Origin: Methanocaldococcus lauensis
GTDB lineage: Archaea > AGJL01 > Methanococci > Methanococcales > Methanocaldococcaceae
Assembly: GCA_902827205.1 (NCBI GenBank)
Contig: LR792634.1
Location: 1,302,001 to 1,366,000, forward strand
DNA length: 64,000 nucleotides
Reading direction: 5' to 3'
Of the stretch, positions 1-64,000 are shown piece by piece. Below the pieces are notes generated by a model. It made no database searches. It had not been told where the DNA came from and worked only from the letters and a program-made list of their open reading frames with translations. The position numbers were made by a program, and so were the translations under genes. Position 1 is the first letter of the stretch. Every line of letters starts with the position of its first letter.

Positions 1-1
1 T

Positions 2-301
2 ATTATAGGGAAAGGTGGAATGAAAAAAGAGTTATTAAGAGATTTTAAAAAATTTGGAACAGTATATTTAGCCGCTCCGGGAGGATGTGCCGCTCTGTTG
101 GCTAATTCAGTTAAAAAAGTTAATAATGTATATTTCTTAGAAGAGTTAGGAATGCCAGAAGCTGTTTGGGAGTTAGAAGTTAATAACTTTGGTCCGTTAA
201 TTGTGGCAATGGATACCTATGAAAACAGTTTATATGAAGTCGTAAATGAAAATGTTTATAAAAATCTTAAAGAAATATTAGCAGGTTATAAAAATTTATA
301 A
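2..301 (+). CDS. fumB: Fumarate hydratase (class I) beta subunit, C-terminal part
   Basis: This is the C-terminal end of the beta subunit of the iron-sulfur, two-subunit fumarase that interconverts fumarate and malate in the reductive partial TCA route of methanogens. The open frame runs in from the left edge: codons upstream of the first Met (position 20) read IIGKGG, so the gene is cut by the window and does not start at 20. The stretches GTVYLAAPGGCAAL and ELGMPEAVWELEV are typical of the TtdB/FumB beta family. It ends 9 bp before the end of the convergent DUF167 gene. Confidence 0.88.
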   Translation: MIGKGGMKKELLRDFKKFGTVYLAAPGGCAALLANSVKKVNNVYFLEELGMPEAVWELEVNNFGPLIVAMDTYENSLYEVVNENVYKNLKEILAGYKNL

Positions 302-309
302 AAATAAAA

Positions 310-612
310 TTATAATATCTCTTCTAATTTTTTAATAACTTCATCTTTTTTAATGTCTCTAATTAATATAGTTTTTTGAGGATTTAACTTGCCAGAGACA
401 ATTTCAACATCTTTTTTAAAGATATCTTTAAAGAATTTGATTATCTCCTTATTTGCTTTTCCCTCAATTGCAGGAGCTTTTATTTTTACATTTAACCTTT
501 TTCTCCATTCATTTATTCCAGTAATCTCATTTTTTTTAGATCCTGCTTGAACATCTATGTCAATTAAGATTCCTTCTTTACTTTCTTTAATAATCTTCTT
601 CATCATCTCCAT
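310..612 (-). CDS. DUF167 / YggU family protein
   Basis: A 100-residue protein of the DUF167 (UPF0235, YggU) family, small alpha/beta proteins of unknown function found in all domains. The family pattern is visible in VQAGSKKNEITG near the N-terminus and KAPAIEGKANKEIIKFF in the middle. Its 5' end overlaps the end of the upstream radical SAM gene by about 26 bp on the same strand, so the two are probably translationally coupled. Several Met codons (MEMMKK) lie at the start, so the first residues are uncertain. Confidence 0.8.
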   Translation of the reverse strand: MEMMKKIIKESKEGILIDIDVQAGSKKNEITGINEWRKRLNVKIKAPAIEGKANKEIIKFFKDIFKKDVEIVSGKLNPQKTILIRDIKKDEVIKKLEEIL

Positions 613-2110
613 AATTTCCCATTTTATGCATTTTCTTCCATTCTTCTAAAGGAATTGAAAATTTCTCCTCTACTTGTGGTCTATATATTGTATTATAGGA
701 ACAGAATGGAATTATTCTATTGTCTGGAGTTGCGTAATGGATACAACATCTACTAACTCTCCTTACATCGAAGTTATATGGATCCATAAAGTGCATACAG
801 CTTATCATTAGCATATGATAATGTAACTTAGCCAATGCGTTATAATCACTTTTTAAAACTCCTATAATTAACTCAATTATTGTTTTGATATTTATTGACT
901 TTGGTGCCTTACTCAAATCAATTAAAGATGGTAATTTTAAAGCAATTTCTCCTAAAACTTTGGCGTTATGTATTTTTGAATCAGTAATTTCATCAATCTT
1001 TTCCTTAACTAATTCTAAGAATCCTTCAACATCTATAAATCTTGGTAATGGAATTAATTTTCCATCTTCATCAACAAAAACATAGGTTGATGTTCCACAG
1101 TGTTGATGAGAACTTAATACTGGCTTTTTATCGTTGGTTAGTTTTTCAACTAACACAGAAATTGGAGCAACAGATGGAACAGGATAGAAATCATCTACAC
1201 AAATTTCTCCATCAGTTTGTTCTTCAACTAACTTTATAAAGTCAGGAATTGTAATTCTTCCCTCTAACCTCGTCTTTTCATCAACTCTTCCAGTAAATGA
1301 AACTGGTTGGAAATTAATTCCTCTAACTATATCAACATTTTTAGTAGCATATTTTATAATTCCTCCAACCTCATTATCATTAACTCCTCTAACCAATGTA
1401 GGAACCAAAACAACACTATCAAAACCTACTTTTCTACAATTCTCAATAACTTTTTGTTTTAAAGGTAGTAAGTTTTTACCTCTTGCAACTAAGTAAGGTT
1501 TTTCAGAGATTCCATCAAACTGTAAATAAATGGTGGATAAACCAGATTCTTTTAATTTTTTAAGGTAATTTATATTTTTTAATTTTATTCCATTCGTTGC
1601 CAATTGAATATGTAAGAATCCTAATTCTCTTGCTGTTTTTATTAACTCTGGTAAATCATGCCTAACCGTTGGCTCTCCCCCTGCAAATTGAATTGCCGGT
1701 GTTGGAGGAATTTCATTCCTTAAATTTATCATCATTCTCTTTATATCTTCAAATGATGGCTCATAAACCTTCCCTGATTTATTGGCGTTGGCAAAGCATA
1801 TTGGACAGTTTAGATTACATCTATTAGTTACATCTATATTAGCCAATATAGTCGTTGATTTGTGATTTGGACATAATCCACAATCAAATGGACAGCCATT
1901 TTTTATTTCTGTATTGGTCACTATAACTTTGTTTATAAATTCATATCTATCAAATTTTTTATATAGTTCTGCATCTCCCCAATACACATCTTTAAATTCT
2001 CCATGCTCTGGACAGGTTTTCTTTATAATAATTTTTCCATCTTCTTCAGTAATTATTGCTGGAATTCTTTTTAAACATACAGGACAAAGTGACAATGTTT
2101 TTTTCTTCAT
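587..2110 (-). CDS. Radical SAM protein with two CX3CX2C motifs; pterin ring methylation in methanopterin synthesis
   Basis: A 507-residue radical SAM enzyme. Two CX3CX2C clusters can be read, CPFDCGLC at about residues 73-80 and CNLNCPIC at about 98-105. There is a Cys-rich N-terminus (CPVC, CPEHGEF) and C-terminal cysteines (RCCIHYA, FCSYN). This matches the M. jannaschii MJ0619-type protein, reported to methylate C7 and C9 of the pterin precursor of tetrahydromethanopterin; the assignment to that reaction is from family knowledge. The divergent neighbour is MptN, which acts in the same pathway. I chose the ATG at 2110 because GGTGA precedes it with good spacing; up to six more residues are possible. 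Confidence 0.85.
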   Translation of the reverse strand: MKKKTLSLCPVCLKRIPAIITEEDGKIIIKKTCPEHGEFKDVYWGDAELYKKFDRYEFINKVIVTNTEIKNGCPFDCGLCPNHKSTTILANIDVTNRCNLNCPICFANANKSGKVYEPSFEDIKRMMINLRNEIPPTPAIQFAGGEPTVRHDLPELIKTARELGFLHIQLATNGIKLKNINYLKKLKESGLSTIYLQFDGISEKPYLVARGKNLLPLKQKVIENCRKVGFDSVVLVPTLVRGVNDNEVGGIIKYATKNVDIVRGINFQPVSFTGRVDEKTRLEGRITIPDFIKLVEEQTDGEICVDDFYPVPSVAPISVLVEKLTNDKKPVLSSHQHCGTSTYVFVDEDGKLIPLPRFIDVEGFLELVKEKIDEITDSKIHNAKVLGEIALKLPSLIDLSKAPKSINIKTIIELIIGVLKSDYNALAKLHYHMLMISCMHFMDPYNFDVRRVSRCCIHYATPDNRIIPFCSYNTIYRPQVEEKFSIPLEEWKKMHKMGNYGDDEEDY

Positions 2111-2250
2111 CTCATTCACCATAACCATAATAATTGAATCATATTATTCATTTTCTAAGATTAATAAAAAGTTTAATTATAACTAATACTTAAACTTAAT
2201 AGTTGTTATGTTTATTGTATTTTTTATTTAATTTTTAAGGAGGGATATAT

Positions 2251-3126
2251 GTGAAACTTGGTATTATTAGTTTAGATAGAGATGACATTATTAATGATTT
2301 AATAAAATCTTGTAATAAGTTTGGAGTAGATTATAGAGTCATAAATCCCAAAAATATAGTGGCAGGGTTTAACCTAAATTTTAATATAAAGTATTATAGA
2401 TCATTGTTAAATACTTTTGATGTTTTCTTTGTTAGAAATCTTGGTTGGGACAGTTTTTTTAGATTTGATGTTTTAAAATATTTAAATAAATATGTTCCTG
2501 TTATTAATCCTCCTAATAGTATAGATATTGCCTCAAACAAGTTTTTAACATCAATGTATTTAGAGTTAAATAATCTTCCTCAGCCAAAAACTGTTGTAAC
2601 AGAGAATATAAATGAGGCATTACATTGGATAGACACTTTTGAAGATGTAGTTATAAAGCCAATATTTGGATGTGGAGGAGAGGGGATTATTAGAATCAAA
2701 AAAGATATGCCTATATTAACTAAACTACAGATGTTAAATGAATTTCAGAAAAAATACAAAACATTCTATATTCAGGAATTTATAGAGCCCGTTGGGAAAT
2801 ATTATAGAGATATAAGAGTTTTTGTTATAGATGATGAAGTTGTAAGTGCTATGTATAGAATTGGTGGAGAAAATTGGAAAAATAATGTTTCGCAGGGGGC
2901 TAGGATAGAAAAATGTAAAATAACTAAAGAAATTGAAGATTTAGCATTAAAAGCAAAAGATGCTATAGGTTTATTTTATGCAGGAGTTGATTTAATAGAG
3001 TCAGATGAAGGTTTAAAAGTATTGGAAGTTAATTCTACACCATCTTGGAGAGGTTTATCTAAACTTTCAGATGTTAGTATATCTGATAAACTTTTAGAAA
3101 AAATAATTAAATATATAAAAAGATAA
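2251..3126 (+). CDS. mptN: Tetrahydromethanopterin:alpha-L-glutamate ligase (MptN), RimK-type ATP-grasp
   Basis: A 291-residue ATP-grasp ligase of the RimK family. MptN adds a terminal glutamate to tetrahydromethanopterin to give tetrahydrosarcinapterin, the C1 carrier of Methanococcales. ATP-grasp landmarks are KPIFGCGGEG (glycine loop, about residue 131), QEFIEP, and the metal-binding end DLIESDEGLKVLEVNSTP. The start is a GTG with an excellent site (AAGGAGGG) eight bases upstream. The paralogue CofF (F420 glutamate ligase) has the same fold; MptN is preferred because of the divergent methanopterin radical SAM gene. Confidence in the family is high, in the exact substrate moderate. Confidence 0.8.
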   Translation: MKLGIISLDRDDIINDLIKSCNKFGVDYRVINPKNIVAGFNLNFNIKYYRSLLNTFDVFFVRNLGWDSFFRFDVLKYLNKYVPVINPPNSIDIASNKFLTSMYLELNNLPQPKTVVTENINEALHWIDTFEDVVIKPIFGCGGEGIIRIKKDMPILTKLQMLNEFQKKYKTFYIQEFIEPVGKYYRDIRVFVIDDEVVSAMYRIGGENWKNNVSQGARIEKCKITKEIEDLALKAKDAIGLFYAGVDLIESDEGLKVLEVNSTPSWRGLSKLSDVSISDKLLEKIIKYIKR

Positions 3127-3148
3127 ATATAAAAACAATTAAAAATAT

Positions 3149-3667
3149 TTATTCATTTATTTTTTTTACAATAATTTCCAATGCATTCATAAATGCATCT
3201 TTTTCTGGGATTATAACTGCAACAGGGATATTAACAATTTTTTCAATTGTAGCACTAACGATAGGAGCACATACTATTCCTTTAACTCCCTCTCTCTCTG
3301 CCCTAACTGCGGCAACAATACACTCTTCTAAAGAACCTGCAGGATACTCTTTTAGTAAATAACTTTTTCCATTAATTTCAATTTTTCTCGTAGTAATTCT
3401 ATTTAATGCAGGTCTCGCTGCAATAATCGCTATAGTATTAGTATCTTCCTCTTTCTCAAAGGATTTTATAGTTTTTAAAATTTTTACAAGGGTTGAAACT
3501 CTAAAATCTTTTCCTTGAATTATTTTATATAATGTGCTGTATGGTATTCCAGAAATCTCAGAAAACTCCTTCAAAGTTAGACCCATCTCAAGTAAAATCC
3601 TTTTAAACTCTTCTACAAATTTTTCAGGAGATTCTATCTTTAATAACAATCTCTCACAAGCCTTCAT
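3149..3667 (-). CDS. XRE-type HTH transcriptional regulator
   Basis: A 172-residue protein. Residues 27-70 form a Cro/C1-type helix-turn-helix (GLTLKEFSEISGIPYSTLYKII). A C-terminal domain of about 90 residues (TIAIIAARPALN to the end, with CIVAAVRAEREGVKGIVCAPI) looks like a ligand- or partner-binding domain that I do not recognise. It lies downstream of ftsZ on the same strand, about 200 bp away, and is convergent with mptN. Its targets are unknown. Confidence 0.75.
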   Translation of the reverse strand: MKACERLLLKIESPEKFVEEFKRILLEMGLTLKEFSEISGIPYSTLYKIIQGKDFRVSTLVKILKTIKSFEKEEDTNTIAIIAARPALNRITTRKIEINGKSYLLKEYPAGSLEECIVAAVRAEREGVKGIVCAPIVSATIEKIVNIPVAVIIPEKDAFMNALEIIVKKINE

Positions 3668-3867
3668 ATAAATCCCTATCTTAAAATCTTAAAAAATTAT
3701 CGAAACAACATTATAACATAAAAAATACAAAAATTATAAACAAAAACTAACAAACAAATTAGTTATTTTATTTTTATACTTTATATAAAAATCTGTAAAT
3801 AAAAATTTTTATAAAAAAGTAGTATCTAATAGTCAAAAAATTAAATAATAGTCTGTAAATTAGAAGT

Positions 3868-4968
3868 TTATACTATAAAGTCTATGTTGCATTTTTTAAA
3901 TTCTTTTTTAGTATTTTTATTATTATTTGTTTTAGGTATTAATCTCTTTGGTTTTGTATCTTTGCCTATGATATTTGGAGATTTTACTCCTGTAATTATA
4001 GCCATAACTCTTATACACCCTTCCATCTCTGGATCTATCCTTGCACCCCATATAACATTTGCATCTGGATCAAGTTCTTTAGTAATTCCTTCACCAATGT
4101 CATTTGCCTCTTTTAATGTTAAATCTGGCCCTCCTGTTATGTGGATTAAAGCTCCTTTAGCCCCTTTATAATCAACATCTAATAAGGGACAACTTAATGT
4201 TTCTCTTACTACATTTTGAACTCTGTCTCCTCTATCATTGCTATCTACTTCTCCAACACCTATCATCGCTACTCCTCCACCACCCATAACTGCCTTGACA
4301 TCTGCAAAGTCAATATTTATTAAACTTGGAACTGCTATAGTTTCTGTTATTCCTTTAACTGCCTGTGCAATAATTTCATCAGCCACTTTAAACGCATCAT
4401 TTATTGGTAAATTTGGGACTAAATCTAAGAGTTTATTATTGTCAATTATAATTACAGTATCGCAAACTTCAGACATTCTTGCAATACCCTCATCAGCCTT
4501 TTTCATTCTTGCTCGTTCAATTTTGAATGGATAGGTGACAACTCCTACAACTATTGCTCCATTTTCTTTGGCTATTTCAGCAACAACTGGAGCTGATCCC
4601 GTCCCTGTTCCTCCACCCATTCCTGCAGTGACAAATACTAAATCAGCCCCTTTTAACTGCTCTTCTAATATATTTTTAGCCATTTCAGCTGCTTTTCTAC
4701 CAATTTCAGGATAACCTCCTGCACCTAAACCTCTTGTTAATGTAGAACCTATTAAAATTTTTTTATCTGCCTGTATTACTTCTAAATGTTGTTTATCAGT
4801 GTTAATCGCTATTGTTTCTGCTCCTTGAATTCCAATTTCCATTAATCTATTAATTGTATTGTTTCCTGCACCACCACATCCAACTACTACAATTCTTGCC
4901 TCTCCAAATTCATCCTTCAAATATCTTGTAGTATCATTTCTTGATAAAGCATCTTTTACAAGTTTCAT
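3868..4968 (-). CDS. ftsZ: Cell division GTPase FtsZ
   Basis: Tubulin-fold GTPase that forms the Z ring. About 366 residues, normal for euryarchaeal FtsZ. It shows the N-terminal nucleotide loop VGCGGAGNN, the tubulin signature [12 protein letters not shown], and the synergy (T7) loop [11 protein letters not shown]. The C-terminal tail is short and basic ([13 protein letters not shown]). Methanocaldococcus carries two paralogues; position beside an HTH gene like MJ0621 suggests the FtsZ2 copy. Start chosen at the ATG at 4968, preceded by AAGGATGAT. The upstream gap has a 14-bp direct repeat, listed separately. Confidence 0.95.
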
Positions 4969-5289
4969 AATTATCATCCTTGAATTAAATTTAAATTAAC
5001 TATATTAACTATTTTTAAATTTAAATTACACAATAATTATAATAATCAGTTTTCTATCGAAATCTATATTTTTTAGTTTTTTACATTAATATTATATATA
5101 TTTAACTTTCATTAATTAAAAATTAAATAATTTTAATATCTCCATAATAATTTCTGTATATTATTTTATGTTTATATTTAAATTATAAATTCTGTATGTT
5201 TATATATATGTTTATATATTTAGTAAATTATTAATAATTAAATTAATAGATATAATTAAATTATGCACTATAAACAAAGGGGAATTAAA
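4969..5289. other. 321-bp divergent intergenic region ftsZ / CBS protein
   Basis: This gap holds the divergent promoters of ftsZ (minus) and the CBS gene (plus). Besides the 14-bp repeat near ftsZ it contains three copies of ATGTTTATAT (near 5168, 5197 and 5208). The last two sit about 80-90 bp before the CBS start and include TATA-like sequence. I see no reading frame or RNA gene in it. Confidence 0.55.
4985..5028. repeat. 14-bp direct repeat at 30-bp period upstream of ftsZ
   Basis: TTAAATTTAAATTA occurs twice, at 4985-4998 and 5015-5028, exactly 30 bp apart (about three helical turns), in the promoter region of ftsZ. Each copy contains a TTTAAAT core that could serve as a TATA element. 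Two same-face copies would suit a dimeric regulator or tandem promoters, but AT-rich DNA makes such repeats cheap. Confidence 0.5.
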
Positions 5290-5826
5290 ATGATTGGAGA
5301 TATTCCAGTTTTAGTTTTAATGAAAAAACCTATAGTTGTTGGTGGAAATATATCAGTTTATGATGTTGCTAAACTCATGGTTAAGGAAAATATTCATTCT
5401 GTTCTTGTATTAACTCATAAATTAAACTATGAAAAAATTGAAGTTGCTACAGATAGAGACATAATAAATAAAGTATTAATTAAAAAACTACATCCTGGCA
5501 AAATAAAAGTTGAAGACATATCATCAGATAAATTAATAACCATCTCTTCAAATACTACTATTGACGAAGCATTAAAAATTATGAGTAAGCATAAAACTAA
5601 TGAATTGTATATAGTTGATGAAGAAGGAAAAATTATCGGATTGATATCTGACGAAGATATTATACATATTACTCCTGAAATTATCTCTACCTTAAGGGAA
5701 CTCGTAGATTATTTACTAAAAATAATTAATGAAGTTACTAATGAAAATATTCCTAAAATTAAAAATAATAGTCAAATAAACAACAAAAAGTGTAAGAATG
5801 TAAAAAAAATAGTTAGTTTCAAATGA
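5290..5826 (+). CDS. CBS-domain pair protein
   Basis: A 178-residue protein with two CBS motifs: residues 6-70 (PIVVGGNISVYDVAKLM, then TDRDIINKVL) and 75-130 (ITISSNTTIDEALKIM, then GLISDEDIIHI). Such pairs bind adenosyl nucleotides and act as energy sensors or regulators. The C-terminal tail is Asn/Lys rich and probably disordered. I place the start at the ATG at 5290 because AAAGGGGA lies seven bases before it; an earlier in-frame ATG at 5263 has no good site. What it regulates is unknown. Confidence 0.8.
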   Translation: MIGDIPVLVLMKKPIVVGGNISVYDVAKLMVKENIHSVLVLTHKLNYEKIEVATDRDIINKVLIKKLHPGKIKVEDISSDKLITISSNTTIDEALKIMSKHKTNELYIVDEEGKIIGLISDEDIIHITPEIISTLRELVDYLLKIINEVTNENIPKIKNNSQINNKKCKNVKKIVSFK

Positions 5827-5868
5827 TAATAAATAATTTTTAAAATTTATTTATGGTGAATCCTTTTG

Positions 5869-6537
5869 GTGAAAGTAAAAATTTGTGGAATTACAAACAA
5901 AGAAGATATGGAGTATATATCAAAAAAAGTTCATGCAGTTGGAGTTATAATAGATGTTCCTGTAAAAACTCCAAGAAAAATATCCTTAGATAAAGCTATA
6001 GAATTAAAGAAATATATGGCTCCATTTACATCTTTAGTTTCTGTATTAATGCCAAATGATATAAAAAAAGTATTAGAAGTATATGATGCTTTAAAACCAG
6101 ATGCTATACAACTACACGGTTTTGAAAGTTTAGAATTTGTTAAAGAGCTTAGAAATTTAAAAAATAATAGTATATTAGATTCATATATAATTAAAGTCAT
6201 TCATATCCCAAAAGACGAAGAAATTGAATTTAAATATTTGTTAAGCATTGCTAAAGATTATGAAAAATATGTAGATGCAATTTTAGTAGATACAAAAATA
6301 GAAAATGTAAAATTTGAGGGAAAAACTCACAACTGGGCAGTGTCTAAGAAGTTGAGGGAATCTTTAAAAAAACCCTTAATTTTAGCAGGAGGTTTAAACA
6401 AAGACAATGTATTAGATGCTATAAAAACAGTTAAACCCTATGCCATAGATGTATCTTCTTCATTAGAAAAATATGGGGGAAAAAAAGATTTTAAAAAAGT
6501 TGATGAATTTTTAAGTATGATTAAAGCACATATATAA
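5869..6537 (+). CDS. trpF: Phosphoribosylanthranilate isomerase
   Basis: A TIM-barrel enzyme of tryptophan synthesis (PRA to CdRP). The family N-terminus VKICGIT is present, with the catalytic Cys at residue 5, followed by AVGVIIDVPVKTPRKIS, DAIQLHGFES, ILVDTK, and the phosphate-binding end PLILAGGLNKDNV and YAIDVSSSLEKYGGKKD. The start is GTG (5869), with GGTGA at 5855-5859; a TTG one codon upstream is also possible. No other trp gene is nearby, so trpF stands alone. Confidence 0.93.
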   Translation: MKVKICGITNKEDMEYISKKVHAVGVIIDVPVKTPRKISLDKAIELKKYMAPFTSLVSVLMPNDIKKVLEVYDALKPDAIQLHGFESLEFVKELRNLKNNSILDSYIIKVIHIPKDEEIEFKYLLSIAKDYEKYVDAILVDTKIENVKFEGKTHNWAVSKKLRESLKKPLILAGGLNKDNVLDAIKTVKPYAIDVSSSLEKYGGKKDFKKVDEFLSMIKAHI

Positions 6538-6660
6538 GACTGTATATTCTTTTACAAAAAGGCTCATATTCAAAATTATTCTAAAAAGTTCAATTCAAAT
6601 TTTACATAAATTTATGTATTTAAATTCATTTAAAATATATTAAAATTAATCAATATATCA

Positions 6661-6683
6661 AAAGGTTTAAATACCTTTAAATA
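6661..6683 (+). promoter_or_regulatory. Palindrome overlapping a TATA-like box, promoter of the DUF166 gene
   Basis: AAAGGT-TTAAAT-ACCTTT (6661-6678) is an 18-bp inverted repeat whose centre contains the TATA-like TTTAAATA. The nonamer TTTAAATAC is repeated in tandem at 6666 and 6676. It lies about 55-70 bp upstream of the ATG at 6734, where an archaeal promoter is expected. A protein on the palindrome would compete with TBP, so this looks like an operator. Confidence 0.55.
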
Positions 6684-6733
6684 CAATTATATATATTGAA
6701 TTTAGTATTAAAAAAACTTATTATGGTAATAAT

Positions 6734-7423
6734 ATGGCAAAAATATTGGTAGTAACTGATGGAGCATATGGATATAGAATTCAGGGGACAGTAAATTCAT
6801 TTGGGAAGAAAAATAAGTTTATAGGAATATATAAAATAGAAAAACCACAAGATATAATAGTAGATGAAATAGAACTTCCTGAAGAGTTAATAGAAAAATT
6901 CAAAGAAGCAGATATTTTACTTGTTTATACTCAACATCCTGACAATACTTATGAAGTTTGTAGAAATGCAAGAGAAAAGAATCCAAACATTGCTATAATT
7001 GTTGCTACCTGTAGTGGTGAGGGGCAGAAAAAAGAATTATGTAAATTTGACGCTATATGTCCAGAAGAGATGTGCCTGTTAGATGAAAACATGGTTGGAG
7101 ATTTAATAAACAAATATCCAAAATTAAAAGAGTTCTTAGAAGAATTTGGCTCTCCAAAGGTTGAAATATATATAAAAAATAATAAAGTTGAAGATGTTAA
7201 AGTTATTAGAACATCTATATGTGGCTCAACTTTATTTATGGCTAAGTTGATGAAAGGACTTGATGCAAGAGATATAGAAGAGCTAAGCAGGAAATCTGCA
7301 ATGTTTATACAAAGATACCCTTGCGTTGCTGGAAAAATAAAATTATTTAGAAAAGAGTGTAAAAAACAGAAGGCTTTGGAGATTCACAGAATGGCTGTGT
7401 TAAATGGCATAAAAATAATTTAA
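6734..7423 (+). CDS. DUF166 family protein
   Basis: A 229-residue member of the archaeal DUF166 family, old databases of which sometimes call it a putative thymidylate synthase without good support. It has a Rossmann-like start ([14 protein letters not shown]), a Cys-rich middle ([22 protein letters not shown]) and the family elements [15 protein letters not shown] and YPCVAGK. The conserved cysteines suggest metal, Fe-S or thiol chemistry. A second member lies at 31200-31955. It is convergent with, and overlaps by 4 bp, the DUF2193 gene of the hydrogenase island. Function unknown. Confidence 0.75.
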
Positions 7424-8943
7424 ATAAAGCTCTCTGCATTAACTTTATTCTTTATCTTCAAAATTATCTCAGGAATCATAGAGCATATATATGTTTTATC
7501 TGCATTTTTAACAACTTCCTCATCATTCCCATTGCATTTGTAGGTATTTATTCCAAATTCATTGAATATTTTAACTGTTGCCTCCTCAACCCACTTATTT
7601 GCATCGCTAACATAAACTTCTTCTGGCATCGTTCTTTTTACAATACCCCATGCTATGTATCTCCCTCCCAATAAACCCAACTTTTCTCCATTATACTCTT
7701 TTTCAACATCTTCCAAATTTTTTCTTATTTTAACTTTATCATGCAGTTTGCTGTTTTTAACTGCAACCCAATGAGCATCTCCAATAAACATTCCCCCAAA
7801 CATTTCTGGATATATAACATTGCCTAAAAACTTGCTACTCCTTGCTAAGGCAATTAAGTCATTTTTATTTACTAAATTCACATCATTTATATTTTTTAAT
7901 TCTTCTTTAATTATTCTCATAACTCTTGGCAAACCAAAATTACCCCTCTTCGCTGTTTTAGGAGAATAACCGCACATATAACCATGATGGTTTCCACTAA
8001 ATCCGCTTATAATCACATTAAGCCCACTTCTTAAACCAATTCTGCATTCATCCTCATAAGCCCCATTAGTGGCAACAACTCCTCCTTTAACTAAAATCCT
8101 TGAAACTGCTATCGCCTTAGCAAATGCCTTTAATCTATCCTTAGCCCTATTAAATGGAGCTCCCTCAACAACCAAAACATCTACATCTAAGTCAATGCAT
8201 GCTTTTAATCCAGATATTAAATCATCATATCCATCTCCAACATGAAAAATTCCCTCCAACCCTTTTCCATATTTTTTTGCCGCCTCTGCAACGATAGCCA
8301 TCTCCTCTAATGGGGCTGCATGCTCTTCTCCTCCTTGCTCTTCAACCACATTTATACATACCGTTGATACTAACTTTATCCAATCTTCAAATTCATGAGC
8401 ATATAGTTTTTCTTTATCTATTAACCTCTTGTGGATCCTTCCTCTTGGACATCCTTTATATGGTGGGCCATTATAGTAACACTCTCCCATACAGTGCGTT
8501 ATCTCCCTTGGAAATCTCATAGGTCCATATTTACCAAAGTGATCCAAATCTAATGGAACATCAACAGTTTCATAAACCTTTTTTAAAACCTCTAATGGTG
8601 TAATCCCCTCTTTCTCACCAATATCTGCCAATGCATAAGCACAAACATGTAGAGTTAATCCCATATAGTCAGTTAAGATACAGTTCTCTATGAATTGAGT
8701 TAGTGTTAAAGATGAAGCACATGCCCCTACAGCTACCTCAATCAAATCACATCCCATAGGAAATTTTCTTAAGTTACTTCCCAATTTTTGAATCTCATTT
8801 AAAGATAAATCATCAACTGCATCAATAATCTCAATTATGTCACTTTCTTTTAATTTTTTCTCCATTAATTTTTTTATAACTAATTTTCTTAACTCTAATG
8901 CTGAATTTAAATCATTTACTGCGTCTTTGATAAGTTCTCTCAT
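7420..8943 (-). CDS. DUF2193 protein, candidate HcgG of [Fe]-hydrogenase cofactor synthesis
   Basis: A 507-residue protein of the methanogen-specific DUF2193 family. A cysteine cluster is visible around residue 148 ([19 protein letters not shown]), with other conserved-looking stretches such as [20 protein letters not shown] and [18 protein letters not shown]. It is the third gene downstream of hmd and hcgA on the same strand, and its start overlaps the preceding gene by 32 bp, so it is almost certainly in the hcg operon. I believe this family is HcgG, needed for the FeGP cofactor, but that is from memory and position. Confidence 0.65.
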
Positions 8944-9508
8944 GAAAATCCCTCAACTTTTCTATAATCTGAAAATATCTATCTTCAATTCTTTCAATTA
9001 GTCCTAAATCATAATTATGAGTTTTTAAAATTATGACATTTGCATTATTTTTATTATTCTTATTATTTTGATTTGATAAATAGTAATCTGGGATTATTAA
9101 AACTCCATTTTCAGATATTTTCAAATTTAAATCTTCTACAATTTTTTTAACAAACTCTGTTATTGGATTAACCTCCACATTTAAATCTTTTAATAAATTC
9201 TTTGCCAATTCTTTTATTTTCTTTTCTTTGTATTTTAGAAGTTTAATTGAGTCATTTATTTTATCCTCATTACCAATTTTTAATTTTTTTATATCCTCAA
9301 GGGTTTCAAGTAAATCTTTGAAAGTCGCTGACTTAACTTCAAAAATTTCTGAATTAGGATTTAATCTCTTAACTTTATCTTTGTATCCCTTAGATATAAT
9401 TAATAAGTTGCAATCTACTTTCTCATTGTAAGGATTAACAATTTTGCAATCTTTTAAGCCAATCAATTCAGATATTTCTTTATACATTTTAGTTATTCCT
9501 ATTTTCAT
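8912..9508 (-). CDS. Probable [Fe]-hydrogenase cofactor (hcg) cluster protein
   Basis: A 198-residue protein with no motif that I can name with certainty. The first 80 residues look like an alpha/beta domain (KIGITKMYKEISELIGLKD, CNLLIISKGYKDKV) and a long charged helical region follows. It sits between HcgA and the DUF2193 protein, overlapping HcgA by 4 bp and DUF2193 by 32 bp, so the three are translated together. It could be HcgF or another hcg component; the assignment rests on context only. Confidence 0.5.
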   Translation of the reverse strand: MKIGITKMYKEISELIGLKDCKIVNPYNEKVDCNLLIISKGYKDKVKRLNPNSEIFEVKSATFKDLLETLEDIKKLKIGNEDKINDSIKLLKYKEKKIKELAKNLLKDLNVEVNPITEFVKKIVEDLNLKISENGVLIIPDYYLSNQNNKNNKNNANVIILKTHNYDLGLIERIEDRYFQIIEKLRDFHERTYQRRSK

Positions 9509-10593
9509 AATTTCACTATCATTTTATTTCCATATCTCTCTAAATATTTCTTAAACTTCTCCCAATTTAACTTTGGAGTTAAGCCTAATTCTTTTATTAA
9601 CTTAACAACCTTCTCTAAATTCCCAGTTTTTGGATTTCCAACACCTTTAATGTTTATAGGATGATTTCTTGGAATTACTGTTGCCACATTACTCGCTCCT
9701 CCCAATAAAGCAAATTGAACTAATTCAGATCCAATTGTTGGTGTTGGTGAGGTTATTCTTATATTTGGAAATAGCAATCTTGTTATTGCAATAGTTTTTG
9801 CCTGTTCTAATGCAGAACATCTTGGATGATTCTCCATTGGAGTTCCTTTGTAAGGATTGAAGCCCATTATTGGAATTTCTCCAACAACTAACTCATTTTT
9901 TAAATAAAATAAATGCTCTACTCTATCCTCATAACTCTCTCCAATCCCTATTAACAAACCAGATGATAACTCAATATCATATTTATTAACCAATTTACAA
10001 ACTCTTATTCTATCCTCCAATTCCTCTCCTGGTTTTACCTTTTTAAAGAGATTTTCATTTGTAGTTTCTAAATTGCAACATATTGTATCAATGCCATATT
10101 TTTTAAGTTCCTTTATTGTTTCTTCAGTTAAATCAGCCCCTGCATTTACTAAAACTTCCAAGTTGGTATTTTCTTTAACTATTTTTAAAGCTCTTAAAAC
10201 TTCTTTCCCTTCATAACCATGTGCAGAAGAACAACTTACTCTGCAAATTCCACTATTCTCAATTGCTATTGCCGATTTTTTAATTTCTTCGTCACTCAAC
10301 CTAAATGGTTTATAGTATCCCTCTTTTGATGTTCCCGCGGCAAATCCACAGTATACACATTTTGGATTAACTTTACAAATGTTAGTTATGTGAATTGTTG
10401 AAGTAATTTCAATCTCTTTTTTAAAATAATCTCTAACCTGTGAAGCAATATCGAATAATTTTAAATAATCCCTCCATTTATCTATTTTAAATAATTTCAA
10501 TGCTTCATCTTTGTCAATTAAACCCTCCTTAATTATTTTCTTATTTCCCTCTTTTAATTCTTTAAAATTCTCATAAATCTTTTCAAATATCAT
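9505..10593 (-). CDS. hcgA: HcgA, radical SAM protein of FeGP cofactor synthesis
   Basis: A BioB/HydE-like radical SAM protein of about 362 residues. The cluster motif is unusual, CKVNPKCVYC, that is CX5CX2C instead of CX3CX2C; this variant is the hallmark reported for HcgA. Downstream are SSAHGYEGKEVLRALK, AGADLTEETIKEL, LLIGIGESYEDR and MGFNPYKGTPM, typical of the BioB-type barrel. HcgA is thought to act in making the guanylylpyridinol part of the [Fe]-hydrogenase cofactor. It is directly downstream of hmd. Start set at the ATG at 10593 (GGTGG before it); a longer frame starts at 10674. Confidence 0.85.
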   Translation of the reverse strand: MIFEKIYENFKELKEGNKKIIKEGLIDKDEALKLFKIDKWRDYLKLFDIASQVRDYFKKEIEITSTIHITNICKVNPKCVYCGFAAGTSKEGYYKPFRLSDEEIKKSAIAIENSGICRVSCSSAHGYEGKEVLRALKIVKENTNLEVLVNAGADLTEETIKELKKYGIDTICCNLETTNENLFKKVKPGEELEDRIRVCKLVNKYDIELSSGLLIGIGESYEDRVEHLFYLKNELVVGEIPIMGFNPYKGTPMENHPRCSALEQAKTIAITRLLFPNIRITSPTPTIGSELVQFALLGGASNVATVIPRNHPINIKGVGNPKTGNLEKVVKLIKELGLTPKLNWEKFKKYLERYGNKMIVKL

Positions 10594-10724
10594 TAAACCA
10601 CCATTTTCAGAAAAATAATGTGCATAATTTAAAATATAACTTAAAATCTTTAAATTAATAAATATTTCACACAAAATAAAAAAATAAATTTATTAATGTA
10701 AAAAATTAACAATAATTATTTTAT

Positions 10725-11756
10725 TTACTCTTTTTTGTATTTCTCCAATACTTTCAATGCAGTTGGTAAAATATCTGCTAATGGACCAAAGCACATACTG
10801 TCAGCTGTTCCTAATAATGCAGCTGGGTCTAAAGCTTCTTCCATGTTTGCAATTCCTTTTTCTTTCATTAAGTTGTGTATTTGAGTTAAAGCCTCATCTG
10901 CCATCATTTGAGCGAAGTCTGCTGGAGCTCCTAAAATTTTTGTTACTGCTTCTCTGTAAGCCAATAAACCAGCATAGACTGTTGCTGTAACTGCTGAACA
11001 CATGTCACATACTGGACCTATTAAGTTTGCAGGCATCTTAAATGCCTGTCCTCTTGCTTTTTTACCTATTTCGTATAATTTATTAATTGCTTCTTCACTT
11101 GCATAACCTTCAGCGATATAAACTTGACCTTTCATTTCTGGAACACATCCTGGGTGGTATGAAGTTATGTTTAAGTCATCTCTTCCTAAGTCTTTGAATA
11201 TTTTAGCGAATTTTGTTGTAGGAATTGTACATGCGTGAGTTACAATAGCTCCTTCTGGAATAGCATCAGCAAATTTCTTAATAATTTCTGGTTGTTTATT
11301 TCCTTTTGGTAACCATGTTATAACTATGTCTGCATCAGCTACAGCCTCTCTATCATCTGCTGTTACTTTTAAACCTACATCTTCTGGATGAACTAAATGG
11401 ATACAAGCTTTTGGTGGTTTTGGCAATTCTTTTGCTTTTGCTTTAACGACTTCTCTAATTTTTGGCATTATACTTTCTGGATTACCACTTAAGTGTGCTT
11501 CCATAACTTCTTTAGGATCAAATTCGTCAATAACAACTAATCCTGGCTCTTCTGCAAAGCATGGATCTGAAACAATAACTTCATCAACTTCTGGAATTAA
11601 GTGTAATAACTCTGCTCCATAGGTTATTGATGAGTGGGTTAATGCAATCTCTGGTTTACCTACTTCCTTAGCTACTTGACATGCTCTCATAAAGTTTGTA
11701 ATTCCTGCTGCTGCGTGAGTTCTGTAACATCCTGCTCCAAGTATTGCTATCTTCAT
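10725..11756 (-). CDS. hmd: H2-forming methylenetetrahydromethanopterin dehydrogenase, [Fe]-hydrogenase
   Basis: Hmd reduces methenyl-H4MPT with H2 to methylene-H4MPT in hydrogenotrophic methanogenesis. The 343-residue sequence keeps the key residues at their known numbers: Cys176 (THACTIPT), the ligand of the iron of the FeGP cofactor; His14 (YRTHAAAG), needed for catalysis; and His201 (SYHPGC). The N-terminal Rossmann start is KIAILGAGCYR. The C-terminal helical dimer domain is complete (PVCDMCSAVTATVYAG), so this is the active enzyme rather than an HmdII paralogue. A clear TATA box lies upstream, and hcgA follows downstream. Codons are clean and it is likely highly expressed. Confidence 0.97.
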   Translation of the reverse strand: MKIAILGAGCYRTHAAAGITNFMRACQVAKEVGKPEIALTHSSITYGAELLHLIPEVDEVIVSDPCFAEEPGLVVIDEFDPKEVMEAHLSGNPESIMPKIREVVKAKAKELPKPPKACIHLVHPEDVGLKVTADDREAVADADIVITWLPKGNKQPEIIKKFADAIPEGAIVTHACTIPTTKFAKIFKDLGRDDLNITSYHPGCVPEMKGQVYIAEGYASEEAINKLYEIGKKARGQAFKMPANLIGPVCDMCSAVTATVYAGLLAYREAVTKILGAPADFAQMMADEALTQIHNLMKEKGIANMEEALDPAALLGTADSMCFGPLADILPTALKVLEKYKKE

Positions 11757-11828
11757 TCTATCACCTATTAAGTTTTATCAGGGTTTTTATTAGGGAGTAT
11801 CTGTTAATAATTAATGATAATGAGGCAA

Positions 11829-11837
11829 TATATAAAA
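11829..11837 (-). promoter_or_regulatory. TATA box of hmd
   Basis: On the minus strand the sequence reads TTTTATATATTGC, a strong archaeal TATA box, about 72 bp before the hmd start codon. It predicts a transcript start near 11805 and a leader of roughly 45-50 nt. The divergent or downstream gap (11757-11924) holds nothing else I can name. Confidence 0.55.
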
Positions 11838-11924
11838 TTAACTATTTTTTTTCAAAAATAATATTCATAGTAATTAAAAATAATATTATATGTTAATAAA
11901 ATTATTAATACCAATTGTAATAAT

Positions 11925-12488
11925 TTATGGCTTAATAGCAATACATCTTATAGGCGAAGCATCAATATCATATATCTTTAACGGCAATCCTAAAAAGTAA
12001 AACTCCTTATTAATCAAAAATTTTAAATTTTCATTTAAATTTTCAATAATTAATATATTCTTAGATAATATCTTTTTATGCTCCTCAAATCCACCAATTG
12101 TGCATGCATCTATACCAACACATTTTATATTGCTTTTAATAATATCATCTAAAAAATAAATATCTGGAATTTTTTCAAAATACTCTTCTTTTCCCCAATA
12201 TTTAGAAAATCCTGTATAAATTAGTAATATATCACAAACAGGTAACTTATTTCTCTCAAAATCATTCAAAGATATGCAATATCCCATCCCCTTAATTATC
12301 AAATCTTTAGAAAAAATTATATTTTCTAAGCCAATATGTTTTGGATAATCTACATGAGTAGAGAGATGAGAACCCATAACTATCTCTGATATTATAAACC
12401 CATCCATCTTTTTTTCAGTGATTTTTAATTCGGGATCTCCAGGATATGGAAAGTTAATTAATGGCTGAGTCAGATCTAAGATTTTCAT
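11925..12488 (-). CDS. Cyclase-family (kynurenine formamidase-like) metal hydrolase
   Basis: A 187-residue member of the cyclase/arylformamidase family. The metal-binding motif HxxxHxD is present as HLSTHVD at about residues 41-47. The N-terminus DLTQPLINFPYPGDPEL is typical, and GIDACTIGGFEEHKKIL holds the later family motif. Substrate is unknown, since the pathway of tryptophan breakdown is not expected here. It is divergent from the Gar1/TFB operon and 168 bp upstream of hmd on the same strand. Confidence 0.8.
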   Translation of the reverse strand: MKILDLTQPLINFPYPGDPELKITEKKMDGFIISEIVMGSHLSTHVDYPKHIGLENIIFSKDLIIKGMGYCISLNDFERNKLPVCDILLIYTGFSKYWGKEEYFEKIPDIYFLDDIIKSNIKCVGIDACTIGGFEEHKKILSKNILIIENLNENLKFLINKEFYFLGLPLKIYDIDASPIRCIAIKP

Positions 12489-12584
12489 ATTTTACACCAT
12501 TATAATTCATCCTTGCATTTTTATATTTAAATATATATCAGTTAAGTATATATAACCCTCCAAGATACTAATATATAAAGTTTT

Positions 12585-12600
12585 CGAAAGCTATATATAA
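12585..12600 (+). promoter_or_regulatory. BRE/TATA promoter of the gar1-like / TFB operon
   Basis: CGAAAG followed by CTATATATAA is a textbook BRE plus TATA box. It lies about 56-65 bp before the TTG start at 12656, predicting a transcript start near 12625. The same CGAAA-type BRE is seen upstream of the gene at 28964, so it seems to be the usual element in this genome. Confidence 0.6.
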
Positions 12601-12655
12601 GATATATATATCATGTTTGTAATAAAGAAATATCAGAATATATAGAGGGAGTAAT

Positions 12656-12904
12656 TTGAAAATAAAAATACTTCACAAAACTCCTAAAGGTTTTTTGATA
12701 GGAAGAGGCATTAGAAATATAAAAATTAATTCAGTTGTTACTTATAAAAATAAAAAAATTGGTAAGGTTATTGACATTTTTGGACCAATTACTAATCCTT
12801 ACATAAAAATACGCCCTATTAATAAAGATATTGAAGTTCCTGAGATTGTATATATTAAAAACGATAAATCCAAATATAAAAATCATAAAAAAAGAAAAAA
12901 ATAA
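12656..12904 (+). CDS. Gar1/Naf1-like H/ACA RNP protein
   Basis: An 82-residue protein resembling archaeal Gar1, the small beta-barrel subunit of H/ACA ribonucleoproteins that guide pseudouridylation. Family features are VTYKNKKIGKVIDIFGPITNPYIKIRP followed by a lysine-rich tail (KYKNHKKRKK). The start is TTG with GAGGGAG six bases upstream, so it is easy to miss. It precedes TFB by 18 bp and is most likely cotranscribed with it. Confidence 0.8.
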   Translation: MKIKILHKTPKGFLIGRGIRNIKINSVVTYKNKKIGKVIDIFGPITNPYIKIRPINKDIEVPEIVYIKNDKSKYKNHKKRKK

Positions 12905-12922
12905 AATCAATGGTGTAGGAAT

Positions 12923-15187
12923 ATGGAAACATTAAAAACTTCTGAAAAAGTAGACAGCAATAAAAATACTAAAAAAGAAGAAAAAAAAATTATTAAAAAA
13001 TCTGAAACTTCCAAAGAAAATAAGGAAAATCTTTCTAATAATGAAATATTATGTCCTATTTGTGGAAGTACTAAGGTTATTATAGATTATGAAAGAGCAG
13101 AAATCGTTTGTGCTAATTGTGGATGTGTTATTAAAGAGAAGTTGTTTGATATTGGACCAGAGTGGAGAGCATTTGACCATGAACAAAAGATTAAGAGATG
13201 TAGAGTTGGAGCTCCAATGACTTACAGTGTAGATTATAATGAGCCTATCATAATTAGAGAAAATGGAGAGATAAAAGTCGTTAAAATTGGAGAACTTATA
13301 GACAAAATCATTGAAAATGCAGAAAATGTTAGAAGAGATGGAATTTTAGAGATTGCCAATTGTAAAGGAATTGAAGTTATTGCCTTTGATAGTAGCTATA
13401 AACTAAAATTCATGCCTGTTTCAGAGGTTTCAAGACATCCAGTTAATGAGATGTTTGAAATTGTTGTTGAAGGAAATAAAAAAGTTAGAGTTACTGGAAG
13501 CCATAGTGTCTTCACCATAAAAAATAAAGAGGTTGTTCCAATAAGAGTTGATGAGCTAAAAGTTGGAGATATACTGGTTTTAGCAAAAGAATTGCCAAAT
13601 GTTGAAGAAGAAATTGAGATTAAGTTAAATAATATAAAAATAAAGGTAGATGAGGAATTTGCTAAGATATTAGGATATTTCATTGCTGAAGGACATTATG
13701 ATGATAGAAAAATTGTATTTTCATTTGGCTCTCATGAGAAAGAGTATATAAAAGAAGTTGTTGATTACTTCAAATCCTTAAACTTAAATCCAATCGTTTA
13801 TGATAAGGGCTTAAATGTAAAAATTGAGATAAACAGCAAAATATTGGTTGAGTTATTCAAAAAATTAAATATAAAAAGTGGAGCAAAGAATAAAAGAGTG
13901 CCATCAATTGTATTCAAATTCCCAGCAAACTTAAAGAAAGCCTTCCTTATAGGATACTTCAATGGAGATGGCAATCTATACATCAATGAGAAGTATTCAA
14001 CAGTTCAGTTAAAAGCGGTTTCTGCATCAAAAGAACTTATTGAAGATTTAGCATTCTTACTATTGCAGTTAGGAATTAATGCAAACTATGGAGAAGAGTT
14101 TATTAAAGGAATTAAATCATATATGCTAATAATACCAAATCCTGAAGACATAGAAAAATTAGGATATATAAGCAATTATCAGAAAGAAAATAAAAAACCT
14201 CCAATTTCTGAGTTAATTCCAGCTCCTTATGAGTATAGAAGAGAATGGAAATTTAGAGATAGGGACAAAATAAGTAGAGACCTTGCATTGAAAATTGCCA
14301 AAAAATACAATGATAGAAAACTCGAAAAACTAATGAACTCTGATTTCGTATTCTTAAAGATTAAAGAAATTAATAAAGTTCAACCAAGTAGCAACTATGC
14401 TTATGATTTAACTGTGCCTAATGCTGAAAACTTCGTTGCTGGATTTGGTGGATTTGTATTACACAACACAATACATGACAAAGGTTTATCAACAGTTATT
14501 GATTGGAGAAATAAAGATAGTTATGGAAAGGACTTATCCGCAAACAAAAGAGCTCAGCTCTATAGATTAAGAAAATGGCAGAGAAGAATTAGAGTCAGTG
14601 ATGCTGCAGAAAGAAATTTAGCATTTGCTTTATCAGAATTAGATAGAATTACATCAAAACTTGGACTGCCAAGACACGTCAGGGAGAATGCAGCTATAAT
14701 TTACAGAGGAGCTGTTGAGAAAGGACTAATAAGAGGTAGAAGTATAGAAGGAGTAGTTGCAGCTGCTATTTACGCAGCTTGTAGAAGATGTAGAGTACCA
14801 AGAACATTAGATGAGATCGCTGAAGCTTCAAGAGTAGATAGAAAAGAAATTGGAAGGACTTATAGATTTTTAGCAAGAGAATTAGGTATAAAATTAACTC
14901 CAACAAATCCTATCGATTATGTTCCAAGATTTGCATCTGAACTTGGTTTGCCCGGAGAAGTTGAATCCAAGGCAATACAGATATTGCAAAAAGCTGCTGA
15001 AAAAGGATTAACAAGTGGTAGAGGTCCTACAGGAGTTGCCGCTGCAGCAATATATATCGCAAGTGTCTTACTTGGATGTAGAAGAACTCAAAGAGAAGTT
15101 GCTGAAGTTGCAGGAGTAACAGAAGTAACAATAAGAAACAGATATAAAGAATTAACTGAACACTTAGATATTGATGTGACATTGTAA
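12923..15187 (+). CDS. tfb: Transcription initiation factor B (TFB) containing an intein
   Basis: TFB binds the TBP-TATA complex and recruits RNA polymerase. The precursor is 754 residues: N-extein 1-101, intein 102-515, C-extein 516-754, giving a mature TFB of 340 residues. The N-extein has the zinc ribbon (CPIC at 44, CANC at 63) and the B-finger region up to RVGAPMTY. The C-extein starts [13 protein letters not shown] and holds the two cyclin repeats ([13 protein letters not shown] and [15 protein letters not shown]). The N-terminal 40 residues are very Lys/Glu/Asn rich. The start has no strong site, but the frame is clear. Confidence 0.96.
13226..14467 (+). mobile_element. Intein in TFB with LAGLIDADG homing endonuclease
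   Basis: A 414-residue intein interrupts TFB between Tyr101 and Thr516. It begins with Ser (a class-1 nucleophile variant), ends with His-Asn (FGGFVLHN), and is followed by Thr as +1 nucleophile. The B-block with its His is [10 protein letters not shown] (about 189-198). Two LAGLIDADG-type motifs, LGYFIAEGH (250) and IGYFNGDGN (343), indicate a homing endonuclease that may still be active. The flanking exteins join to GAPMTYTIHDKGL, the normal TFB sequence. It sits at the same extein site that I recall for the M. jannaschii TFB intein. Confidence 0.93.
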
Positions 15188-15249
15188 TTCCAATTTTCTT
15201 AATAGTATAGTAGTATTTAACATCCTATCTATTATTTTAGGTGAAGATT

Positions 15250-16821
15250 ATGGGACTATTGGATAAAATCCAGAAAAAAAATGTTGAAAATATTAAAAAA
15301 CCACTATCAAAAGATATAAATTTAAAAAAACATTTAAAAGAAAAAAAATTAAAAAGTGATGAATATAGTAAGGGAGAGGTTTTAGATTATTATACAGTAA
15401 CTGTAGATGAAATAACTATAGATATTTTAATAAAAAAAGAAAAAGGATATATATATTATATAATCCCTGAAATTGAGAAAATAAATGCAGCCTTGTCTTC
15501 ACTTACAAAAGATTATATAAATCTAATAAAAATACAGATTGGTGATTTGGGTTTAACAACATATAACCAAATAAGAAACTATATTTCAGATTTTTCCATG
15601 AAATATAACTTACACATTCCTCATATAAATTCTTTAGCAAAATATTTTTATTTAATATCCGGTAGATTAGGTTTATTAGAAATACCAATAAATGATGATA
15701 GATTAGAAGAAATTATGGTTAACGGATATAATCTTCCTGTTTATGTATTCCATAGAAAACATCAAATGTGTGAAACAAATATTATATTAGATACAAACGA
15801 AGTAAATAGAATTATTGAAAGTATCGCAAATTTAGTTAATAGACCTATAGATTCAAGATATCCAATGCTTGATGCATTTTTACCAGATGGGAGTAGAGTC
15901 AACGCTACAACACATGATATTACAATGAATGGAGCTACTTTAACAATAAGGAAGTTTTTAAAAGATCCACTAACTGTTATAGACTTAATAAACTTTGGAA
16001 CTTTAGATTTAGATACTGCCGCTTTTTTATGGCAGGCAGTTGAAGGTTACTTTGGAGCTAAACCAGCTAATACATTAATTGTCGGAGGTACTGGTTCAGG
16101 GAAAACAACATTACTAAATGTTTTATCCTTATTTTCAATGTATAACGAGAGAATTATCACTATAGAAGATACTCCTGAATTGCAAATTCCCCACAAACAT
16201 GTTATAAAAATGGTTACAAGACCTGCAAGGCCTGGAATGCAAGAATATGAAATTACTATGGATGATTTAATTAAAAATGCTTTAAGAATGAGACCTGATA
16301 GAATATATGTTGGAGAAGTTAGGGGATCTGAAGCACACTCACTTTTAGTAGCAATGAACACTGGACATGATGGATGTTCTGGAACATTACATGCAAATAG
16401 TGCTGAGGAAGCAATTTTAAGATTAACAAGTCCCCCAATGAATGTTCCCGAAATTATGCTCACAGCGTTAGATTTTATCATCCACCAGCAGAGAATTAGA
16501 AGAGCTGGAAAAACAGTTAGAAGGATCTTAGAAATTGTTGAAATTGTTAAAGGAGGGGGAGAAAATCATCAAATAGCTAAAACTAAACTTTATGAATATA
16601 ATGGTTTAAAGGATTCCTTAGAAAGAGTAGGGATATGTATGTGGGAAGAAGAAGTTTGTGAAATTGCTGGAATATCAAGAGAAGAATTATTGAGAGATAG
16701 AGAGAATCGAAAGAAAGTTTTAGAGTACTTATATATTAATAATATTAGACAATTAGAAGATGTTGCAGAATATATTATGAAATATCAAATAGATCCTGAA
16801 AATTTATTAAAATCATTATAA
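15250..16821 (+). CDS. Type II/IV secretion-system ATPase (KlbA/TadA-like), no intein
   Basis: A 523-residue secretion ATPase of the GspE/VirB11 superfamily. Walker A is GGTGSGKTT, the Asp box is IITIEDTPEL, Walker B region RMRPDRIYVGEVRG and the His box GHDGCSGTLHAN. Such ATPases power archaeal pili or flagellum-like systems. Two membrane platform proteins follow at once. The M. jannaschii homologue is the intein-bearing KlbA protein; here all motifs are continuous, so no intein is present. Start at ATG 15250 (AGGTGA five bases before). Confidence 0.92.
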   Translation: MGLLDKIQKKNVENIKKPLSKDINLKKHLKEKKLKSDEYSKGEVLDYYTVTVDEITIDILIKKEKGYIYYIIPEIEKINAALSSLTKDYINLIKIQIGDLGLTTYNQIRNYISDFSMKYNLHIPHINSLAKYFYLISGRLGLLEIPINDDRLEEIMVNGYNLPVYVFHRKHQMCETNIILDTNEVNRIIESIANLVNRPIDSRYPMLDAFLPDGSRVNATTHDITMNGATLTIRKFLKDPLTVIDLINFGTLDLDTAAFLWQAVEGYFGAKPANTLIVGGTGSGKTTLLNVLSLFSMYNERIITIEDTPELQIPHKHVIKMVTRPARPGMQEYEITMDDLIKNALRMRPDRIYVGEVRGSEAHSLLVAMNTGHDGCSGTLHANSAEEAILRLTSPPMNVPEIMLTALDFIIHQQRIRRAGKTVRRILEIVEIVKGGGENHQIAKTKLYEYNGLKDSLERVGICMWEEEVCEIAGISREELLRDRENRKKVLEYLYINNIRQLEDVAEYIMKYQIDPENLLKSL

Positions 16822-16853
16822 AAATAGTAAAATATTAGTAATTGGGGATTTAG

Positions 16854-17885
16854 ATGTCAAATTTAAAAGAAAATTTCAAAAAACTCAGAATAAAAATTAA
16901 TATTCTACTCTATAGATGGGGGCTTAAACCACTAGATGCTTCTATTATTAATGAATTGAAAAAACAAAGCCATGATTTGGGTGTAGAAATCCCTATATTT
17001 CATGAGGTGTATGTTGAACCTGAAGAATTATTTCTATCTGATAAATATAAAGAATATGAATTTTTATTTTATGAAGAAGAATTTATTAAAAAACCAGCTG
17101 AATATTTATCAAATATTTTAAAAAATTTAAAATTTTTTTCAAAGAATTTATTAAGATATATAGGATATGATAATGAGATTGATTATTTTAAAAAAGTTAT
17201 CGTGTATATGATTGCAGTGTTTATAGGATTATTCTTATTGGGAATTTTGGATGGAAATATTTTTGGAGGATTAATCAGTGGAATTATCGGGTCATTAATT
17301 GTATTTATAGTTTCAATATTTTATCCAAAACTTAGGTTAATATTATTTAAAGGAGAAATAAAAATCCAAGTATTATTCGCTCTAATTTATATGATATCTT
17401 TACTAAGGTCTGGAGCTTCTCTTCCAGAAGTTCTTGAAGTTATCTCAAAAAGTAATGAATATGGAATAGTCTCTTTTGAAGTAAGAAGTATAATTAGAGA
17501 TATCACAGTTTCTGGATATAGCTTAGTAGAAGCTTTAGAGAGAGCTAAATTAAGAACAGAAATACCCATATTAAAACAACTATATGACCAACTAATAATA
17601 GGATACAATAAAGGTAACTTAGATTTATTATTAGAAAAACTATATGAAGATATTGTTAGAACTTCCTTAGCTAAATTAGATACATCAAAATTTTTAATTC
17701 AAAATTTAGGAAACTTAGCATTTGGTGTGGGGTTAATTCTACCATTTAGTGGAATGATAATATCAGCTATGATGTCAAACCAAGGATTTAGTGGAATATT
17801 AAATACCATAGACCTCTTATTAACAAAAATTGGCCCAATGTTAACATTAATATTTGGAATATTTGTTAAATTAAAAGTTGAATAA
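16854..17885 (+). CDS. TadB/GspF-type membrane platform protein
   Basis: A 343-residue membrane protein of the type II secretion F domain family. Strongly hydrophobic segments lie at about residues 119-155 (VIVYMIAVFIGLFLLGIL and a GGLISGIIGSLIVFIVSIF segment) and at 285-340. The F-domain core LIYMISLLRSGASLPEVLEVIS is between them. With the ATPase upstream and a second F protein downstream it should form the inner-membrane base of a pilus-like machine. No pilin-like gene is adjacent. Confidence 0.85.
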   Translation: MSNLKENFKKLRIKINILLYRWGLKPLDASIINELKKQSHDLGVEIPIFHEVYVEPEELFLSDKYKEYEFLFYEEEFIKKPAEYLSNILKNLKFFSKNLLRYIGYDNEIDYFKKVIVYMIAVFIGLFLLGILDGNIFGGLISGIIGSLIVFIVSIFYPKLRLILFKGEIKIQVLFALIYMISLLRSGASLPEVLEVISKSNEYGIVSFEVRSIIRDITVSGYSLVEALERAKLRTEIPILKQLYDQLIIGYNKGNLDLLLEKLYEDIVRTSLAKLDTSKFLIQNLGNLAFGVGLILPFSGMIISAMMSNQGFSGILNTIDLLLTKIGPMLTLIFGIFVKLKVE

Positions 17886-17910
17886 AAAAATGAATAGTAA
17901 AGTGATATTT

Positions 17911-18810
17911 ATGAACAAATATATAGAATTTATATATTATAAAACTATTAAAAGGAATATTATAATTTTAAGGAAACTTGGGAGAAATATTGATGAAAAA
18001 ATGTTTTTAATGTTTATATTATTTGTTCTATGTATTTCAGTTTTTATTGGAGTTTATTTCCATTTATCCTTAAAAGGAATAGCAATATTATCTTTTCTAT
18101 ATACTGGAACAGCTATTTCATTACCAACAATTTTATATGAAAATAAAATTGAGGCACTTGAAAATAACATTCCAAAAGCATTGTATGTTATGATATTAGC
18201 TCTTGAGTCTGGAAGATCTATAAACGAAGCACTTGATGAAGTCGTAAAAAGTAATATAAAAGAAGTTAGCACTGTTTTTAAAAGAGTTTTATATTTAATG
18301 GAAAAACAGAAAATAAGTTTTGAAGAAGCTATAACAGTTGTCTCCACATTATACGGTTCAGATGTTTTAAAAATGTTATCTAAAATTTTAATTGAGAATA
18401 GAAAATACGGGGGAGATTTAGCAGAACCCTTAAAAATTTTAGCAAAAACTCTTGAAGATTTAAAACTTTATAAAAGGCAGTTATTAAGTGTTACAGGTAC
18501 TGGCTTAGCTTTAGGATTTATTATATTATGTGGTGTTGTTCCTGCTATATGTGGATTATTAGGTGCATATTTTATAGCCACATCAAAAATGTTAAGTGGA
18601 ATGTCTCCCTTACCACCAGTCACTCCTGAAGACATCTCAAGAGGTTTAGAAATTATACAGATGGGAACTGTAATAATAGGACTGCTATTTGCAATACCAA
18701 TATTTGGACTAAAAATTGAAAGAATGTTTTTAATATCCTCTATAACTATGACTTCTGGTATTTTAGTGTATTATGGAATTCTTAAAGTAGCTTCTGGATT
18801 ATTTACTTAA
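17911..18810 (+). CDS. TadC/GspF-type membrane platform protein
   Basis: A 299-residue partner of the previous gene. The F-domain core is PKALYVMILALESGRSINEA, followed by YGGDLAEPLKILAKTLED, and there are several membrane segments (FILFVLCISVFIGVYF near the start; LALGFIILCGVVPAICGLLGAYF later). I use the ATG at 17911, preceded by AAGTGAT; an in-frame TTG at 17878 would overlap the preceding gene and lacks a site. Paired F proteins are typical of archaeal Tad/Fla-type systems. Confidence 0.83.
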   Translation: MNKYIEFIYYKTIKRNIIILRKLGRNIDEKMFLMFILFVLCISVFIGVYFHLSLKGIAILSFLYTGTAISLPTILYENKIEALENNIPKALYVMILALESGRSINEALDEVVKSNIKEVSTVFKRVLYLMEKQKISFEEAITVVSTLYGSDVLKMLSKILIENRKYGGDLAEPLKILAKTLEDLKLYKRQLLSVTGTGLALGFIILCGVVPAICGLLGAYFIATSKMLSGMSPLPPVTPEDISRGLEIIQMGTVIIGLLFAIPIFGLKIERMFLISSITMTSGILVYYGILKVASGLFT

Positions 18811-18814
18811 TAAA

Positions 18815-19324
18815 TTATTTTAAATAACTATTTATTTCATCATTTAGTTTAATTATTCTAATAATTGATGGGTGATTTTTTCCAAGTCTTTTTTCAAATT
18901 TTTTTATAACATCGTCAATTTCTACTCTCTTGGTTCCAAATATTAAGTTATCTGCGTGAGCTACAATTTTTTCTTCTAAGGTTATTGGCAAATAATTTTT
19001 AGGGGGTAGTCCAAGTTTTATAGCCTCTTCTTTAGTAATTCCAGCCCCTATATGTCTCTCAGCTATTAATGCTATTCTTTCATCAAATCCATACATTCTT
19101 AAAATATTGGCCCCAACAACTCCATGCTCTATTCCATGAGTTTTACTCCTTCCAATGTCATGTAATAAACCCCCTAATCTAACCAGTTCAACATCAACAC
19201 TATATCCATTGTTTTTTATATCTAAAGCTAACTCATAGGCATATTCAGAAACAGCTAAACAATGCCCTACAACATTCTTAGGACATAGATTTTTTAAAAT
19301 AGACAATGCTTTTTCAAAATTCAT
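18815..19324 (-). CDS. HD-domain hydrolase
   Basis: A 169-residue HD-superfamily metal-dependent phosphohydrolase. The motif order is GHCLAVSEYAYELA (first His), GGLLHDIGRSKTHGIEH (the HD pair with following His), ERHIGAG, and VAHADNLIFG (last Asp). It belongs to the archaeal subgroup annotated as TIGR00295-like. The likely substrate class is a nucleotide or cyclic nucleotide, not determinable here. It ends 4 bp from the convergent TadC-like gene and is 27 bp downstream of TFE. Confidence 0.85.
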   Translation of the reverse strand: MNFEKALSILKNLCPKNVVGHCLAVSEYAYELALDIKNNGYSVDVELVRLGGLLHDIGRSKTHGIEHGVVGANILRMYGFDERIALIAERHIGAGITKEEAIKLGLPPKNYLPITLEEKIVAHADNLIFGTKRVEIDDVIKKFEKRLGKNHPSIIRIIKLNDEINSYLK

Positions 19325-19351
19325 AATCTCCCGTAGTTTTATTATTTTTTA

Positions 19352-19915
19352 TTATAAATTTTTTAAATAAGGATTATTTTTTAATTCATCCTTTAAAAAT
19401 TTTATTTGCTCCTCTAAATCTTTAATTATTTCTCTATTATCAAATTGTTGTAGCATATTTCCACAACTTGGGCATTCAAAGTTGTAATCCATAGATTCAT
19501 CAAATGTAAATCTAATATTGCACTTTGGACAGTAAAAAAATATGTTGTTTTTTTCAAATTCCAATTTTTTTTCAAGGTCACTTATTAACTCAGTTATTTT
19601 TTTTCTAACAACATAAGGAAGTTTTTCAAGTGTGGGTAGCCAAGTATAGGAATACCAATTAGTATCCTCATCCTTCCATCTTTTATAATCAACTAATCTT
19701 GCATCATACAACTTATAAAGTAACTTCCTAACTACATTAAGTTTTACTCCTAATTCTTTTGCTATTTCCTCCTCTGTTGTTTCATTCTTTTCTAATAAAA
19801 TATAGATAATATCAAATCCTCTCTCATCTCCTTCAAATATGTTAAATAGAACTTCCTGTATTAATGGATCATTTAGCATTTCATATATTTTTTTTATCTT
19901 CTTTTCTTTTTTCAT
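19352..19915 (-). CDS. tfe: Transcription factor E (TFE alpha)
   Basis: TFE assists promoter opening by TBP/TFB/RNA polymerase. Residues 1-90 form an extended winged helix (LLEKNETTEEEIAKELGVKLNVVRKLLYKLYDARLVDYKR). A C-terminal zinc ribbon has CPKCNIRF and CPSCGN, followed by a helical tail. The start ATG at 19915 is supported by AAGGAG eight bases before it, within the end of the upstream ATP-grasp gene, which it overlaps by 35 bp. Its presence about 4 kb from TFB clusters two general factors. Confidence 0.93.
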   Translation of the reverse strand: MKKEKKIKKIYEMLNDPLIQEVLFNIFEGDERGFDIIYILLEKNETTEEEIAKELGVKLNVVRKLLYKLYDARLVDYKRWKDEDTNWYSYTWLPTLEKLPYVVRKKITELISDLEKKLEFEKNNIFFYCPKCNIRFTFDESMDYNFECPSCGNMLQQFDNREIIKDLEEQIKFLKDELKNNPYLKNL

Positions 19916-20990
19916 ACTCTACACACTCCTTATAAACGCTATTTATTATTGATTTAATATTTTCTTTTGCAATTACTGTAACTATTGGTTCCCCTTTTTC
20001 GATAATTGCATTTTTTTTGGGAATATCATAAACAAAGTCTCTTTTTGATATATTAGTAATAATTTTTTCTTTAGCAAACAGTATTCTCTTTATATATCTC
20101 TTTTTTAATCTAATTTCACTAAGATATTTATTGTCTAATAAAGATCTTGCTAAATTTTTTGATGAACTCATCTCTATACTCTCATAAGTTCCTAAAATTC
20201 GAGGATTTATATCAACGATATATGGCTCATTATCTCTAATTAAAAAATCGATGCCATTCATACCTTTTAATCCAAAAACTTCTATAATATCTTTAAATAT
20301 ATTAATATAATTATGGGATAATTTTAAATATGGAGTTAAATTTCCAGCATACATTCCATTAATAATAATTTGTTTGTTAAAGGTTATAAATTTATTGTCT
20401 ATGAAGTTAGCACTAAAACTTTTTCCTTCAATAAATTCTTGTACAATAACTGGAAATTTAATTTTATTGATTATCTCTTTTTTGAAATCATTTAAATTTA
20501 GTTTTAATAAATATCCACCACTCCCATAAATTGGTTTTAATATACAACAGTTAAATTCTTCTAAAAATTTATATAATTGATTTTTATTATTGATTTTTTT
20601 AGTTATTGGAATATTGTATCCTAATTTTTCTAATTTTTTGTATGTTTTGAATTTGTTAGAAATCTCTTTTATCTTTTTTGGCTCATTTCCCACAACATTA
20701 TCCCACTTTGGTATTTTCGAATTTTCAGATTCAAAAACACCTGATGTTATAAAAACATAATCAACATTATCAATTAATTCATCTGCCTTTTCAATTAATT
20801 TATTCTCATCATAGTTTTCTCTTAATTTTCCATGATTGTAAGGATTTATAAAATAATATTTTACATCTGCATTTAAATCTTCTGGTGAGTAGTATGAGAC
20901 AGAATATACAAAAAATCCTAATTTTTTTAAAGAATTAACCACTGATCTTGTGTTTATTCCAACAACTAAGGCTTTCAAATTATCACTCAT
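19881..20990 (-). CDS. ATP-grasp protein (COG2232-like carboligase)
   Basis: A 369-residue ATP-grasp enzyme. It has a Rossmann-like N-terminal domain (KALVVGINTRSVVNSLKKLG), the ATP loop KPIYGSGGYLLKL, QEFIEGKSF, and the metal-binding end GIDFLIRDNEPYIVDINPR. Such proteins ligate a carboxylate to an amine or thiol; the substrate here is not known. It lies between TFE and MptA on the same strand, so a coenzyme role is possible. The N-terminus is uncertain: a TTG at LKALVV is preceded by GAGTGAT and may be the true start. Confidence 0.75.
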   Translation of the reverse strand: MSDNLKALVVGINTRSVVNSLKKLGFFVYSVSYYSPEDLNADVKYYFINPYNHGKLRENYDENKLIEKADELIDNVDYVFITSGVFESENSKIPKWDNVVGNEPKKIKEISNKFKTYKKLEKLGYNIPITKKINNKNQLYKFLEEFNCCILKPIYGSGGYLLKLNLNDFKKEIINKIKFPVIVQEFIEGKSFSANFIDNKFITFNKQIIINGMYAGNLTPYLKLSHNYINIFKDIIEVFGLKGMNGIDFLIRDNEPYIVDINPRILGTYESIEMSSSKNLARSLLDNKYLSEIRLKKRYIKRILFAKEKIITNISKRDFVYDIPKKNAIIEKGEPIVTVIAKENIKSIINSVYKECVEYEKRKEDKKNI

Positions 20991-21063
20991 AAATTCATAA
21001 ATTGTTTTTCTTATTTCTTATCCTATTATGAAAATAAAAATTTAAATTAATAAAAATTTATCT

Positions 21064-22005
21064 TTACTCATTTTCTATTTCTCTTCTAAGTTCTCCAAGT
21101 GTAGATACTTTTTCAGCATAGGCATCATGCCTGTGGATACTTTCCATGTTAATCTGTCTAATTAAGACTTTTGTTTCATCAGGTAGATGTTTAAACTTTT
21201 CCACAATTCTCTTAGCCATCTCCCTAACACAGTCTTCAACAAATTTAGGATTTTTATGACTCTGCTCTACTACATAAGCCTCATCAGTCCTCTTTAAAAT
21301 CCCACAAATTTCTGCACTCATTGATTTTTTAATTATATCAATAATCTCCATAATTTCTATGTCGTAACCTGTAGGAACCTCCAATATAATTCTTCCAATC
21401 CCTCTCTGATTATGTGTAGCAAAAATAACAGAATCAACGATTTTTTCTATATCATCATCTGAAAAACCTTTCTCCTTCAATCTTTTAATAGACATTTCTT
21501 TTATTAAATTTTGTGCACATGGGCAGGCTGTGATTCCTACTACTTCAGCTCCAACAATTTTTGTTAATTCAATTTTATCTCCTTTTTTTATTCCTCTTGC
21601 TCCTCCCATAATTTTATGAATTTCTTGAGAATATTTCCCAGATATAGGACTTTTTTCTTTTGTCATAAAGTCACTAACCATAAAAACCTCTGCCTCTGTA
21701 GCATATTCATGTTTTTCAAATAATCTTTTAACAATCTCTTCACAAATAGTTTCCATCTCATAACTATCCATTTCTAAGGCTTCATCAATTATTCCCTCTA
21801 TAACTTCTGGATTTCTTGACATATGTATTCCTTTCTGAGAACTTGGAAGATTAACAAAAACCTCAAAAGTTGATAATAAAATTATAGGTCTTTTATTTTT
21901 TCTTTTCAATCTAACGAGTTTTTTTAAGTTTGTAATTCCCACTCTCGTCAATGATATTTTAACATCTGGCTCAAAATTCTGAATATCACATTTCCAATTC
22001 ATCAT
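21064..22005 (-). CDS. mptA: GTP cyclohydrolase MptA (Fe(II)-dependent, FolE2 type)
   Basis: MptA opens the methanopterin pathway by turning GTP into 7,8-dihydroneopterin 2',3'-cyclic phosphate. The protein (313 residues) is FolE2-like: HMSRNPEVIEGIIDEA, the cysteine motif GITACPCAQNLI, ATHNQRGIGRI and HKNPKFVEDCVREMA. Start at 22005 with AGGTGA five bases before it. The 5' end overlaps the Orc1/Cdc6-like gene by 20 bp, so synthesis of the two is probably coupled. Confidence 0.9.
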   Translation of the reverse strand: MMNWKCDIQNFEPDVKISLTRVGITNLKKLVRLKRKNKRPIILLSTFEVFVNLPSSQKGIHMSRNPEVIEGIIDEALEMDSYEMETICEEIVKRLFEKHEYATEAEVFMVSDFMTKEKSPISGKYSQEIHKIMGGARGIKKGDKIELTKIVGAEVVGITACPCAQNLIKEMSIKRLKEKGFSDDDIEKIVDSVIFATHNQRGIGRIILEVPTGYDIEIMEIIDIIKKSMSAEICGILKRTDEAYVVEQSHKNPKFVEDCVREMAKRIVEKFKHLPDETKVLIRQINMESIHRHDAYAEKVSTLGELRREIENE

Positions 22006-23218
22006 TGTCTTCACCTATTAAAACATCCCTAAGTTCTTTAGATAGTCTATAATAAACATTGTTTCCATCCCGTTCTTTATAAATATATCCCATCTCATAA
22101 ATGTCAGATAAGTGGGTTCCAATAGTGCTTGGAGATTTTTTTAGATACTCTGAAAGTTGAGTTACTGTTGCAGACCCACCAAGTTTTGCCATGGCCTTAA
22201 CAATTTCAGACTGTGCTGGAGTTAAGTGATTTAAAATCTGATGTCCTACACTAATTCCAAGAGAATGTATTGCCTTTTTTACTACATCTTCATCAATTTT
22301 TGTTAAGCCATGTTTTATTGCTATAGAGATTGATTCTGAACATGTCATTATTATCTTTCTTGGAATTCCGTCACATTCTTCAACTATTTTATGTATAGCA
22401 TCTTCAGTAAATGGGTCTAATTCATCAGCCCCTTCAATATGAGCATCTTCTAATCTTCTTATAATTAAATCGTAAGATTCATCTTTAGATAAAGGAGGCA
22501 TGTTTATTATTTTTGGGATTCTATCTTTTATTGGAGGAGATATTTTTGTTAAATCATCCATTAATGTTGGAGATCCTGCCATAAATGTCAATATTCCCTC
22601 CTCATATAAAAATGAATGGAAAAATTGTAATAATGATAGACAACTCTTTTTTGCGAATTGATCTGCCTCGTCAATTAATATTATACATAATCTATCTGGA
22701 CTTTTAACTTCATTTATTAAATATTCTAAATCTCTCTCTATTCTTTCTCTTGGATAATGTATTGGAACCTTATCTCCGTAGTTATTTAATTTTCTATACA
22801 TATCTAAGATTCTATTAGAATGCTCCATATAATCAGTTTTTATAGTTCCACTCATCGTAATAATGTTTTCAGTTAAGATATTGTATAGTAGTTGTATCAA
22901 AAACTGTCTTGGTGTTACTTGAGATGCAGTCATCTCTACTACCCAATGTCCCTGCTTTTTTGTTGCATAGTATATAATGTTAAGCATTGAACTCTTTCCT
23001 ATACCCTTAGTTCCAACTATTGCCGCATTTGCCACACTTCCATGTAAGGCTGATCCTAAAATCTCCCCAATTTCTCTCAACTCACTAACTCTCCCTACAA
23101 AAAACTTAGTGTTTCCTCTTATGGGCTTTTCAGAAAATGGATTATACTTTAATTTTAACTTGTGCATAGTACTCGCTATTGAACTCGCAGACATTTGTAT
23201 AAACTGTATTGGGTCCAT
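21986..23218 (-). CDS. Orc1/Cdc6-like AAA+ ATPase, candidate replication initiator
   Basis: A 410-residue AAA+ protein with a C-terminal winged helix, the layout of archaeal Orc1/Cdc6. It has NPFSEKPIRGNTKFFVGR before the ATPase core, Walker A GTKGIGKS (about residue 69), Walker B IILIDEAD (about 178), a sensor-1-like FMAGSPTLMDD, and a wHTH from about 330 (GGSATVTQLSEYLKKSPSTI). Methanocaldococcus has no standard Orc1/Cdc6, and the homologous M. jannaschii gene has been proposed as a divergent one. The start at 23218 has a strong site (GGTGAGAGG); 28 more in-frame residues upstream are unlikely. It is flanked upstream by repeat-rich AT DNA. It could instead be a general archaeal STAND-type ATPase. 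Confidence 0.7.
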   Translation of the reverse strand: MDPIQFIQMSASSIASTMHKLKLKYNPFSEKPIRGNTKFFVGRVSELREIGEILGSALHGSVANAAIVGTKGIGKSSMLNIIYYATKKQGHWVVEMTASQVTPRQFLIQLLYNILTENIITMSGTIKTDYMEHSNRILDMYRKLNNYGDKVPIHYPRERIERDLEYLINEVKSPDRLCIILIDEADQFAKKSCLSLLQFFHSFLYEEGILTFMAGSPTLMDDLTKISPPIKDRIPKIINMPPLSKDESYDLIIRRLEDAHIEGADELDPFTEDAIHKIVEECDGIPRKIIMTCSESISIAIKHGLTKIDEDVVKKAIHSLGISVGHQILNHLTPAQSEIVKAMAKLGGSATVTQLSEYLKKSPSTIGTHLSDIYEMGYIYKERDGNNVYYRLSKELRDVLIGEDNDELEM

Positions 23219-23862
23219 ATCCCTCTCACCAAAATAAATGTATGTTTTTCGAATTTTTGTTTTGACTATTTTATATATATTTCGAAAGTTAGAATCTTCC
23301 AAATTTTAATTAATTTTTATATATAAATTAACTATAAGTATAGATAATTTTAAATTACTTGTGAATCTAATAATAAAATATAAGAAATATTATGAATCTA
23401 ACTTTAAATTATGTAAAATCACAATCGAACATTCTCAGAATTAAACTTGAATAAAAATCCAAATTATATATATAGTATTACTATGATATAAAGATTTTTT
23501 GAATTTTTCTCATAGAAATAAAAATAAAAACTTGAACTTTAAAAGATCGTGAATCTAAAAATTTTAGATAAAATAACTATGAACCAAAAATTATATATAG
23601 TATTAACAATACTTAAAAATTTTGATAGAAAATAATATTAGAATAGTAGTTGAGATATATTCCAAAAAAGAGATATATATTTGAGATAAAAGAATTATAT
23701 AACTTAAAAATTCTCCAAAGGTTAGTAATACTACATTGCGTAATACTGGGGGAAATTAAAGTCATGAATCAAAAACTTTATAAATGATTAGTTTAAAAAT
23801 AATTGAGTAAATATGAAAATTTTGATTTAAATTTTATAAAATAATAAATAAAGGTGTTAGAT
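23219..23862. other. 644-bp AT-rich gap with paired TGAATC-type repeats (possible origin part)
   Basis: No gene is visible. A degenerate direct repeat TGAATCTAAAA recurs at 23362, 23393, 23550, 23580 (as TGAACCAAAAA) and 23765 (as TGAATCAAAAA); the first four form two pairs with 30-31 bp spacing. TATATATAGTATTA occurs twice (23467 and 23592). TTCGAA occurs at 23248 and 23281, the second joined to a TATA box for the minus-strand ATPase gene (AATATATATAAAA, about 23268-23279). The plus-strand HTH gene has its promoter at the right end. Confidence 0.55.
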
Positions 23863-24393
23863 ATGAAAAGACTTCCATACGAATTAGTATCAACTATATT
23901 CAGAAAGGCTATTCTACATTATGTGTTAATACGTGGCACAACTTATCCACAATTACTCTCAAAAAATTTGAATATATCGAAAGGTCTTGCCTGTTCTTTT
24001 TTAAGGCTATGCTCGGCGTTAAATGTAATGAAAAGGGAAAGGGCGGGACATAAAGTATTATATTCATTTACAACCAAAGGATTGGCCATATTAAAAAGAT
24101 TAGCCCCAGAAGTATTCGATTTGAGTTTTTCGAATGTTTTCGAACATTTACATAAAAAGAAAATTGCCACTAAGTATTACCCACTAAGTAAGATAGGGTT
24201 TGAAGTCAAATGGAAGAAGGATAAACTTGGTGGATACATATTTTCCTTCTTTGATTCCAATGGAGAGCATTTAGGAGATGTTTTTAGAAGTAATAATGGG
24301 CAATGGTGGTGTGTTATCTGCCAGTGTGATAACTGCAAACATATTGAGTATCTGAAAAAACTTTATAAAATATTGGAAGATCAAAATAAATAA
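23863..24393 (+). CDS. Winged-helix protein with SWIM-like zinc motif
   Basis: A 176-residue protein that I do not recognise. Residues 5-75 look like a winged helix (YPQLLSKNLNISKGLACSFLRLCSALNVMKRERAG, then SFTTKGLAILKRL). The C-terminal half is beta-rich and ends with CQCDNCKH, which fits the CxCxnCxH zinc pattern of SWIM domains with a short spacer. Start ATG at 23863 has AAGGTG six bases before; a GTG at 23854 is the alternative. It lies between two repeat-rich AT gaps beside the Orc1/Cdc6-like gene, so a role at the putative origin is plausible. Confidence 0.6.
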   Translation: MKRLPYELVSTIFRKAILHYVLIRGTTYPQLLSKNLNISKGLACSFLRLCSALNVMKRERAGHKVLYSFTTKGLAILKRLAPEVFDLSFSNVFEHLHKKKIATKYYPLSKIGFEVKWKKDKLGGYIFSFFDSNGEHLGDVFRSNNGQWWCVICQCDNCKHIEYLKKLYKILEDQNK

Positions 24394-24394
24394 A

Positions 24395-24424
24395 TTTCGA
24401 ATTTTCGAATTGCATGTATGTATA
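24395..24424. repeat. Left arm of a perfect 30-bp inverted repeat with TTCGAA boxes
   Basis: This arm begins right behind the stop of the HTH gene. It contains TTCGAATT twice in tandem (8-bp period), followed by GCATGTATGTATA. Its exact reverse complement is at 24742-24771, with all 30 bases matching. Confidence 0.85.
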
Positions 24425-24741
24425 GGGTCATTGAATTTGAAAAAATTCTATAAGTTGAGAATTATCACAAGAATAAGATAGTAGTAATTATGTTTTATTT
24501 TGTAGAATAGATAGTAATAATCAGATTTTTCATTAGAATAAGCAGTTTATTATTGTTATTTTTTATAAATATTAGAAGTTTAATAATATTTTTATTAAAT
24601 ATTTTAATATTATTTTTTAATTAATTTTATCTTTATTTATTTTTTGTTTTTAACATATATAGAGAAATATAATATAATTATGTAAAACATTAGTTTGTGA
24701 TAATCTAACTAAAATTTAATTAGGTATACCATCTGGAAGTA

Positions 24742-24771
24742 TATACATACATGCAATTCGAAAATTCGAAA
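24742..24771. repeat. Right arm of the perfect 30-bp inverted repeat
   Basis: Exact reverse complement of 24395-24424. It reads TATACATACATGC followed by AATTCGAA twice in tandem. Directly to its right is ATCTTATAAG, which could be a TATA element served by the CGAAAA as BRE. Confidence 0.85.
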
Positions 24772-24914
24772 ATCTTATAAGAAATTTATATTTAAATTAA
24801 TTTCTAAAAATATAAAATTTATGTCAAAAAAGAAAAACAAAAAAGTGTCATAACTATGCACAATACATAAATAATAATAAAATATAACTATTTTGTATGA
24901 TTGTAAAATTTTTG

Positions 24915-25976
24915 TTATATGTAACTCGAAAATTCGAAAATCCGTATATTCCAAGGTATGCTGTCTAATAAGTAAATGGAAAACCATGAGTTATAATATT
25001 CTTTATATTTTTGGATTAAATCCAAAAGAGTGCTTCTATTTAGTTTAAATCTAAATCTTAATTTTCCTTTGTATTTTATTTTTGTTAAAATCCCTAATTT
25101 AACTAAATCATCCAAATATTTGTATAATGTAGATAGTTTGTAATTAACTTTATATATAATATCTTCAATTTTAAATTTTCTTAGTTCAACAATAACCTCA
25201 ACCAATTTTCTATATTTCGAATTAACTATATATGGTAAAATTTTAAGCCAAGGTATTTTTAATTCTCTAAGTGTCTTTATATTTCTTTTTGAATGCTTTA
25301 ATATAATATAAATCATATCTAAGTTTCCGTTAGTTATTTTTAATAAGTAGGATGCTACTTTTTTACTTATATAATATCCATGAACTTGTGCAAAATATTT
25401 TATTGTTGCCTCAGTATTTAAAATACCTTCTGGGAAAATCCTTTTAATTATTTTATGGCAATCAATTGGATACCTTAAAACAACACTTATATTGTTTTTT
25501 CTCAATACTTTAACAAAGTTTATAAAACTCTTTTTATAGTGCCACATTCTTATATCATGTATTTCTAAAACTAATATTGGATTTAAAGCTCTTAATAAAG
25601 AAATTACTTTTCCTATTACTTTTTCAAATTCCCATTTCCTTATATTTTTAAATAGATCACCTATTCCTCTATACCACGCTTTTTTTGCCCTATAATATTT
25701 ATCAAATTTTATTTTTTCATCAATATATTCTAAAAGATTTTTTAGCCAATGAGCATTCTTATAATTCCTAAATAAGTAATATTTATCTTTAATTTGATAA
25801 ATTAGTTTAGATATTGTTTTTTTTAAGTTAGGAGTGGCTAAAATTCTAATTATGGGTATATTCTTAGCTACTATAAATTCTCCATTTTCATCCAAATTTA
25901 GTAAGTTGTATCTATCAGTTGGAATTAAATACAATCCATTTAAAAATTCCTCAGGAACTGTTTTTACAATTTTCAT
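24915..25976 (-). CDS. AAA+-like protein with degenerate Walker A and C-terminal winged helix
   Basis: A 353-residue protein of no named family. Its architecture parallels an archaeal AAA+/STAND ATPase. A P-loop position is occupied by ATPNLKKT (47-54), where the invariant Gly of GxxxxGKT is Lys. The Walker B position is LVLEIHDI (135-142), which lacks the acidic pair. SVVLRYPID resembles sensor 1, and ISKKVASYLLKITNGNLDMIY resembles the lid. A winged helix follows (about 262-330, FKIEDIIYKVNYKLSTLYKYLDDLVKLGIL). It is probably unable to hydrolyse ATP. It overlaps cbiL by 4 bp (ATGA), so it is cotranscribed with cofE-cbiL, and its end carries an origin-type box. Confidence 0.6.
   Translation of the reverse strand: MKIVKTVPEEFLNGLYLIPTDRYNLLNLDENGEFIVAKNIPIIRILATPNLKKTISKLIYQIKDKYYLFRNYKNAHWLKNLLEYIDEKIKFDKYYRAKKAWYRGIGDLFKNIRKWEFEKVIGKVISLLRALNPILVLEIHDIRMWHYKKSFINFVKVLRKNNISVVLRYPIDCHKIIKRIFPEGILNTEATIKYFAQVHGYYISKKVASYLLKITNGNLDMIYIILKHSKRNIKTLRELKIPWLKILPYIVNSKYRKLVEVIVELRKFKIEDIIYKVNYKLSTLYKYLDDLVKLGILTKIKYKGKLRFRFKLNRSTLLDLIQKYKEYYNSWFSIYLLDSIPWNIRIFEFSSYI
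24926..24941. repeat. Third TTCGAA-type box
   Basis: TCGAAAATTCGAAAAT repeats the core of the right arm (24758-24773) base for base, without the GCATGTATG part. It lies inside the last codons of the minus-strand gene 24915-25976, where it encodes the residues IFEFS. Confidence 0.7.
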
Positions 25977-26656
25977 TTTTTAACCTTTTTTATTATTGCT
26001 AAGGATAAATAATCATTGAATTCATCAAAATTTAATTCATCAAATTTTCCAATGGCAACTTTTTCATCATCAAATGTAACTCTTTTTACTAAGCCTATGA
26101 TATAATCATCTTTATTTTTTATTTTACTTAAGGCCTCTTTTAAATTTTTTGTTTTCATTACAATAATAGTATCAAATTCATCAATATATTTTTCTAAGTC
26201 TTTTCCTTGTGGAAGAATACAAAGTTTTTCGTCTCCTTCGACTAATGGAATGTTTAAAGCAGAGGTAGAGGCAAATATTGAAGATATTCCGTTAATTATT
26301 TCCACTTTAACACCATTTTCTTTTAAAAGTTTCCATATATATGAGAATGTGCTATATAAAGTTGGATCTCCTATAGTAATTATCGCCACTTCACCATCTT
26401 CATTTAAAATTTTTTTTAGTGCATCGTTCCAATATTTTTTTAATTTTTCTTTATCTTTAATCATTGGAAATAATAGTTCCTCTACATCTTTATCTTTAAT
26501 GTAGTCCTTTACAATTTCATAGGCAATAGATTTTTTTCCTTCTTTAGATATTGGAACAAATACTTTATTAACTTTTTTTAAAACTTCTAATGCCTTTAAG
26601 GTTAGTAATTTTTCATCACCTACACCTACTCCAACTCCATAAACTTTTTCTACCAT
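25973..26656 (-). CDS. cbiL: Cobalt-factor II C20-methyltransferase
   Basis: SAM-dependent tetrapyrrole methyltransferase of anaerobic cobamide synthesis. The 227-residue protein has the family start VYGVGVGVGDEKLLTLKALEVLKK, the second motif TIGDPTLYSTFSYIWKLL and GISSIFASTSALNIPL, diagnostic of the CbiL/CobI C20 branch. It starts 17 bp after cofE with GGTGGA as ribosome site. Corrinoids are needed for the methyltransferase Mtr of methanogenesis. Confidence 0.92.
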   Translation of the reverse strand: MVEKVYGVGVGVGDEKLLTLKALEVLKKVNKVFVPISKEGKKSIAYEIVKDYIKDKDVEELLFPMIKDKEKLKKYWNDALKKILNEDGEVAIITIGDPTLYSTFSYIWKLLKENGVKVEIINGISSIFASTSALNIPLVEGDEKLCILPQGKDLEKYIDEFDTIIVMKTKNLKEALSKIKNKDDYIIGLVKRVTFDDEKVAIGKFDELNFDEFNDYLSLAIIKKVKK

Positions 26657-26673
26657 TTATATCCACCAAAAAA

Positions 26674-27420
26674 TTATGTTCTAAAAACATCTTCTTCTTT
26701 TGGTCTAATTAAATCTTTTCCTTTTCCTTCACCAAAAGGAACTTTAACCCCTCTAATTATCACAACAGGGATTCCTTCATCTGCCTCTCCCATAACAACA
26801 TTTGCCATACTTGCCAACTCATCGGCAATAGCAACTTCAGTAGTTTTTAACGCTCTTCCAAATAAATCTTTTTCTCCTTTTCTATCCCACAATGCTATAA
26901 TTCCACTAACACCTATTGCTATACCAACTGAACCTTTTCTAAAAGGTCTTCCAACACTATCAGATATTATAATCCCAACTTTTTTTCCTGTTAATTTTTC
27001 AATCTCTTTTCTAATTTTTTCAGCACTTTCGTCAGGGTTTTTTGGTAGGGTTTTTATACCTAACACATTACTTTCATCAACTCCGCTATTTGCACAAACA
27101 AAACCATGCTTAGTTTCCGTAATAATAAAATTCTTTCCAACTTTAACGATCTCTTTGGCCTCATCTAATATAACTTGAACAACTTTTGGATCTTTACCAG
27201 TTTTTTTTGCTAATTCAATAGCTTCTTTTGATGGAATTATTTTGTCTCTATCTATTATGTTTCCTTCAAATTTTGAGATTAACGTTTCTGCAATTACAAT
27301 AATATCTCCATCTTCAATTGGATATTGAGAGATTAATTCTGCTATATTCACATTTTCATTACCTTTAAATATTGGTAGTTCTAAGCCAATAACCTCTATT
27401 TTTATCTTTTCTTTAATCAT
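26674..27420 (-). CDS. cofE: F420-0:gamma-glutamyl ligase
   Basis: CofE adds gamma-linked glutamates to F420-0 using GTP. The 248-residue protein shows IVIAETLISKFEGNI, GFVCANSGVDESN, ISDSVGRPFRKGSVGIAIGVSG and a basic C-terminal IIRGVKVPFGEGKGKDLIRP, all typical of CofE. I take the ATG at 27420 (IKEKIKIEVIGLELPIFKG) as start; a GTG three codons upstream is possible. It heads a run cofE-cbiL-AAA+-like gene. Confidence 0.93.
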   Translation of the reverse strand: MIKEKIKIEVIGLELPIFKGNENVNIAELISQYPIEDGDIIVIAETLISKFEGNIIDRDKIIPSKEAIELAKKTGKDPKVVQVILDEAKEIVKVGKNFIITETKHGFVCANSGVDESNVLGIKTLPKNPDESAEKIRKEIEKLTGKKVGIIISDSVGRPFRKGSVGIAIGVSGIIALWDRKGEKDLFGRALKTTEVAIADELASMANVVMGEADEGIPVVIIRGVKVPFGEGKGKDLIRPKEEDVFRT

Positions 27421-27495
27421 ATAAACCACATCTACATATTTTTGGGTAGTTAATTTATAGGACTTTTGCAGTTTATATATTATTTTAAGGAATTT

Positions 27496-27512
27496 AGATG
27501 CCTAAAAGGCAT
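27496..27512. repeat. Short perfect hairpin next to the MITE-like element
   Basis: GATGCC-TAAAA-GGCATC forms a 6-bp stem with an A-rich loop, 57 bp left of the MITE-like element. Its surroundings (GGAATTTA before and AAAGG after) resemble those of the hairpin inside the element, so it may be a relic of a second copy. It could also act as a transcript 5' structure for cofE, which is transcribed away from it. Confidence 0.4.
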
Positions 27513-27552
27513 CAAAGGTCATTATTGTGTTCATTTCCTGCGAAAGTTCTAT

Positions 27553-27662
27553 TATAGCTTTGTACAAAAGTATCTTAAATAAAATAAGGCATTAAAGAAT
27601 TCCTTCCAAAAGGAAGGCATTCAAATTTTTCCAATGTTTATTTTATTTTGAACAAAGCTATA
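27553..27662. mobile_element. MITE-like element with 17-bp terminal inverted repeats
   Basis: A 110-bp element bounded by TATAGCTTTGTACAAAA (27553-27569) and its inverted partner (27646-27662; 16 of 17 bases match). Inside is a perfect hairpin CCTTCC-AAAA-GGAAGG (27602-27617). It encodes nothing and lies in the gap between cofE and the broken ccdA gene. The ends may belong to an insertion sequence resident elsewhere in the genome. No clean target-site duplication is visible. Confidence 0.55.
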
Positions 27663-27700
27663 TAGTTCCACTATATTAAATTTTTGCAATATTAAAAACT

Positions 27701-28349
27701 TTAGATTAGAATCCAAATTCCCAGTAGTATTAATATTGTCCCTGATATAAGATTTACTATTTTAGGATTAATTTTTGATAATATCTCTTTTCCTTCAACA
27801 CCTAAAGAGCTTAATATAATTATTGGAATACCAAAACCAATTACATAAACAAATAATGCAAAAAATCCATATAATATATCACCTTTTGTTGAAATAAATA
27901 TATGATAAAATGCTAACTAAAACTGGATCTGCACATGTATTTGCTAAAACTCCATAACAGAAACCAAATAAAAAAGAACTAAAATATTTAAATTTTCTAT
28001 TTTTATTTATCACATAAAGAGCTTTATTCCAGATTTTTCCTTTAGCACTAAAATTAAAGATTTTTATGTTATAATTTAGAATAATCAAAACTCCAAAAAT
28101 AATTGCTAAAATTCCAGCAATAAACTTTAGTCTATACAAATTAAATACTGAACCAAATAGTGAAAATAAAACACCTAAAATACTAAATATTGTTGCTAAT
28201 CCTAAAACAAAAAATAGTGACACAAAAAACCCATCTTTTTTATTATTTGATATGCTAAAAGTGTATGCAAGAGATATCGGCAAAATACTTAAAACACACG
28301 GTCCTAAAGCTGTAAAAATCCCAGATAAAAAAATTAAAAGTAAGTCCAT
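27701..28349 (-). pseudogene. ccdA: CcdA-type thiol transporter, frameshifted
   Basis: CcdA passes reducing power across the membrane to extracytoplasmic thioredoxins. The N-terminal part has the two family Cys motifs, GPCVLSILP and NTCADPVLVS, and several membrane segments, but the frame stops after 156 residues (SYIYFNKR). The missing C-terminus follows in the +1 frame: ISTKGDILYGFFALFVYV and so on to LLGIWILI at 27701. The break is a tandem AAATAAAT (27892-27899): removing one 4-bp unit restores SYISTKG. The thioredoxin-like lipoprotein just upstream is the natural partner. Confidence 0.8.
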
Positions 28350-28359
28350 ATTCTCACAT

Positions 28360-28722
28360 TTATCCCTTTAACTGTTTTGCTTTTTCTTTAATTTCTTCTG
28401 GATTATATCCAACTGTTACATCAATTATTTTTCCATCTTTTACATAAAATATTGTTGGCATAGCCCTAATTCCATATTTTTCGGCAATATCTCTATTTTT
28501 GTCGATATCTATTTTAATCACTTTATATCCTTCTTTTTCTAATTCTTCAATTGTTGGTTCTAATTTTTTACAATAGCCACACCACTCGGCAGTAAATTCT
28601 ACAATACATGTTTCATTGAAATCAAATTTTTTATTTTCTACGTTTTCATTGATATTTATACATCCACAAAATAAAATTCCAATGGAAATGAATGTTAATA
28701 TAGATAGTATGTACTTTTTCAT
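28360..28722 (-). CDS. Thioredoxin-fold lipoprotein
   Basis: A 120-residue exported thioredoxin-like protein. The N-terminus is a signal segment (YILSILTFISIGILF) ending in a lipobox-like FCGC. The fold carries the active site FTAEWCGYCKKLEP and the cis-Pro loop RAMPTIFY. It lies 10 bp upstream of the ccdA gene, with which it would form a membrane disulfide-reducing pair; if ccdA is truly broken this protein may have lost its electron source. Confidence 0.85.
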   Translation of the reverse strand: MKKYILSILTFISIGILFCGCININENVENKKFDFNETCIVEFTAEWCGYCKKLEPTIEELEKEGYKVIKIDIDKNRDIAEKYGIRAMPTIFYVKDGKIIDVTVGYNPEEIKEKAKQLKG

Positions 28723-28841
28723 TATATCACTGGTTGTGTGTGATTGTGTATTAACTATTTATCTTATTTTATATAAAACTATGTTATTAAATATTGATAA
28801 ATTTATCATAAAAATTATGTTAAAAATCTATGTGAAAACAA

Positions 28842-28879
28842 CAAAAGTTTATATACTGTAAAATCGAAAAGTTTATATA
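28842..28879 (+). promoter_or_regulatory. Tandem TATA-like boxes upstream of the TusA/DsrE gene
   Basis: AAAAGTTTATATA occurs twice, at 28842-28854 and 28867-28879, 25 bp apart. The second is preceded by TCGAAAA, so it has a full BRE/TATA look, about 85-92 bp before the ATG at 28964. This predicts either two starts or a leader of around 60 nt. Confidence 0.5.
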
Positions 28880-28963
28880 TGTGGTAGGTACATAATGTTT
28901 GTTCGTAGATAATACACAACTATGAATATCTAAAATTGTCTTATGATTATTAGGGTGGTATAA

Positions 28964-29785
28964 ATGATAAGAAAGTTTAAAGTTAAAGGGTTAAGAAGTC
29001 CATCTTTATTAATAGATATGATATTAAGTGACACAAAAGAAGGTATTTTAATAGTTGAAACTGATGGAGAAGAACAAATAAAAGATATTAAAAGCTTATT
29101 AAAGAAATACAACCTAAAATATGAAGTTGAAGGAAATACCGTTAAGATTTATGTTGGGGAAATTCAAGCAGATAAAACTATTAACGTTGTAGGAGCTACA
29201 TGTCCAGGACCAATAATGATGGTCTCTGATATGTTATCAAAAATGAAGAATGGAGAAATATTAGAGATTATCTGTGGAAAAAATGCATTAACAGATTTAA
29301 CAGAAGGATTAAAAGGAATGGGTAATGAAATAATAAAAGTTGAAGATAGAGGGGATGGTACATATAGAATATTAGTTAAAAAAGGAGAAAAGAAAGAAAA
29401 AGAAGAAAAGGCAATTACAAAAATTAACGAACTATTTATAATCAATACTACTGGAACTGGAAACGCTGAAAAGGCTTATGCAACATTCATGATGGCAGAT
29501 GTAGCCTTAAAAATGAACTTAAAGCCAACAATATTCTTAATGATGGATGGTGCAAGTTTAGCTTTAAAGGGGGAATGTGATAAAGTTAAGCATCCAGCAT
29601 TTCCAAAATTAGGAGATTTAGTTAGAGATATTCTAAAAAAAGGAGTAAAAATATATGTTTGTGAATTAAGTGCAGAGTTTAGAGGAATTAATGAAAATAA
29701 CTTAGAAGAAGGTTTTGAAATTGCAGGAGCTCCAACATTCTTAAACTATCTATCAAAACCAAATGTTAGACCTGTATGGTTATAA
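28964..29785 (+). CDS. TusA / DsrE-family sulfur relay fusion protein
   Basis: A 273-residue protein with a TusA/SirA-like domain in the middle (about 68-145), with the active-site motif GATCPGPIMMVSDMLSKMKNGE, and a C-terminal DsrE/F-like domain (LFIINTTGTGNAEKAYATFMMADVAL, then KIYVCELSAEFRGI, with the cysteine). A short N-terminal domain (RKFKVKGLRSPSLLIDMILSDT) comes first and may be another, Cys-less TusA-like unit. This suggests sulfur trafficking. The next genes in the same direction are of unknown function. Confidence 0.78.
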   Translation: MIRKFKVKGLRSPSLLIDMILSDTKEGILIVETDGEEQIKDIKSLLKKYNLKYEVEGNTVKIYVGEIQADKTINVVGATCPGPIMMVSDMLSKMKNGEILEIICGKNALTDLTEGLKGMGNEIIKVEDRGDGTYRILVKKGEKKEKEEKAITKINELFIINTTGTGNAEKAYATFMMADVALKMNLKPTIFLMMDGASLALKGECDKVKHPAFPKLGDLVRDILKKGVKIYVCELSAEFRGINENNLEEGFEIAGAPTFLNYLSKPNVRPVWL

Positions 29786-29797
29786 GTGGTGATAAAT

Positions 29798-30259
29798 ATG
29801 TCCAAAGAATATTTAAAAAAAGACGATGTTAATTTATTTTTATCTGCCTTATATTATTCAATAAATAAATCTATTGGAGAAGTTGTTGGGACTGGAGGGA
29901 TGGTTTTAGGTAGAAGAGCATCTAAGGAAATGATTAATTTCCTAAAAGATGAAGGAATATTAAAAGAAAATATGAACATTGAGGATATTAAAAATTTATT
30001 TGTTAATAAATTTGGACTATCAGAAGATCTAAAGATTGAAAATAAAGAGGATAGTGTTATATTTTATGTAATAAAACCCACACTTTCAAAGTTTTTACAA
30101 AAAATTAATGAACATAATTTAAAACCTTATATATGTCCATTTATTCATCTTCTATCATATCTATATGAAGAACTTAATAACCATAGGTTTAGATTAATGC
30201 TTGCCGATGTTCAGCAAGAATATGATACTGTAAAGCTAATATTCAAAAAGATAAACTAA
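29798..30259 (+). CDS. Uncharacterised protein, first of a tandem paralogous pair
   Basis: A 153-residue soluble protein that I do not recognise. It is about 50% identical over its length to the product at 30394-30840; the best conserved stretch is GGMVLGRRASKEMINFLKDEG. Start at ATG 29798 has GGTGAT before it. It follows the TusA/DsrE gene by 12 bp and is probably in its operon. No cysteine or metal motif stands out. Confidence 0.7.
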   Translation: MSKEYLKKDDVNLFLSALYYSINKSIGEVVGTGGMVLGRRASKEMINFLKDEGILKENMNIEDIKNLFVNKFGLSEDLKIENKEDSVIFYVIKPTLSKFLQKINEHNLKPYICPFIHLLSYLYEELNNHRFRLMLADVQQEYDTVKLIFKKIN

Positions 30260-30393
30260 ATCTCATTTTTAATTATTTAATTATCATAACCATAAACTAT
30301 ATATATTAAATGATTAGCAAATTATATATTAAATAATTAACTAACCTAAAATATTTAGAGAAATTTAACTAAAATTATAAGGGTGAATAAAAA

Positions 30394-30840
30394 ATGAGAG
30401 AGGGTGAGAATATTTTATTATCAGCATTATATTATGGAATAAACAAAGCAATTAGTGAAGTTTTAGGTCCAGGGGGAATGGTAGTTGGTAGAAGAGCATC
30501 TAAGGAAATGGTTAATTTTCTAAAAGATGAAGGAATATTAAAAGATAACATGAGTTTTGATGATATTAAAAAGTTATATGTTAATGAATTTGAATTATCA
30601 GAAGATTTATCAATAGAAGATAATGGAAAAGAGGTTATATTTACAATAATAAAACCTACTCTAACAATATATCGTGAAAAGATGAAAGACGAAAAGATTG
30701 AACCTTATGTATCACCATTTATCTATTTACTTGCTGACATTTATGAAAAAATTAATAATGGAAGATTTAAATTAACATTAAAGCAAGTTGACTCACAATC
30801 AGATAGTATAAAAGTAGTCTTTAAAAAAATAAATTGTTAA
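30394..30840 (+). CDS. Uncharacterised protein, second of a tandem paralogous pair
   Basis: A 148-residue paralogue of the preceding gene, separated by 134 bp. It shares LSALYYGINKAISEV, GGMVVGRRASKEMVNFLKDEG, IIKPTL and PFIYLL. The gap contains the near repeat ATATATTAAATGATTA / ATATATTAAATAATTA, so it may have its own promoter. Function unknown; the duplication looks old, since only about half of the residues match. Confidence 0.7.
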   Translation: MREGENILLSALYYGINKAISEVLGPGGMVVGRRASKEMVNFLKDEGILKDNMSFDDIKKLYVNEFELSEDLSIEDNGKEVIFTIIKPTLTIYREKMKDEKIEPYVSPFIYLLADIYEKINNGRFKLTLKQVDSQSDSIKVVFKKINC

Positions 30841-30861
30841 TAAAAAATGGAGGGATAATTT

Positions 30862-31194
30862 ATGGACAAAATAATCTTTTTAATATCATTATCTGTAATA
30901 TTTGGGGCGATGCTTTCAGGATTTGCTACCTTTAGATTGACAGGAATGAGGTTAATGCCACACTTTATTTCATTAATTATAGCTTTTATATTAACTTTAC
31001 TATCCCTAATAATAAATAATGACATAGTTGGATACTTAGCAATAGCTTTTCAAATATTAACGCCATTAACAATTTGTAATACAATATGTAACATATTAAA
31101 AACTCAATTTCAAAATACTGGAATATATTCTGCTCATTTGGCATTAATGGGAATGTTATTTATATTGGCATTAGGAAACTTATTTATATCTTAA
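30862..31194 (+). CDS. Small integral membrane protein
   Basis: A 110-residue protein with about four membrane segments: IIFLISLSVIFGAMLSGFA, HFISLIIAFILTLLSLII, YLAIAFQILTPLTI and LALMGMLFILALGNLFI. No known motif. It follows the paralogous pair by 21 bp, with GGAGGG before its ATG, and ends 5 bp from the convergent DUF166 gene. Function unknown. Confidence 0.7.
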   Translation: MDKIIFLISLSVIFGAMLSGFATFRLTGMRLMPHFISLIIAFILTLLSLIINNDIVGYLAIAFQILTPLTICNTICNILKTQFQNTGIYSAHLALMGMLFILALGNLFIS

Positions 31195-31199
31195 AAATT

Positions 31200-31955
31200 T
31201 TATTTATTATTTTTACTTAAAAACTCTCTTATAGCCTTTTCAACACTATTAATAGCAATGTATCCTGCCTTATGTAAAATAGTGTCATTTAATTCTTTGT
31301 CTATTTCCATACTACCTAAGCAAGGATAGTTGTGATGAGCATTAGCAATCTCTTCTTTTAAATCGTCTAAAGAAATCCCTTTTAATCTTTTAGCTATGTA
31401 GTATGTTTCTCCACAGGGAGCAGAGATTTCAACTTTAACATCTTTAATAATATTATTTTCAATATAAACAGTTAATTTTGGCTTTCCTATTCTAAAATAG
31501 TCAATAAATTCATTTATAACCTTATTGTTTTCTTTTTTTTCTAATGAGCAAAAGGGTTTCGGGTTTTCGAACTCAATATTGAGTTCGTTACAAACTCTTT
31601 TTAAATCTCTTCTTAGTGCAGGAGATAAATCATGAGGAGTTTCAGAAGGAACTATTAAGGCTTTGTAATTTTTTTCTTTTAACAATAATGGTAATTCATA
31701 CAATAGATCTTCATGCAATTGAGCTATGCAAATATCACCCTCTGGAAGATCTGGAAGATATTCATAAGGATCTTCAACAAACTCCTCATAAACATTTTCA
31801 ACAACAACATTTTTTACATCATTCTTAAAACTCCAATCTCCTCTACAATTATAACAATCTTCACAAATCCTACAAAAATCTGGCTCATTTAATAAATTTT
31901 TATAGAATTTTTCCATCCTCTCGTTTCCTTTGTGGTGAATAAATATAGCTTTCAT
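31200..31955 (-). CDS. DUF166 family protein
   Basis: A 251-residue member of DUF166, the second in the window. The shared elements are APCGETYYIAKRLKGISLDDL and NYPCLGS. The N-terminal part has an extra cysteine cluster (CRICEDCYNCRG, about 28-39) that could bind Fe-S or zinc; the paralogue at 6734 lacks it at that place. Such proteins have been labelled putative thymidylate synthase, but nothing here proves it. Confidence 0.75.
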   Translation of the reverse strand: MKAIFIHHKGNERMEKFYKNLLNEPDFCRICEDCYNCRGDWSFKNDVKNVVVENVYEEFVEDPYEYLPDLPEGDICIAQLHEDLLYELPLLLKEKNYKALIVPSETPHDLSPALRRDLKRVCNELNIEFENPKPFCSLEKKENNKVINEFIDYFRIGKPKLTVYIENNIIKDVKVEISAPCGETYYIAKRLKGISLDDLKEEIANAHHNYPCLGSMEIDKELNDTILHKAGYIAINSVEKAIREFLSKNNK

Positions 31956-32001
31956 ATCAATTCACCTAAAGATTCAAAATATTATAAATTAATAGTATAA
32001 G

Positions 32002-32760
32002 TTACAATCTATAAAATTCTTTTGCGTTTTTAAATGTTGAATTAATTATCTTTTTTTCATCAACACTAATTTTTTTCATATACAACTTAGTTCTTGGTAA
32101 TGCATATATATCTGCTTTTAAACTTCCTAAATCACTGCTTAAAATGAATTTTTTATCATAATCTTTTATAATTTCAGCCGCTTCCTCATGACTTAATTTC
32201 ATTGATGGTTGGACGGTTAAACCAACAAAAACATCCCTATCTATTAATTCTACAGTCTCTTTGTTTATGTGGTCAATCATAACCAAATCATCCTTTATTT
32301 TAACCTCATCTAATATCTTTAAAATTTCAATTAATGCCTCTTTCTTATTTTTCTCTGGCGTATGAATAATTATAGGCATTTTATAATCTTTAGCCAAAAT
32401 CAACTGCTCTCTTAAAAGATTTTTCTCATCCTCTGTTAAATAATGTAGTCCTGTCTCCCCAATGGCAACTACATTCTCATTCTCTAAAAATTCAGAAAGT
32501 TTTTTTATTAAGGGCATCCAATTCTTTGGATATCCCATAGGATGAACTCCTACTGCTACTTTAACACTAACACCAGCCATTTTGCCTCTTTTTACCTCTA
32601 AATTAATTAATCTATCCCAGTGATCTAAATAGACATCAGGAGAGCTCATTTTGTATGGGTCATGGGCACAGGTTATAATTGTTTCAATTCCACATAATGC
32701 CATTTTTTCCAAATCTTCAAAACTCCTAACATCTAAATGTGTGTGGGCATCAATCATCAT
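32002..32760 (-). CDS. TatD-related metal-dependent hydrolase
   Basis: A 252-residue amidohydrolase-fold protein. The metal ligands are DAHTHLD at the start, GETGLHY (Glu), IIHTPEKN (His), MIDHIN (His) and SSDLGSL (Asp), in TatD order. The enzyme may be a nuclease or other phosphoesterase. RBS AAGGTGA precedes the ATG pair MM. Confidence 0.82.
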   Translation of the reverse strand: MMIDAHTHLDVRSFEDLEKMALCGIETIITCAHDPYKMSSPDVYLDHWDRLINLEVKRGKMAGVSVKVAVGVHPMGYPKNWMPLIKKLSEFLENENVVAIGETGLHYLTEDEKNLLREQLILAKDYKMPIIIHTPEKNKKEALIEILKILDEVKIKDDLVMIDHINKETVELIDRDVFVGLTVQPSMKLSHEEAAEIIKDYDKKFILSSDLGSLKADIYALPRTKLYMKKISVDEKKIINSTFKNAKEFYRL

Positions 32761-32822
32761 TATTTCACCTTAAAGTTTTTAATCTAAAAAATAAAAATAA
32801 AAAAATAATTTTTGGATTTATT

Positions 32823-33164
32823 TTATTTTAGATAGAAATAGAATCTTTCATCACTTGTAAGGGCGTGTATTGTTGTCTGTCTAATTCCAAAGGTCATTCC
32901 ACATTCCTTTATAAGTTTTTTCTCTAATTCAATAGTCTCTTTTAAAATCTCTTTTATGTCTCCATCTAATTCAACTTTTATATTTGGTTTTTCTCCAATA
33001 TACATAAGGTATTTTTCATAAAGTGTCTCAACATCCTTCATTTGGCTATTTGCAATATCTTCATATAATTCATTCTTATATTCTTCTATTGATTTAAATT
33101 TACACATTAAGAAGAGTTTTATTTTATTTGAAATTATTTTCTCCATTAATTCTTTTACCTCCAT
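32823..33164 (-). CDS. Uncharacterised 113-residue protein
   Basis: A mostly helical, charged protein without a motif that I can name. Sequences such as KVELDGDIKEILKETIELEKKLIKECGMTFGIRQTTIHALTSDERFYF show a single Cys and a conserved-looking end. GGTGGAATT precedes the ATG. It lies between the TatD-like gene and the broken cupin gene on the same strand, and may share their transcript. Confidence 0.6.
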   Translation of the reverse strand: MEVKELMEKIISNKIKLFLMCKFKSIEEYKNELYEDIANSQMKDVETLYEKYLMYIGEKPNIKVELDGDIKEILKETIELEKKLIKECGMTFGIRQTTIHALTSDERFYFYLK

Positions 33165-33205
33165 AATTCCACCTTTTATAAAAAATATTTAAAAAAGAGA
33201 GAAAA

Positions 33206-33555
33206 TTATTCACACTTAATAGGTTCCTCTGGAGCATTTAATTTCTTTGGATGAGGTGCCTTTATAACAAAGAACTCTAATATATCAGAATTTAAGTTTT
33301 GGATGAGCATCTTTACATTGTATGGAATATAAACAATATTTCCTTCTTTGTAGTTGTGAGATTCCTGATTTTCTAAGGTTAAAGTCATCTCCCCCTTAAC
33401 GATTATTAAATGCACGTATGAGTTTGAGTAATGTTTGGGCATTTGATCTCCTTTTGGTAAAACTATATGGTTAATTTGAACATGCTCGGTATTGACAATT
33501 TTTTCAACAACCTTTGCTGTAGAATCTTTTTAAATTCATAAACTTTTTCTATCAT
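33206..33555 (-). pseudogene. Cupin-domain protein, frameshifted near the N-terminus
   Basis: The 78-residue open frame from an internal Met is a cupin core (HYSNSYVHLIIVKGEMTL, then YKEGNIVYIPYNVKMLIQN). Its real N-terminus lies upstream: an ATG at 33555 with GAGGTA before it reads MIEKVYEFKK and then leaves frame, while the next frame continues KDSTAKVVEKIVNTEHVQINHIV into the cupin. One base added to the run of five T (33527-33531) would restore a protein of about 116 residues. It may be a sequencing error or a real mutation. Confidence 0.75.
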
Positions 33556-33593
33556 AATATACCTCATCAAAATTTTTAAAAAATGTTAAAAAT

Positions 33594-35240
33594 TTATCCA
33601 ACTAATCTCTTAATATCTTCATCAACTGTTGAGATTGTTGAGATTCCAAACTTTTCAACTAATACTTTCACCACATTTGGTGATAGGAAAGCAGGAATTG
33701 TCGGGCCTAACACTATATTTTTAACTCCTAAGTATAGCAATGCCAATAATACAGCAACTGCCTTTTGCTCATACCATGAAATATTATAGGCTATTGGGAG
33801 TTCATTTATGTCATTTAATCCAAGGACTTCTTTCAATTTAAGAGCAATTACTGCTAATGAGTAACTATCATTACATTGCCCAGCATCCAATACCCTTGGA
33901 ATTCCATCAATGTCTCCTAAGTCTAACTTAATGAATCTGTATTTTGCACATCCACATGTTAATATTACCGTATCTTTTGGTAATTTCTTAGCAAATTCTG
34001 TATAATACTCTCTTGTTTTATGTCTACCATCACATCCAGCCATTACAACAAACTTTCTAATCTTTCCGCTTTTAACAGCTTCAATTATCTTATCTGCCAA
34101 TGCTAATACTTGGTTGTGTGCAAATCCCCCAACTATCTTACCATTTTCAAGTGGTGTTGGTGGCTTGCATTTTTTAGCATGTTCAATGACTTCTGAGAAA
34201 TCTTTAGTTCCATCTTCTTTTACAGGAATTCTCTTCAATCCTGGGTAGCCAACTTCATTAGTAACATAAACTCTATCTTTGTATGAATCTTTTGGTGGAA
34301 CTAAACAGTTTGTTGTCATGACTATTGGACCGTTAAATTTCTCAAACTCTTCTGTTTGGTGTGGCCATGAACCTCCGTAGTTTCCAACGAAATGCTCATA
34401 CTTCTTGAAGAATGGATAGTAATGTGCTGGTAACATCTCACAGTGTGTATAGACATCTACCCCTGTATCTTTAGTTTGCTCTAATAACTGCTCTAAATCT
34501 TTTAAATCATGCCCACTAATCAATATTCCTGGTCTGTCTCTAACTCCTAAATTAACTTCTGTTATTTCTGGATGTCCATAGGTTTCAGTATGTGCCTTAT
34601 CTAATAATGCCAATGTATCTACTGCATACTTTCCAGTTTCCATTGCTAAATTGAAAAGTTCATCTACATCATTGCATTCAATGAGTTTTGCCAATGCTTT
34701 AATTATAAATTTGTGGATTTCTTCATTGTTATAACCAAGATGCATTGCATGGCTTAAATAAGCCCCAATTCCCTTAATTCCATAAGTTATGAGTTCCTTT
34801 AAAGACCTTATATCTTCATTATCCTCTGCTAAAACACTAACTTCTTTTGCATTTGATAACTCTATTATGTCATTCTCATCATTATAAGTCCATGTAGCAC
34901 AGTGAGGAAGTTCTTCTTTATTTAAATTAGCTTTTTCAATAACTTTTTCTCTCAACTCTACTCCTTTCTTTATATAATCAATAACATCCATATCATCAAA
35001 ATTGACATTTGTTATTGTTACAAATAAAGCCTTTGGAATATATTCCATAACTTCATCATCTAAGTAGTTAGATTTGTTACATACATAGCATAAACCTTTT
35101 ATAGTATAAATTAACAAATCCTGAAGGTTTGCTACATTATCTTTTTTTCCACAAACTCCCACAACTGTACATCCTTCATTTCTTGCAGCCTCCTGGCATT
35201 GGAAACAGAACATCTTTGTAGGTCTTGGAGTAAATTCCAT
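33594..35240 (-). CDS. hcp: Hybrid cluster protein (hydroxylamine/NO reductase)
   Basis: Hcp, an enzyme with a 4Fe-2S-2O hybrid cluster acting in nitrosative stress. About 548 residues. The N-terminal cluster motif is CFQC-X8-C-X5-C, as in Hcp of anaerobes. Hybrid-cluster ligands lie in [41 protein letters not shown] and [10 protein letters not shown]. Start at ATG 35240 with GGTGA before it; four more residues are possible. A TTTATATAA box is found upstream. The NikR-like regulator lies just upstream on the same strand. Confidence 0.95.
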
Positions 35241-35434
35241 AGATTTCACCATTTCTTTTTGATTTTTTATTTCTTTTACATCTGATTATATCTTATAATT
35301 TAATTTATATAAAAAGATTTTTGATAATTTTAAATTTTATAGGAGACATAACTAGTATATATATTAATATAATCTTTTAGCATAATTATTATGAAGAAAT
35401 TCAAATAAAATTAGATAAAGTAATAAAAATAAAT

Positions 35435-35839
35435 CTAAAATATTACAATTTTATCGTAAATTTTTTTGTCAATCTTTGATATTTGTTCATAAAATTCATA
35501 AATTTTTTCTGCATCTCCCTCAACAACAAAAATTTCTACTTTTTTATTTTTTCCACAGGATGTTGTTATATATGACTGATTTATTGTTTTAACTATTTCA
35601 TTATATTCAAAATATAACTTACTCATTTTTTCCATTGACTCTTTTGTAGGAGTATATACAACTGTAATAATCCCACTGATTAACCCATCTTTATCTAAGT
35701 CATTTTCTAAAATATACTTTCTTACAGCGTCTCTTATTAATTCACTTCTACTTGAATAGCCTTTCTTCTTAACAATCTTGTCAATCTCTTTTAAAAGATA
35801 CTTTGGAAATGAGATACTAATTCTTTCAACATTAACCAT
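35435..35839 (-). CDS. NikR-like ribbon-helix-helix regulator lacking nickel ligands
   Basis: A 134-residue regulator with NikR architecture. Residues 1-50 are a ribbon-helix-helix (ERISISFPKYLLKEIDKIVKKKGYSSRSELIRDAVRKYI). The C-terminal ACT-like domain ends VEIFVVEGDAEKIYEFYEQI. In NikR the segment before it carries His, His and Cys nickel ligands (HxHxxxxxC); here it reads ITTSCGKNKK, so the histidines are absent and the Cys is displaced. It therefore probably senses something other than nickel, or a metal by another site. It is upstream of hcp on the same strand, with a gap of about 190 bp. Confidence 0.75.
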   Translation of the reverse strand: MVNVERISISFPKYLLKEIDKIVKKKGYSSRSELIRDAVRKYILENDLDKDGLISGIITVVYTPTKESMEKMSKLYFEYNEIVKTINQSYITTSCGKNKKVEIFVVEGDAEKIYEFYEQISKIDKKIYDKIVIF

Positions 35840-35957
35840 TCTTTCACGAATCTTAATTTTTTTAAGACTAATTATATTAATATTGTCTTATAAAATTTAT
35901 GCTATAACTATATATTTAAATATATGGATATATTTAAAAATAAAAATTAGAAATTAT

Positions 35958-36743
35958 TTAAAATAAAGATGGGCATACTGCAAAGTATGCTGAGCATTTA
36001 TTTATCTCTTCATTTTTCATTTTGATGTTTTCTAATTTTTTAACCATATTTATATCAACTGTTTCTTTAACTTCAATTAAATCTCTCTCAATCATTTCAT
36101 TTATTATATTTTCAACTTTTTTGTTCCTTACTATTACAGTGTTCCATCCATCTTCACTTCCAACACTTCCAACTGATACATCTGCATATTTGGCAGAGAA
36201 ATCTATACATAACCTACATCCTAAGTTACATAGTTTTTCTATCTCTTTTATTGGAATTTCATAAACAACTTTCTCTGAATGAGATAAATCAGACCTTTTT
36301 AAAGTTTCAACGATAAACTTACCTTTTGATATGTTCATTTTAATGATTTCATCTATACTAATATTAAATTTTTCTTTTATGATATTTTTTAACACATCAT
36401 AGGAAAAGTTTTTAGTGCAGAATAAACCAACTTTTAATTCTAAACTATATTGCAAACCTCCTAATATATGGCAAGGCAAACCAACCAATCCAACTTTATC
36501 ATAATTTTCAGTTGCATATTCTAACAACTTGTTGTTTGGTGAGATAGAGTATTTACTTTTTGGAGATTCTAATAATTCAACAGTGTTTGTGGCTAAATAA
36601 GCAAGTGGTTTCCAATTTTTATCTTTAACTACTACTACTGCATCTAATATTTCACTTTCTAAGCAATAACCTAAAAATGTTGTAGTGAAACCACCATCTT
36701 GGGCATCAATATTTAACTTTGATTTTGCTGAAAGATATTTCAT
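35958..36743 (-). CDS. FrhB-family F420-binding iron-sulfur protein
   Basis: A 261-residue homologue of the F420-hydrogenase beta subunit. It has DAQDGGFTTTFLGYCL near the start (F420-binding region), VGLPCHILGGLQ, VGLFCTKNFSYDVL and LCNLGCRLCIDFSAKYADVSVGSVGSEDGW, all typical. With the FrhG- and FrhA-like genes and CooS upstream it probably carries electrons between CO dehydrogenase and F420. Confidence 0.85.
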   Translation of the reverse strand: MKYLSAKSKLNIDAQDGGFTTTFLGYCLESEILDAVVVVKDKNWKPLAYLATNTVELLESPKSKYSISPNNKLLEYATENYDKVGLVGLPCHILGGLQYSLELKVGLFCTKNFSYDVLKNIIKEKFNISIDEIIKMNISKGKFIVETLKRSDLSHSEKVVYEIPIKEIEKLCNLGCRLCIDFSAKYADVSVGSVGSEDGWNTVIVRNKKVENIINEMIERDLIEVKETVDINMVKKLENIKMKNEEINKCSAYFAVCPSLF

Positions 36744-36782
36744 TTATCATCACCCCAGTGTAAGAATTTTATTAAAATTTAA

Positions 36783-36932
36783 TTATAGAACTTCTTTTAC
36801 CCTTATACAGTTGAGAAACTAGTTCCAACACCCATAGGGCTTTGCCCTATTGGGATACTCAGGATGCACTACCTCGCTTCGCTCGGTAGTGTCTCTTTTA
36901 ATCTTATACAGTTGAAGAAGCAAGTTCCACAC
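36783..36932. repeat. Imperfect direct repeat flanking a GC-rich palindromic insertion
   Basis: Two related segments, 36783-36831 and 36891-36932, share CTTATACAGTTGA and AGTTCCA with small differences. Between them (about 36832-36890) is a GC-richer block with two hairpins: ATAGGGC-TTT-GCCCTAT (about 36834-36850, extended by CCC/GGG) and CACTACC...GGTAGTG (36867-36891) around TCGCTTCGCTC. The block is unlike the AT-rich surroundings and resembles REP-type elements. It interrupts the 3' end of the FrhG-like gene. Confidence 0.65.
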
Positions 36933-37528
36933 TTAATGCACTTACTTATATTGACTTTTGGCTTTTCATCAATTGTTAAAGCGTTTGCTGGACATTTAGC
37001 AACGCATGTTCCACAACCAGTGCAGAATTCGTAATTTATTGGAGCATCGTCACATCCTAAACATAGTTCTTTATTTGAGGTTAGTAAAACTTCATTAACC
37101 TTCATATACGCGTCAATAATTGGCTTTCCAGCAATTATTTCATAAGGTTTTAGTATTAAATATGAATCAACAATTTCTTTATCTTTGTTTAAAACAGCTT
37201 CAACTACCTTTTCAACCTCTTCTTCATCTGGAGGACATCCTATTATTGCGTAATCTACTTTAACAACATCCCCAATTCTTACAAATCTCTGAGGAAATCC
37301 ATTTTCTAAGCCAATTAGCATTCTTTGGAAGCCACCACTTACAGCACAACTTCCAACAGCTATTAATATATCTGAATTTTTTCTAATTTCTTTTATTTTT
37401 TTAACCTCTTCCTCATCGTCTAAATTAACAGCCCCTCCAACTAATGCAATCTTTTTTTCTTTTAATTTGTCATAATATTTTTTTTCAATACTTTTGATAA
37501 TTTTTCCACAATACCCACAACCTACCAT
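36869..37528 (-). CDS. FrhG-like hydrogenase small subunit homologue, C-terminus altered
   Basis: A 219-residue iron-sulfur protein related to the gamma subunit of F420-reducing hydrogenase. It has AVGSCAVSGGFQR, IIGCPPDEEEV, LCLGCDDAPINYEFCTGCGTCVAKCP and KCIKCGTCFFNC, so one proximal-type and two ferredoxin-type clusters. The current stop (36869) lies inside a GC-rich palindromic insertion; the final residues TLPSEAR come from it. A decayed copy of the original end (IRVKEVL and stop) lies beyond, at 36783-36810. The protein may still work because the last cluster is intact. Confidence 0.82.
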   Translation of the reverse strand: MVGCGYCGKIIKSIEKKYYDKLKEKKIALVGGAVNLDDEEEVKKIKEIRKNSDILIAVGSCAVSGGFQRMLIGLENGFPQRFVRIGDVVKVDYAIIGCPPDEEEVEKVVEAVLNKDKEIVDSYLILKPYEIIAGKPIIDAYMKVNEVLLTSNKELCLGCDDAPINYEFCTGCGTCVAKCPANALTIDEKPKVNISKCIKCGTCFFNCIRLKETLPSEAR

Positions 37529-37548
37529 AAAATCACCTTAAATAAATT

Positions 37549-38445
37549 TTATAAGTAATAGCATCTTTCACAGAGTTGGATTATCCTTTTACCTTCATCG
37601 TTATTTACACTGTCTAATACAGCTTTGTTGAAATTCTCACTCGTTAATATTGTGTAATCTAAAATTTCTCTTCCAATTAACTCAACTCTATGATATACTA
37701 TTCCCTCTCCTCCTTCTATAACTGCCTCTCCAACGGCCTTACCATCCTTTATAATTGGCTCCATATATGGATAAGTTAATTTTAATTTATTTAATAGGTT
37801 TTTAATTTCCATTAAAGAGTGTTCTATTTCAATAACTCTTGCAGAGAGAACATCCCAAAGATTTTTTGATTTTATTAATCCTTTGTTATACATTCTTGAT
37901 AATGCTCCACTATAGACAACTTTACCGTCATATAGGGCTGTTTTTGGATATCCATTAGTTTCTACCTTATTTATGTCAAAGTTATAGGCATCGATTAATT
38001 CAACATCTGGGAGAGAGATTTTCTTCTTTCTTTCTTCAACTAAGTTTATAAATTCTTTATCTACTAAATTTAAACCTTCATTAGCTAATTTTAATAATTT
38101 TTCTTTTCTTTTATCACTTATATTTTGTAAAACTCCACCAACTGCCAAATATTTACCTTTTTTTCCTAAGATTGACTTTATTTCATTTCCAATATCTTCC
38201 AATTTCTTTGTATTTATAAATTCACTTAACTTTATTGCATCAACTTCAATAATTTCTCCCAATCTTGCGATTTCTCTCAAATACTGCCCTTCATTAGGAA
38301 CTGTTATATTATATGCCTTCTCAACAGCAGTAACTCCTGCCAAGGCATGAGATATTTCATTTAAATAGCATAACCTTGTCATTGCTGGGACAATAAAATC
38401 TATATCCCTACCCATCATTGAAGTTTCAAATCCCCTTATTTTCAT
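37549..38445 (-). CDS. FrhA-like hydrogenase large-subunit homologue without a complete Ni-Fe site
   Basis: A 298-residue, shortened relative of the F420-hydrogenase alpha subunit. It keeps regions such as GRDIDFIVPAMTRLCYLNEISHALAGVTAVEKAYNI, but the N-terminal CxxC of the Ni-Fe site is missing, and the C-terminus has only LCERCYYL in place of DPCxxC. It cannot therefore be a normal hydrogenase; a structural or electron-transfer role with CooS is more likely. Start at ATG 38445 with GGGTGG before it. Confidence 0.8.
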   Translation of the reverse strand: MKIRGFETSMMGRDIDFIVPAMTRLCYLNEISHALAGVTAVEKAYNITVPNEGQYLREIARLGEIIEVDAIKLSEFINTKKLEDIGNEIKSILGKKGKYLAVGGVLQNISDKRKEKLLKLANEGLNLVDKEFINLVEERKKKISLPDVELIDAYNFDINKVETNGYPKTALYDGKVVYSGALSRMYNKGLIKSKNLWDVLSARVIEIEHSLMEIKNLLNKLKLTYPYMEPIIKDGKAVGEAVIEGGEGIVYHRVELIGREILDYTILTSENFNKAVLDSVNNDEGKRIIQLCERCYYL

Positions 38446-38527
38446 AATTCCACCCATAAATTTAACTTTGATGTTCAATATTTGGCATGATAAAAATTAA
38501 TTAGAAGATAAAAGAAAATATTAAAGA

Positions 38528-40402
38528 TTAAATTCCGAGTTTTTTCCTTTTCTCCATAATTACATTTTCTAATATCTCAGCGGCTTTGTATGGGTTTGGC
38601 TCTGGAATTAATCTTCCACCTGTTAAGCTCTCAACATCGCATGTTAAAACTTTTGTTACCAATTCACTGCCAGTTACGAATGGAACTGGTGAAACATGGA
38701 CAGTAAAGCCCATATCTACTGCATAGGTTGCATCTGCCAATGCCTGCTCTTCTAACCACTGAGGTGCTGAAGCTGCAACTGGTAAATCTGGAATATCAAC
38801 TCCTAATTCTTCAGCAATTGCAACAGCAACTTGCTCAATTCTTGCAATACTCAAACATGCTCCAAAGTTTAATACTGGAGGAATTCCTAATGATTTACAA
38901 ACTTCTTTTAAGTTATCTCCGGCCAATTCAGCACTTTCTGGGTTAAATAAGCCAGCGTGTTTTAATGGGCTATTTACACAACCACCTGCTAAGACTAAGA
39001 TATCTCTCTTGATGAGCTCTTTTGTTAATGTTACAATTATATTGTCATGTCCTCCACTTGCTAAGTTAGAGCATCCAACAACTCCAACAACTCCTTTAAT
39101 CTTTCCATTAGCTATTAAATCAATTAATGGCTTTACACTACCTCCTAAGGATTCAACTAATGATTCTTCTCCAACACCAACAACTGATTTAACTTTTTCA
39201 TCGTAGTAATCCTTCTGTATATTCTTTCTTTCTTTAAATGCTTCAATTGCTTTCTTAATTATTTCTTTTGCCTTTTCATAAGCATTTTCTGGCTCCCATG
39301 GGATGTATTCAGCTCCTTCAACAAATGCCATATCATCAATACAGATTAATTTTGTTTTGGTTTTTTCAGCAACAAACTTTAAGCCGTGGAATGTACAGTT
39401 GAATTCTGAAACAACAGCATCAATTAATCCAGTAGCAACCAATGGCTCAGTTGTGAAGTTATTTGCTATATAACCAACAAAACTCTCTGGTAAATGGGCT
39501 ATTCTTGTCTCCATATCTTGCCCGTTACATGTTGCCCCAATAATTTTTATACTATCAGCTCCTGCCTCCTTAGCCATCTTTATTAATTCCTCATCCATTG
39601 CCGCCTCACATAATGGCTGAATTAATGCATGCTGGTGTCCTGTTATCATAATATTTACATTGTTTGGTTTGACTGAACTGAAACCATTCTCAACAACTGT
39701 GATTTTTGGAGAACCAAATAATATGTCATTTAACCAACATGTCATCAAAAGCCCTGTAAATCCTGCGTGCAATCCTAATCTAAGGCAATGAACCAATAAA
39801 TCCATTGGATTACTGTTTAAGTTTGTTGAAGTCTTTGTTAATGCATCAACAATCTCTCCTTTTGCTCCTCCTGGAAGGATATCTAACTTTTTAAATACTT
39901 CTAATCTCTTTTCTGGACATAATTTAGGGACTAACTCACTCTTTTCCCATCTTGGTTTATACATATCCTCTAATATGAACTCTGCAATTTCAACAGCCAA
40001 CTGCTTAGCATCTTTATTTGCATCAAAGCCCAATTTTTTTGCTAAAAATCTTAACTTTTTCTCATTTCTTATTTCATAAGAACCTTCTCCTTTTCCAGCA
40101 GATAATAATGCTCTTGCGGCATTTTCAGCACAGTGGACATAACAAGAAGTTCCAGCGGCGACTGCTCTACATAGGTTTCTTGCTACAATGACATCTGCTG
40201 TTGCTCCACAAACTCCATATGGTGTTTTTTCAGTAATTCTACAAGGTCCGTTAGCACATAATATACAGTAAACCCCCTTTAATCCATAAGGACATTTTGG
40301 GAATTGATTTGGGAATCTTGTATGAGGAGTTTCTATCCCTTTTAACTTTGCCTTTTCAACCATCTCCTTAATTTCTGGAATTGCGGCAATGCAATTTTTC
40401 AT
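38528..40402 (-). CDS. cooS: Carbon monoxide dehydrogenase catalytic subunit
   Basis: A 624-residue CooS-type Ni-CO dehydrogenase that oxidises CO to CO2. The N-terminal cluster region is CPYGLKGVYCILCANGPC with following CG, and C-cluster ligands lie in FNCTFHGLKF, VVGCSNLASGGHDN, LAGGCVNSPLKHAG and NFGACLSIARIEQV. It is separate from the Cdh acetyl-CoA complex. The neighbours FrhA, FrhG and FrhB-like suggest coupling to F420. Start at ATG 40402 with GGTGAT before it. Confidence 0.95.
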   Translation of the reverse strand: MKNCIAAIPEIKEMVEKAKLKGIETPHTRFPNQFPKCPYGLKGVYCILCANGPCRITEKTPYGVCGATADVIVARNLCRAVAAGTSCYVHCAENAARALLSAGKGEGSYEIRNEKKLRFLAKKLGFDANKDAKQLAVEIAEFILEDMYKPRWEKSELVPKLCPEKRLEVFKKLDILPGGAKGEIVDALTKTSTNLNSNPMDLLVHCLRLGLHAGFTGLLMTCWLNDILFGSPKITVVENGFSSVKPNNVNIMITGHQHALIQPLCEAAMDEELIKMAKEAGADSIKIIGATCNGQDMETRIAHLPESFVGYIANNFTTEPLVATGLIDAVVSEFNCTFHGLKFVAEKTKTKLICIDDMAFVEGAEYIPWEPENAYEKAKEIIKKAIEAFKERKNIQKDYYDEKVKSVVGVGEESLVESLGGSVKPLIDLIANGKIKGVVGVVGCSNLASGGHDNIIVTLTKELIKRDILVLAGGCVNSPLKHAGLFNPESAELAGDNLKEVCKSLGIPPVLNFGACLSIARIEQVAVAIAEELGVDIPDLPVAASAPQWLEEQALADATYAVDMGFTVHVSPVPFVTGSELVTKVLTCDVESLTGGRLIPEPNPYKAAEILENVIMEKRKKLGI

Positions 40403-40586
40403 ACATATCACCACGTTTCTTTAACTTAGCTTACGATAATCAATAATATAGTAACGAATAAATATCATTAACGGTTCGAAATTAGTCATTAAAGAGTTTA
40501 ATAAAAACGATATTCAGATTTCAGTCATATATTCAAATTAATTGATTAAATGATTAAAAAATAAAAATAAAATATAGGAATAAAAT

Positions 40587-41156
40587 TTATTTTTCTACTT
40601 TCTGTTTTTTCATTTCTATGTGCTTTAAAATAACCTTCTCTATATCCTCTGGCTTATATAGAACTTCAATTCCTTCCATTCTTCTAATTCTCTCAACATT
40701 TTCAACATCTACATCTCTTATGTATAATGTTAATTTTTTATTTCCCGGGAGTATTGTCTCTATTTCCCCTTTTTTATTGTCTGGTGGATATATATAGACA
40801 GGAACTCTTGCCTTCATTGCTTGTGCCACTGAGTTAGTTATTAAAGTGTCTGCAATTCCATAGGCAATTTTTGCTGTAGTGTTTGCTGTTGCAGGAGCTA
40901 CTAAAAATAAATCGTATTTTCCAGTTTGTAATTTCCCAACTAAAAATGGAGCATTAGCATTGACTTCAACTCTTAAATCATAGAATTCATCCTCTAAAAC
41001 TTGCCAAAGTTTATACCATTTTACAACAATTTTTGCATTTTTTGATAAATAAACATCTACATCTAAATTATATTTATTTTTTAATTTTCTCATTATTTCA
41101 ACAACTTCTGGAAGTTTATCTCCACATCCAGTAATTCCCCAAGCAATTCTTAACAT
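40587..41156 (-). CDS. afpA: Archaeoflavoprotein AfpA family
   Basis: A 189-residue FMN-binding flavoprotein of the AfpA family, related to the dihydromethanopterin reductase/UbiX-like fold. It has the start RIAWGITGCGDKLPEVVEIM and the flavin region LFLVAPATANTTAKIAYGIADTLITNSVAQAM. It is 13 bp downstream of the iron-sulfur flavoprotein gene, the same pairing seen in Archaeoglobus, where AfpA takes electrons from ferredoxin. A role in electron supply for oxygen defence is inferred from context. Confidence 0.8.
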   Translation of the reverse strand: MLRIAWGITGCGDKLPEVVEIMRKLKNKYNLDVDVYLSKNAKIVVKWYKLWQVLEDEFYDLRVEVNANAPFLVGKLQTGKYDLFLVAPATANTTAKIAYGIADTLITNSVAQAMKARVPVYIYPPDNKKGEIETILPGNKKLTLYIRDVDVENVERIRRMEGIEVLYKPEDIEKVILKHIEMKKQKVEK

Positions 41157-41169
41157 TATTATCCCCTTT

Positions 41170-41766
41170 TTATTCTCCTACCTTTTCTTTTAAAACATCA
41201 TAAAATCTTTTAAGTGTTTTTCTTAAAACTCTCAACCCTTCCTCATCCTCTTCAATCCCTTTTTTTCCTTTGTCCTTAGACCAAAATGTAGCTCCCAAGT
41301 TAGCTCCAAAAGAGCCCCCTCCTACAGGAATCATTTCATTTATTATAAAAAAGTCGTGTATTGTTCTTAAAGCAATCTCTTGCCCTCCGTTTCTATCTCC
41401 ACCAATAGCAATACCCATTCCAATTTTTCCTCTCAGTATCTTAGGGTCTTTAGCTAAGATAGCCCTGCATCTATCCATCAAAGTCTTTAACTGCCCTGTT
41501 ACATTTCCTTGATAAACTGGAGTTCCTATTATAACCCCATCAGCCCAGATAAGGTTTTTATAAACCTCTTCCATATCATCCTTATGTATGCAACCCTCCT
41601 TCTTTTTTATACAATAGTCACAATGAATGCAAAAATTTATTTTCTTTTTATGAACAGAGAAGTATCTAACATCTACTCCCTTCTCTTTTAAATATTGTAG
41701 GGCATAATTTACTGCAAAATGAGTTCCTTGTAATCTTGGACTTCCACTGATTCCAAAAACCTTCAT
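41170..41766 (-). CDS. isf: Iron-sulfur flavoprotein (Isf)
   Basis: A 198-residue Isf: flavodoxin-like fold with an Fe-S cluster. The FMN phosphate loop is SGSPRLQGTHFAVNYAL, and the compact cluster motif is CIHCDYCIKKKEGC (about residue 47). GTPVYQGNVTGQLKTLMDRC is the second flavin loop. Isf transfers ferredoxin electrons, perhaps to O2 or H2O2. It lies in the oxygen-defence cluster. Confidence 0.88.
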   Translation of the reverse strand: MKVFGISGSPRLQGTHFAVNYALQYLKEKGVDVRYFSVHKKKINFCIHCDYCIKKKEGCIHKDDMEEVYKNLIWADGVIIGTPVYQGNVTGQLKTLMDRCRAILAKDPKILRGKIGMGIAIGGDRNGGQEIALRTIHDFFIINEMIPVGGGSFGANLGATFWSKDKGKKGIEEDEEGLRVLRKTLKRFYDVLKEKVGE

Positions 41767-41858
41767 ACTTTCACCAATTTATAGGTAACTAAAAATATAA
41801 AAATTATATAGATAAAAAAATAAACAATAAAATAAAAATAAAAAAGATTAATTAAATA

Positions 41859-43031
41859 TTATAAATCCTCTTCTGCCAATTTTTTACCGAATTTATAACA
41901 TTTCTGTAAATCTTCTTTTTTTGGAGCAAATCTTACTTTTAAACAATCATCCTCAACTATCTTGTAATTTAATTTTTTGAAAACATCTTTTATTTTTTCA
42001 GTAGCTATCTCCATCCATCCATAAGAACCAAATGCAACTCCTATTTTATTTGTGATTCTTAATCCCTCCATATATGCTAAAAATTTAGCAATGTTTGGCA
42101 GGATATTTTGATTTAGAGTTGGAGAGCCAATGAGTATATATTTAGCGTCAACCATCTCTCTGATAATTGTATTCATAGGAGTTTCTGAGATTCTATATAC
42201 TTTTACATTTACACCCCTTTCCATCAAACCGTTGGCTATTGCATGTGCCATCATCTTTGTGGAATTATACATTGTGTCATAAACAATAACAGCCTTATTT
42301 TCTACTTTATCACTTGCCCAATCAATATATTTTTTTATAATCTTATCTTTCATCTCTTTCCATATAACTCCATGAGAAGGACAGATAAGTTCTATATCCA
42401 AATCTTTTAAGGAGTTTATTGCATTAGGAATTAACATTTTATAAGGCATTAATATATTTGCAAAGTACTCTTTTGCATATTCAAAAATTATGTCTCCAAC
42501 TTCATAATCAAATCTTTCAGATGTTGCAATATGTTGCCCAAATGCATCATTAGAGAATAAAATTTTATCTTCTATACAGTATGTTAGCATATTGTCTGGC
42601 CAGTGGAGCATTGGAGTTTTTATAAACTTTAAGGTTCTATTTCCAATATTTATTTCATCTCCAGTATCTACAATAATAAAGTCCCATCCTTCTGTATCAT
42701 AATATATAGATAAATGTTCCTTTCCCTTCTCATTCGTAATTACTGTTGCTCCACTGAGTCTAACAATCTTATCTACACAACCGCTATGGTCAGGTTCCAC
42801 ATGATTTACAACGACATAGTCAATTTCCTTAGGATTAATGACTTTATTAATTCCTTCAATTAGTTCATCAAACATATAACTTTTTGCAGTATCTATTAAA
42901 ACATTTTTATTATCTTTTATTAAATATGAATTATATGTAGAACCATCCTGCGTTATATATCCATGAAAATCTCTGACTTCCCAATCAATTACTCCAACCC
43001 AGAATATATCTTTTTTAATTTCTAATACCAT
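41859..43031 (-). CDS. fprA: F420H2 oxidase (flavodiiron protein FprA)
   Basis: FprA reduces O2 to water with F420H2. The 390-residue protein has an N-terminal metallo-beta-lactamase domain with the diiron ligands HVEPDHSG and LICPSHGVIW, and a C-terminal flavodoxin domain (VIVYDTMYNSTKMMAHAIANGL, SPTLNQNILPN). Start at ATG 43031 with AAGTGAT before it. It is the centre of the oxygen-defence cluster. Confidence 0.95.
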   Translation of the reverse strand: MVLEIKKDIFWVGVIDWEVRDFHGYITQDGSTYNSYLIKDNKNVLIDTAKSYMFDELIEGINKVINPKEIDYVVVNHVEPDHSGCVDKIVRLSGATVITNEKGKEHLSIYYDTEGWDFIIVDTGDEINIGNRTLKFIKTPMLHWPDNMLTYCIEDKILFSNDAFGQHIATSERFDYEVGDIIFEYAKEYFANILMPYKMLIPNAINSLKDLDIELICPSHGVIWKEMKDKIIKKYIDWASDKVENKAVIVYDTMYNSTKMMAHAIANGLMERGVNVKVYRISETPMNTIIREMVDAKYILIGSPTLNQNILPNIAKFLAYMEGLRITNKIGVAFGSYGWMEIATEKIKDVFKKLNYKIVEDDCLKVRFAPKKEDLQKCYKFGKKLAEEDL

Positions 43032-43043
43032 AATAATCACTTT

Positions 43044-43394
43044 TTAAAGTTCAATGATTTGATAACCTTCATCTAAATATTTCTTTAAACTTATATGTCC
43101 AAATAGATCATTTTCTAACTTTAATTTTCCTTCAATTTCATTTTTAATGTTAAACATACTTGCACATGCTTCACATACTACAAAGTCATCTTTTAATTTT
43201 TCAAAGTGATTTTTCAATGGATGGTTTTCACTTAACAAATCCTTTGTCCATAAAACCCCTTCTCCTTCTAATATAATCTTCACTACATCTCCTTTTTCTT
43301 TTAACTCATTTGCAAATAACAATGTATGAAACATTACTGGGATGTTTGGACTGTTTTTATGTAAATATGAGAAAATTAAAAATGCAACTTTCAT
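43044..43394 (-). CDS. DsrE-like protein
   Basis: A 116-residue protein of DsrE/F-type fold. It starts KVAFLIFSYLHKNSPN and has FANELKEKGDVVKIILEGEGV followed by CEACASMFNIKNEIEGKL, with a Cys pair CEAC. Such proteins bind sulfur or act as thiol carriers. The ATG at 43394 is preceded by GGGGGAT. It lies between rubrerythrin and fprA, 12 bp before fprA, and should be cotranscribed. Confidence 0.75.
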   Translation of the reverse strand: MKVAFLIFSYLHKNSPNIPVMFHTLLFANELKEKGDVVKIILEGEGVLWTKDLLSENHPLKNHFEKLKDDFVVCEACASMFNIKNEIEGKLKLENDLFGHISLKKYLDEGYQIIEL

Positions 43395-43408
43395 CTTTAT
43401 CCCCCACT

Positions 43409-43996
43409 TTAATATTTTTCGCATTTAACCATAAAGTATTTTCTTGGATGAGAACATGAAGGACATTCTTCTGGTGGTTCATTTCCTACATGAACATAGC
43501 CGCATTTTTTACAAACCCATTCTACATTTTCATTTTTCTTATATAATGTTCCGTTTTCAAGTTCTTTTAACAATTTTTTAAATCTCTCTTCGTGATGCTT
43601 TTCTGCTATTGCAATTGCTCTCAATCTTTCAGCAATATCTTTTAATCCCTCTTTTTCTGCGATTTCTGCAAACTTTGGATACATTTCTGTATATTCATAA
43701 TGTTCTCCTTCAATTGAAGCCTTTAGATTTTCAGCAGTATTACCTAAAACAATAGGAACTTCTACATTATCAACTTTTATTGAATTTTCATTAATGTTGT
43801 ATTTCTTTTTCAATTCAGTTATTAGGTAATATAGCCATTTAGCATGTTCTCTCTCATTTTCAGCAGTTAATAAAAATATATCAGATATAATTTCATAACC
43901 TTCATTTTTTGCAATTTTTGCATAGCAGGTATATCTATTCCTTGCTAAACTCTCTCCAATATGTGCCTTTATTAAGTTTATTAAAGTTTGTTTCAT
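43409..43996 (-). CDS. rbr: Rubrerythrin
   Basis: Rubrerythrin reduces H2O2 with electrons from rubredoxin. The 195-residue protein has the diiron four-helix domain (GESLARNRYTCYAKIAK, TAENEREHAKWLYYLI, EHYEYTEMYPKFAEIAE, AEKHHEERFKKLL) and a C-terminal rubredoxin-like domain (CKKCGYVHVGNEPPEECPSC). It is the normal order and length. Confidence 0.95.
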   Translation of the reverse strand: MKQTLINLIKAHIGESLARNRYTCYAKIAKNEGYEIISDIFLLTAENEREHAKWLYYLITELKKKYNINENSIKVDNVEVPIVLGNTAENLKASIEGEHYEYTEMYPKFAEIAEKEGLKDIAERLRAIAIAEKHHEERFKKLLKELENGTLYKKNENVEWVCKKCGYVHVGNEPPEECPSCSHPRKYFMVKCEKY

Positions 43997-44025
43997 AAGA
44001 ATTCACCAAACAAATAATAAATATT

Positions 44026-44265
44026 TTAATCGAATTCTACCCATTCATCTAATGGTTCAAAGTATTCTTTACCTACTTTTCCTCTGCAAACTGGACAAAC
44101 CCAATCATCTGGAAGTTCTTCGAATGGGGTCTTTGGTGGTATGTTTTGAGAAGGATCTCCTTTTAATGGATCATATACCCATCCACAAACTCTACATCTA
44201 TATTTTCTATATTTTGGTTTTTCACAAGTACCATCTAATTTACAGGCAATTTTAAGTTCTACCAT
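44026..44265 (-). CDS. Rubredoxin with N-terminal extension
   Basis: A 79-residue rubredoxin. The Fe(Cys)4 site is [18 protein letters not shown] and CPVCRGKVG. The extra 25 residues at the N-terminus ([21 protein letters not shown]) contain two more Cys, also found in some methanogen rubredoxins. It should carry electrons to rubrerythrin, peroxiredoxin or SOR. Confidence 0.92.
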
Positions 44266-44306
44266 GGTTATCAGCCTCAATAAAATTTAAAAATAAAAAA
44301 TTTGGA

Positions 44307-44975
44307 TTAATCTAACTTTTTATAGCAGAACCACCAATCTAAGCATTCAATTTCTCCTTTTTCACAGGCCTCTTTTCTTTTCTTAATTTCTTCTAATGAT
44401 GATGCTGGTGGAATTATTACTTTATCTCCAATTATGTCATTTTCTGGCCAGTTTGCAGGCATTGCCACTCCTTTTTCGTCAGAAACTTGTAATGCTTTAA
44501 CTAACCTTACGATTTCATCTAAGTTTCTACCGACTTCTTGTGGATAGTAAATTATAGCTCTAATAATTCCTTTGTTATCTACAACAAATACTGCTCTAAC
44601 TGTGTTATCTCCTTTGTATGGACTTATCATTCCTAATTTCTCTGCTAATTTTCCTCTGTCATCTGCAATAATTGGGAATTCAATTTCTACATTTAATTTC
44701 TCTTTAATCCACTCAGTCCATTTTAAGTGGCTGAATACTTGGTCGATACTTAAACCAATTAATTCAGTATTTAATTTTCTAAATTCATCATATCTCTTTT
44801 GGAACCCAACGAATTCAGTTGTACAAACTGGGGTAAAGTCAGCGGGATGGCTAAATAATACAAACCATTTACCTTTTTCTACGTAATAATCTGGTAATTT
44901 AATAATTCCATGAGTAGTTTTAACTTCTACTTCTGGAAATTTCTCTCCAATAACTGGCATTTTTCCTTCACACAT
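44307..44975 (-). CDS. Peroxiredoxin (Prx6-type)
   Basis: A 222-residue thiol peroxidase. The peroxidatic Cys is in [13 protein letters not shown] (about residue 49) and the archaeal C-terminal cysteines are in [18 protein letters not shown], as in Aeropyrum and Methanocaldococcus enzymes. ATG 44975 follows AGGTGAG. It reduces H2O2 and organic peroxides. Confidence 0.95.
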
Positions 44976-45003
44976 ATTTTCTCACCTCTAAATATTTTAA
45001 TAT

Positions 45004-45189
45004 TTATAATTTACTTTCTTCATTTGGATTTCTTGCAACTAATTTAGGATCGTAACCTTTAAATCCACACTCAGGAGTGTAGCAGGTTACATCATAAAAT
45101 GTACATTTAGCTCCACAATTTGGACATTTTTCTGGAGGTTTGTCTGCTTCAAAAACATAACCACAATTTGAACACTTCCACCAAGTCAT
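45004..45189 (-). CDS. Small rubredoxin-like / zinc ribbon protein
   Basis: A 61-residue protein with [24 protein letters not shown], matching the C-terminal rubredoxin-type domain of rubrerythrins, followed by [15 protein letters not shown]. It is a free-standing electron carrier or metal protein. It lies between ferritin and peroxiredoxin with AGGTGA in front. Confidence 0.85.
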
Positions 45190-45205
45190 ATTTTCACCTA
45201 AAGAA

Positions 45206-45721
45206 TTAAATTTTCTCTGTTATTGGAGAAGTATATACTCTCTGTCCAAGATCTTTATCGAGCATAAATAATCCTCTTTTATCATCACCAATTAATTTTA
45301 ATTTGTCTAAAATTTCTGAAAAAGATGCCTCTTCTTCAACTTGTTCATTTACAAACCATTGTAGGAAATTTACTGTTGCGTAGTCCTTTTCAGAAACTGC
45401 CAAATCCATTAAATTGTTTATTGATTCGGTCATGAGTTGTTCATGTTTGTATCCATCTTCGAACACTTCAATAATTGACATCCAATCATTTTTTGGTTTT
45501 TCTATGGCATATAATTTTACTCTCCCACCCCTTTCTATAACATAACTATATATCTTCATTGCATGGTCTAATTCTTCCTGACTTTGAACTTTAAACCACT
45601 GGGCGAATCCTTTTAAACCAAGAGATTCCGCATAGGCTGACATGGATAAATAGAGATATGCTGAGTAAAATTCTTTATTTATTTGTTTATTTAAGGCATT
45701 TAAGATATTTTCTTTAATCAT
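45206..45721 (-). CDS. Ferritin
   Basis: A 171-residue bacterial-type ferritin that stores iron and oxidises Fe(II). Ferroxidase residues are visible in [42 protein letters not shown] and [19 protein letters not shown]. Removing free iron limits Fenton chemistry, which fits the surrounding genes. Confidence 0.93.
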
Positions 45722-45736
45722 CCTATATTCACCAAC

Positions 45737-46012
45737 TTATTCTTTCTTTTCAATTAGACATTTATTTGCTAATTTCATTGCTAAATCTTCTGCATCTTTT
45801 ATTGGAAAGTCGTTGTCTGTTAATAATTTAACCAACTCTCCTGCCTCAATAGTTCCGCAAGGCAATGATAAACCACAAGGTAATGCTTCAGCTAATTCTA
45901 CTTTACTTTTTATAGGAAAAACATCTTTATCTTTGAAGTACTCTACTAATCTTAATTTAAAGTCTTGAATATCTTTCAAAGCCTCATATAGTGGATGGTT
46001 TGTTGTTATCAT
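45737..46012 (-). CDS. Uncharacterised small protein in the oxygen-defence cluster
   Basis: A 91-residue protein that I do not recognise. It contains ALPCGLSLPCGTIEAGELVKLL, with two Cys in a PCG repeat, and is otherwise helical. It lies 15 bp before ferritin and 10 bp after the rubredoxin gene, so it probably serves the same stress response. A MTH1175-like or DUF2795-type helical fold is possible, unproven. Confidence 0.65.
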   Translation of the reverse strand: MITTNHPLYEALKDIQDFKLRLVEYFKDKDVFPIKSKVELAEALPCGLSLPCGTIEAGELVKLLTDNDFPIKDAEDLAMKLANKCLIEKKE

Positions 46013-46022
46013 AGTTTATCAC

Positions 46023-46184
46023 CTATTCTTCTATCTTTCTAAAAGCGTTTTTTCCTAATCCACATTGTGGACATCTAAATGTATCAGGTAAATCTTCAAA
46101 TTTTGTTCCAGGAGGTATATTTTGAGAAGGTTCCCCCACATCTTCATCATAAATCCAACCGCACATACATTGATATTTTGCCAT
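46023..46184 (-). CDS. Rubredoxin
   Basis: A 53-residue rubredoxin: CMCGWIYDEDVGEPSQN and FRCPQCGLGKNAF supply the four Cys ligands (CxxC pairs). ATG 46184 is preceded by AGGTGA with a T-rich spacer. It is shorter than many gene-calling limits and easily missed. It is the second true rubredoxin of the cluster. Confidence 0.93.
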   Translation of the reverse strand: MAKYQCMCGWIYDEDVGEPSQNIPPGTKFEDLPDTFRCPQCGLGKNAFRKIEE

Positions 46185-46296
46185 TTTTTCACCTTTTTAA
46201 CCTTTTTATTGTCAATTGATATTATGCTATTATAATTTTATTATAATTTTGATACATATACTTAACCTGACTAAATTCGTTAAAAAATTAAAGAAA

Positions 46297-46647
46297 TTAT
46301 TCTAATTTAATCTCTTTTATATATTCCCACACTCCATGTAAGTTACATCTCATCAAAGCCTTTAAGGTAAAATTTTCATGACCTTTTGAAGGAGCTTTTA
46401 CCATTAACTTTACCTCAGGCTTCATAAATTGTGTAAAATCCACCCTTGCTAAATAAATATCACCCATATATAACTCAATCCATTGAATAAAATGACTATC
46501 TTCCATAGGATGAGGAATTCCAGGAGAAATTTTAACTTCAAAATACTCTTCACTTTTAACAATGTCTGGACATTCAATAAAAGGAGTGTGCTTTTTTTCA
46601 AAATCGTTGCCCTCTTTTATCCTATTTATTCTGCAAAAATAGTTCAT
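46297..46647 (-). CDS. sor: Superoxide reductase (neelaredoxin type)
   Basis: A 116-residue class II superoxide reductase, without the desulforedoxin domain. The iron ligands lie in KKHTPFIECP (His), IPHPMEDSHFIQWIELY (two His) and MRCNLHGVWEY (Cys and His). It turns superoxide into H2O2 using rubredoxin. I place the start at ATG 46647, behind GGGGGAGGGAC; a longer frame to 46698 has no site. Confidence 0.92.
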   Translation of the reverse strand: MNYFCRINRIKEGNDFEKKHTPFIECPDIVKSEEYFEVKISPGIPHPMEDSHFIQWIELYMGDIYLARVDFTQFMKPEVKLMVKAPSKGHENFTLKALMRCNLHGVWEYIKEIKLE

Positions 46648-46675
46648 AATGTCCCTCCCCCACATTATTAATATT

Positions 46676-47002
46676 TTATAATTCTTTTTCAATTTCATTT
46701 AAAATTCTCATAGCCTTTGTAAATGCTGGCATACCACTTGTTAATAATACAACTTTTAAAGCATCTATAATTTCTTCTTTTGTAATTCCTAACTCTTTAA
46801 TTCCACTTATCATTTGTTTTTTTGTGGCAATTTCATCACATTTTGCAGCAACAATTGCTATAGCGATTAACTTCTGAGTTTTGTAATCTAAAACTTTTCC
46901 AGTGTATGCTACATCGTTTAATTTAACTATTACCTCATACAAATCAGGATACTTTTCTTTGACTATTTTCATTCCCTCCCCATAGAAAACTTCATTTTTC
47001 AT
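46676..47002 (-). CDS. Carboxymuconolactone decarboxylase / AhpD-like protein
   Basis: A 108-residue AhpD-fold protein. The family motif has the form of EIATKKQMISGIKELGITKEEI, but the usual CxxC is reduced to AAKCDEIA with only one Cys in the first position and no second Cys. So disulfide chemistry as in AhpD is not certain. It sits between SOR and HdrB. Confidence 0.8.
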   Translation of the reverse strand: MKNEVFYGEGMKIVKEKYPDLYEVIVKLNDVAYTGKVLDYKTQKLIAIAIVAAKCDEIATKKQMISGIKELGITKEEIIDALKVVLLTSGMPAFTKAMRILNEIEKEL

Positions 47003-47064
47003 AATAACACCCAAAAAATCAATTGTTTTTTTAACTTTAGATATATAATTTTATATTCTTACAT

Positions 47065-47943
47065 CTATTTAAGCTTTTCGATGAGTTTGTCAGTTGAGAC
47101 AAAATGTAAATCCAAAGCAACATCTTTTGGTGACATACCCATAGATAATCCTAACAGTTGAGAATAGTGTATTACTGGAATATTGTATTCCTTACCAAAC
47201 TTTTCTTTTATTTCTACTTGTCCTCTATCAAACTGCAAGTGACAGAATGGACAAACATCAGTAATACAATCTGCACCTGCTTCTTTTATATTTTTTAATT
47301 TCATTTCAGTCATTTTTAAAGCAACATCAAGATTTCTTGCTCTAACACCTCCTCCTGCTCCACAACACATATTTTTATCTTTATAATTTATTGATTTAGC
47401 TCCGAGTGCTTCAACAAGTTCATCAAAAGATTTAGGCCTTTCAGAGCTTTCTAACTTTTTTATATCAGTTGGTTTTAAGTAATGACAACCATAATGAACT
47501 GCAACATTTATATTTAAAGGTTTTTTTACCTTTTCTCTTATTGCATCTACTCCTAAATCAAAATATAATACTTCAGGTAAATGTCTAACTTTAATGGTCC
47601 CTTTATATTCTAATCCATATTTTGATAAAATTTCATTAACAAACTTTCGAGCTTTTTCATTATCTTTAAGAATATGATTTGCTTCAAATAAAGAACCATA
47701 GCACCCATTACATATTGTTAATATATCTAATCCCATTTCTTCAGCAACGCACAAGTTTCTCGCGGCAATTGTAAGCCAGGTCTTTAAATCGAAAGAACCA
47801 AATACCCCTGGAGCAGGACAACAGGATGCTTTTTCAAAGGGATGTAATTTTATTCCCAATTTTTCTAATGCAATGTATGTTGCTTTTTCAATTCCTGGGT
47901 ATCTATTAGGAGCAATACATCCTAAGAAAAAAACAAATTCCAT
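47065..47943 (-). CDS. hdrB: Heterodisulfide reductase subunit B
   Basis: A 292-residue HdrB with the two CCG domains that hold the noncubane [4Fe-4S] clusters: [10 protein letters not shown] and [15 protein letters not shown], then [23 protein letters not shown] and [12 protein letters not shown]. It reduces CoM-S-S-CoB. HdrC is immediately upstream by 19 bp. No hdrA is in the window. Confidence 0.93.
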
Positions 47944-47962
47944 AATACGTCACCTATTATAT

Positions 47963-48550
47963 TTATTCTGACATATCTTTCCATTGTATTGGTTTTAATT
48001 CCATAGTCTCTGTGCAGATACCTACCATATCACAAAATTTTAAATCAATCATAATACCTCTTATAATCTCTAATACTTCTGGATATTTATGTGTTGTTGG
48101 AGGAATTTCAGGTAAACCAATAGATTTTCTTGCTTCTTTTATTTTATCATTTATTGGAACTGCATGCCCAGTTTTAAATACATATAGAGCAGTTTTTTTA
48201 TGAGGTTCAGCCATTCTGCCTTCTCTTGCAGCAATATTTCTAATGATTTTAATAATATCAGTTATTTTTACTTCTCTTGGACATCTTTCGTAGCATTCAT
48301 AACATGTAGTGCACATCCATAAATCTTCACTTTCCACAGCAAATTTTCTCATACCACATTGAGCATATCTTATTAATTTTCTTGTTCTAAATGCTGTTAT
48401 TCTACCACTAGGACAACTACCAGTACAGGTTCCACATTGATAGCATGCTTTAAAAGAAGCAACATGATTTTCATCTAAAATGTCTTTACCTGTATTTATT
48501 ATTTCATTTATAAAGTTATTATCAAATATTTCATTAGTTTTTAAGACCAT
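47963..48550 (-). CDS. hdrC: Heterodisulfide reductase subunit C
   Basis: A 195-residue HdrC with two ferredoxin-type clusters, [15 protein letters not shown] and [14 protein letters not shown]. It shuttles electrons from HdrA to HdrB. It begins the HdrC-HdrB pair at the end of the oxygen-defence cluster, which is unusual company for HdrBC. Confidence 0.93.
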
Positions 48551-48655
48551 TTTAATTCACCACAATATATTTTTAACTTATATTTTATTCTTTATAATAT
48601 TTATATTTTGTTATTTGTAATTAGAATTATTGTATATTATATGGAGGTTGAAAAT

Positions 48656-49030
48656 ATGAAAATTAAAGATGTTATGAACAAAAATCCAATAGTTGTTTCT
48701 CCAAATGATATTGGTGGAGAGGTCGTTCAATTATTATATAAAGAAGGAAAATATTATGCACCAGTTGTAGAAGATGGTAAATTAGTTGGATGGATTACTG
48801 CTTTAGATCTACTTGCAGGATGTAAGCATTCAAAAATTGAAGATTTGATGTTATTAATTGATGAAATAAAAATTTTAAATGAAAATGATGAATTAACTAA
48901 TGAATTGATAGATGAAATGGTTAATAATGAAATAATTGCTTATCCTGTTATTAATGATAAAGAGGAACTCGTAGGAACTTTAAGTATTTTTGATTTATTT
49001 AAATATAAAGATAAACTAATTAAAAAATAG
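48656..49030 (+). CDS. CBS-domain pair protein
   Basis: A 124-residue protein of two CBS domains (KIKDVMNKNPIVVSPNDIGGEVVQLLYKEG, then WITALDLLAG; and the second ending LVGTLSIFDLFKYK). ATG 48656 follows GGAGGT seven bases earlier. It is divergent from hdrCB, so it may regulate energy metabolism by nucleotide binding; this is only inference. Confidence 0.8.
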   Translation: MKIKDVMNKNPIVVSPNDIGGEVVQLLYKEGKYYAPVVEDGKLVGWITALDLLAGCKHSKIEDLMLLIDEIKILNENDELTNELIDEMVNNEIIAYPVINDKEELVGTLSIFDLFKYKDKLIKK

Positions 49031-49171
49031 ATTATCTCTTTTAAAATTTTTCTAAATTTTTTCAAAATTCGTAAATTTTTTGACTATTTTATACGAAAAT
49101 AGGATGACAAAGATTATTATCTTTAAAATAAAAATATAATTTTTAATTTTTATATTTATGAGGTGATATTT

Positions 49172-49765
49172 ATGCAGATTCATCTAAAATTTAATAAAGA
49201 GTTGGGAGAATTTTTTGAAGATATTTTATGTAAAGAGGATAATATTGACAACAAATTTCCAAATGACGATGAATTAGTTTGTGAGGTTGTTGAACATTTA
49301 AAAAAAGGATTCAATAGAGAAAAAATGACATTTGATGAGGAAAAATATACAGATAGAAAGATTAAAGGATACATTCCATTGGAGATTTTTAGAATTATGA
49401 TTTATATATTAATGAAAAAGATTAAGGAGAGGGGTTCAGAGATAACTTTATATGAAATGGGATATGAATTTGGTAAATTCTTAGAGCCAAAGAATTTTAG
49501 AGAGTTAAAAAAATTTTTCAGAAAAAATAATTTAGGAATATTAGAAATTGAAAGTAGAAAACCATTAATTATTAAAGTTAAAGAATGTGCAATGTGTGGA
49601 GGTTTGGAAGATACTGAGCCAATGTGTCACTTTGATGCTGGACTACTTGCTGGGGCTATGGAATGCATATTAAAAAAAACTGTTGTGGTTAATGAAATAA
49701 AGTGTATGGCTCAGGGTTATGATGCCTGTTATTTCGAGATTGAAATAATAAAAAATAAAAAATAA
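49172..49765 (+). CDS. V4R (4-vinyl reductase) domain protein
   Basis: A 197-residue protein whose C-terminal half is a V4R domain: CAMCGGLEDTEPMCHFDAGLLAGAMECIL and EIKCMAQGYDACYFEIE. V4R domains bind small hydrocarbons or metals and serve as sensors in archaea. The N-terminal part is charged and helical. ATG 49172 has AGGTGA in front; a GTG at 49163 is less likely. Convergent with the PP-loop enzyme. Confidence 0.82.
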   Translation: MQIHLKFNKELGEFFEDILCKEDNIDNKFPNDDELVCEVVEHLKKGFNREKMTFDEEKYTDRKIKGYIPLEIFRIMIYILMKKIKERGSEITLYEMGYEFGKFLEPKNFRELKKFFRKNNLGILEIESRKPLIIKVKECAMCGGLEDTEPMCHFDAGLLAGAMECILKKTVVVNEIKCMAQGYDACYFEIEIIKNKK

Positions 49766-49771
49766 TTAAGT

Positions 49772-50776
49772 TTATTCCTCAATGTTATAAGGATTTTTAC
49801 TATAAAATTCAACTGTTTTTATAGCAGAACTTACAACCATCTCTCTAATATTTGGAATCTCTTCTTCCAATTTTTCTAAAATCTCGTGACATCTTCTCCT
49901 AATGCTATCTCCTCTATCTCTACTATATGGGCAAATATCTTTATCTTTGTAATACTCTATATTACACTCCTCAAGAGCCTTTATTATATCCTCCTCCAGT
50001 ACTGGAAGCATGGGTCTAATGATTGTACATTCCTCTAACTGAATCTTTAAATCTTTATAATTAACTACATTACTCTTAAATTTTGTTAAAGGTCTCATAA
50101 ACTTTAATCTCTCTCCTTTAAAGATATTTGCTAAAATTGTATCTGAATTATCATCTAAATTATGTCCATAAGCTATTTTAACTTTCTCGTAAGGAATATT
50201 TTCTTTTTCAGATATTTCTTTTGCTAATTTTCCTAATAAATGCCTTTTAATTACAGAGCAAGAAAAGCAAGGAGAAAATTCCATTCCTTTAGAAGTTTTT
50301 GTTAAAATTTCTGAGAGTTCAACTACATCTAAATCACTTTTTAACAATAGATGAGGAACATTTAGCATTTCACAGTGGTGTTTTATTAATTTAACTCCCT
50401 CACTATCTTCTTTCCAAGGTCTCACTCCACCTATATTAACATCAACAGTAACCGCTATTAACTTTATTCCATACTTCCTTCTATAAACCTCCAAAAGATG
50501 TAACAATAATAAACTATCTTTGCCTCCGCTAAGCCCAACAATAATCACATCTCTTGGGGCTATAATCTTATGCCTATTGATAAATCTCCCAACCTTTGTA
50601 GAAACATATTCATAAGTTTTTGAATAAATTACTGGAATTCCAAAATCTTCTTCAATTTTGTTCATTTTAGTTCTTGATAATCTAGCCATTCTTTTGTTAT
50701 TGACTAAAATTTTATCCTTTCTTATTGTTAAAAAAAATGGATTTGCATATTTTTTTAATTCTCTTAAATTAATCAT
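49772..50776 (-). CDS. tRNA 2-thiolation-type PP-loop ATPase (TtuA/TtcA/Ncs6 family)
   Basis: A 334-residue adenine-nucleotide alpha hydrolase. The PP-loop is VGLSGGKDSLLLLHLL (about residue 82). Following are TVDVNIGG, the CFSC pair at SPCFSCSVIKRHLLG, and HNLDDNSDTILANIF. It activates tRNA uridine or cytidine for sulfur insertion. The usual N-terminal CxxC zinc finger of TtuA is not seen, so it may belong to another subgroup of TtcA/TtuA. It lies 18 bp from cobQ, same strand. Confidence 0.85.
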   Translation of the reverse strand: MINLRELKKYANPFFLTIRKDKILVNNKRMARLSRTKMNKIEEDFGIPVIYSKTYEYVSTKVGRFINRHKIIAPRDVIIVGLSGGKDSLLLLHLLEVYRRKYGIKLIAVTVDVNIGGVRPWKEDSEGVKLIKHHCEMLNVPHLLLKSDLDVVELSEILTKTSKGMEFSPCFSCSVIKRHLLGKLAKEISEKENIPYEKVKIAYGHNLDDNSDTILANIFKGERLKFMRPLTKFKSNVVNYKDLKIQLEECTIIRPMLPVLEEDIIKALEECNIEYYKDKDICPYSRDRGDSIRRRCHEILEKLEEEIPNIREMVVSSAIKTVEFYSKNPYNIEE

Positions 50777-50794
50777 ATTAATCCCTCTAAAAAA

Positions 50795-52270
50795 CTAAAT
50801 TATTTGAGATAAATCCACATTTTTTTCTAAAACTTTGGCAAAGTAGTTTAAACTTTTTTCTATACTATCTTTATATAAATCTCCTTCAATTTTCTCTAAA
50901 CCTTTTTTCTCTCTAATTTTGTTAATAATATAGTTCCTAAATTCACAATTTTCAAAAATTCCATGGAAGTAAGTTCCTATAACTAAACCACCACCAATTT
51001 TTTTAATTGAGCCATCAAATCCATTACCACAGTTTCCAAAACCTCTCTCAATTTTTATAAGAGGTTTTTCTTTACTGTATGTAATTCCTTCGTGAATCTC
51101 ATAACCATAAACTTTAAATGTTTTATTGTCAATACTTAAATAACCATAAGAGTTTTTAACGACCTTGTCATTTCCAAAGTATGTTTTAGCGTCAAAAATA
51201 TTTAAACCTTCGATACTTCCAACATCTGACTCTTTAAAATCTTTATCAATGAGTTTTTTCCCTAAAACTTGGTAACCTCCACATATTCCAATAACTATTC
51301 CACCATCTTTTAAAAATTCTAAAATCTTTTCATCAAAATTATTTTCTTTTAAATAATATGCCTCTTTCGTTGAACTTCTTGACCCTGGGAGAATTAAAAT
51401 ATCCCCAGAAATATCATCTTTGAAGTCAATAAATTTTATTAATGCGTCGTATCTTAAAGGGTCTAAGTCAGTAAAATTAGATATTTTTGAAAATCTAACA
51501 ACATTAACTTCAACTCCACTTTTAGCATTTCCAAAACTTCTTATGTTTTGTAATGCCTGACTATCTTCCTCTGGTAATACAAGATTTTCATCATAAGGCA
51601 TAACGCCTAAAACTGGAATTCCCGTTAATTCTTCAATTTTCTCAATTCCATCTTTTAAAACATCAATATTTCCCCTAAATTTATTTATTATAATACCTTT
51701 AATAAGATTTCTCCATTTTTTTGGAAGTAGTTTTATAGTTCCATAGATTGAGGCGAAAACTCCTCCTCTATCAATGTCAGCAACTAAAATTGCATTAGCA
51801 TTAACCATTTCTGCAATTCTTAGATTTGCTATATCATCCTCTAATAAATTTATCTCACAACAACTTCCAGCACCTTCCATAATAACATAGTCATACTCCT
51901 TATTTAGAATCTCTAAACTTTCTTTAATTTTTTTCAAAAAGAAATTTTTATTTCTTCTATATTCGTTATAATTCATATCTTTATAAACCTTTCCATGAAC
52001 TATAACCTGTGATATAAAATTTCCTTTTGGTTTTAATAGTATTGGATTAAAATGAACAGAAGGCTCAACTCTGGATGCTAAACTTTGTGTATATTGAGCC
52101 ATTGCGATTTCTCCATCTTCTTTTGTTACTCTTGAATTTAAACTCATATTTTGTGACTTAAATGGGGCTACTTTATAACCTTTATTTGCTAAAAGACGAC
52201 ACAATCCTGCAGCTATTGTAGTTTTTCCACTGTTGGATGATGTTCCAACTACCATTATAAACTTTGCCAT
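50795..52270 (-). CDS. cobQ: Cobyric acid synthase (CbiP/CobQ)
   Basis: A 491-residue amidotransferase making cobyric acid in cobamide synthesis. The dethiobiotin-synthetase-like N-domain has [15 protein letters not shown] and [15 protein letters not shown]. The glutaminase domain has the nucleophile Cys in [15 protein letters not shown] and His in [13 protein letters not shown]. Start set at ATG 52270 (GGTGACTCAA before it). Confidence 0.93.
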
Positions 52271-52364
52271 TTGAGTCACCAAACTTATTAATCTAATAAC
52301 TTCTTTATTTTTAATTTTTATATAAATAAATTAAAATAAATTAAAATTGATTTGTGTGATACTT

Positions 52365-53339
52365 ATGTTTGACTTAGAGACTAATAAAGTTATAAAAGAG
52401 ATAGAGAATTTAAATAAAAAATGTCCTAAAATAGTATTTCAAGCTCCAGAAGGCTTAAAATTATATGTTGAAAAAGAGATTGAAAAAATTAAAAGATATT
52501 TTAAGAATAAAGGAAAAAATGTTGAATTGTTTTTATGGGGGAATTCTTGCTTTGGAGCCTGTGATTTAATTGATGATTATGTTAAAAAATTAGATATTGA
52601 TTTAATCGTACATTATGGACATGAAGAACTTGAATATGCCAAACCAGAAATTAAAACTTTATTTATTCCTACATATCACATATTTGATAAAGAAGATGAG
52701 AATAAAATACTAAATGACATAGAAAACTTTATAAATAAGTATAATTTAGAAGGAAAAAAAGTGGCTATAACTACAACTGTTCAATATAAAAAACTATTAA
52801 AGAAATTTAATCCTTATATAATCTTAGGTTGCAGAGGAGAAATTAAAGATGAAGACATTATATTATTCGTTGGAACTGGGAGATTTCATCCTTTAATGTT
52901 AGCATACAAATATCAAAAAGAAGTTTATATATACAATCCTATTTCTAAATATTTTGATAAAATTTCTAAGGAAGATGTTAATAAGTTTATAAAGAAAAGA
53001 ATTACGGCAATAACTAAGTTAATGTTAAATAAGCCAAAAAAAGTGGGAGTTGTTTTATCAGTAAAAAAGGGACAGTTTAGAAAAAAGGTTTTTGATGAAA
53101 TTATAAAACTATTAGAAAAAAATAATATAAATTATCTCCCAATTATTGTTGATAATGTGTCCCCGGAAATATTATTTTATGATGTAGATTGCTATATAAT
53201 TGTAGCATGTCCAAGGATAGTTTTAGATGATTATATTTTATATAAAAAGCCTATATATACGCCAGAGGAGTTTAAACTATTTTTAAATAACTCATTAAAT
53301 TATAAATTTGATGAAATAAAAAAAGAGGATTTTTATTAG
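52365..53339 (+). CDS. dph2: Diphthamide synthesis radical enzyme Dph2
   Basis: Dph2 transfers the aminocarboxypropyl group of SAM to the EF2 histidine. The 324-residue protein has the three Cys that bind its [4Fe-4S] cluster: GNSCFGACD, LGCRGEI and VACPRIVLDD. The start is ATG 52365 with GTGAT before it; an upstream TTG is less likely. It overlaps the end of the zinc-ribbon gene by 4 bp convergently. Confidence 0.93.
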   Translation: MFDLETNKVIKEIENLNKKCPKIVFQAPEGLKLYVEKEIEKIKRYFKNKGKNVELFLWGNSCFGACDLIDDYVKKLDIDLIVHYGHEELEYAKPEIKTLFIPTYHIFDKEDENKILNDIENFINKYNLEGKKVAITTTVQYKKLLKKFNPYIILGCRGEIKDEDIILFVGTGRFHPLMLAYKYQKEVYIYNPISKYFDKISKEDVNKFIKKRITAITKLMLNKPKKVGVVLSVKKGQFRKKVFDEIIKLLEKNNINYLPIIVDNVSPEILFYDVDCYIIVACPRIVLDDYILYKKPIYTPEEFKLFLNNSLNYKFDEIKKEDFY

Positions 53340-53632
53340 CAGAAAGTTCTATTTGTTGGAGGGATGCAAAGAGTTTTATTACAGTTTGGACAATTTATAG
53401 TAACCTTTTCAAGTTCATAGTATGCCTTAAATGGTTTTTTACAGTATGGACAAAAATATATCTTTTCTCCAGTTTTCTTGCATTCACCAACTTCGCCAAC
53501 AGTTGGATATCTTTCAAATGTTATGTCACTCTCTGTATTTTGATATTTGAAAAATTTTTTAACCATAGTTATGTAAAGATTAACTGCCTCATCATTTATA
53601 CAATCTCCTCCACAGTATGGGCAACTATACAT
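53336..53632 (-). CDS. Zinc-ribbon protein
   Basis: A 98-residue protein with three CxxC pairs: CPYCGGDC, CPYCKKPF and CPNCNKTL, flanked by VNLYITMVKKFF. It resembles archaeal small zinc-ribbon proteins of unknown function. It has a site (AGGTGAT) before the ATG at 53632. Confidence 0.7.
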   Translation of the reverse strand: MYSCPYCGGDCINDEAVNLYITMVKKFFKYQNTESDITFERYPTVGEVGECKKTGEKIYFCPYCKKPFKAYYELEKVTINCPNCNKTLCIPPTNRTFC

Positions 53633-53782
53633 AAATTATCACCTCAGGAAATCTATTTATTCTTAGTTATATATATCATTTTTTTGTAATCTTTTTATAT
53701 TACTTATATATTGTTAAATTTGCATAATTTTATTAAGTAATATAATAATGTTAAAATAAACTATTTTTATGTTGGTGAAATT

Positions 53783-54388
53783 ATGTGGAAAAAGTTAGAG
53801 AATTTGACAAGTAAAATTTACGAAAAGGCATTAAAAAGGAAAGGAGAGCATAGAATTGCATTGTTAATTGATGGACCTAATATGCTTAGAAAAGAGTTTA
53901 ACATTGATTTAGATAAAATTAGAGAAGTTTTAAGTGAATTTGGAGACATTGTTATAGGTAGAGTTTATTTAAATCAATATGCGTCAGATAAGTTAATAGA
54001 GGCCGTTATAAATCAAGGATTTGAACCAAAAATCTCTGCTGGAGATGTAGATGTTGAAATGGCTGTTGATGCCACCGAATTAGTGTTTAATCCAAATATT
54101 GACACTATTGCCTATGTAACAAGAGATGCAGATTTTCTTCCAGCAATTAGAAAGGCAAAAGAGAGAGGGAAAAAAGTTATTGTTATTGGGGCTGAGCCTG
54201 GATTTTCAAAGGCTTTGCAAAATATTGCTGATTATGTTATAAAAATCGGAGAAGAGTTTCAATTAGATAAAGAAAAGTTAGAGAAAAAGAAAAAAAGTAA
54301 AAAGGTTGAAGAGAAACAATTAAGTAAAGAAGATAGCAATAGAAATAATAAAGATGATAATATAGAATCTTCTGAGATAAAAGAGTAA
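53783..54388 (+). CDS. NYN-domain (DUF88-like) protein
   Basis: A 201-residue protein with a NYN nuclease-type domain: [13 protein letters not shown] near residue 29, [12 protein letters not shown] and [26 protein letters not shown]. The Asp residues in those motifs form the metal site. The C-terminal 40 residues are Lys/Glu/Asn rich. It probably acts on RNA. It is convergent with the DUF106 gene, 21 bp away. Confidence 0.85.
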
Positions 54389-54409
54389 AGATATAGGAAA
54401 TTATAAAGT

Positions 54410-55006
54410 TTATTTTATTCCAAATATTTTTCTTAAAACTGTTGATGTTGCGAATGAACAAAGTATATACCACCCTAACCATCCTAAGGCTGTATTAGAT
54501 ACTATTTTAAATCCTCCTTTGTAAATTAATGAGCCTAACCAATGCCAGAAATTAATTAGAAGAATCTTAGAGATTATTGTTGGTAAATACACTACGACAC
54601 CATTCCAATTAGGATGTAATTCCATATAAACTCCACCAAATCCATAAACGTGTCTTAAATAAATAAATATTAGAATTATTGGAAGCCAAGTATATATCAT
54701 TGGTTTAAAACTCATTTTCATCAATTCAGCATTTAGTTGCATAATTCTTTGATATTCTTCTTGGAGTTTTTCTAACATCTCTGGATTTTTAGCCATCTTC
54801 TTAGATTTTATTTGAAATTCTTGAATTTCCTTTTTTAATTCAGCAACTCTCTCTTGATCTACTAAAAGTTTTGTAGCAATATTAATAATTAAAGACACAA
54901 TTATGGCAATAACTAAAATTGCCATAGCTGGATGTAAAACCTTTATTATTGGCATAAAAATTGCATCTAATGATGTATAAAAAAGATTTGTTATTGACTC
55001 AAACAT
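54410..55006 (-). CDS. DUF106 membrane protein (YidC/Oxa1/EMC3-like insertase)
   Basis: A 198-residue protein with three membrane segments: [20 protein letters not shown], then after a charged coiled coil ([18 protein letters not shown]) [18 protein letters not shown] and [18 protein letters not shown]. This is the archaeal YidC-like insertase layout. It lies downstream of adkA and secY, where the insertase is usual in archaea. Confidence 0.88.
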
Positions 55007-55034
55007 AGATTCACCTTAAAAAATTGTATTTAAA

Positions 55035-55619
<585 letters not shown>

Positions 55620-55664
55620 TCACCTCATAATTTAACCATGCCTAAATTTTTAGATTAAATATTA

Positions 55665-56975
55665 TTACTTATTTAATAATTTTGCTAAGGATGGATGTAA
55701 CTCTTTTACCTTATCTTTTAAAATTTGTTCATACATTCTATACACGATAGATACTGTTAATAAAACCCCGGTTCCTCCACCTAATGCTCCAATAAAATCA
55801 GCTATAGCGGCTAAAAATCCGACGAAGGCTGAACTCATTACAGTTAATGGAGGTATGTATCTTCTCAATCTCTGCTCGATAGCCTTTTCACTTTTTCTAA
55901 ATCCTTTAATAGCCATACCCAATGAGCCAATTCTTTTAGCCATACTCTTTGGATCTAATCCAGTAGTTTCTACCCAAAATATACCAAAGAATATACAACA
56001 AACTATCATTGCTATCATATATACTAACGCATGGAGAGGATCTGTAAATACACTTGTTAGTCCATAAGGTGTTGATAAATAATATGCTATTCCATCAACA
56101 GGTCTTCCATTTACATAGTGTCCAAGTAATGGGATACCTAATCTACTTAACACTAATCCCCAGAGTTGAATATTAGCAAATAATGCCGCAGATAAGATTA
56201 CTGGAATGTTTGAAGTATAAACAAATCTTATAGGGTATTTACCAACAGCACCTTTAATTCTACCATGAGCTAAAGGAATTTCTACTCTTAAACATTCAGC
56301 ATAAACAACCATTAAGAATACTATTATTGTTCCAAGTATTGGTGCAAGATATTCAAAGTTTGGCATTCCATTAATTAGACTTCCAAAAAATCTCCATAAA
56401 TATCCTTCAGGACCTAATGCTCCAACAAATATTACCTGTGAAACTCCTGCGGCAATAAATAATCCAATTCCAGAGCCAATACCATACTTTGAAACTATTT
56501 CATCTAAATATATTAAAATTATTGAGCCTATAGCTATTTGTATAATTACTAAAAGTGCCAATAAAATAGGTAGATGTCCAAAAGCTCCAGCTCCAACGAA
56601 CATAACAGCCTCAACAAAACACATGATTATAGATAATAGTTTTTGACAACCTTGAAATAAAGCCCTATTTTCAGGAATTGACAAGTCCATTTTTATAATT
56701 CCAGCCCCAACTAATAACTGCATAATAATACCAGCAGTAACAATTGGACCAATACCTAATGTAATTAAGGTCCCTATTCTGGATGCAGTTACTGTTTGCC
56801 AAAATTGAAATATTGCAGGGATTTGGACTCCTCCTGTATAAACATCAATAGTTCCCATAATGAAATATAGAACCAAAACTATTCCAGTCCATTTAAGTTT
56901 TTCTTTGAAAGATAATTCTCTAATGGGTAATTCTACTTCAGGAATTTTTTCTAATATCGGAATTAATTTTCTCAT
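55665..56975 (-). CDS. secY: Protein translocase subunit SecY
   Basis: SecY, channel of the general secretory pathway. About 436 residues with ten membrane segments. The sequence is plainly close to M. jannaschii SecY (IPENRALFQGCQKLLSIIMCFVEA, EIVSKYGIGSGIGLFIAAGV, KSEKAIEQRLRRYIPPLTV). I use the ATG at 56975 (MRKLIPILEK) because that gives the length of the M. jannaschii protein as I recall it; a TTG at 56987 with GGTGAG before it is possible. Confidence 0.97.
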   Translation of the reverse strand: MRKLIPILEKIPEVELPIRELSFKEKLKWTGIVLVLYFIMGTIDVYTGGVQIPAIFQFWQTVTASRIGTLITLGIGPIVTAGIIMQLLVGAGIIKMDLSIPENRALFQGCQKLLSIIMCFVEAVMFVGAGAFGHLPILLALLVIIQIAIGSIILIYLDEIVSKYGIGSGIGLFIAAGVSQVIFVGALGPEGYLWRFFGSLINGMPNFEYLAPILGTIIVFLMVVYAECLRVEIPLAHGRIKGAVGKYPIRFVYTSNIPVILSAALFANIQLWGLVLSRLGIPLLGHYVNGRPVDGIAYYLSTPYGLTSVFTDPLHALVYMIAMIVCCIFFGIFWVETTGLDPKSMAKRIGSLGMAIKGFRKSEKAIEQRLRRYIPPLTVMSSAFVGFLAAIADFIGALGGGTGVLLTVSIVYRMYEQILKDKVKELHPSLAKLLNK

Positions 56976-57167
56976 AAATTCTTCCAATATCTCACCTTTT
57001 CAAACATTAAAAACTATATTATTAAAGTTAATATAAAGAGATTATTCTAATAAAATAGTCTTAACATTTATATAAATATTTTATCAAAAATCTATAAGAA
57101 AAAATTTTTAAAACTATTAATTTGAATTAATTAATAAAATGAAACATAAAAAAGAAATAAAGAGATT

Positions 57168-57599
57168 TTATAACTCTACAACTTCTCCACCAACAGCTTC
57201 AATTTTTTCTCTTGCCTTTTCTGAAACTTCAATTGCTTTAACAATCATTGGAATTGTTACTTTTCCTTTACCCAAAACTTTCTCATATCCCAACTCAATA
57301 ACATCAACAATAAATTTGTCATTTTCTTTTTCGAATTTATCAGGGTTTTTCAATACAATTTCTTCAAGCTCTCCAACGTTAATTGTTTCTAATTCTTTAA
57401 CTAAACTTGGATGTCTCTTAAATCCATATTTACCAAAGTGATCTGGCTTGTATTTTATAATCCAAGTCCATTTGTGTTTAAGACCTCCAGCTAACCCTCT
57501 ACCTCCTCTGTTCCCTGCTCCTCTTCTCTTTTTGTGGCTACCTCCACCACATGTTCTTGAACCTCTAATTTTTTTAACTTTTTTCTTTTTTCTAATCAT
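57168..57599 (-). CDS. rpl15: 50S ribosomal protein L15
   Basis: A 143-residue L15. The basic N-terminus RGSRTCGGGSHKKRRGAGNRGGRG is the family mark. Normal length for archaea. It is the last ribosomal gene before secY, about 190 bp away. Confidence 0.95.
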   Translation of the reverse strand: MIRKKKKVKKIRGSRTCGGGSHKKRRGAGNRGGRGLAGGLKHKWTWIIKYKPDHFGKYGFKRHPSLVKELETINVGELEEIVLKNPDKFEKENDKFIVDVIELGYEKVLGKGKVTIPMIVKAIEVSEKAREKIEAVGGEVVEL

Positions 57600-57610
57600 A
57601 AATTATCACC

Positions 57611-58075
57611 TTACATCATCTTTTCTAAAAGTTCATTAATTTTTTCTCCTCTGTATCCTAAAGCTCCTCCAACACTAAATGGTTTCTTAATACCCTTTCT
57701 TTCAAATCCTTTTCTTGGAGGATGTAATCTAAATACAGGTTTTAATGGAGTTTCTTTTAATTTAATTTCTCCCTTTATAAGTTTTTCTGCTAACTCTTCA
57801 ACATCCATCCCAGTTAATTCCTTTATAATTTCTGGAGTAACCCTCTTATTTCCTGGAAGTCTACCTCTTTTTAAGATTAATTTAACTAAAGTTTCTTTAT
57901 CAATTTCTCCCCATGTTACATAATCTTTAACTTTTTGTAACATTCCTTTAAATGTATCTGTTTCTGGGACAATTACACAGTGATTAACCTTATGTAGCCT
58001 TAACATTTTTAAGGTATCTGCTATGTCTCTCCTTACACCAATTCTACCTCTTATTCTAATAACAGCATAAGCCAT
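57611..58075 (-). CDS. rpl30: 50S ribosomal protein L30
   Basis: A 154-residue archaeal/eukaryal L30 (L7e type): [31 protein letters not shown], followed by [12 protein letters not shown] and a basic end. Start at ATG 58075 with GGTGAG before it. It lies 11 bp before L15. Confidence 0.95.
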
Positions 58076-58159
58076 ATTTCTCACCTTAATTATTATGGAA
58101 TATAAAATAATAATTTAAATAAAACTTTAAAATAGTTGGTTTTTCAAAATAAGAATGAT

Positions 58160-58813
58160 TTACAATACTCTACCTTCAATAATTCCTAATTTCTTTTTAC
58201 TCTTATCCATAACTCTTACAAAATTCAAACTCTTTAAAGCTTCAAATGTAGCCATTGCAAAGTTGTAAGTAGTTCTTGTTTCTCCAAATGTTTTTGTCCA
58301 AACATCTTTAATTCCTGCCAATCCTAAAACTGCCTTAGCGACATCTCCAGCAACTAAACCAACACCTTTTGGTGCAGGTAATATCTCTATTGCAGTACTT
58401 CCACACTTTCCATAACCTTTGTATGGTATTGAGTGAGGAGTTCCACAACCACACTCCCAGGAACCACAACCTCTCTTAACTCTAATAATATTTTTCTTTG
58501 CTTGAGCTATAGCTTTTCTTATTGCTGGCCCAACTTCTTTAGCCTTACCTTTTCCTACACCAACATAACCATTTCTGTTTCCTACAACAACAGTTGCTCT
58601 AAATCTTGCTCTTCTTCCAGACTTGTGCATTCTCTGAACTAACTTTACATCTAAAACTTTCTCTTCCAAATCTGGAAGAAGTGCATCAACTATTTCAGGC
58701 TCTAAGATTGGTAAGTTATTATCTAAGATGTAATCAATGTCAGTTATTTGTCCTTCTTTAACCATCCTTCCAATGGTTGTTTTTGGTTCCCACTCATCTA
58801 TATTAAATCTCAT
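58160..58813 (-). CDS. rps5: 30S ribosomal protein S5
   Basis: A 217-residue S5 with the core [33 protein letters not shown] and the end [24 protein letters not shown]. Archaeal length with extra N- and C-terminal parts. It follows L18 by 9 bp. Confidence 0.96.
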
Positions 58814-58822
58814 TATCTCACC

Positions 58823-59410
58823 TTAGAACATGCTATCAATTTTTGCCTTAATTTCTTCAAAGTGTTCTGGTAATTTTTCTGGTTCTAAACCTTTCTCTAA
58901 GTATTTTGAAAACTGCCTTTTGTATTTTTCCTCATCTTCTTCTTTTAACATCTCAGCATATGCTTTTATGTGTTCTCCTCTTATTCTATCTTCTGATGGT
59001 AATATTTCCTCTCCATGTGGAATATTCATACCAGCATCTAAAGCTCCTTTTAGCATTGCAAATACTGCCGCTCCTTTTGTAGCTCTATGCAACCCAATAT
59101 CTAAAACTGCCTCGGTATAACCCTTAGCTAAGGCTTTTTTACCTAACAAGTAACCTGTTAAGTATGCTGAAGGCAAGTTTCCAGTATGGCCTTTATAACC
59201 CAACTTAATTAATTCTCTTGAATGAGCAGATACAACTGTTTTGTCACCTTTTTCATCATACAATACTATTTGAGCTATACAATGATTCAAAGATTTTCTT
59301 ACAACCAATCTTGGCTTTCCTGATAATAATAATTTTAATCTTTTTCTGTAATCAGTTTTTGCTTCTCTTCTTCTTCTAAATTTAACTCTATAAGTTGGAC
59401 CTGTAGCCAT
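58823..59410 (-). CDS. rpl18: 50S ribosomal protein L18
   Basis: A 195-residue L18 (L5 in eukaryotes), which binds 5S rRNA. It has [22 protein letters not shown] and [22 protein letters not shown]. Gene order and length are normal. Confidence 0.96.
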
Positions 59411-59440
59411 AACATCTCACCCTGTTAAATTAAAAATTAT

Positions 59441-59890
59441 TTATTGTTTTAAAAGGTCGTGTTCTTTCATGTATAAGAAAAGGTGGCTCTTACTTCTGAA
59501 TGCTCCACCTTTAGCCATTCTGTAAAGTTTTCTATAAACTTTTCTATCAATTTTTCCAGAATCTCTTAAATATTTTAATGTTTTTCTCAAAGCTCTAATT
59601 GTAGCCATCCATCTTTCTTTTGGAGGAGTTCTTGCTCCTGCAGCTCCTCTTCTTGAACCAGGACCTCTTCTTCTACCTTTCTTTTTTTGCTCTTTTAATT
59701 TTTTAACTCTTGCACTACTTATTCCCTTTTTCTGTTTTTTCTTAATAACTCCATCTTTAATTAAAGCTCTTATATCATCTCTTGTCATTGCCATTTTAAC
59801 TCTTTCTAACTGTGTTGGATCTATCCAGACTCTATCAATACCACATTTTAATATTTCAGCAGCTAATTTTCTTTGAACTGATACGTCCAT
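59441..59890 (-). CDS. rpl19e: 50S ribosomal protein L19e
   Basis: A 149-residue L19e: VSVQRKLAAEILKCGIDRVWIDP at the start, then the very basic block KKKGRRRGPGSRRGAAGART. Start at ATG 59890 with AAGGTGAG before it. Confidence 0.95.
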   Translation of the reverse strand: MDVSVQRKLAAEILKCGIDRVWIDPTQLERVKMAMTRDDIRALIKDGVIKKKQKKGISSARVKKLKEQKKKGRRRGPGSRRGAAGARTPPKERWMATIRALRKTLKYLRDSGKIDRKVYRKLYRMAKGGAFRSKSHLFLYMKEHDLLKQ

Positions 59891-59939
59891 AACTCTCACC
59901 TTATAAACTAAGAGGGTATTAAATATTAAAAAAGCTTAG

Positions 59940-60371
59940 TTATTCATTTTCATTGTTGTTATTTAGTTTTTCAGCAAATTTTAATAATTCTTCCTGTTTC
60001 TCTTCTGATATATTTAATATTCTTATTCCTAACTCTCTTGCTCTTTTGATGATTTCAATTTTCTTTCTCTTACCAACTGTTGAAGCAATCCTTGCTCCCT
60101 GTGTTTCAGGGTTTAATTTTTCTAAATCTTTAACATTATAAACTAAAACATCCTCTAAACCACTTGGGTGTAATCCTCTAACGGCTTTAGGCATTCTGTA
60201 TCCAATTTCAACGACAGGAGGCTTTTCTTTCCATTTTAATCTCATCTTACTATGTCTTCCTTTAGGTCTTCTCCATTTTTCTCCTAACCTTTTATGTCTG
60301 TGTGCCTCTTGTCTTATAAAGTCAGGCTTTTTCATTTTTAATTTGAATCTTAATCTTAATAGCCTATCCAT
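59940..60371 (-). CDS. rpl32e: 50S ribosomal protein L32e
   Basis: A 143-residue L32e with [29 protein letters not shown] and [17 protein letters not shown]. The C-terminal tail is Asn/Glu rich (KLNNNNENE). ATG has GGGAG before it. Confidence 0.95.
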
Positions 60372-60395
60372 ATTATCTCCCTCTTATTTAAATTT

Positions 60396-60944
60396 TTAGA
60401 TAACCTTTCCAGCCTTCTCTACAATGTAAATTCCATCCTGGAAGACTCTTGGATCTCTATTTTTAATTCTTGTAGCCTGTTCTATATTGGCGGCGGTTTG
60501 TCCTACTTTTTCTTTATCGATTCCAGTAACTATAACATCCTCTCCACTAACTTTGACTGTAACTCCTTCTAAGATTTTTGCTCTTCTTGGGTGTTTTTCT
60601 CCTAAGAAGTTTTCAATGATGACTTCATTACCCTTAACACTAACTTTCATTGGGAAGTGAGCATATCTAATTTTTAGTTTGTATGTAAATCCTTCTGTAA
60701 CTCCTTTAATCATGTTATTTATGTGTGCTGTTATAGTTCCAATCATTGCTTTATCTTTTCTTCTTGGATATTCGCAAGATACAACAATTTCATCTCCTTC
60801 TTTTTTAATTACAATTTTTGGATGTTCAAATTTTCTCTTTAATTCCTTTCCTCCACTTTTAACAACGATTTCATTATTGTTTATTTCTACTTGAACATTT
60901 TCTGGAATTTTAATTCTTCTCTCAAGATAGGCGGCAACAGGCAT
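60396..60944 (-). CDS. rpl6: 50S ribosomal protein L6
   Basis: A 182-residue L6 with the N-terminal beta domain ([24 protein letters not shown]) and the second half ([21 protein letters not shown], then [27 protein letters not shown]). Archaeal type. Confidence 0.95.
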
Positions 60945-61016
60945 AAACTCACCTCAAAATGTAGATTTAATTTTGTTTCTTATATTATTAATTATTATTA
61001 TAATTAACATCCGTGT

Positions 61017-61409
61017 TTAATAGACATAGGCTAATAATCTTCCACCTAATCCTCTTTTCTTAGCTTCTTCGTGGCTCATAACTCCCTGAGTAGTTGAGAC
61101 AATTAATATTCCAAAATCTCTTGCTGGCAAGTATCTTTTTTCAAACTTTTCATATCCAAATTTTTTAACAGGGAATCTTGGCTTTATAGCACCACATTTG
61201 TTGATCTTACCTACTAATTCAACTTTATAAATTCCTCCTCTTCCATCTTCTATAAATTCAAATTCTCCTATATATCCATGATCTTGCATAACTTTTAAGA
61301 CTCTTCCAATTAACTTAGATGCTGGTTTTATATACACTACCTTTTTACCCACTCTCTCACAGTTGGAAATATGGTTTAATGCATTTGCTAGTGGGTCCAT
61401 TAAACTCAT
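61017..61409 (-). CDS. rps8: 30S ribosomal protein S8
   Basis: A 130-residue S8: [20 protein letters not shown] at the start and the RNA-binding end [36 protein letters not shown], shown here with its conserved STTQG motif. Confidence 0.95.
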
Positions 61410-61458
61410 GTTTTCCCTCCAAAAGAATTTTTAGATGTTTTAAATTAAGTTTAAATTT

Positions 61459-61620
61459 TTAATCTAATTTCTTAAATCCTAATTTATGAGCTATTTCTCT
61501 AAAACATTGTCTACAAAGGTTTAATCCATACTTCCTAATTAATCCTGGTCCTACATGACCACATCTTTGGCATGGCCTAATACCATATCCATACTTTTTT
61601 TTCCAAGGTTTTTTAGCCAT
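61459..61620 (-). CDS. rps14: 30S ribosomal protein S14 (zinc type)
   Basis: A 53-residue S14 with four zinc Cys: [10 protein letters not shown] and [12 protein letters not shown]. It begins [14 protein letters not shown] and ends LGFKKLD. It lies between L5 and S8, its usual place. Too short for many ORF filters, but unmistakable. Confidence 0.96.
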
Positions 61621-61637
61621 CTACATCACCCTTTTTC

Positions 61638-62204
61638 TTATTGTGTTTCTTCTTCCTCTAATACTCTCTCAACTTTAATTCCAAAGGTTTTTTCTATAAA
61701 TTCAATAGCCTCTTCTCTTGTTAATCTATGCCTTCTTGGAACTTTTGCCCTACATCTTTTTCTTCTTTTTACTCTAAATCCAGGTCTTTCTAATGTTACA
61801 CAAACATCCATCCCGAAGATACCAATCATTGGGTCATATTTTTGTCCAGGGAAGTCTATATGTTCGTGAATACCAAATGAGAAGTTTCCGTAATCATCAA
61901 ATGAATAATCATATAATTTTTTACCTTCTTTTTGAAAAGCCTCAAAAGCATTTTTTAAAAATTCTTCTGCTTTTTTACCTCTTAGGGTGACTTTTAATCC
62001 AATTGGTAATTTTTTTCTGATACCAAATGTTGGGTTTGTCTGCTTAGCTCTTGTTCTTATAGGTTTTTGTCCAGTTAATTCCTCTATAACCTTTTCTCCT
62101 TTTGTTAATCTATCTCCACTTTCTCCTACTCCAAAATTAACAACAACTTTTTCAATTCTTGGTTTTAACATGGGATTTTTTTGCCACAATTCTTCAAAGC
62201 TCAT
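61638..62204 (-). CDS. rpl5: 50S ribosomal protein L5
   Basis: A 188-residue L5 that binds 5S rRNA. It has [40 protein letters not shown] and the loop [25 protein letters not shown]. Archaeal length. Confidence 0.96.
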
Positions 62205-62235
62205 GTTTCTCCCTCATTACTTTATACTAACAAAT

Positions 62236-62970
62236 TTACAACTTAATAATAGGTTCTTCGTCTCCAACAACAAAGACATAGTCTTTAACTGTCTTGAATT
62301 TGTCTCCTTCTAAGTTTTCTAATGTAACTATGTCTGGATAAATTCCTCTTTTCTCAATTTCAACGATTCTTGCAAAGTCTCCAACGTGTTTTCCTCCGGT
62401 AATGTATGCTAACTTACCGACTTCAAATGGAATATGTGCTTTAATTTCTTGATCTGGAATTGTGATTAATAAAGTGTCTCCAGTTTTATATACATCCTCT
62501 TTAGGGTTTGTAGGATCTGAAACTCTAATTAATATGTTTCTACCATCGTGTAAGTTTAGTTGAATGTGACCTCCTTTAACAACAGTTTTGTTTTTAATTT
62601 TACATAATTTTAAATCTGGATTTTCTGTTGGTCTTAATTTAACTCTTCCTTTCCTATCGAATAAAACTCTGTAATTTTCATTTGCATCAGGTAATGAGAC
62701 TACATCCATCAATCCAACAGGTAACTTTTCTTCTTTTCTAACTCTACCATCAACTAAAACTTTACCCATCTTAATAATTTTTTTAGCCTCTCTTGCATTG
62801 TCAGCATATTTTAAAATATCTCTAATAATAAGTAAGAGAGGTAATGACTCACTCATTGGGTGAGCTCCTGGTAAAGGTCTAACAGTAAATTTAGCTACTT
62901 TTCTTGGTAATTCCCATCTAACTGGAGCGGCTAATCTTTTCAAATGTCTTTTTGGACCTTTTTTTCCCAT
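62236..62970 (-). CDS. rps4e: 30S ribosomal protein S4e
   Basis: A 244-residue S4e. It begins GKKGPKRHLKRLAAPVRWELPRK and has the S4-type RNA-binding segment LPLLLIIRDILKYADNAREA, and the KOW-like end KLAYITGGKHVGDFARIVEI. Confidence 0.96.
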   Translation of the reverse strand: MGKKGPKRHLKRLAAPVRWELPRKVAKFTVRPLPGAHPMSESLPLLLIIRDILKYADNAREAKKIIKMGKVLVDGRVRKEEKLPVGLMDVVSLPDANENYRVLFDRKGRVKLRPTENPDLKLCKIKNKTVVKGGHIQLNLHDGRNILIRVSDPTNPKEDVYKTGDTLLITIPDQEIKAHIPFEVGKLAYITGGKHVGDFARIVEIEKRGIYPDIVTLENLEGDKFKTVKDYVFVVGDEEPIIKL

Positions 62971-63001
62971 TCTTTCACCTTAACATATTTTTAATCTTGT
63001 T

Positions 63002-63361
63002 TTACTTTTTAATATGTTTGAATCTTCTTTCATCTTTGTCATAGAGTTTAATTATCATAACATTTGATGGATGAATTGGATATGGAACTTCTTTTCCATC
63101 CTGTCTTTTGTTGTAAGCTCCTTCAACATGGATTCTGTATCTTTTTAAATCAACTTTTGTAACTTCTCCTTCCAACCCTTTAAAGTCTCCTCTCATTATC
63201 CTTACAACATCTCCCTTTCTAACCGGAATGGCGTTTTTACCTAATTTTTCCTTTAACTCTTTTGATAACATTGCAGACATAACCTTTCTTCTCAAATGAA
63301 GTGGTGCGTTAAATAATGCTTTTCTTTGTTTTCTTGGCTGTTTTGACTTTGTAAAAGCCAT
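63002..63361 (-). CDS. rpl24: 50S ribosomal protein L24
   Basis: A 119-residue L24 (L26e type) with the KOW motif [24 protein letters not shown]. The N-terminus is basic ([24 protein letters not shown]). Start has AGGTGA before it. Confidence 0.96.
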
Positions 63362-63399
63362 AATTTCACCTTTGATTATAAGTTATTAAATTTATTTAT

Positions 63400-63798
63400 T
63401 TAGATTATTATTTTAGCAATTCTTGCAATACCTGGCCATCTTTCTGCCGCTTCTTTAGCTACAGGTCCCTTAATATCAGAACCTTTTGGGTTTCCGTCTG
63501 GAGTTACTATAACAACTGCATTATCTGCAAACTTAACTCTTGTTCCGTCTGGTCTTCTAATTTCTTTTCTTTGTCTTATTACAACTGCCGGTAAAACCTG
63601 TTTTCTCATCTCAGGAGTTCCCTTTTTAACGGTAACGATAACCATATCCCCTACTCTTGCAGTAGGTAATCTTCTTGCTACACCTTTATAGTTTCTCACA
63701 GCAATAATTTCTACTTCCTTAGCTCCAGTGTTATCAGCACATATACATCTTGCACCTACTGGTAGAGCCCTTACAGGTTTTGAACCAATTGCTTTCAT
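63400..63798 (-). CDS. rpl14: 50S ribosomal protein L14
   Basis: A 132-residue L14: [25 protein letters not shown], then [32 protein letters not shown] and [43 protein letters not shown] in the usual order. Confidence 0.96.
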
Positions 63799-63831
63799 AT
63801 TTTTTCACCTATTAGATTTTTACGAGTTAAA

Positions 63832-64000
63832 TTATTTTTGTTCATTTGATGCTTCGTCTACTCTTCCTAATTTTTCAACAACAACAAATGATTTTGTTTT
63901 ACTTATTGGTCTACACTCCATAACTCTTACAATATCTCCAACTTTTGCGTTTATACATGGAGGGTTGTGAGCAACTAATTTTGAACTTCTTCTTTCGTAT
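63832..64000 (-). CDS. rps17: 30S ribosomal protein S17, C-terminal part
   Basis: The minus-strand frame entering from the right edge reads [46 protein letters not shown] and ends EASNEQK at a TAA (63832-63834). [11 protein letters not shown] and [11 protein letters not shown] are diagnostic of archaeal S17. The 5' part is outside the window. It is upstream of L14 by 33 bp, as in all archaeal spc-type operons. Confidence 0.92.

Follow-up and report, generated by a model that had tools for sequence, protein, structure and literature searches.

Here, we describe an inverted-repeat element in a 64,000-nucleotide stretch of the Methanocaldococcus lauensis chromosome (the window; contig LR792634.1, positions 1,302,001 to 1,366,000), in whose numbering the positions below are given. 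The element occupies a 521-bp gap between two convergent genes, HTH and P3 (Table 1), in a genome whose median convergent gap is 13 bp; on the far side of HTH lie the gene for a divergent Orc1/Cdc6-like ATPase (the Orc-like gene) and, next after it, mptA. An earlier note on this DNA, made from the sequence alone, had reported a perfect 30-bp inverted repeat around A/T-rich DNA, with arms composed of a tandem motif plus a second one, beside an Orc1/Cdc6-like gene and a small HTH/SWIM-like gene. Its anatomy is confirmed: the arms are complementary at 30 of 30 bases and enclose a core of 317 bp, and each contains a tandem TTTCGAAT pair with an 8-bp period and GCATGTATGTATA in addition. G+C content is 16.1% over the whole core and falls to 7.9% in its centre. 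The gene surroundings stand in part, as HTH does adjoin the element and the Orc-like gene lies one gene further, with no direct contact. Features beyond those of that note are the P3 gene, the inner boxes with their mirrored layout, a third copy resembling an arm, and TTCGAA sites clustered over 2 kb.

Table 1. Features of the element and its flanking genes (window coordinates).
Feature	Position	Strand	Basis or remark
Orc-like gene: divergent Orc1/Cdc6-like AAA+ winged-helix ATPase	21986..23221	-	M. jannaschii MJ0774 ortholog by position; start by conservation
Two TTCGAA boxes (23248, 23281) in the Orc-like gene promoter region	23248..23286		Position conserved
HTH gene: winged helix and C-terminal SWIM-like zinc module WCx2CQx4CxH	23863..24393	+	No Pfam/NCBIfam family
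Left outer arm: TTTCGAAT x2 and GCATGTATGTATA	24395..24424	+	Repeat analysis; order-wide model match
Left inner box AATTATCACAAGA	24460..24472	+	35 bp inside left arm; conserved alignment block
Very A/T-rich centre, 7.9% GC	24535..24660		Presumed unwinding region
Asymmetric conserved AT block (CATATATAGAGAAATATAATATAATT)	24654..24679		Alignment
Right inner box GATTATCACAAAC	24693..24705	-	36 bp inside right arm; alignment
Right outer arm: exact inverted copy of left arm	24742..24771	-	Repeat analysis; model match
P3 gene: winged helix at the C terminus; AAA+ (Orc-like) part, probably degenerate, without Walker A	24915..25976	-	No family
Third, partial arm copy (model positions 1-24) at the P3 3' end	24916..24939	-	E 3.8e-4

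The 521-bp gap was shuffled 2000 times and never yielded a perfect inverted match of 30 bp; the arm pair is present once in the genome. Copies of the 30-mer at many unrelated promoters would, according to the earlier note, have spoken against an origin; the 30-mer, with as many as 3 mismatches allowed, has no second site in the single contig of 1,479,331 bp that makes up the genome. TTCGAA is a rare sequence, with about 49 sites in the 864 kb sampled (98 strand-counted matches, the motif being a palindrome), and is clustered here, with 10 sites within 23248-25216 (about 2 kb) that reach into the Orc-like gene promoter; some of these sites, including those in that promoter, occupy corresponding places in many species. 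A short conserved inverted repeat (CTTATAAGAAA...TTTCT, 24775-24815) on the outer side of the right arm is possibly a separate operator or an RNA hairpin. Outside the element, tandem TTTCGRRTTTTCGRR also occurs at 31557-31571 within ORF 31200-31955 and, in four loci of relatives (L041, L044, L045 and L046), on the other side at a comparable distance, some 3.7 kb to the left of the HTH stop.

Flanking genes

The neighbouring gene is correctly described as a small HTH/SWIM-like gene: HTH combines a winged helix with a zinc module in which W-C-x2-C-x4-C-x-H is invariant and which forms a small beta/zinc fold beside the winged helix. Its fold matches are ArsR/MarR regulators, with AspA, the pNOB8 centromere-binding protein, among them. 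In the structure prediction for P3, confidence is good over the first 250 residues (mean pLDDT 84). Foldseek ranks human ORC subunits, Orc1/Orc2 of A. pernix and Apaf-1 highest, and these superpose poorly (TM 0.13-0.25). The AAA+ lid model Hda_lid scores in 7 of 22 P3 members, below threshold; no Walker A motif is found in the P3 alignment; and a comparison of the P3 and Orc-like profiles yields an alignment confined to the winged helix. Because the TM-scores are poor and the Hda_lid hits sub-threshold, the structure-based reading of P3 as an ATPase-dead Orc-like protein is a lead, not a result. In draft genome G003 (contig 5, 46043-47065; locus L048) the P3 gene carries one in-frame TAG, either a sequencing error or the mark of a pseudogene.

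Both Walker motifs of the Orc-like ATPase are intact (A, GTKGIGKSS; B, IDEAD). It scores 38 bits against TIGR02928, whose cut-off is 181 and is passed by none of the 16 Methanococcales genomes tested, in agreement with the claim of the earlier note that standard Orc1/Cdc6 is missing in Methanocaldococcus; the Orc-like profile finds no match among PDB sequences at E 0.001. Orc1/Cdc6 proteins of the Methanococcales are very divergent (PMC5333045). The longest open reading frame of the gene (21986-23302) begins with a TTG inside its own promoter. Conservation favours the ATG at 23221, for a product of about 411 aa.

Conservation across the Methanococcales

A model of the arm, built on sequence only, was searched over 35 Methanococcales genomes and matches at the HTH-P3 place in 25, with weak and partial matches away from it. 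The ten genomes lacking a match comprise two fragmented assemblies (G005 and G029) and eight genomes of a loss group described below; in G020, G024 and G025 a single arm is above threshold. HTH and P3 are convergent across a gap of 483-756 bp with both arms in 20 of 20 genomes examined, and the order Orc-like gene, HTH, P3 is kept in 19 of 20 loci, from Methanocaldococcaceae to Methanococcaceae. Of 23 aligned genomes, 22 have a core of 300-328 bp (315-319 bp in most Methanocaldococcus, in which the arm spacing is about 312 bp; longer, about 580 bp, in G021), and the core interior is only 64% identical between Methanocaldococcus species. Across 32 arms the consensus is TTTCGAGTTTTCGAGTnGCATGTATGTATA, and 13 of its 32 columns are invariant. 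Within a genome, the arms differ from each other at a mean of 2.95 positions, compared with 5.29 between genomes, and none of 5000 random re-pairings gave a within-genome value as low. The arms of a genome thus evolve in concert, which would be expected of two sites read by one protein.

Inside the arms, most Methanocaldococcus genomes have a second mirrored pair, AATTATCRCAAAA (ATTATCRCAA), offset by 35 bp on the left and 36 bp on the right; the offset is 34-38 bp in Methanotorris-like genomes. A third, partial arm stands at about +532 in most Methanocaldococcus. It is close to certain that the HTH-P3 gap holds a conserved, sequence-specific cis element. This element is ancestral to the order.

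Among the genomes compared, we take G008 to resemble M. jannaschii, G006 M. fervens, G010 M. infernus and G018 M. maripaludis C5. The HTH-element-P3 cassette of G010 (104-106 kb) lies about 190 kb from the Orc-like gene (297 kb) and keeps both arms and the third copy, having moved as one block; no TTCGAA is found in the surroundings of the G010 Orc-like gene. This separation ties the element to HTH and P3, which are its obligate partners, rather than the Orc-like gene.

Eight genomes (G013, closed at 1,504,113 bp; G016, G026, G028 and G031-G034; loci L165-L166) lack the element together with all three genes (Orc-like, HTH and P3). The HTH search covered the first seven of these; G034 has no Orc-like, P3 or arm match. 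No canonical Orc1/Cdc6 scores above the cut-off in the seven loss genomes searched. In an mptA tree, the four loss genomes placed group as a single clade (100/99) that is nested among carriers; mptA of G013 and G016 adjoins an unrelated gene. A single deletion could account for the absence of all four parts and, since the three genes and the element are adjacent, their co-loss argues only weakly for joint function. As this clade lives without them, the system is dispensable and not universally essential. The clade may represent natural Orc-less, origin-less replication, and offers a natural comparison for origin-independent replication.

Rearrangement axis and strand skew

If the element is an origin, rearrangements should preserve each gene's distance from it. 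The genome under study and G008 were compared through 517 reciprocal best hits in about 100 synteny blocks, and gene distances from the element correlate between the two (rho 0.28, and 0.48 with blocks within 120 kb excluded; permutation p <= 0.004 at all four exclusion distances). An axis search that ignored the element gave rho 0.38, whereas shuffling reached a 95% maximum of 0.29 (p=0.003); the best axis, at 1395 kb in the genome under study and 600 kb in G008, lies 70 kb away from the element in the former and 95 kb in the latter. Bootstrap 5-95% ranges are +8 to +333 kb and -274 to +117 kb, respectively, and the opposite pole scores equally. Rearrangements between these genomes are therefore symmetric about an axis near the element, which lies within a broad error, with origin and terminus indistinguishable. 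In the M. infernus-type genome, comparison of the cassette with the Orc-like gene gave no symmetry signal in 440 kb, a third of the genome.

After correction for coding strand, GC skew gives a signal neither at the locus (p = 0.68) nor elsewhere in the genome, and cumulative GC and AT skew (864 kb sampled) and corrected third-position skew show no significant sign switch. Dominated by the coding strand, skew is uninformative here. Skew-type analysis of M. maripaludis likewise had no clear outcome (PMC3984812).

Interpretation

In archaeal Orc1/Cdc6-ORB origins, inverted boxes flank an A/T-rich stretch near an Orc1/Cdc6 gene (PMC4010727). The locus shares this layout with origins of Pyrococcus, Sulfolobus and haloarchaea, including the Orc1/Cdc6-type gene nearby, but differs from them in its box sequence and in the additional conserved HTH and P3; moreover, the score of its Orc-like protein is well short of the family cut-off, and the gene can be unlinked. 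Two consensus patterns for ORB and mini-ORB match at chance level overall and nowhere at the locus, so that the arm motif is, as the earlier note had it, unlike classical ORB boxes. A winged-helix protein other than Orc1 can also define an archaeal origin, as WhiP does at oriC3 of Sulfolobus islandicus, in a different group of organisms (PMC5333045). In the Methanococcales, where recognisable Orc1/Cdc6 is lacking, initiation has been termed "an intriguing unknown" (PMC3984812).

We consider it likely that the HTH-P3 gap is the chromosomal origin of the Methanococcales, or the core of one, of a new subtype whose boxes are bound by HTH, P3 and/or the Orc-like ATPase. The earlier proposal of a candidate origin is thus strengthened by the single copy, the order-wide sequence and spacing, the convergent gap and the axis nearby, while initiation itself is what we infer. 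In the proposed mechanism, the outer arms (tandem TTTCGRRT and GCATRTATGTATA) would be initiator-binding boxes in inverted orientation, and the inner ATTATCRCAA boxes would be sites for a second factor or for another domain of the same factor. Recognition would be by the proteins encoded in the flanks, HTH through its winged helix and zinc module and P3 as a probable ATPase-dead Orc-like protein; the A/T-rich core would melt, as in archaeal origins with an unwinding element between inverted boxes; and the divergent Orc-like ATPase would cooperate with HTH and P3 and load MCM. The TTCGAA boxes in the ATPase promoter suggest feedback on this gene.

That these parts make up a dedicated class of origin, with a complex of HTH and ATPase-dead P3, an Orc-like loader acting at a distance and a nested clade that initiates with neither Orc nor this origin, is a more tentative reading, which we hold to be somewhat short of an even chance. 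If true, Methanococcales would start replication by means of a lineage-specific complex.

The claim of novelty needs dividing, as the element appears new and the neighbourhood had already been predicted for M. jannaschii. Z-curve analysis had placed an origin there beside the Cdc6-like gene, apparently on composition (Zhang & Zhang 2004, as cited by PMC5333045 and PMC2643942); no description of the mirrored element, its partners or its order-wide conservation was found in the papers searched. Multiple origins were read from marker-frequency work on M. jannaschii (Maisnier-Patin 2002, in PMC4588119). A literature search, mainly of open-access papers, found neither the inverted element nor the M. 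jannaschii genes at these places described, and a prior description is possible. The Z-curve interval is reportedly the Orc-HTH gap and not the HTH-P3 gap, beginning, as numbered in G008, a single base beyond the HTH start.

The strongest rival is a centromere-like site for chromosome partition, at which HTH would bind arms and inner boxes and, with P3, anchor or segregate the chromosome near the origin while not itself initiating replication. One site per genome, long inverted boxes and a dedicated winged-helix protein all suit this reading, and since partition sites are commonly found near origins the rearrangement axis fits it as well. The element also resembles the AspA system of pNOB8 in its winged-helix protein, its palindromic site and the weak fold match to HTH, but AspA matches no better than ArsR/MarR regulators in general, the site layout is different, HTH carries a zinc module, and no partition ATPase of the ParA/SegA type lies alongside. 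The A/T-rich centre and the fixed separation of about 312 bp, too, suit melting better than a partition array, and we judge partition unlikely. Still lower is the probability that the true origin is the Orc-HTH gap (about 23303-23853), with the element as an accessory or control region. TTCGAA boxes occur in that gap and the in silico placement of the M. jannaschii origin by the Cdc6-like gene favours it (PMC5333045, PMC2643942), but in G010 the cassette stands apart from an Orc-like gene whose surroundings lack TTCGAA, and the symmetric, fixed-length architecture is confined to the HTH-P3 gap.

Promoters were the main alternative of the earlier note, and the arms might be operators or promoters for transcripts, running outward or inward, that control HTH, P3 or a small RNA. 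CGAAA is the BRE-like element of the genome under study, TTCGAA boxes stand in the Orc-like gene promoter as well, and a BRE-TATA matrix trained on 372 upstream regions rates the right arm as promoter-like in the outward direction (8.6 bits; left arm, 7.2). That much of the alternative stands, but its outward TATA part is not conserved and inward scores are at background in most Methanocaldococcus. Both neighbouring genes terminate at the element, which leaves none to drive; with convergent neighbours, ordinary gene promoters are not expected in the gap. Rfam and tRNA searches found nothing at the locus. Promoter logic also leaves the mirrored spacing of about 312 bp, the co-evolving 30-bp arms and the nested inner boxes unexplained, and we regard a regulatory element as improbable. 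The ends of a transposon-like or integrated element can likewise be perfect inverted repeats around A/T-rich DNA; here, place and length are the same across two families and the genome holds no other copy, while the exact arm pattern was not found in viral contigs nor HTH and P3 in plasmids. The shared HTH-P3 position and the lack of further copies refute a mobile element, to which we assign next to no probability.

To date, this element is the leading candidate for the start of chromosome replication in Methanococcales, which do without the usual archaeal starter protein. The candidate is defined at base resolution and comes with two previously unassigned partner proteins. The same element is found in M. 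maripaludis-type genomes, where genetics exists.
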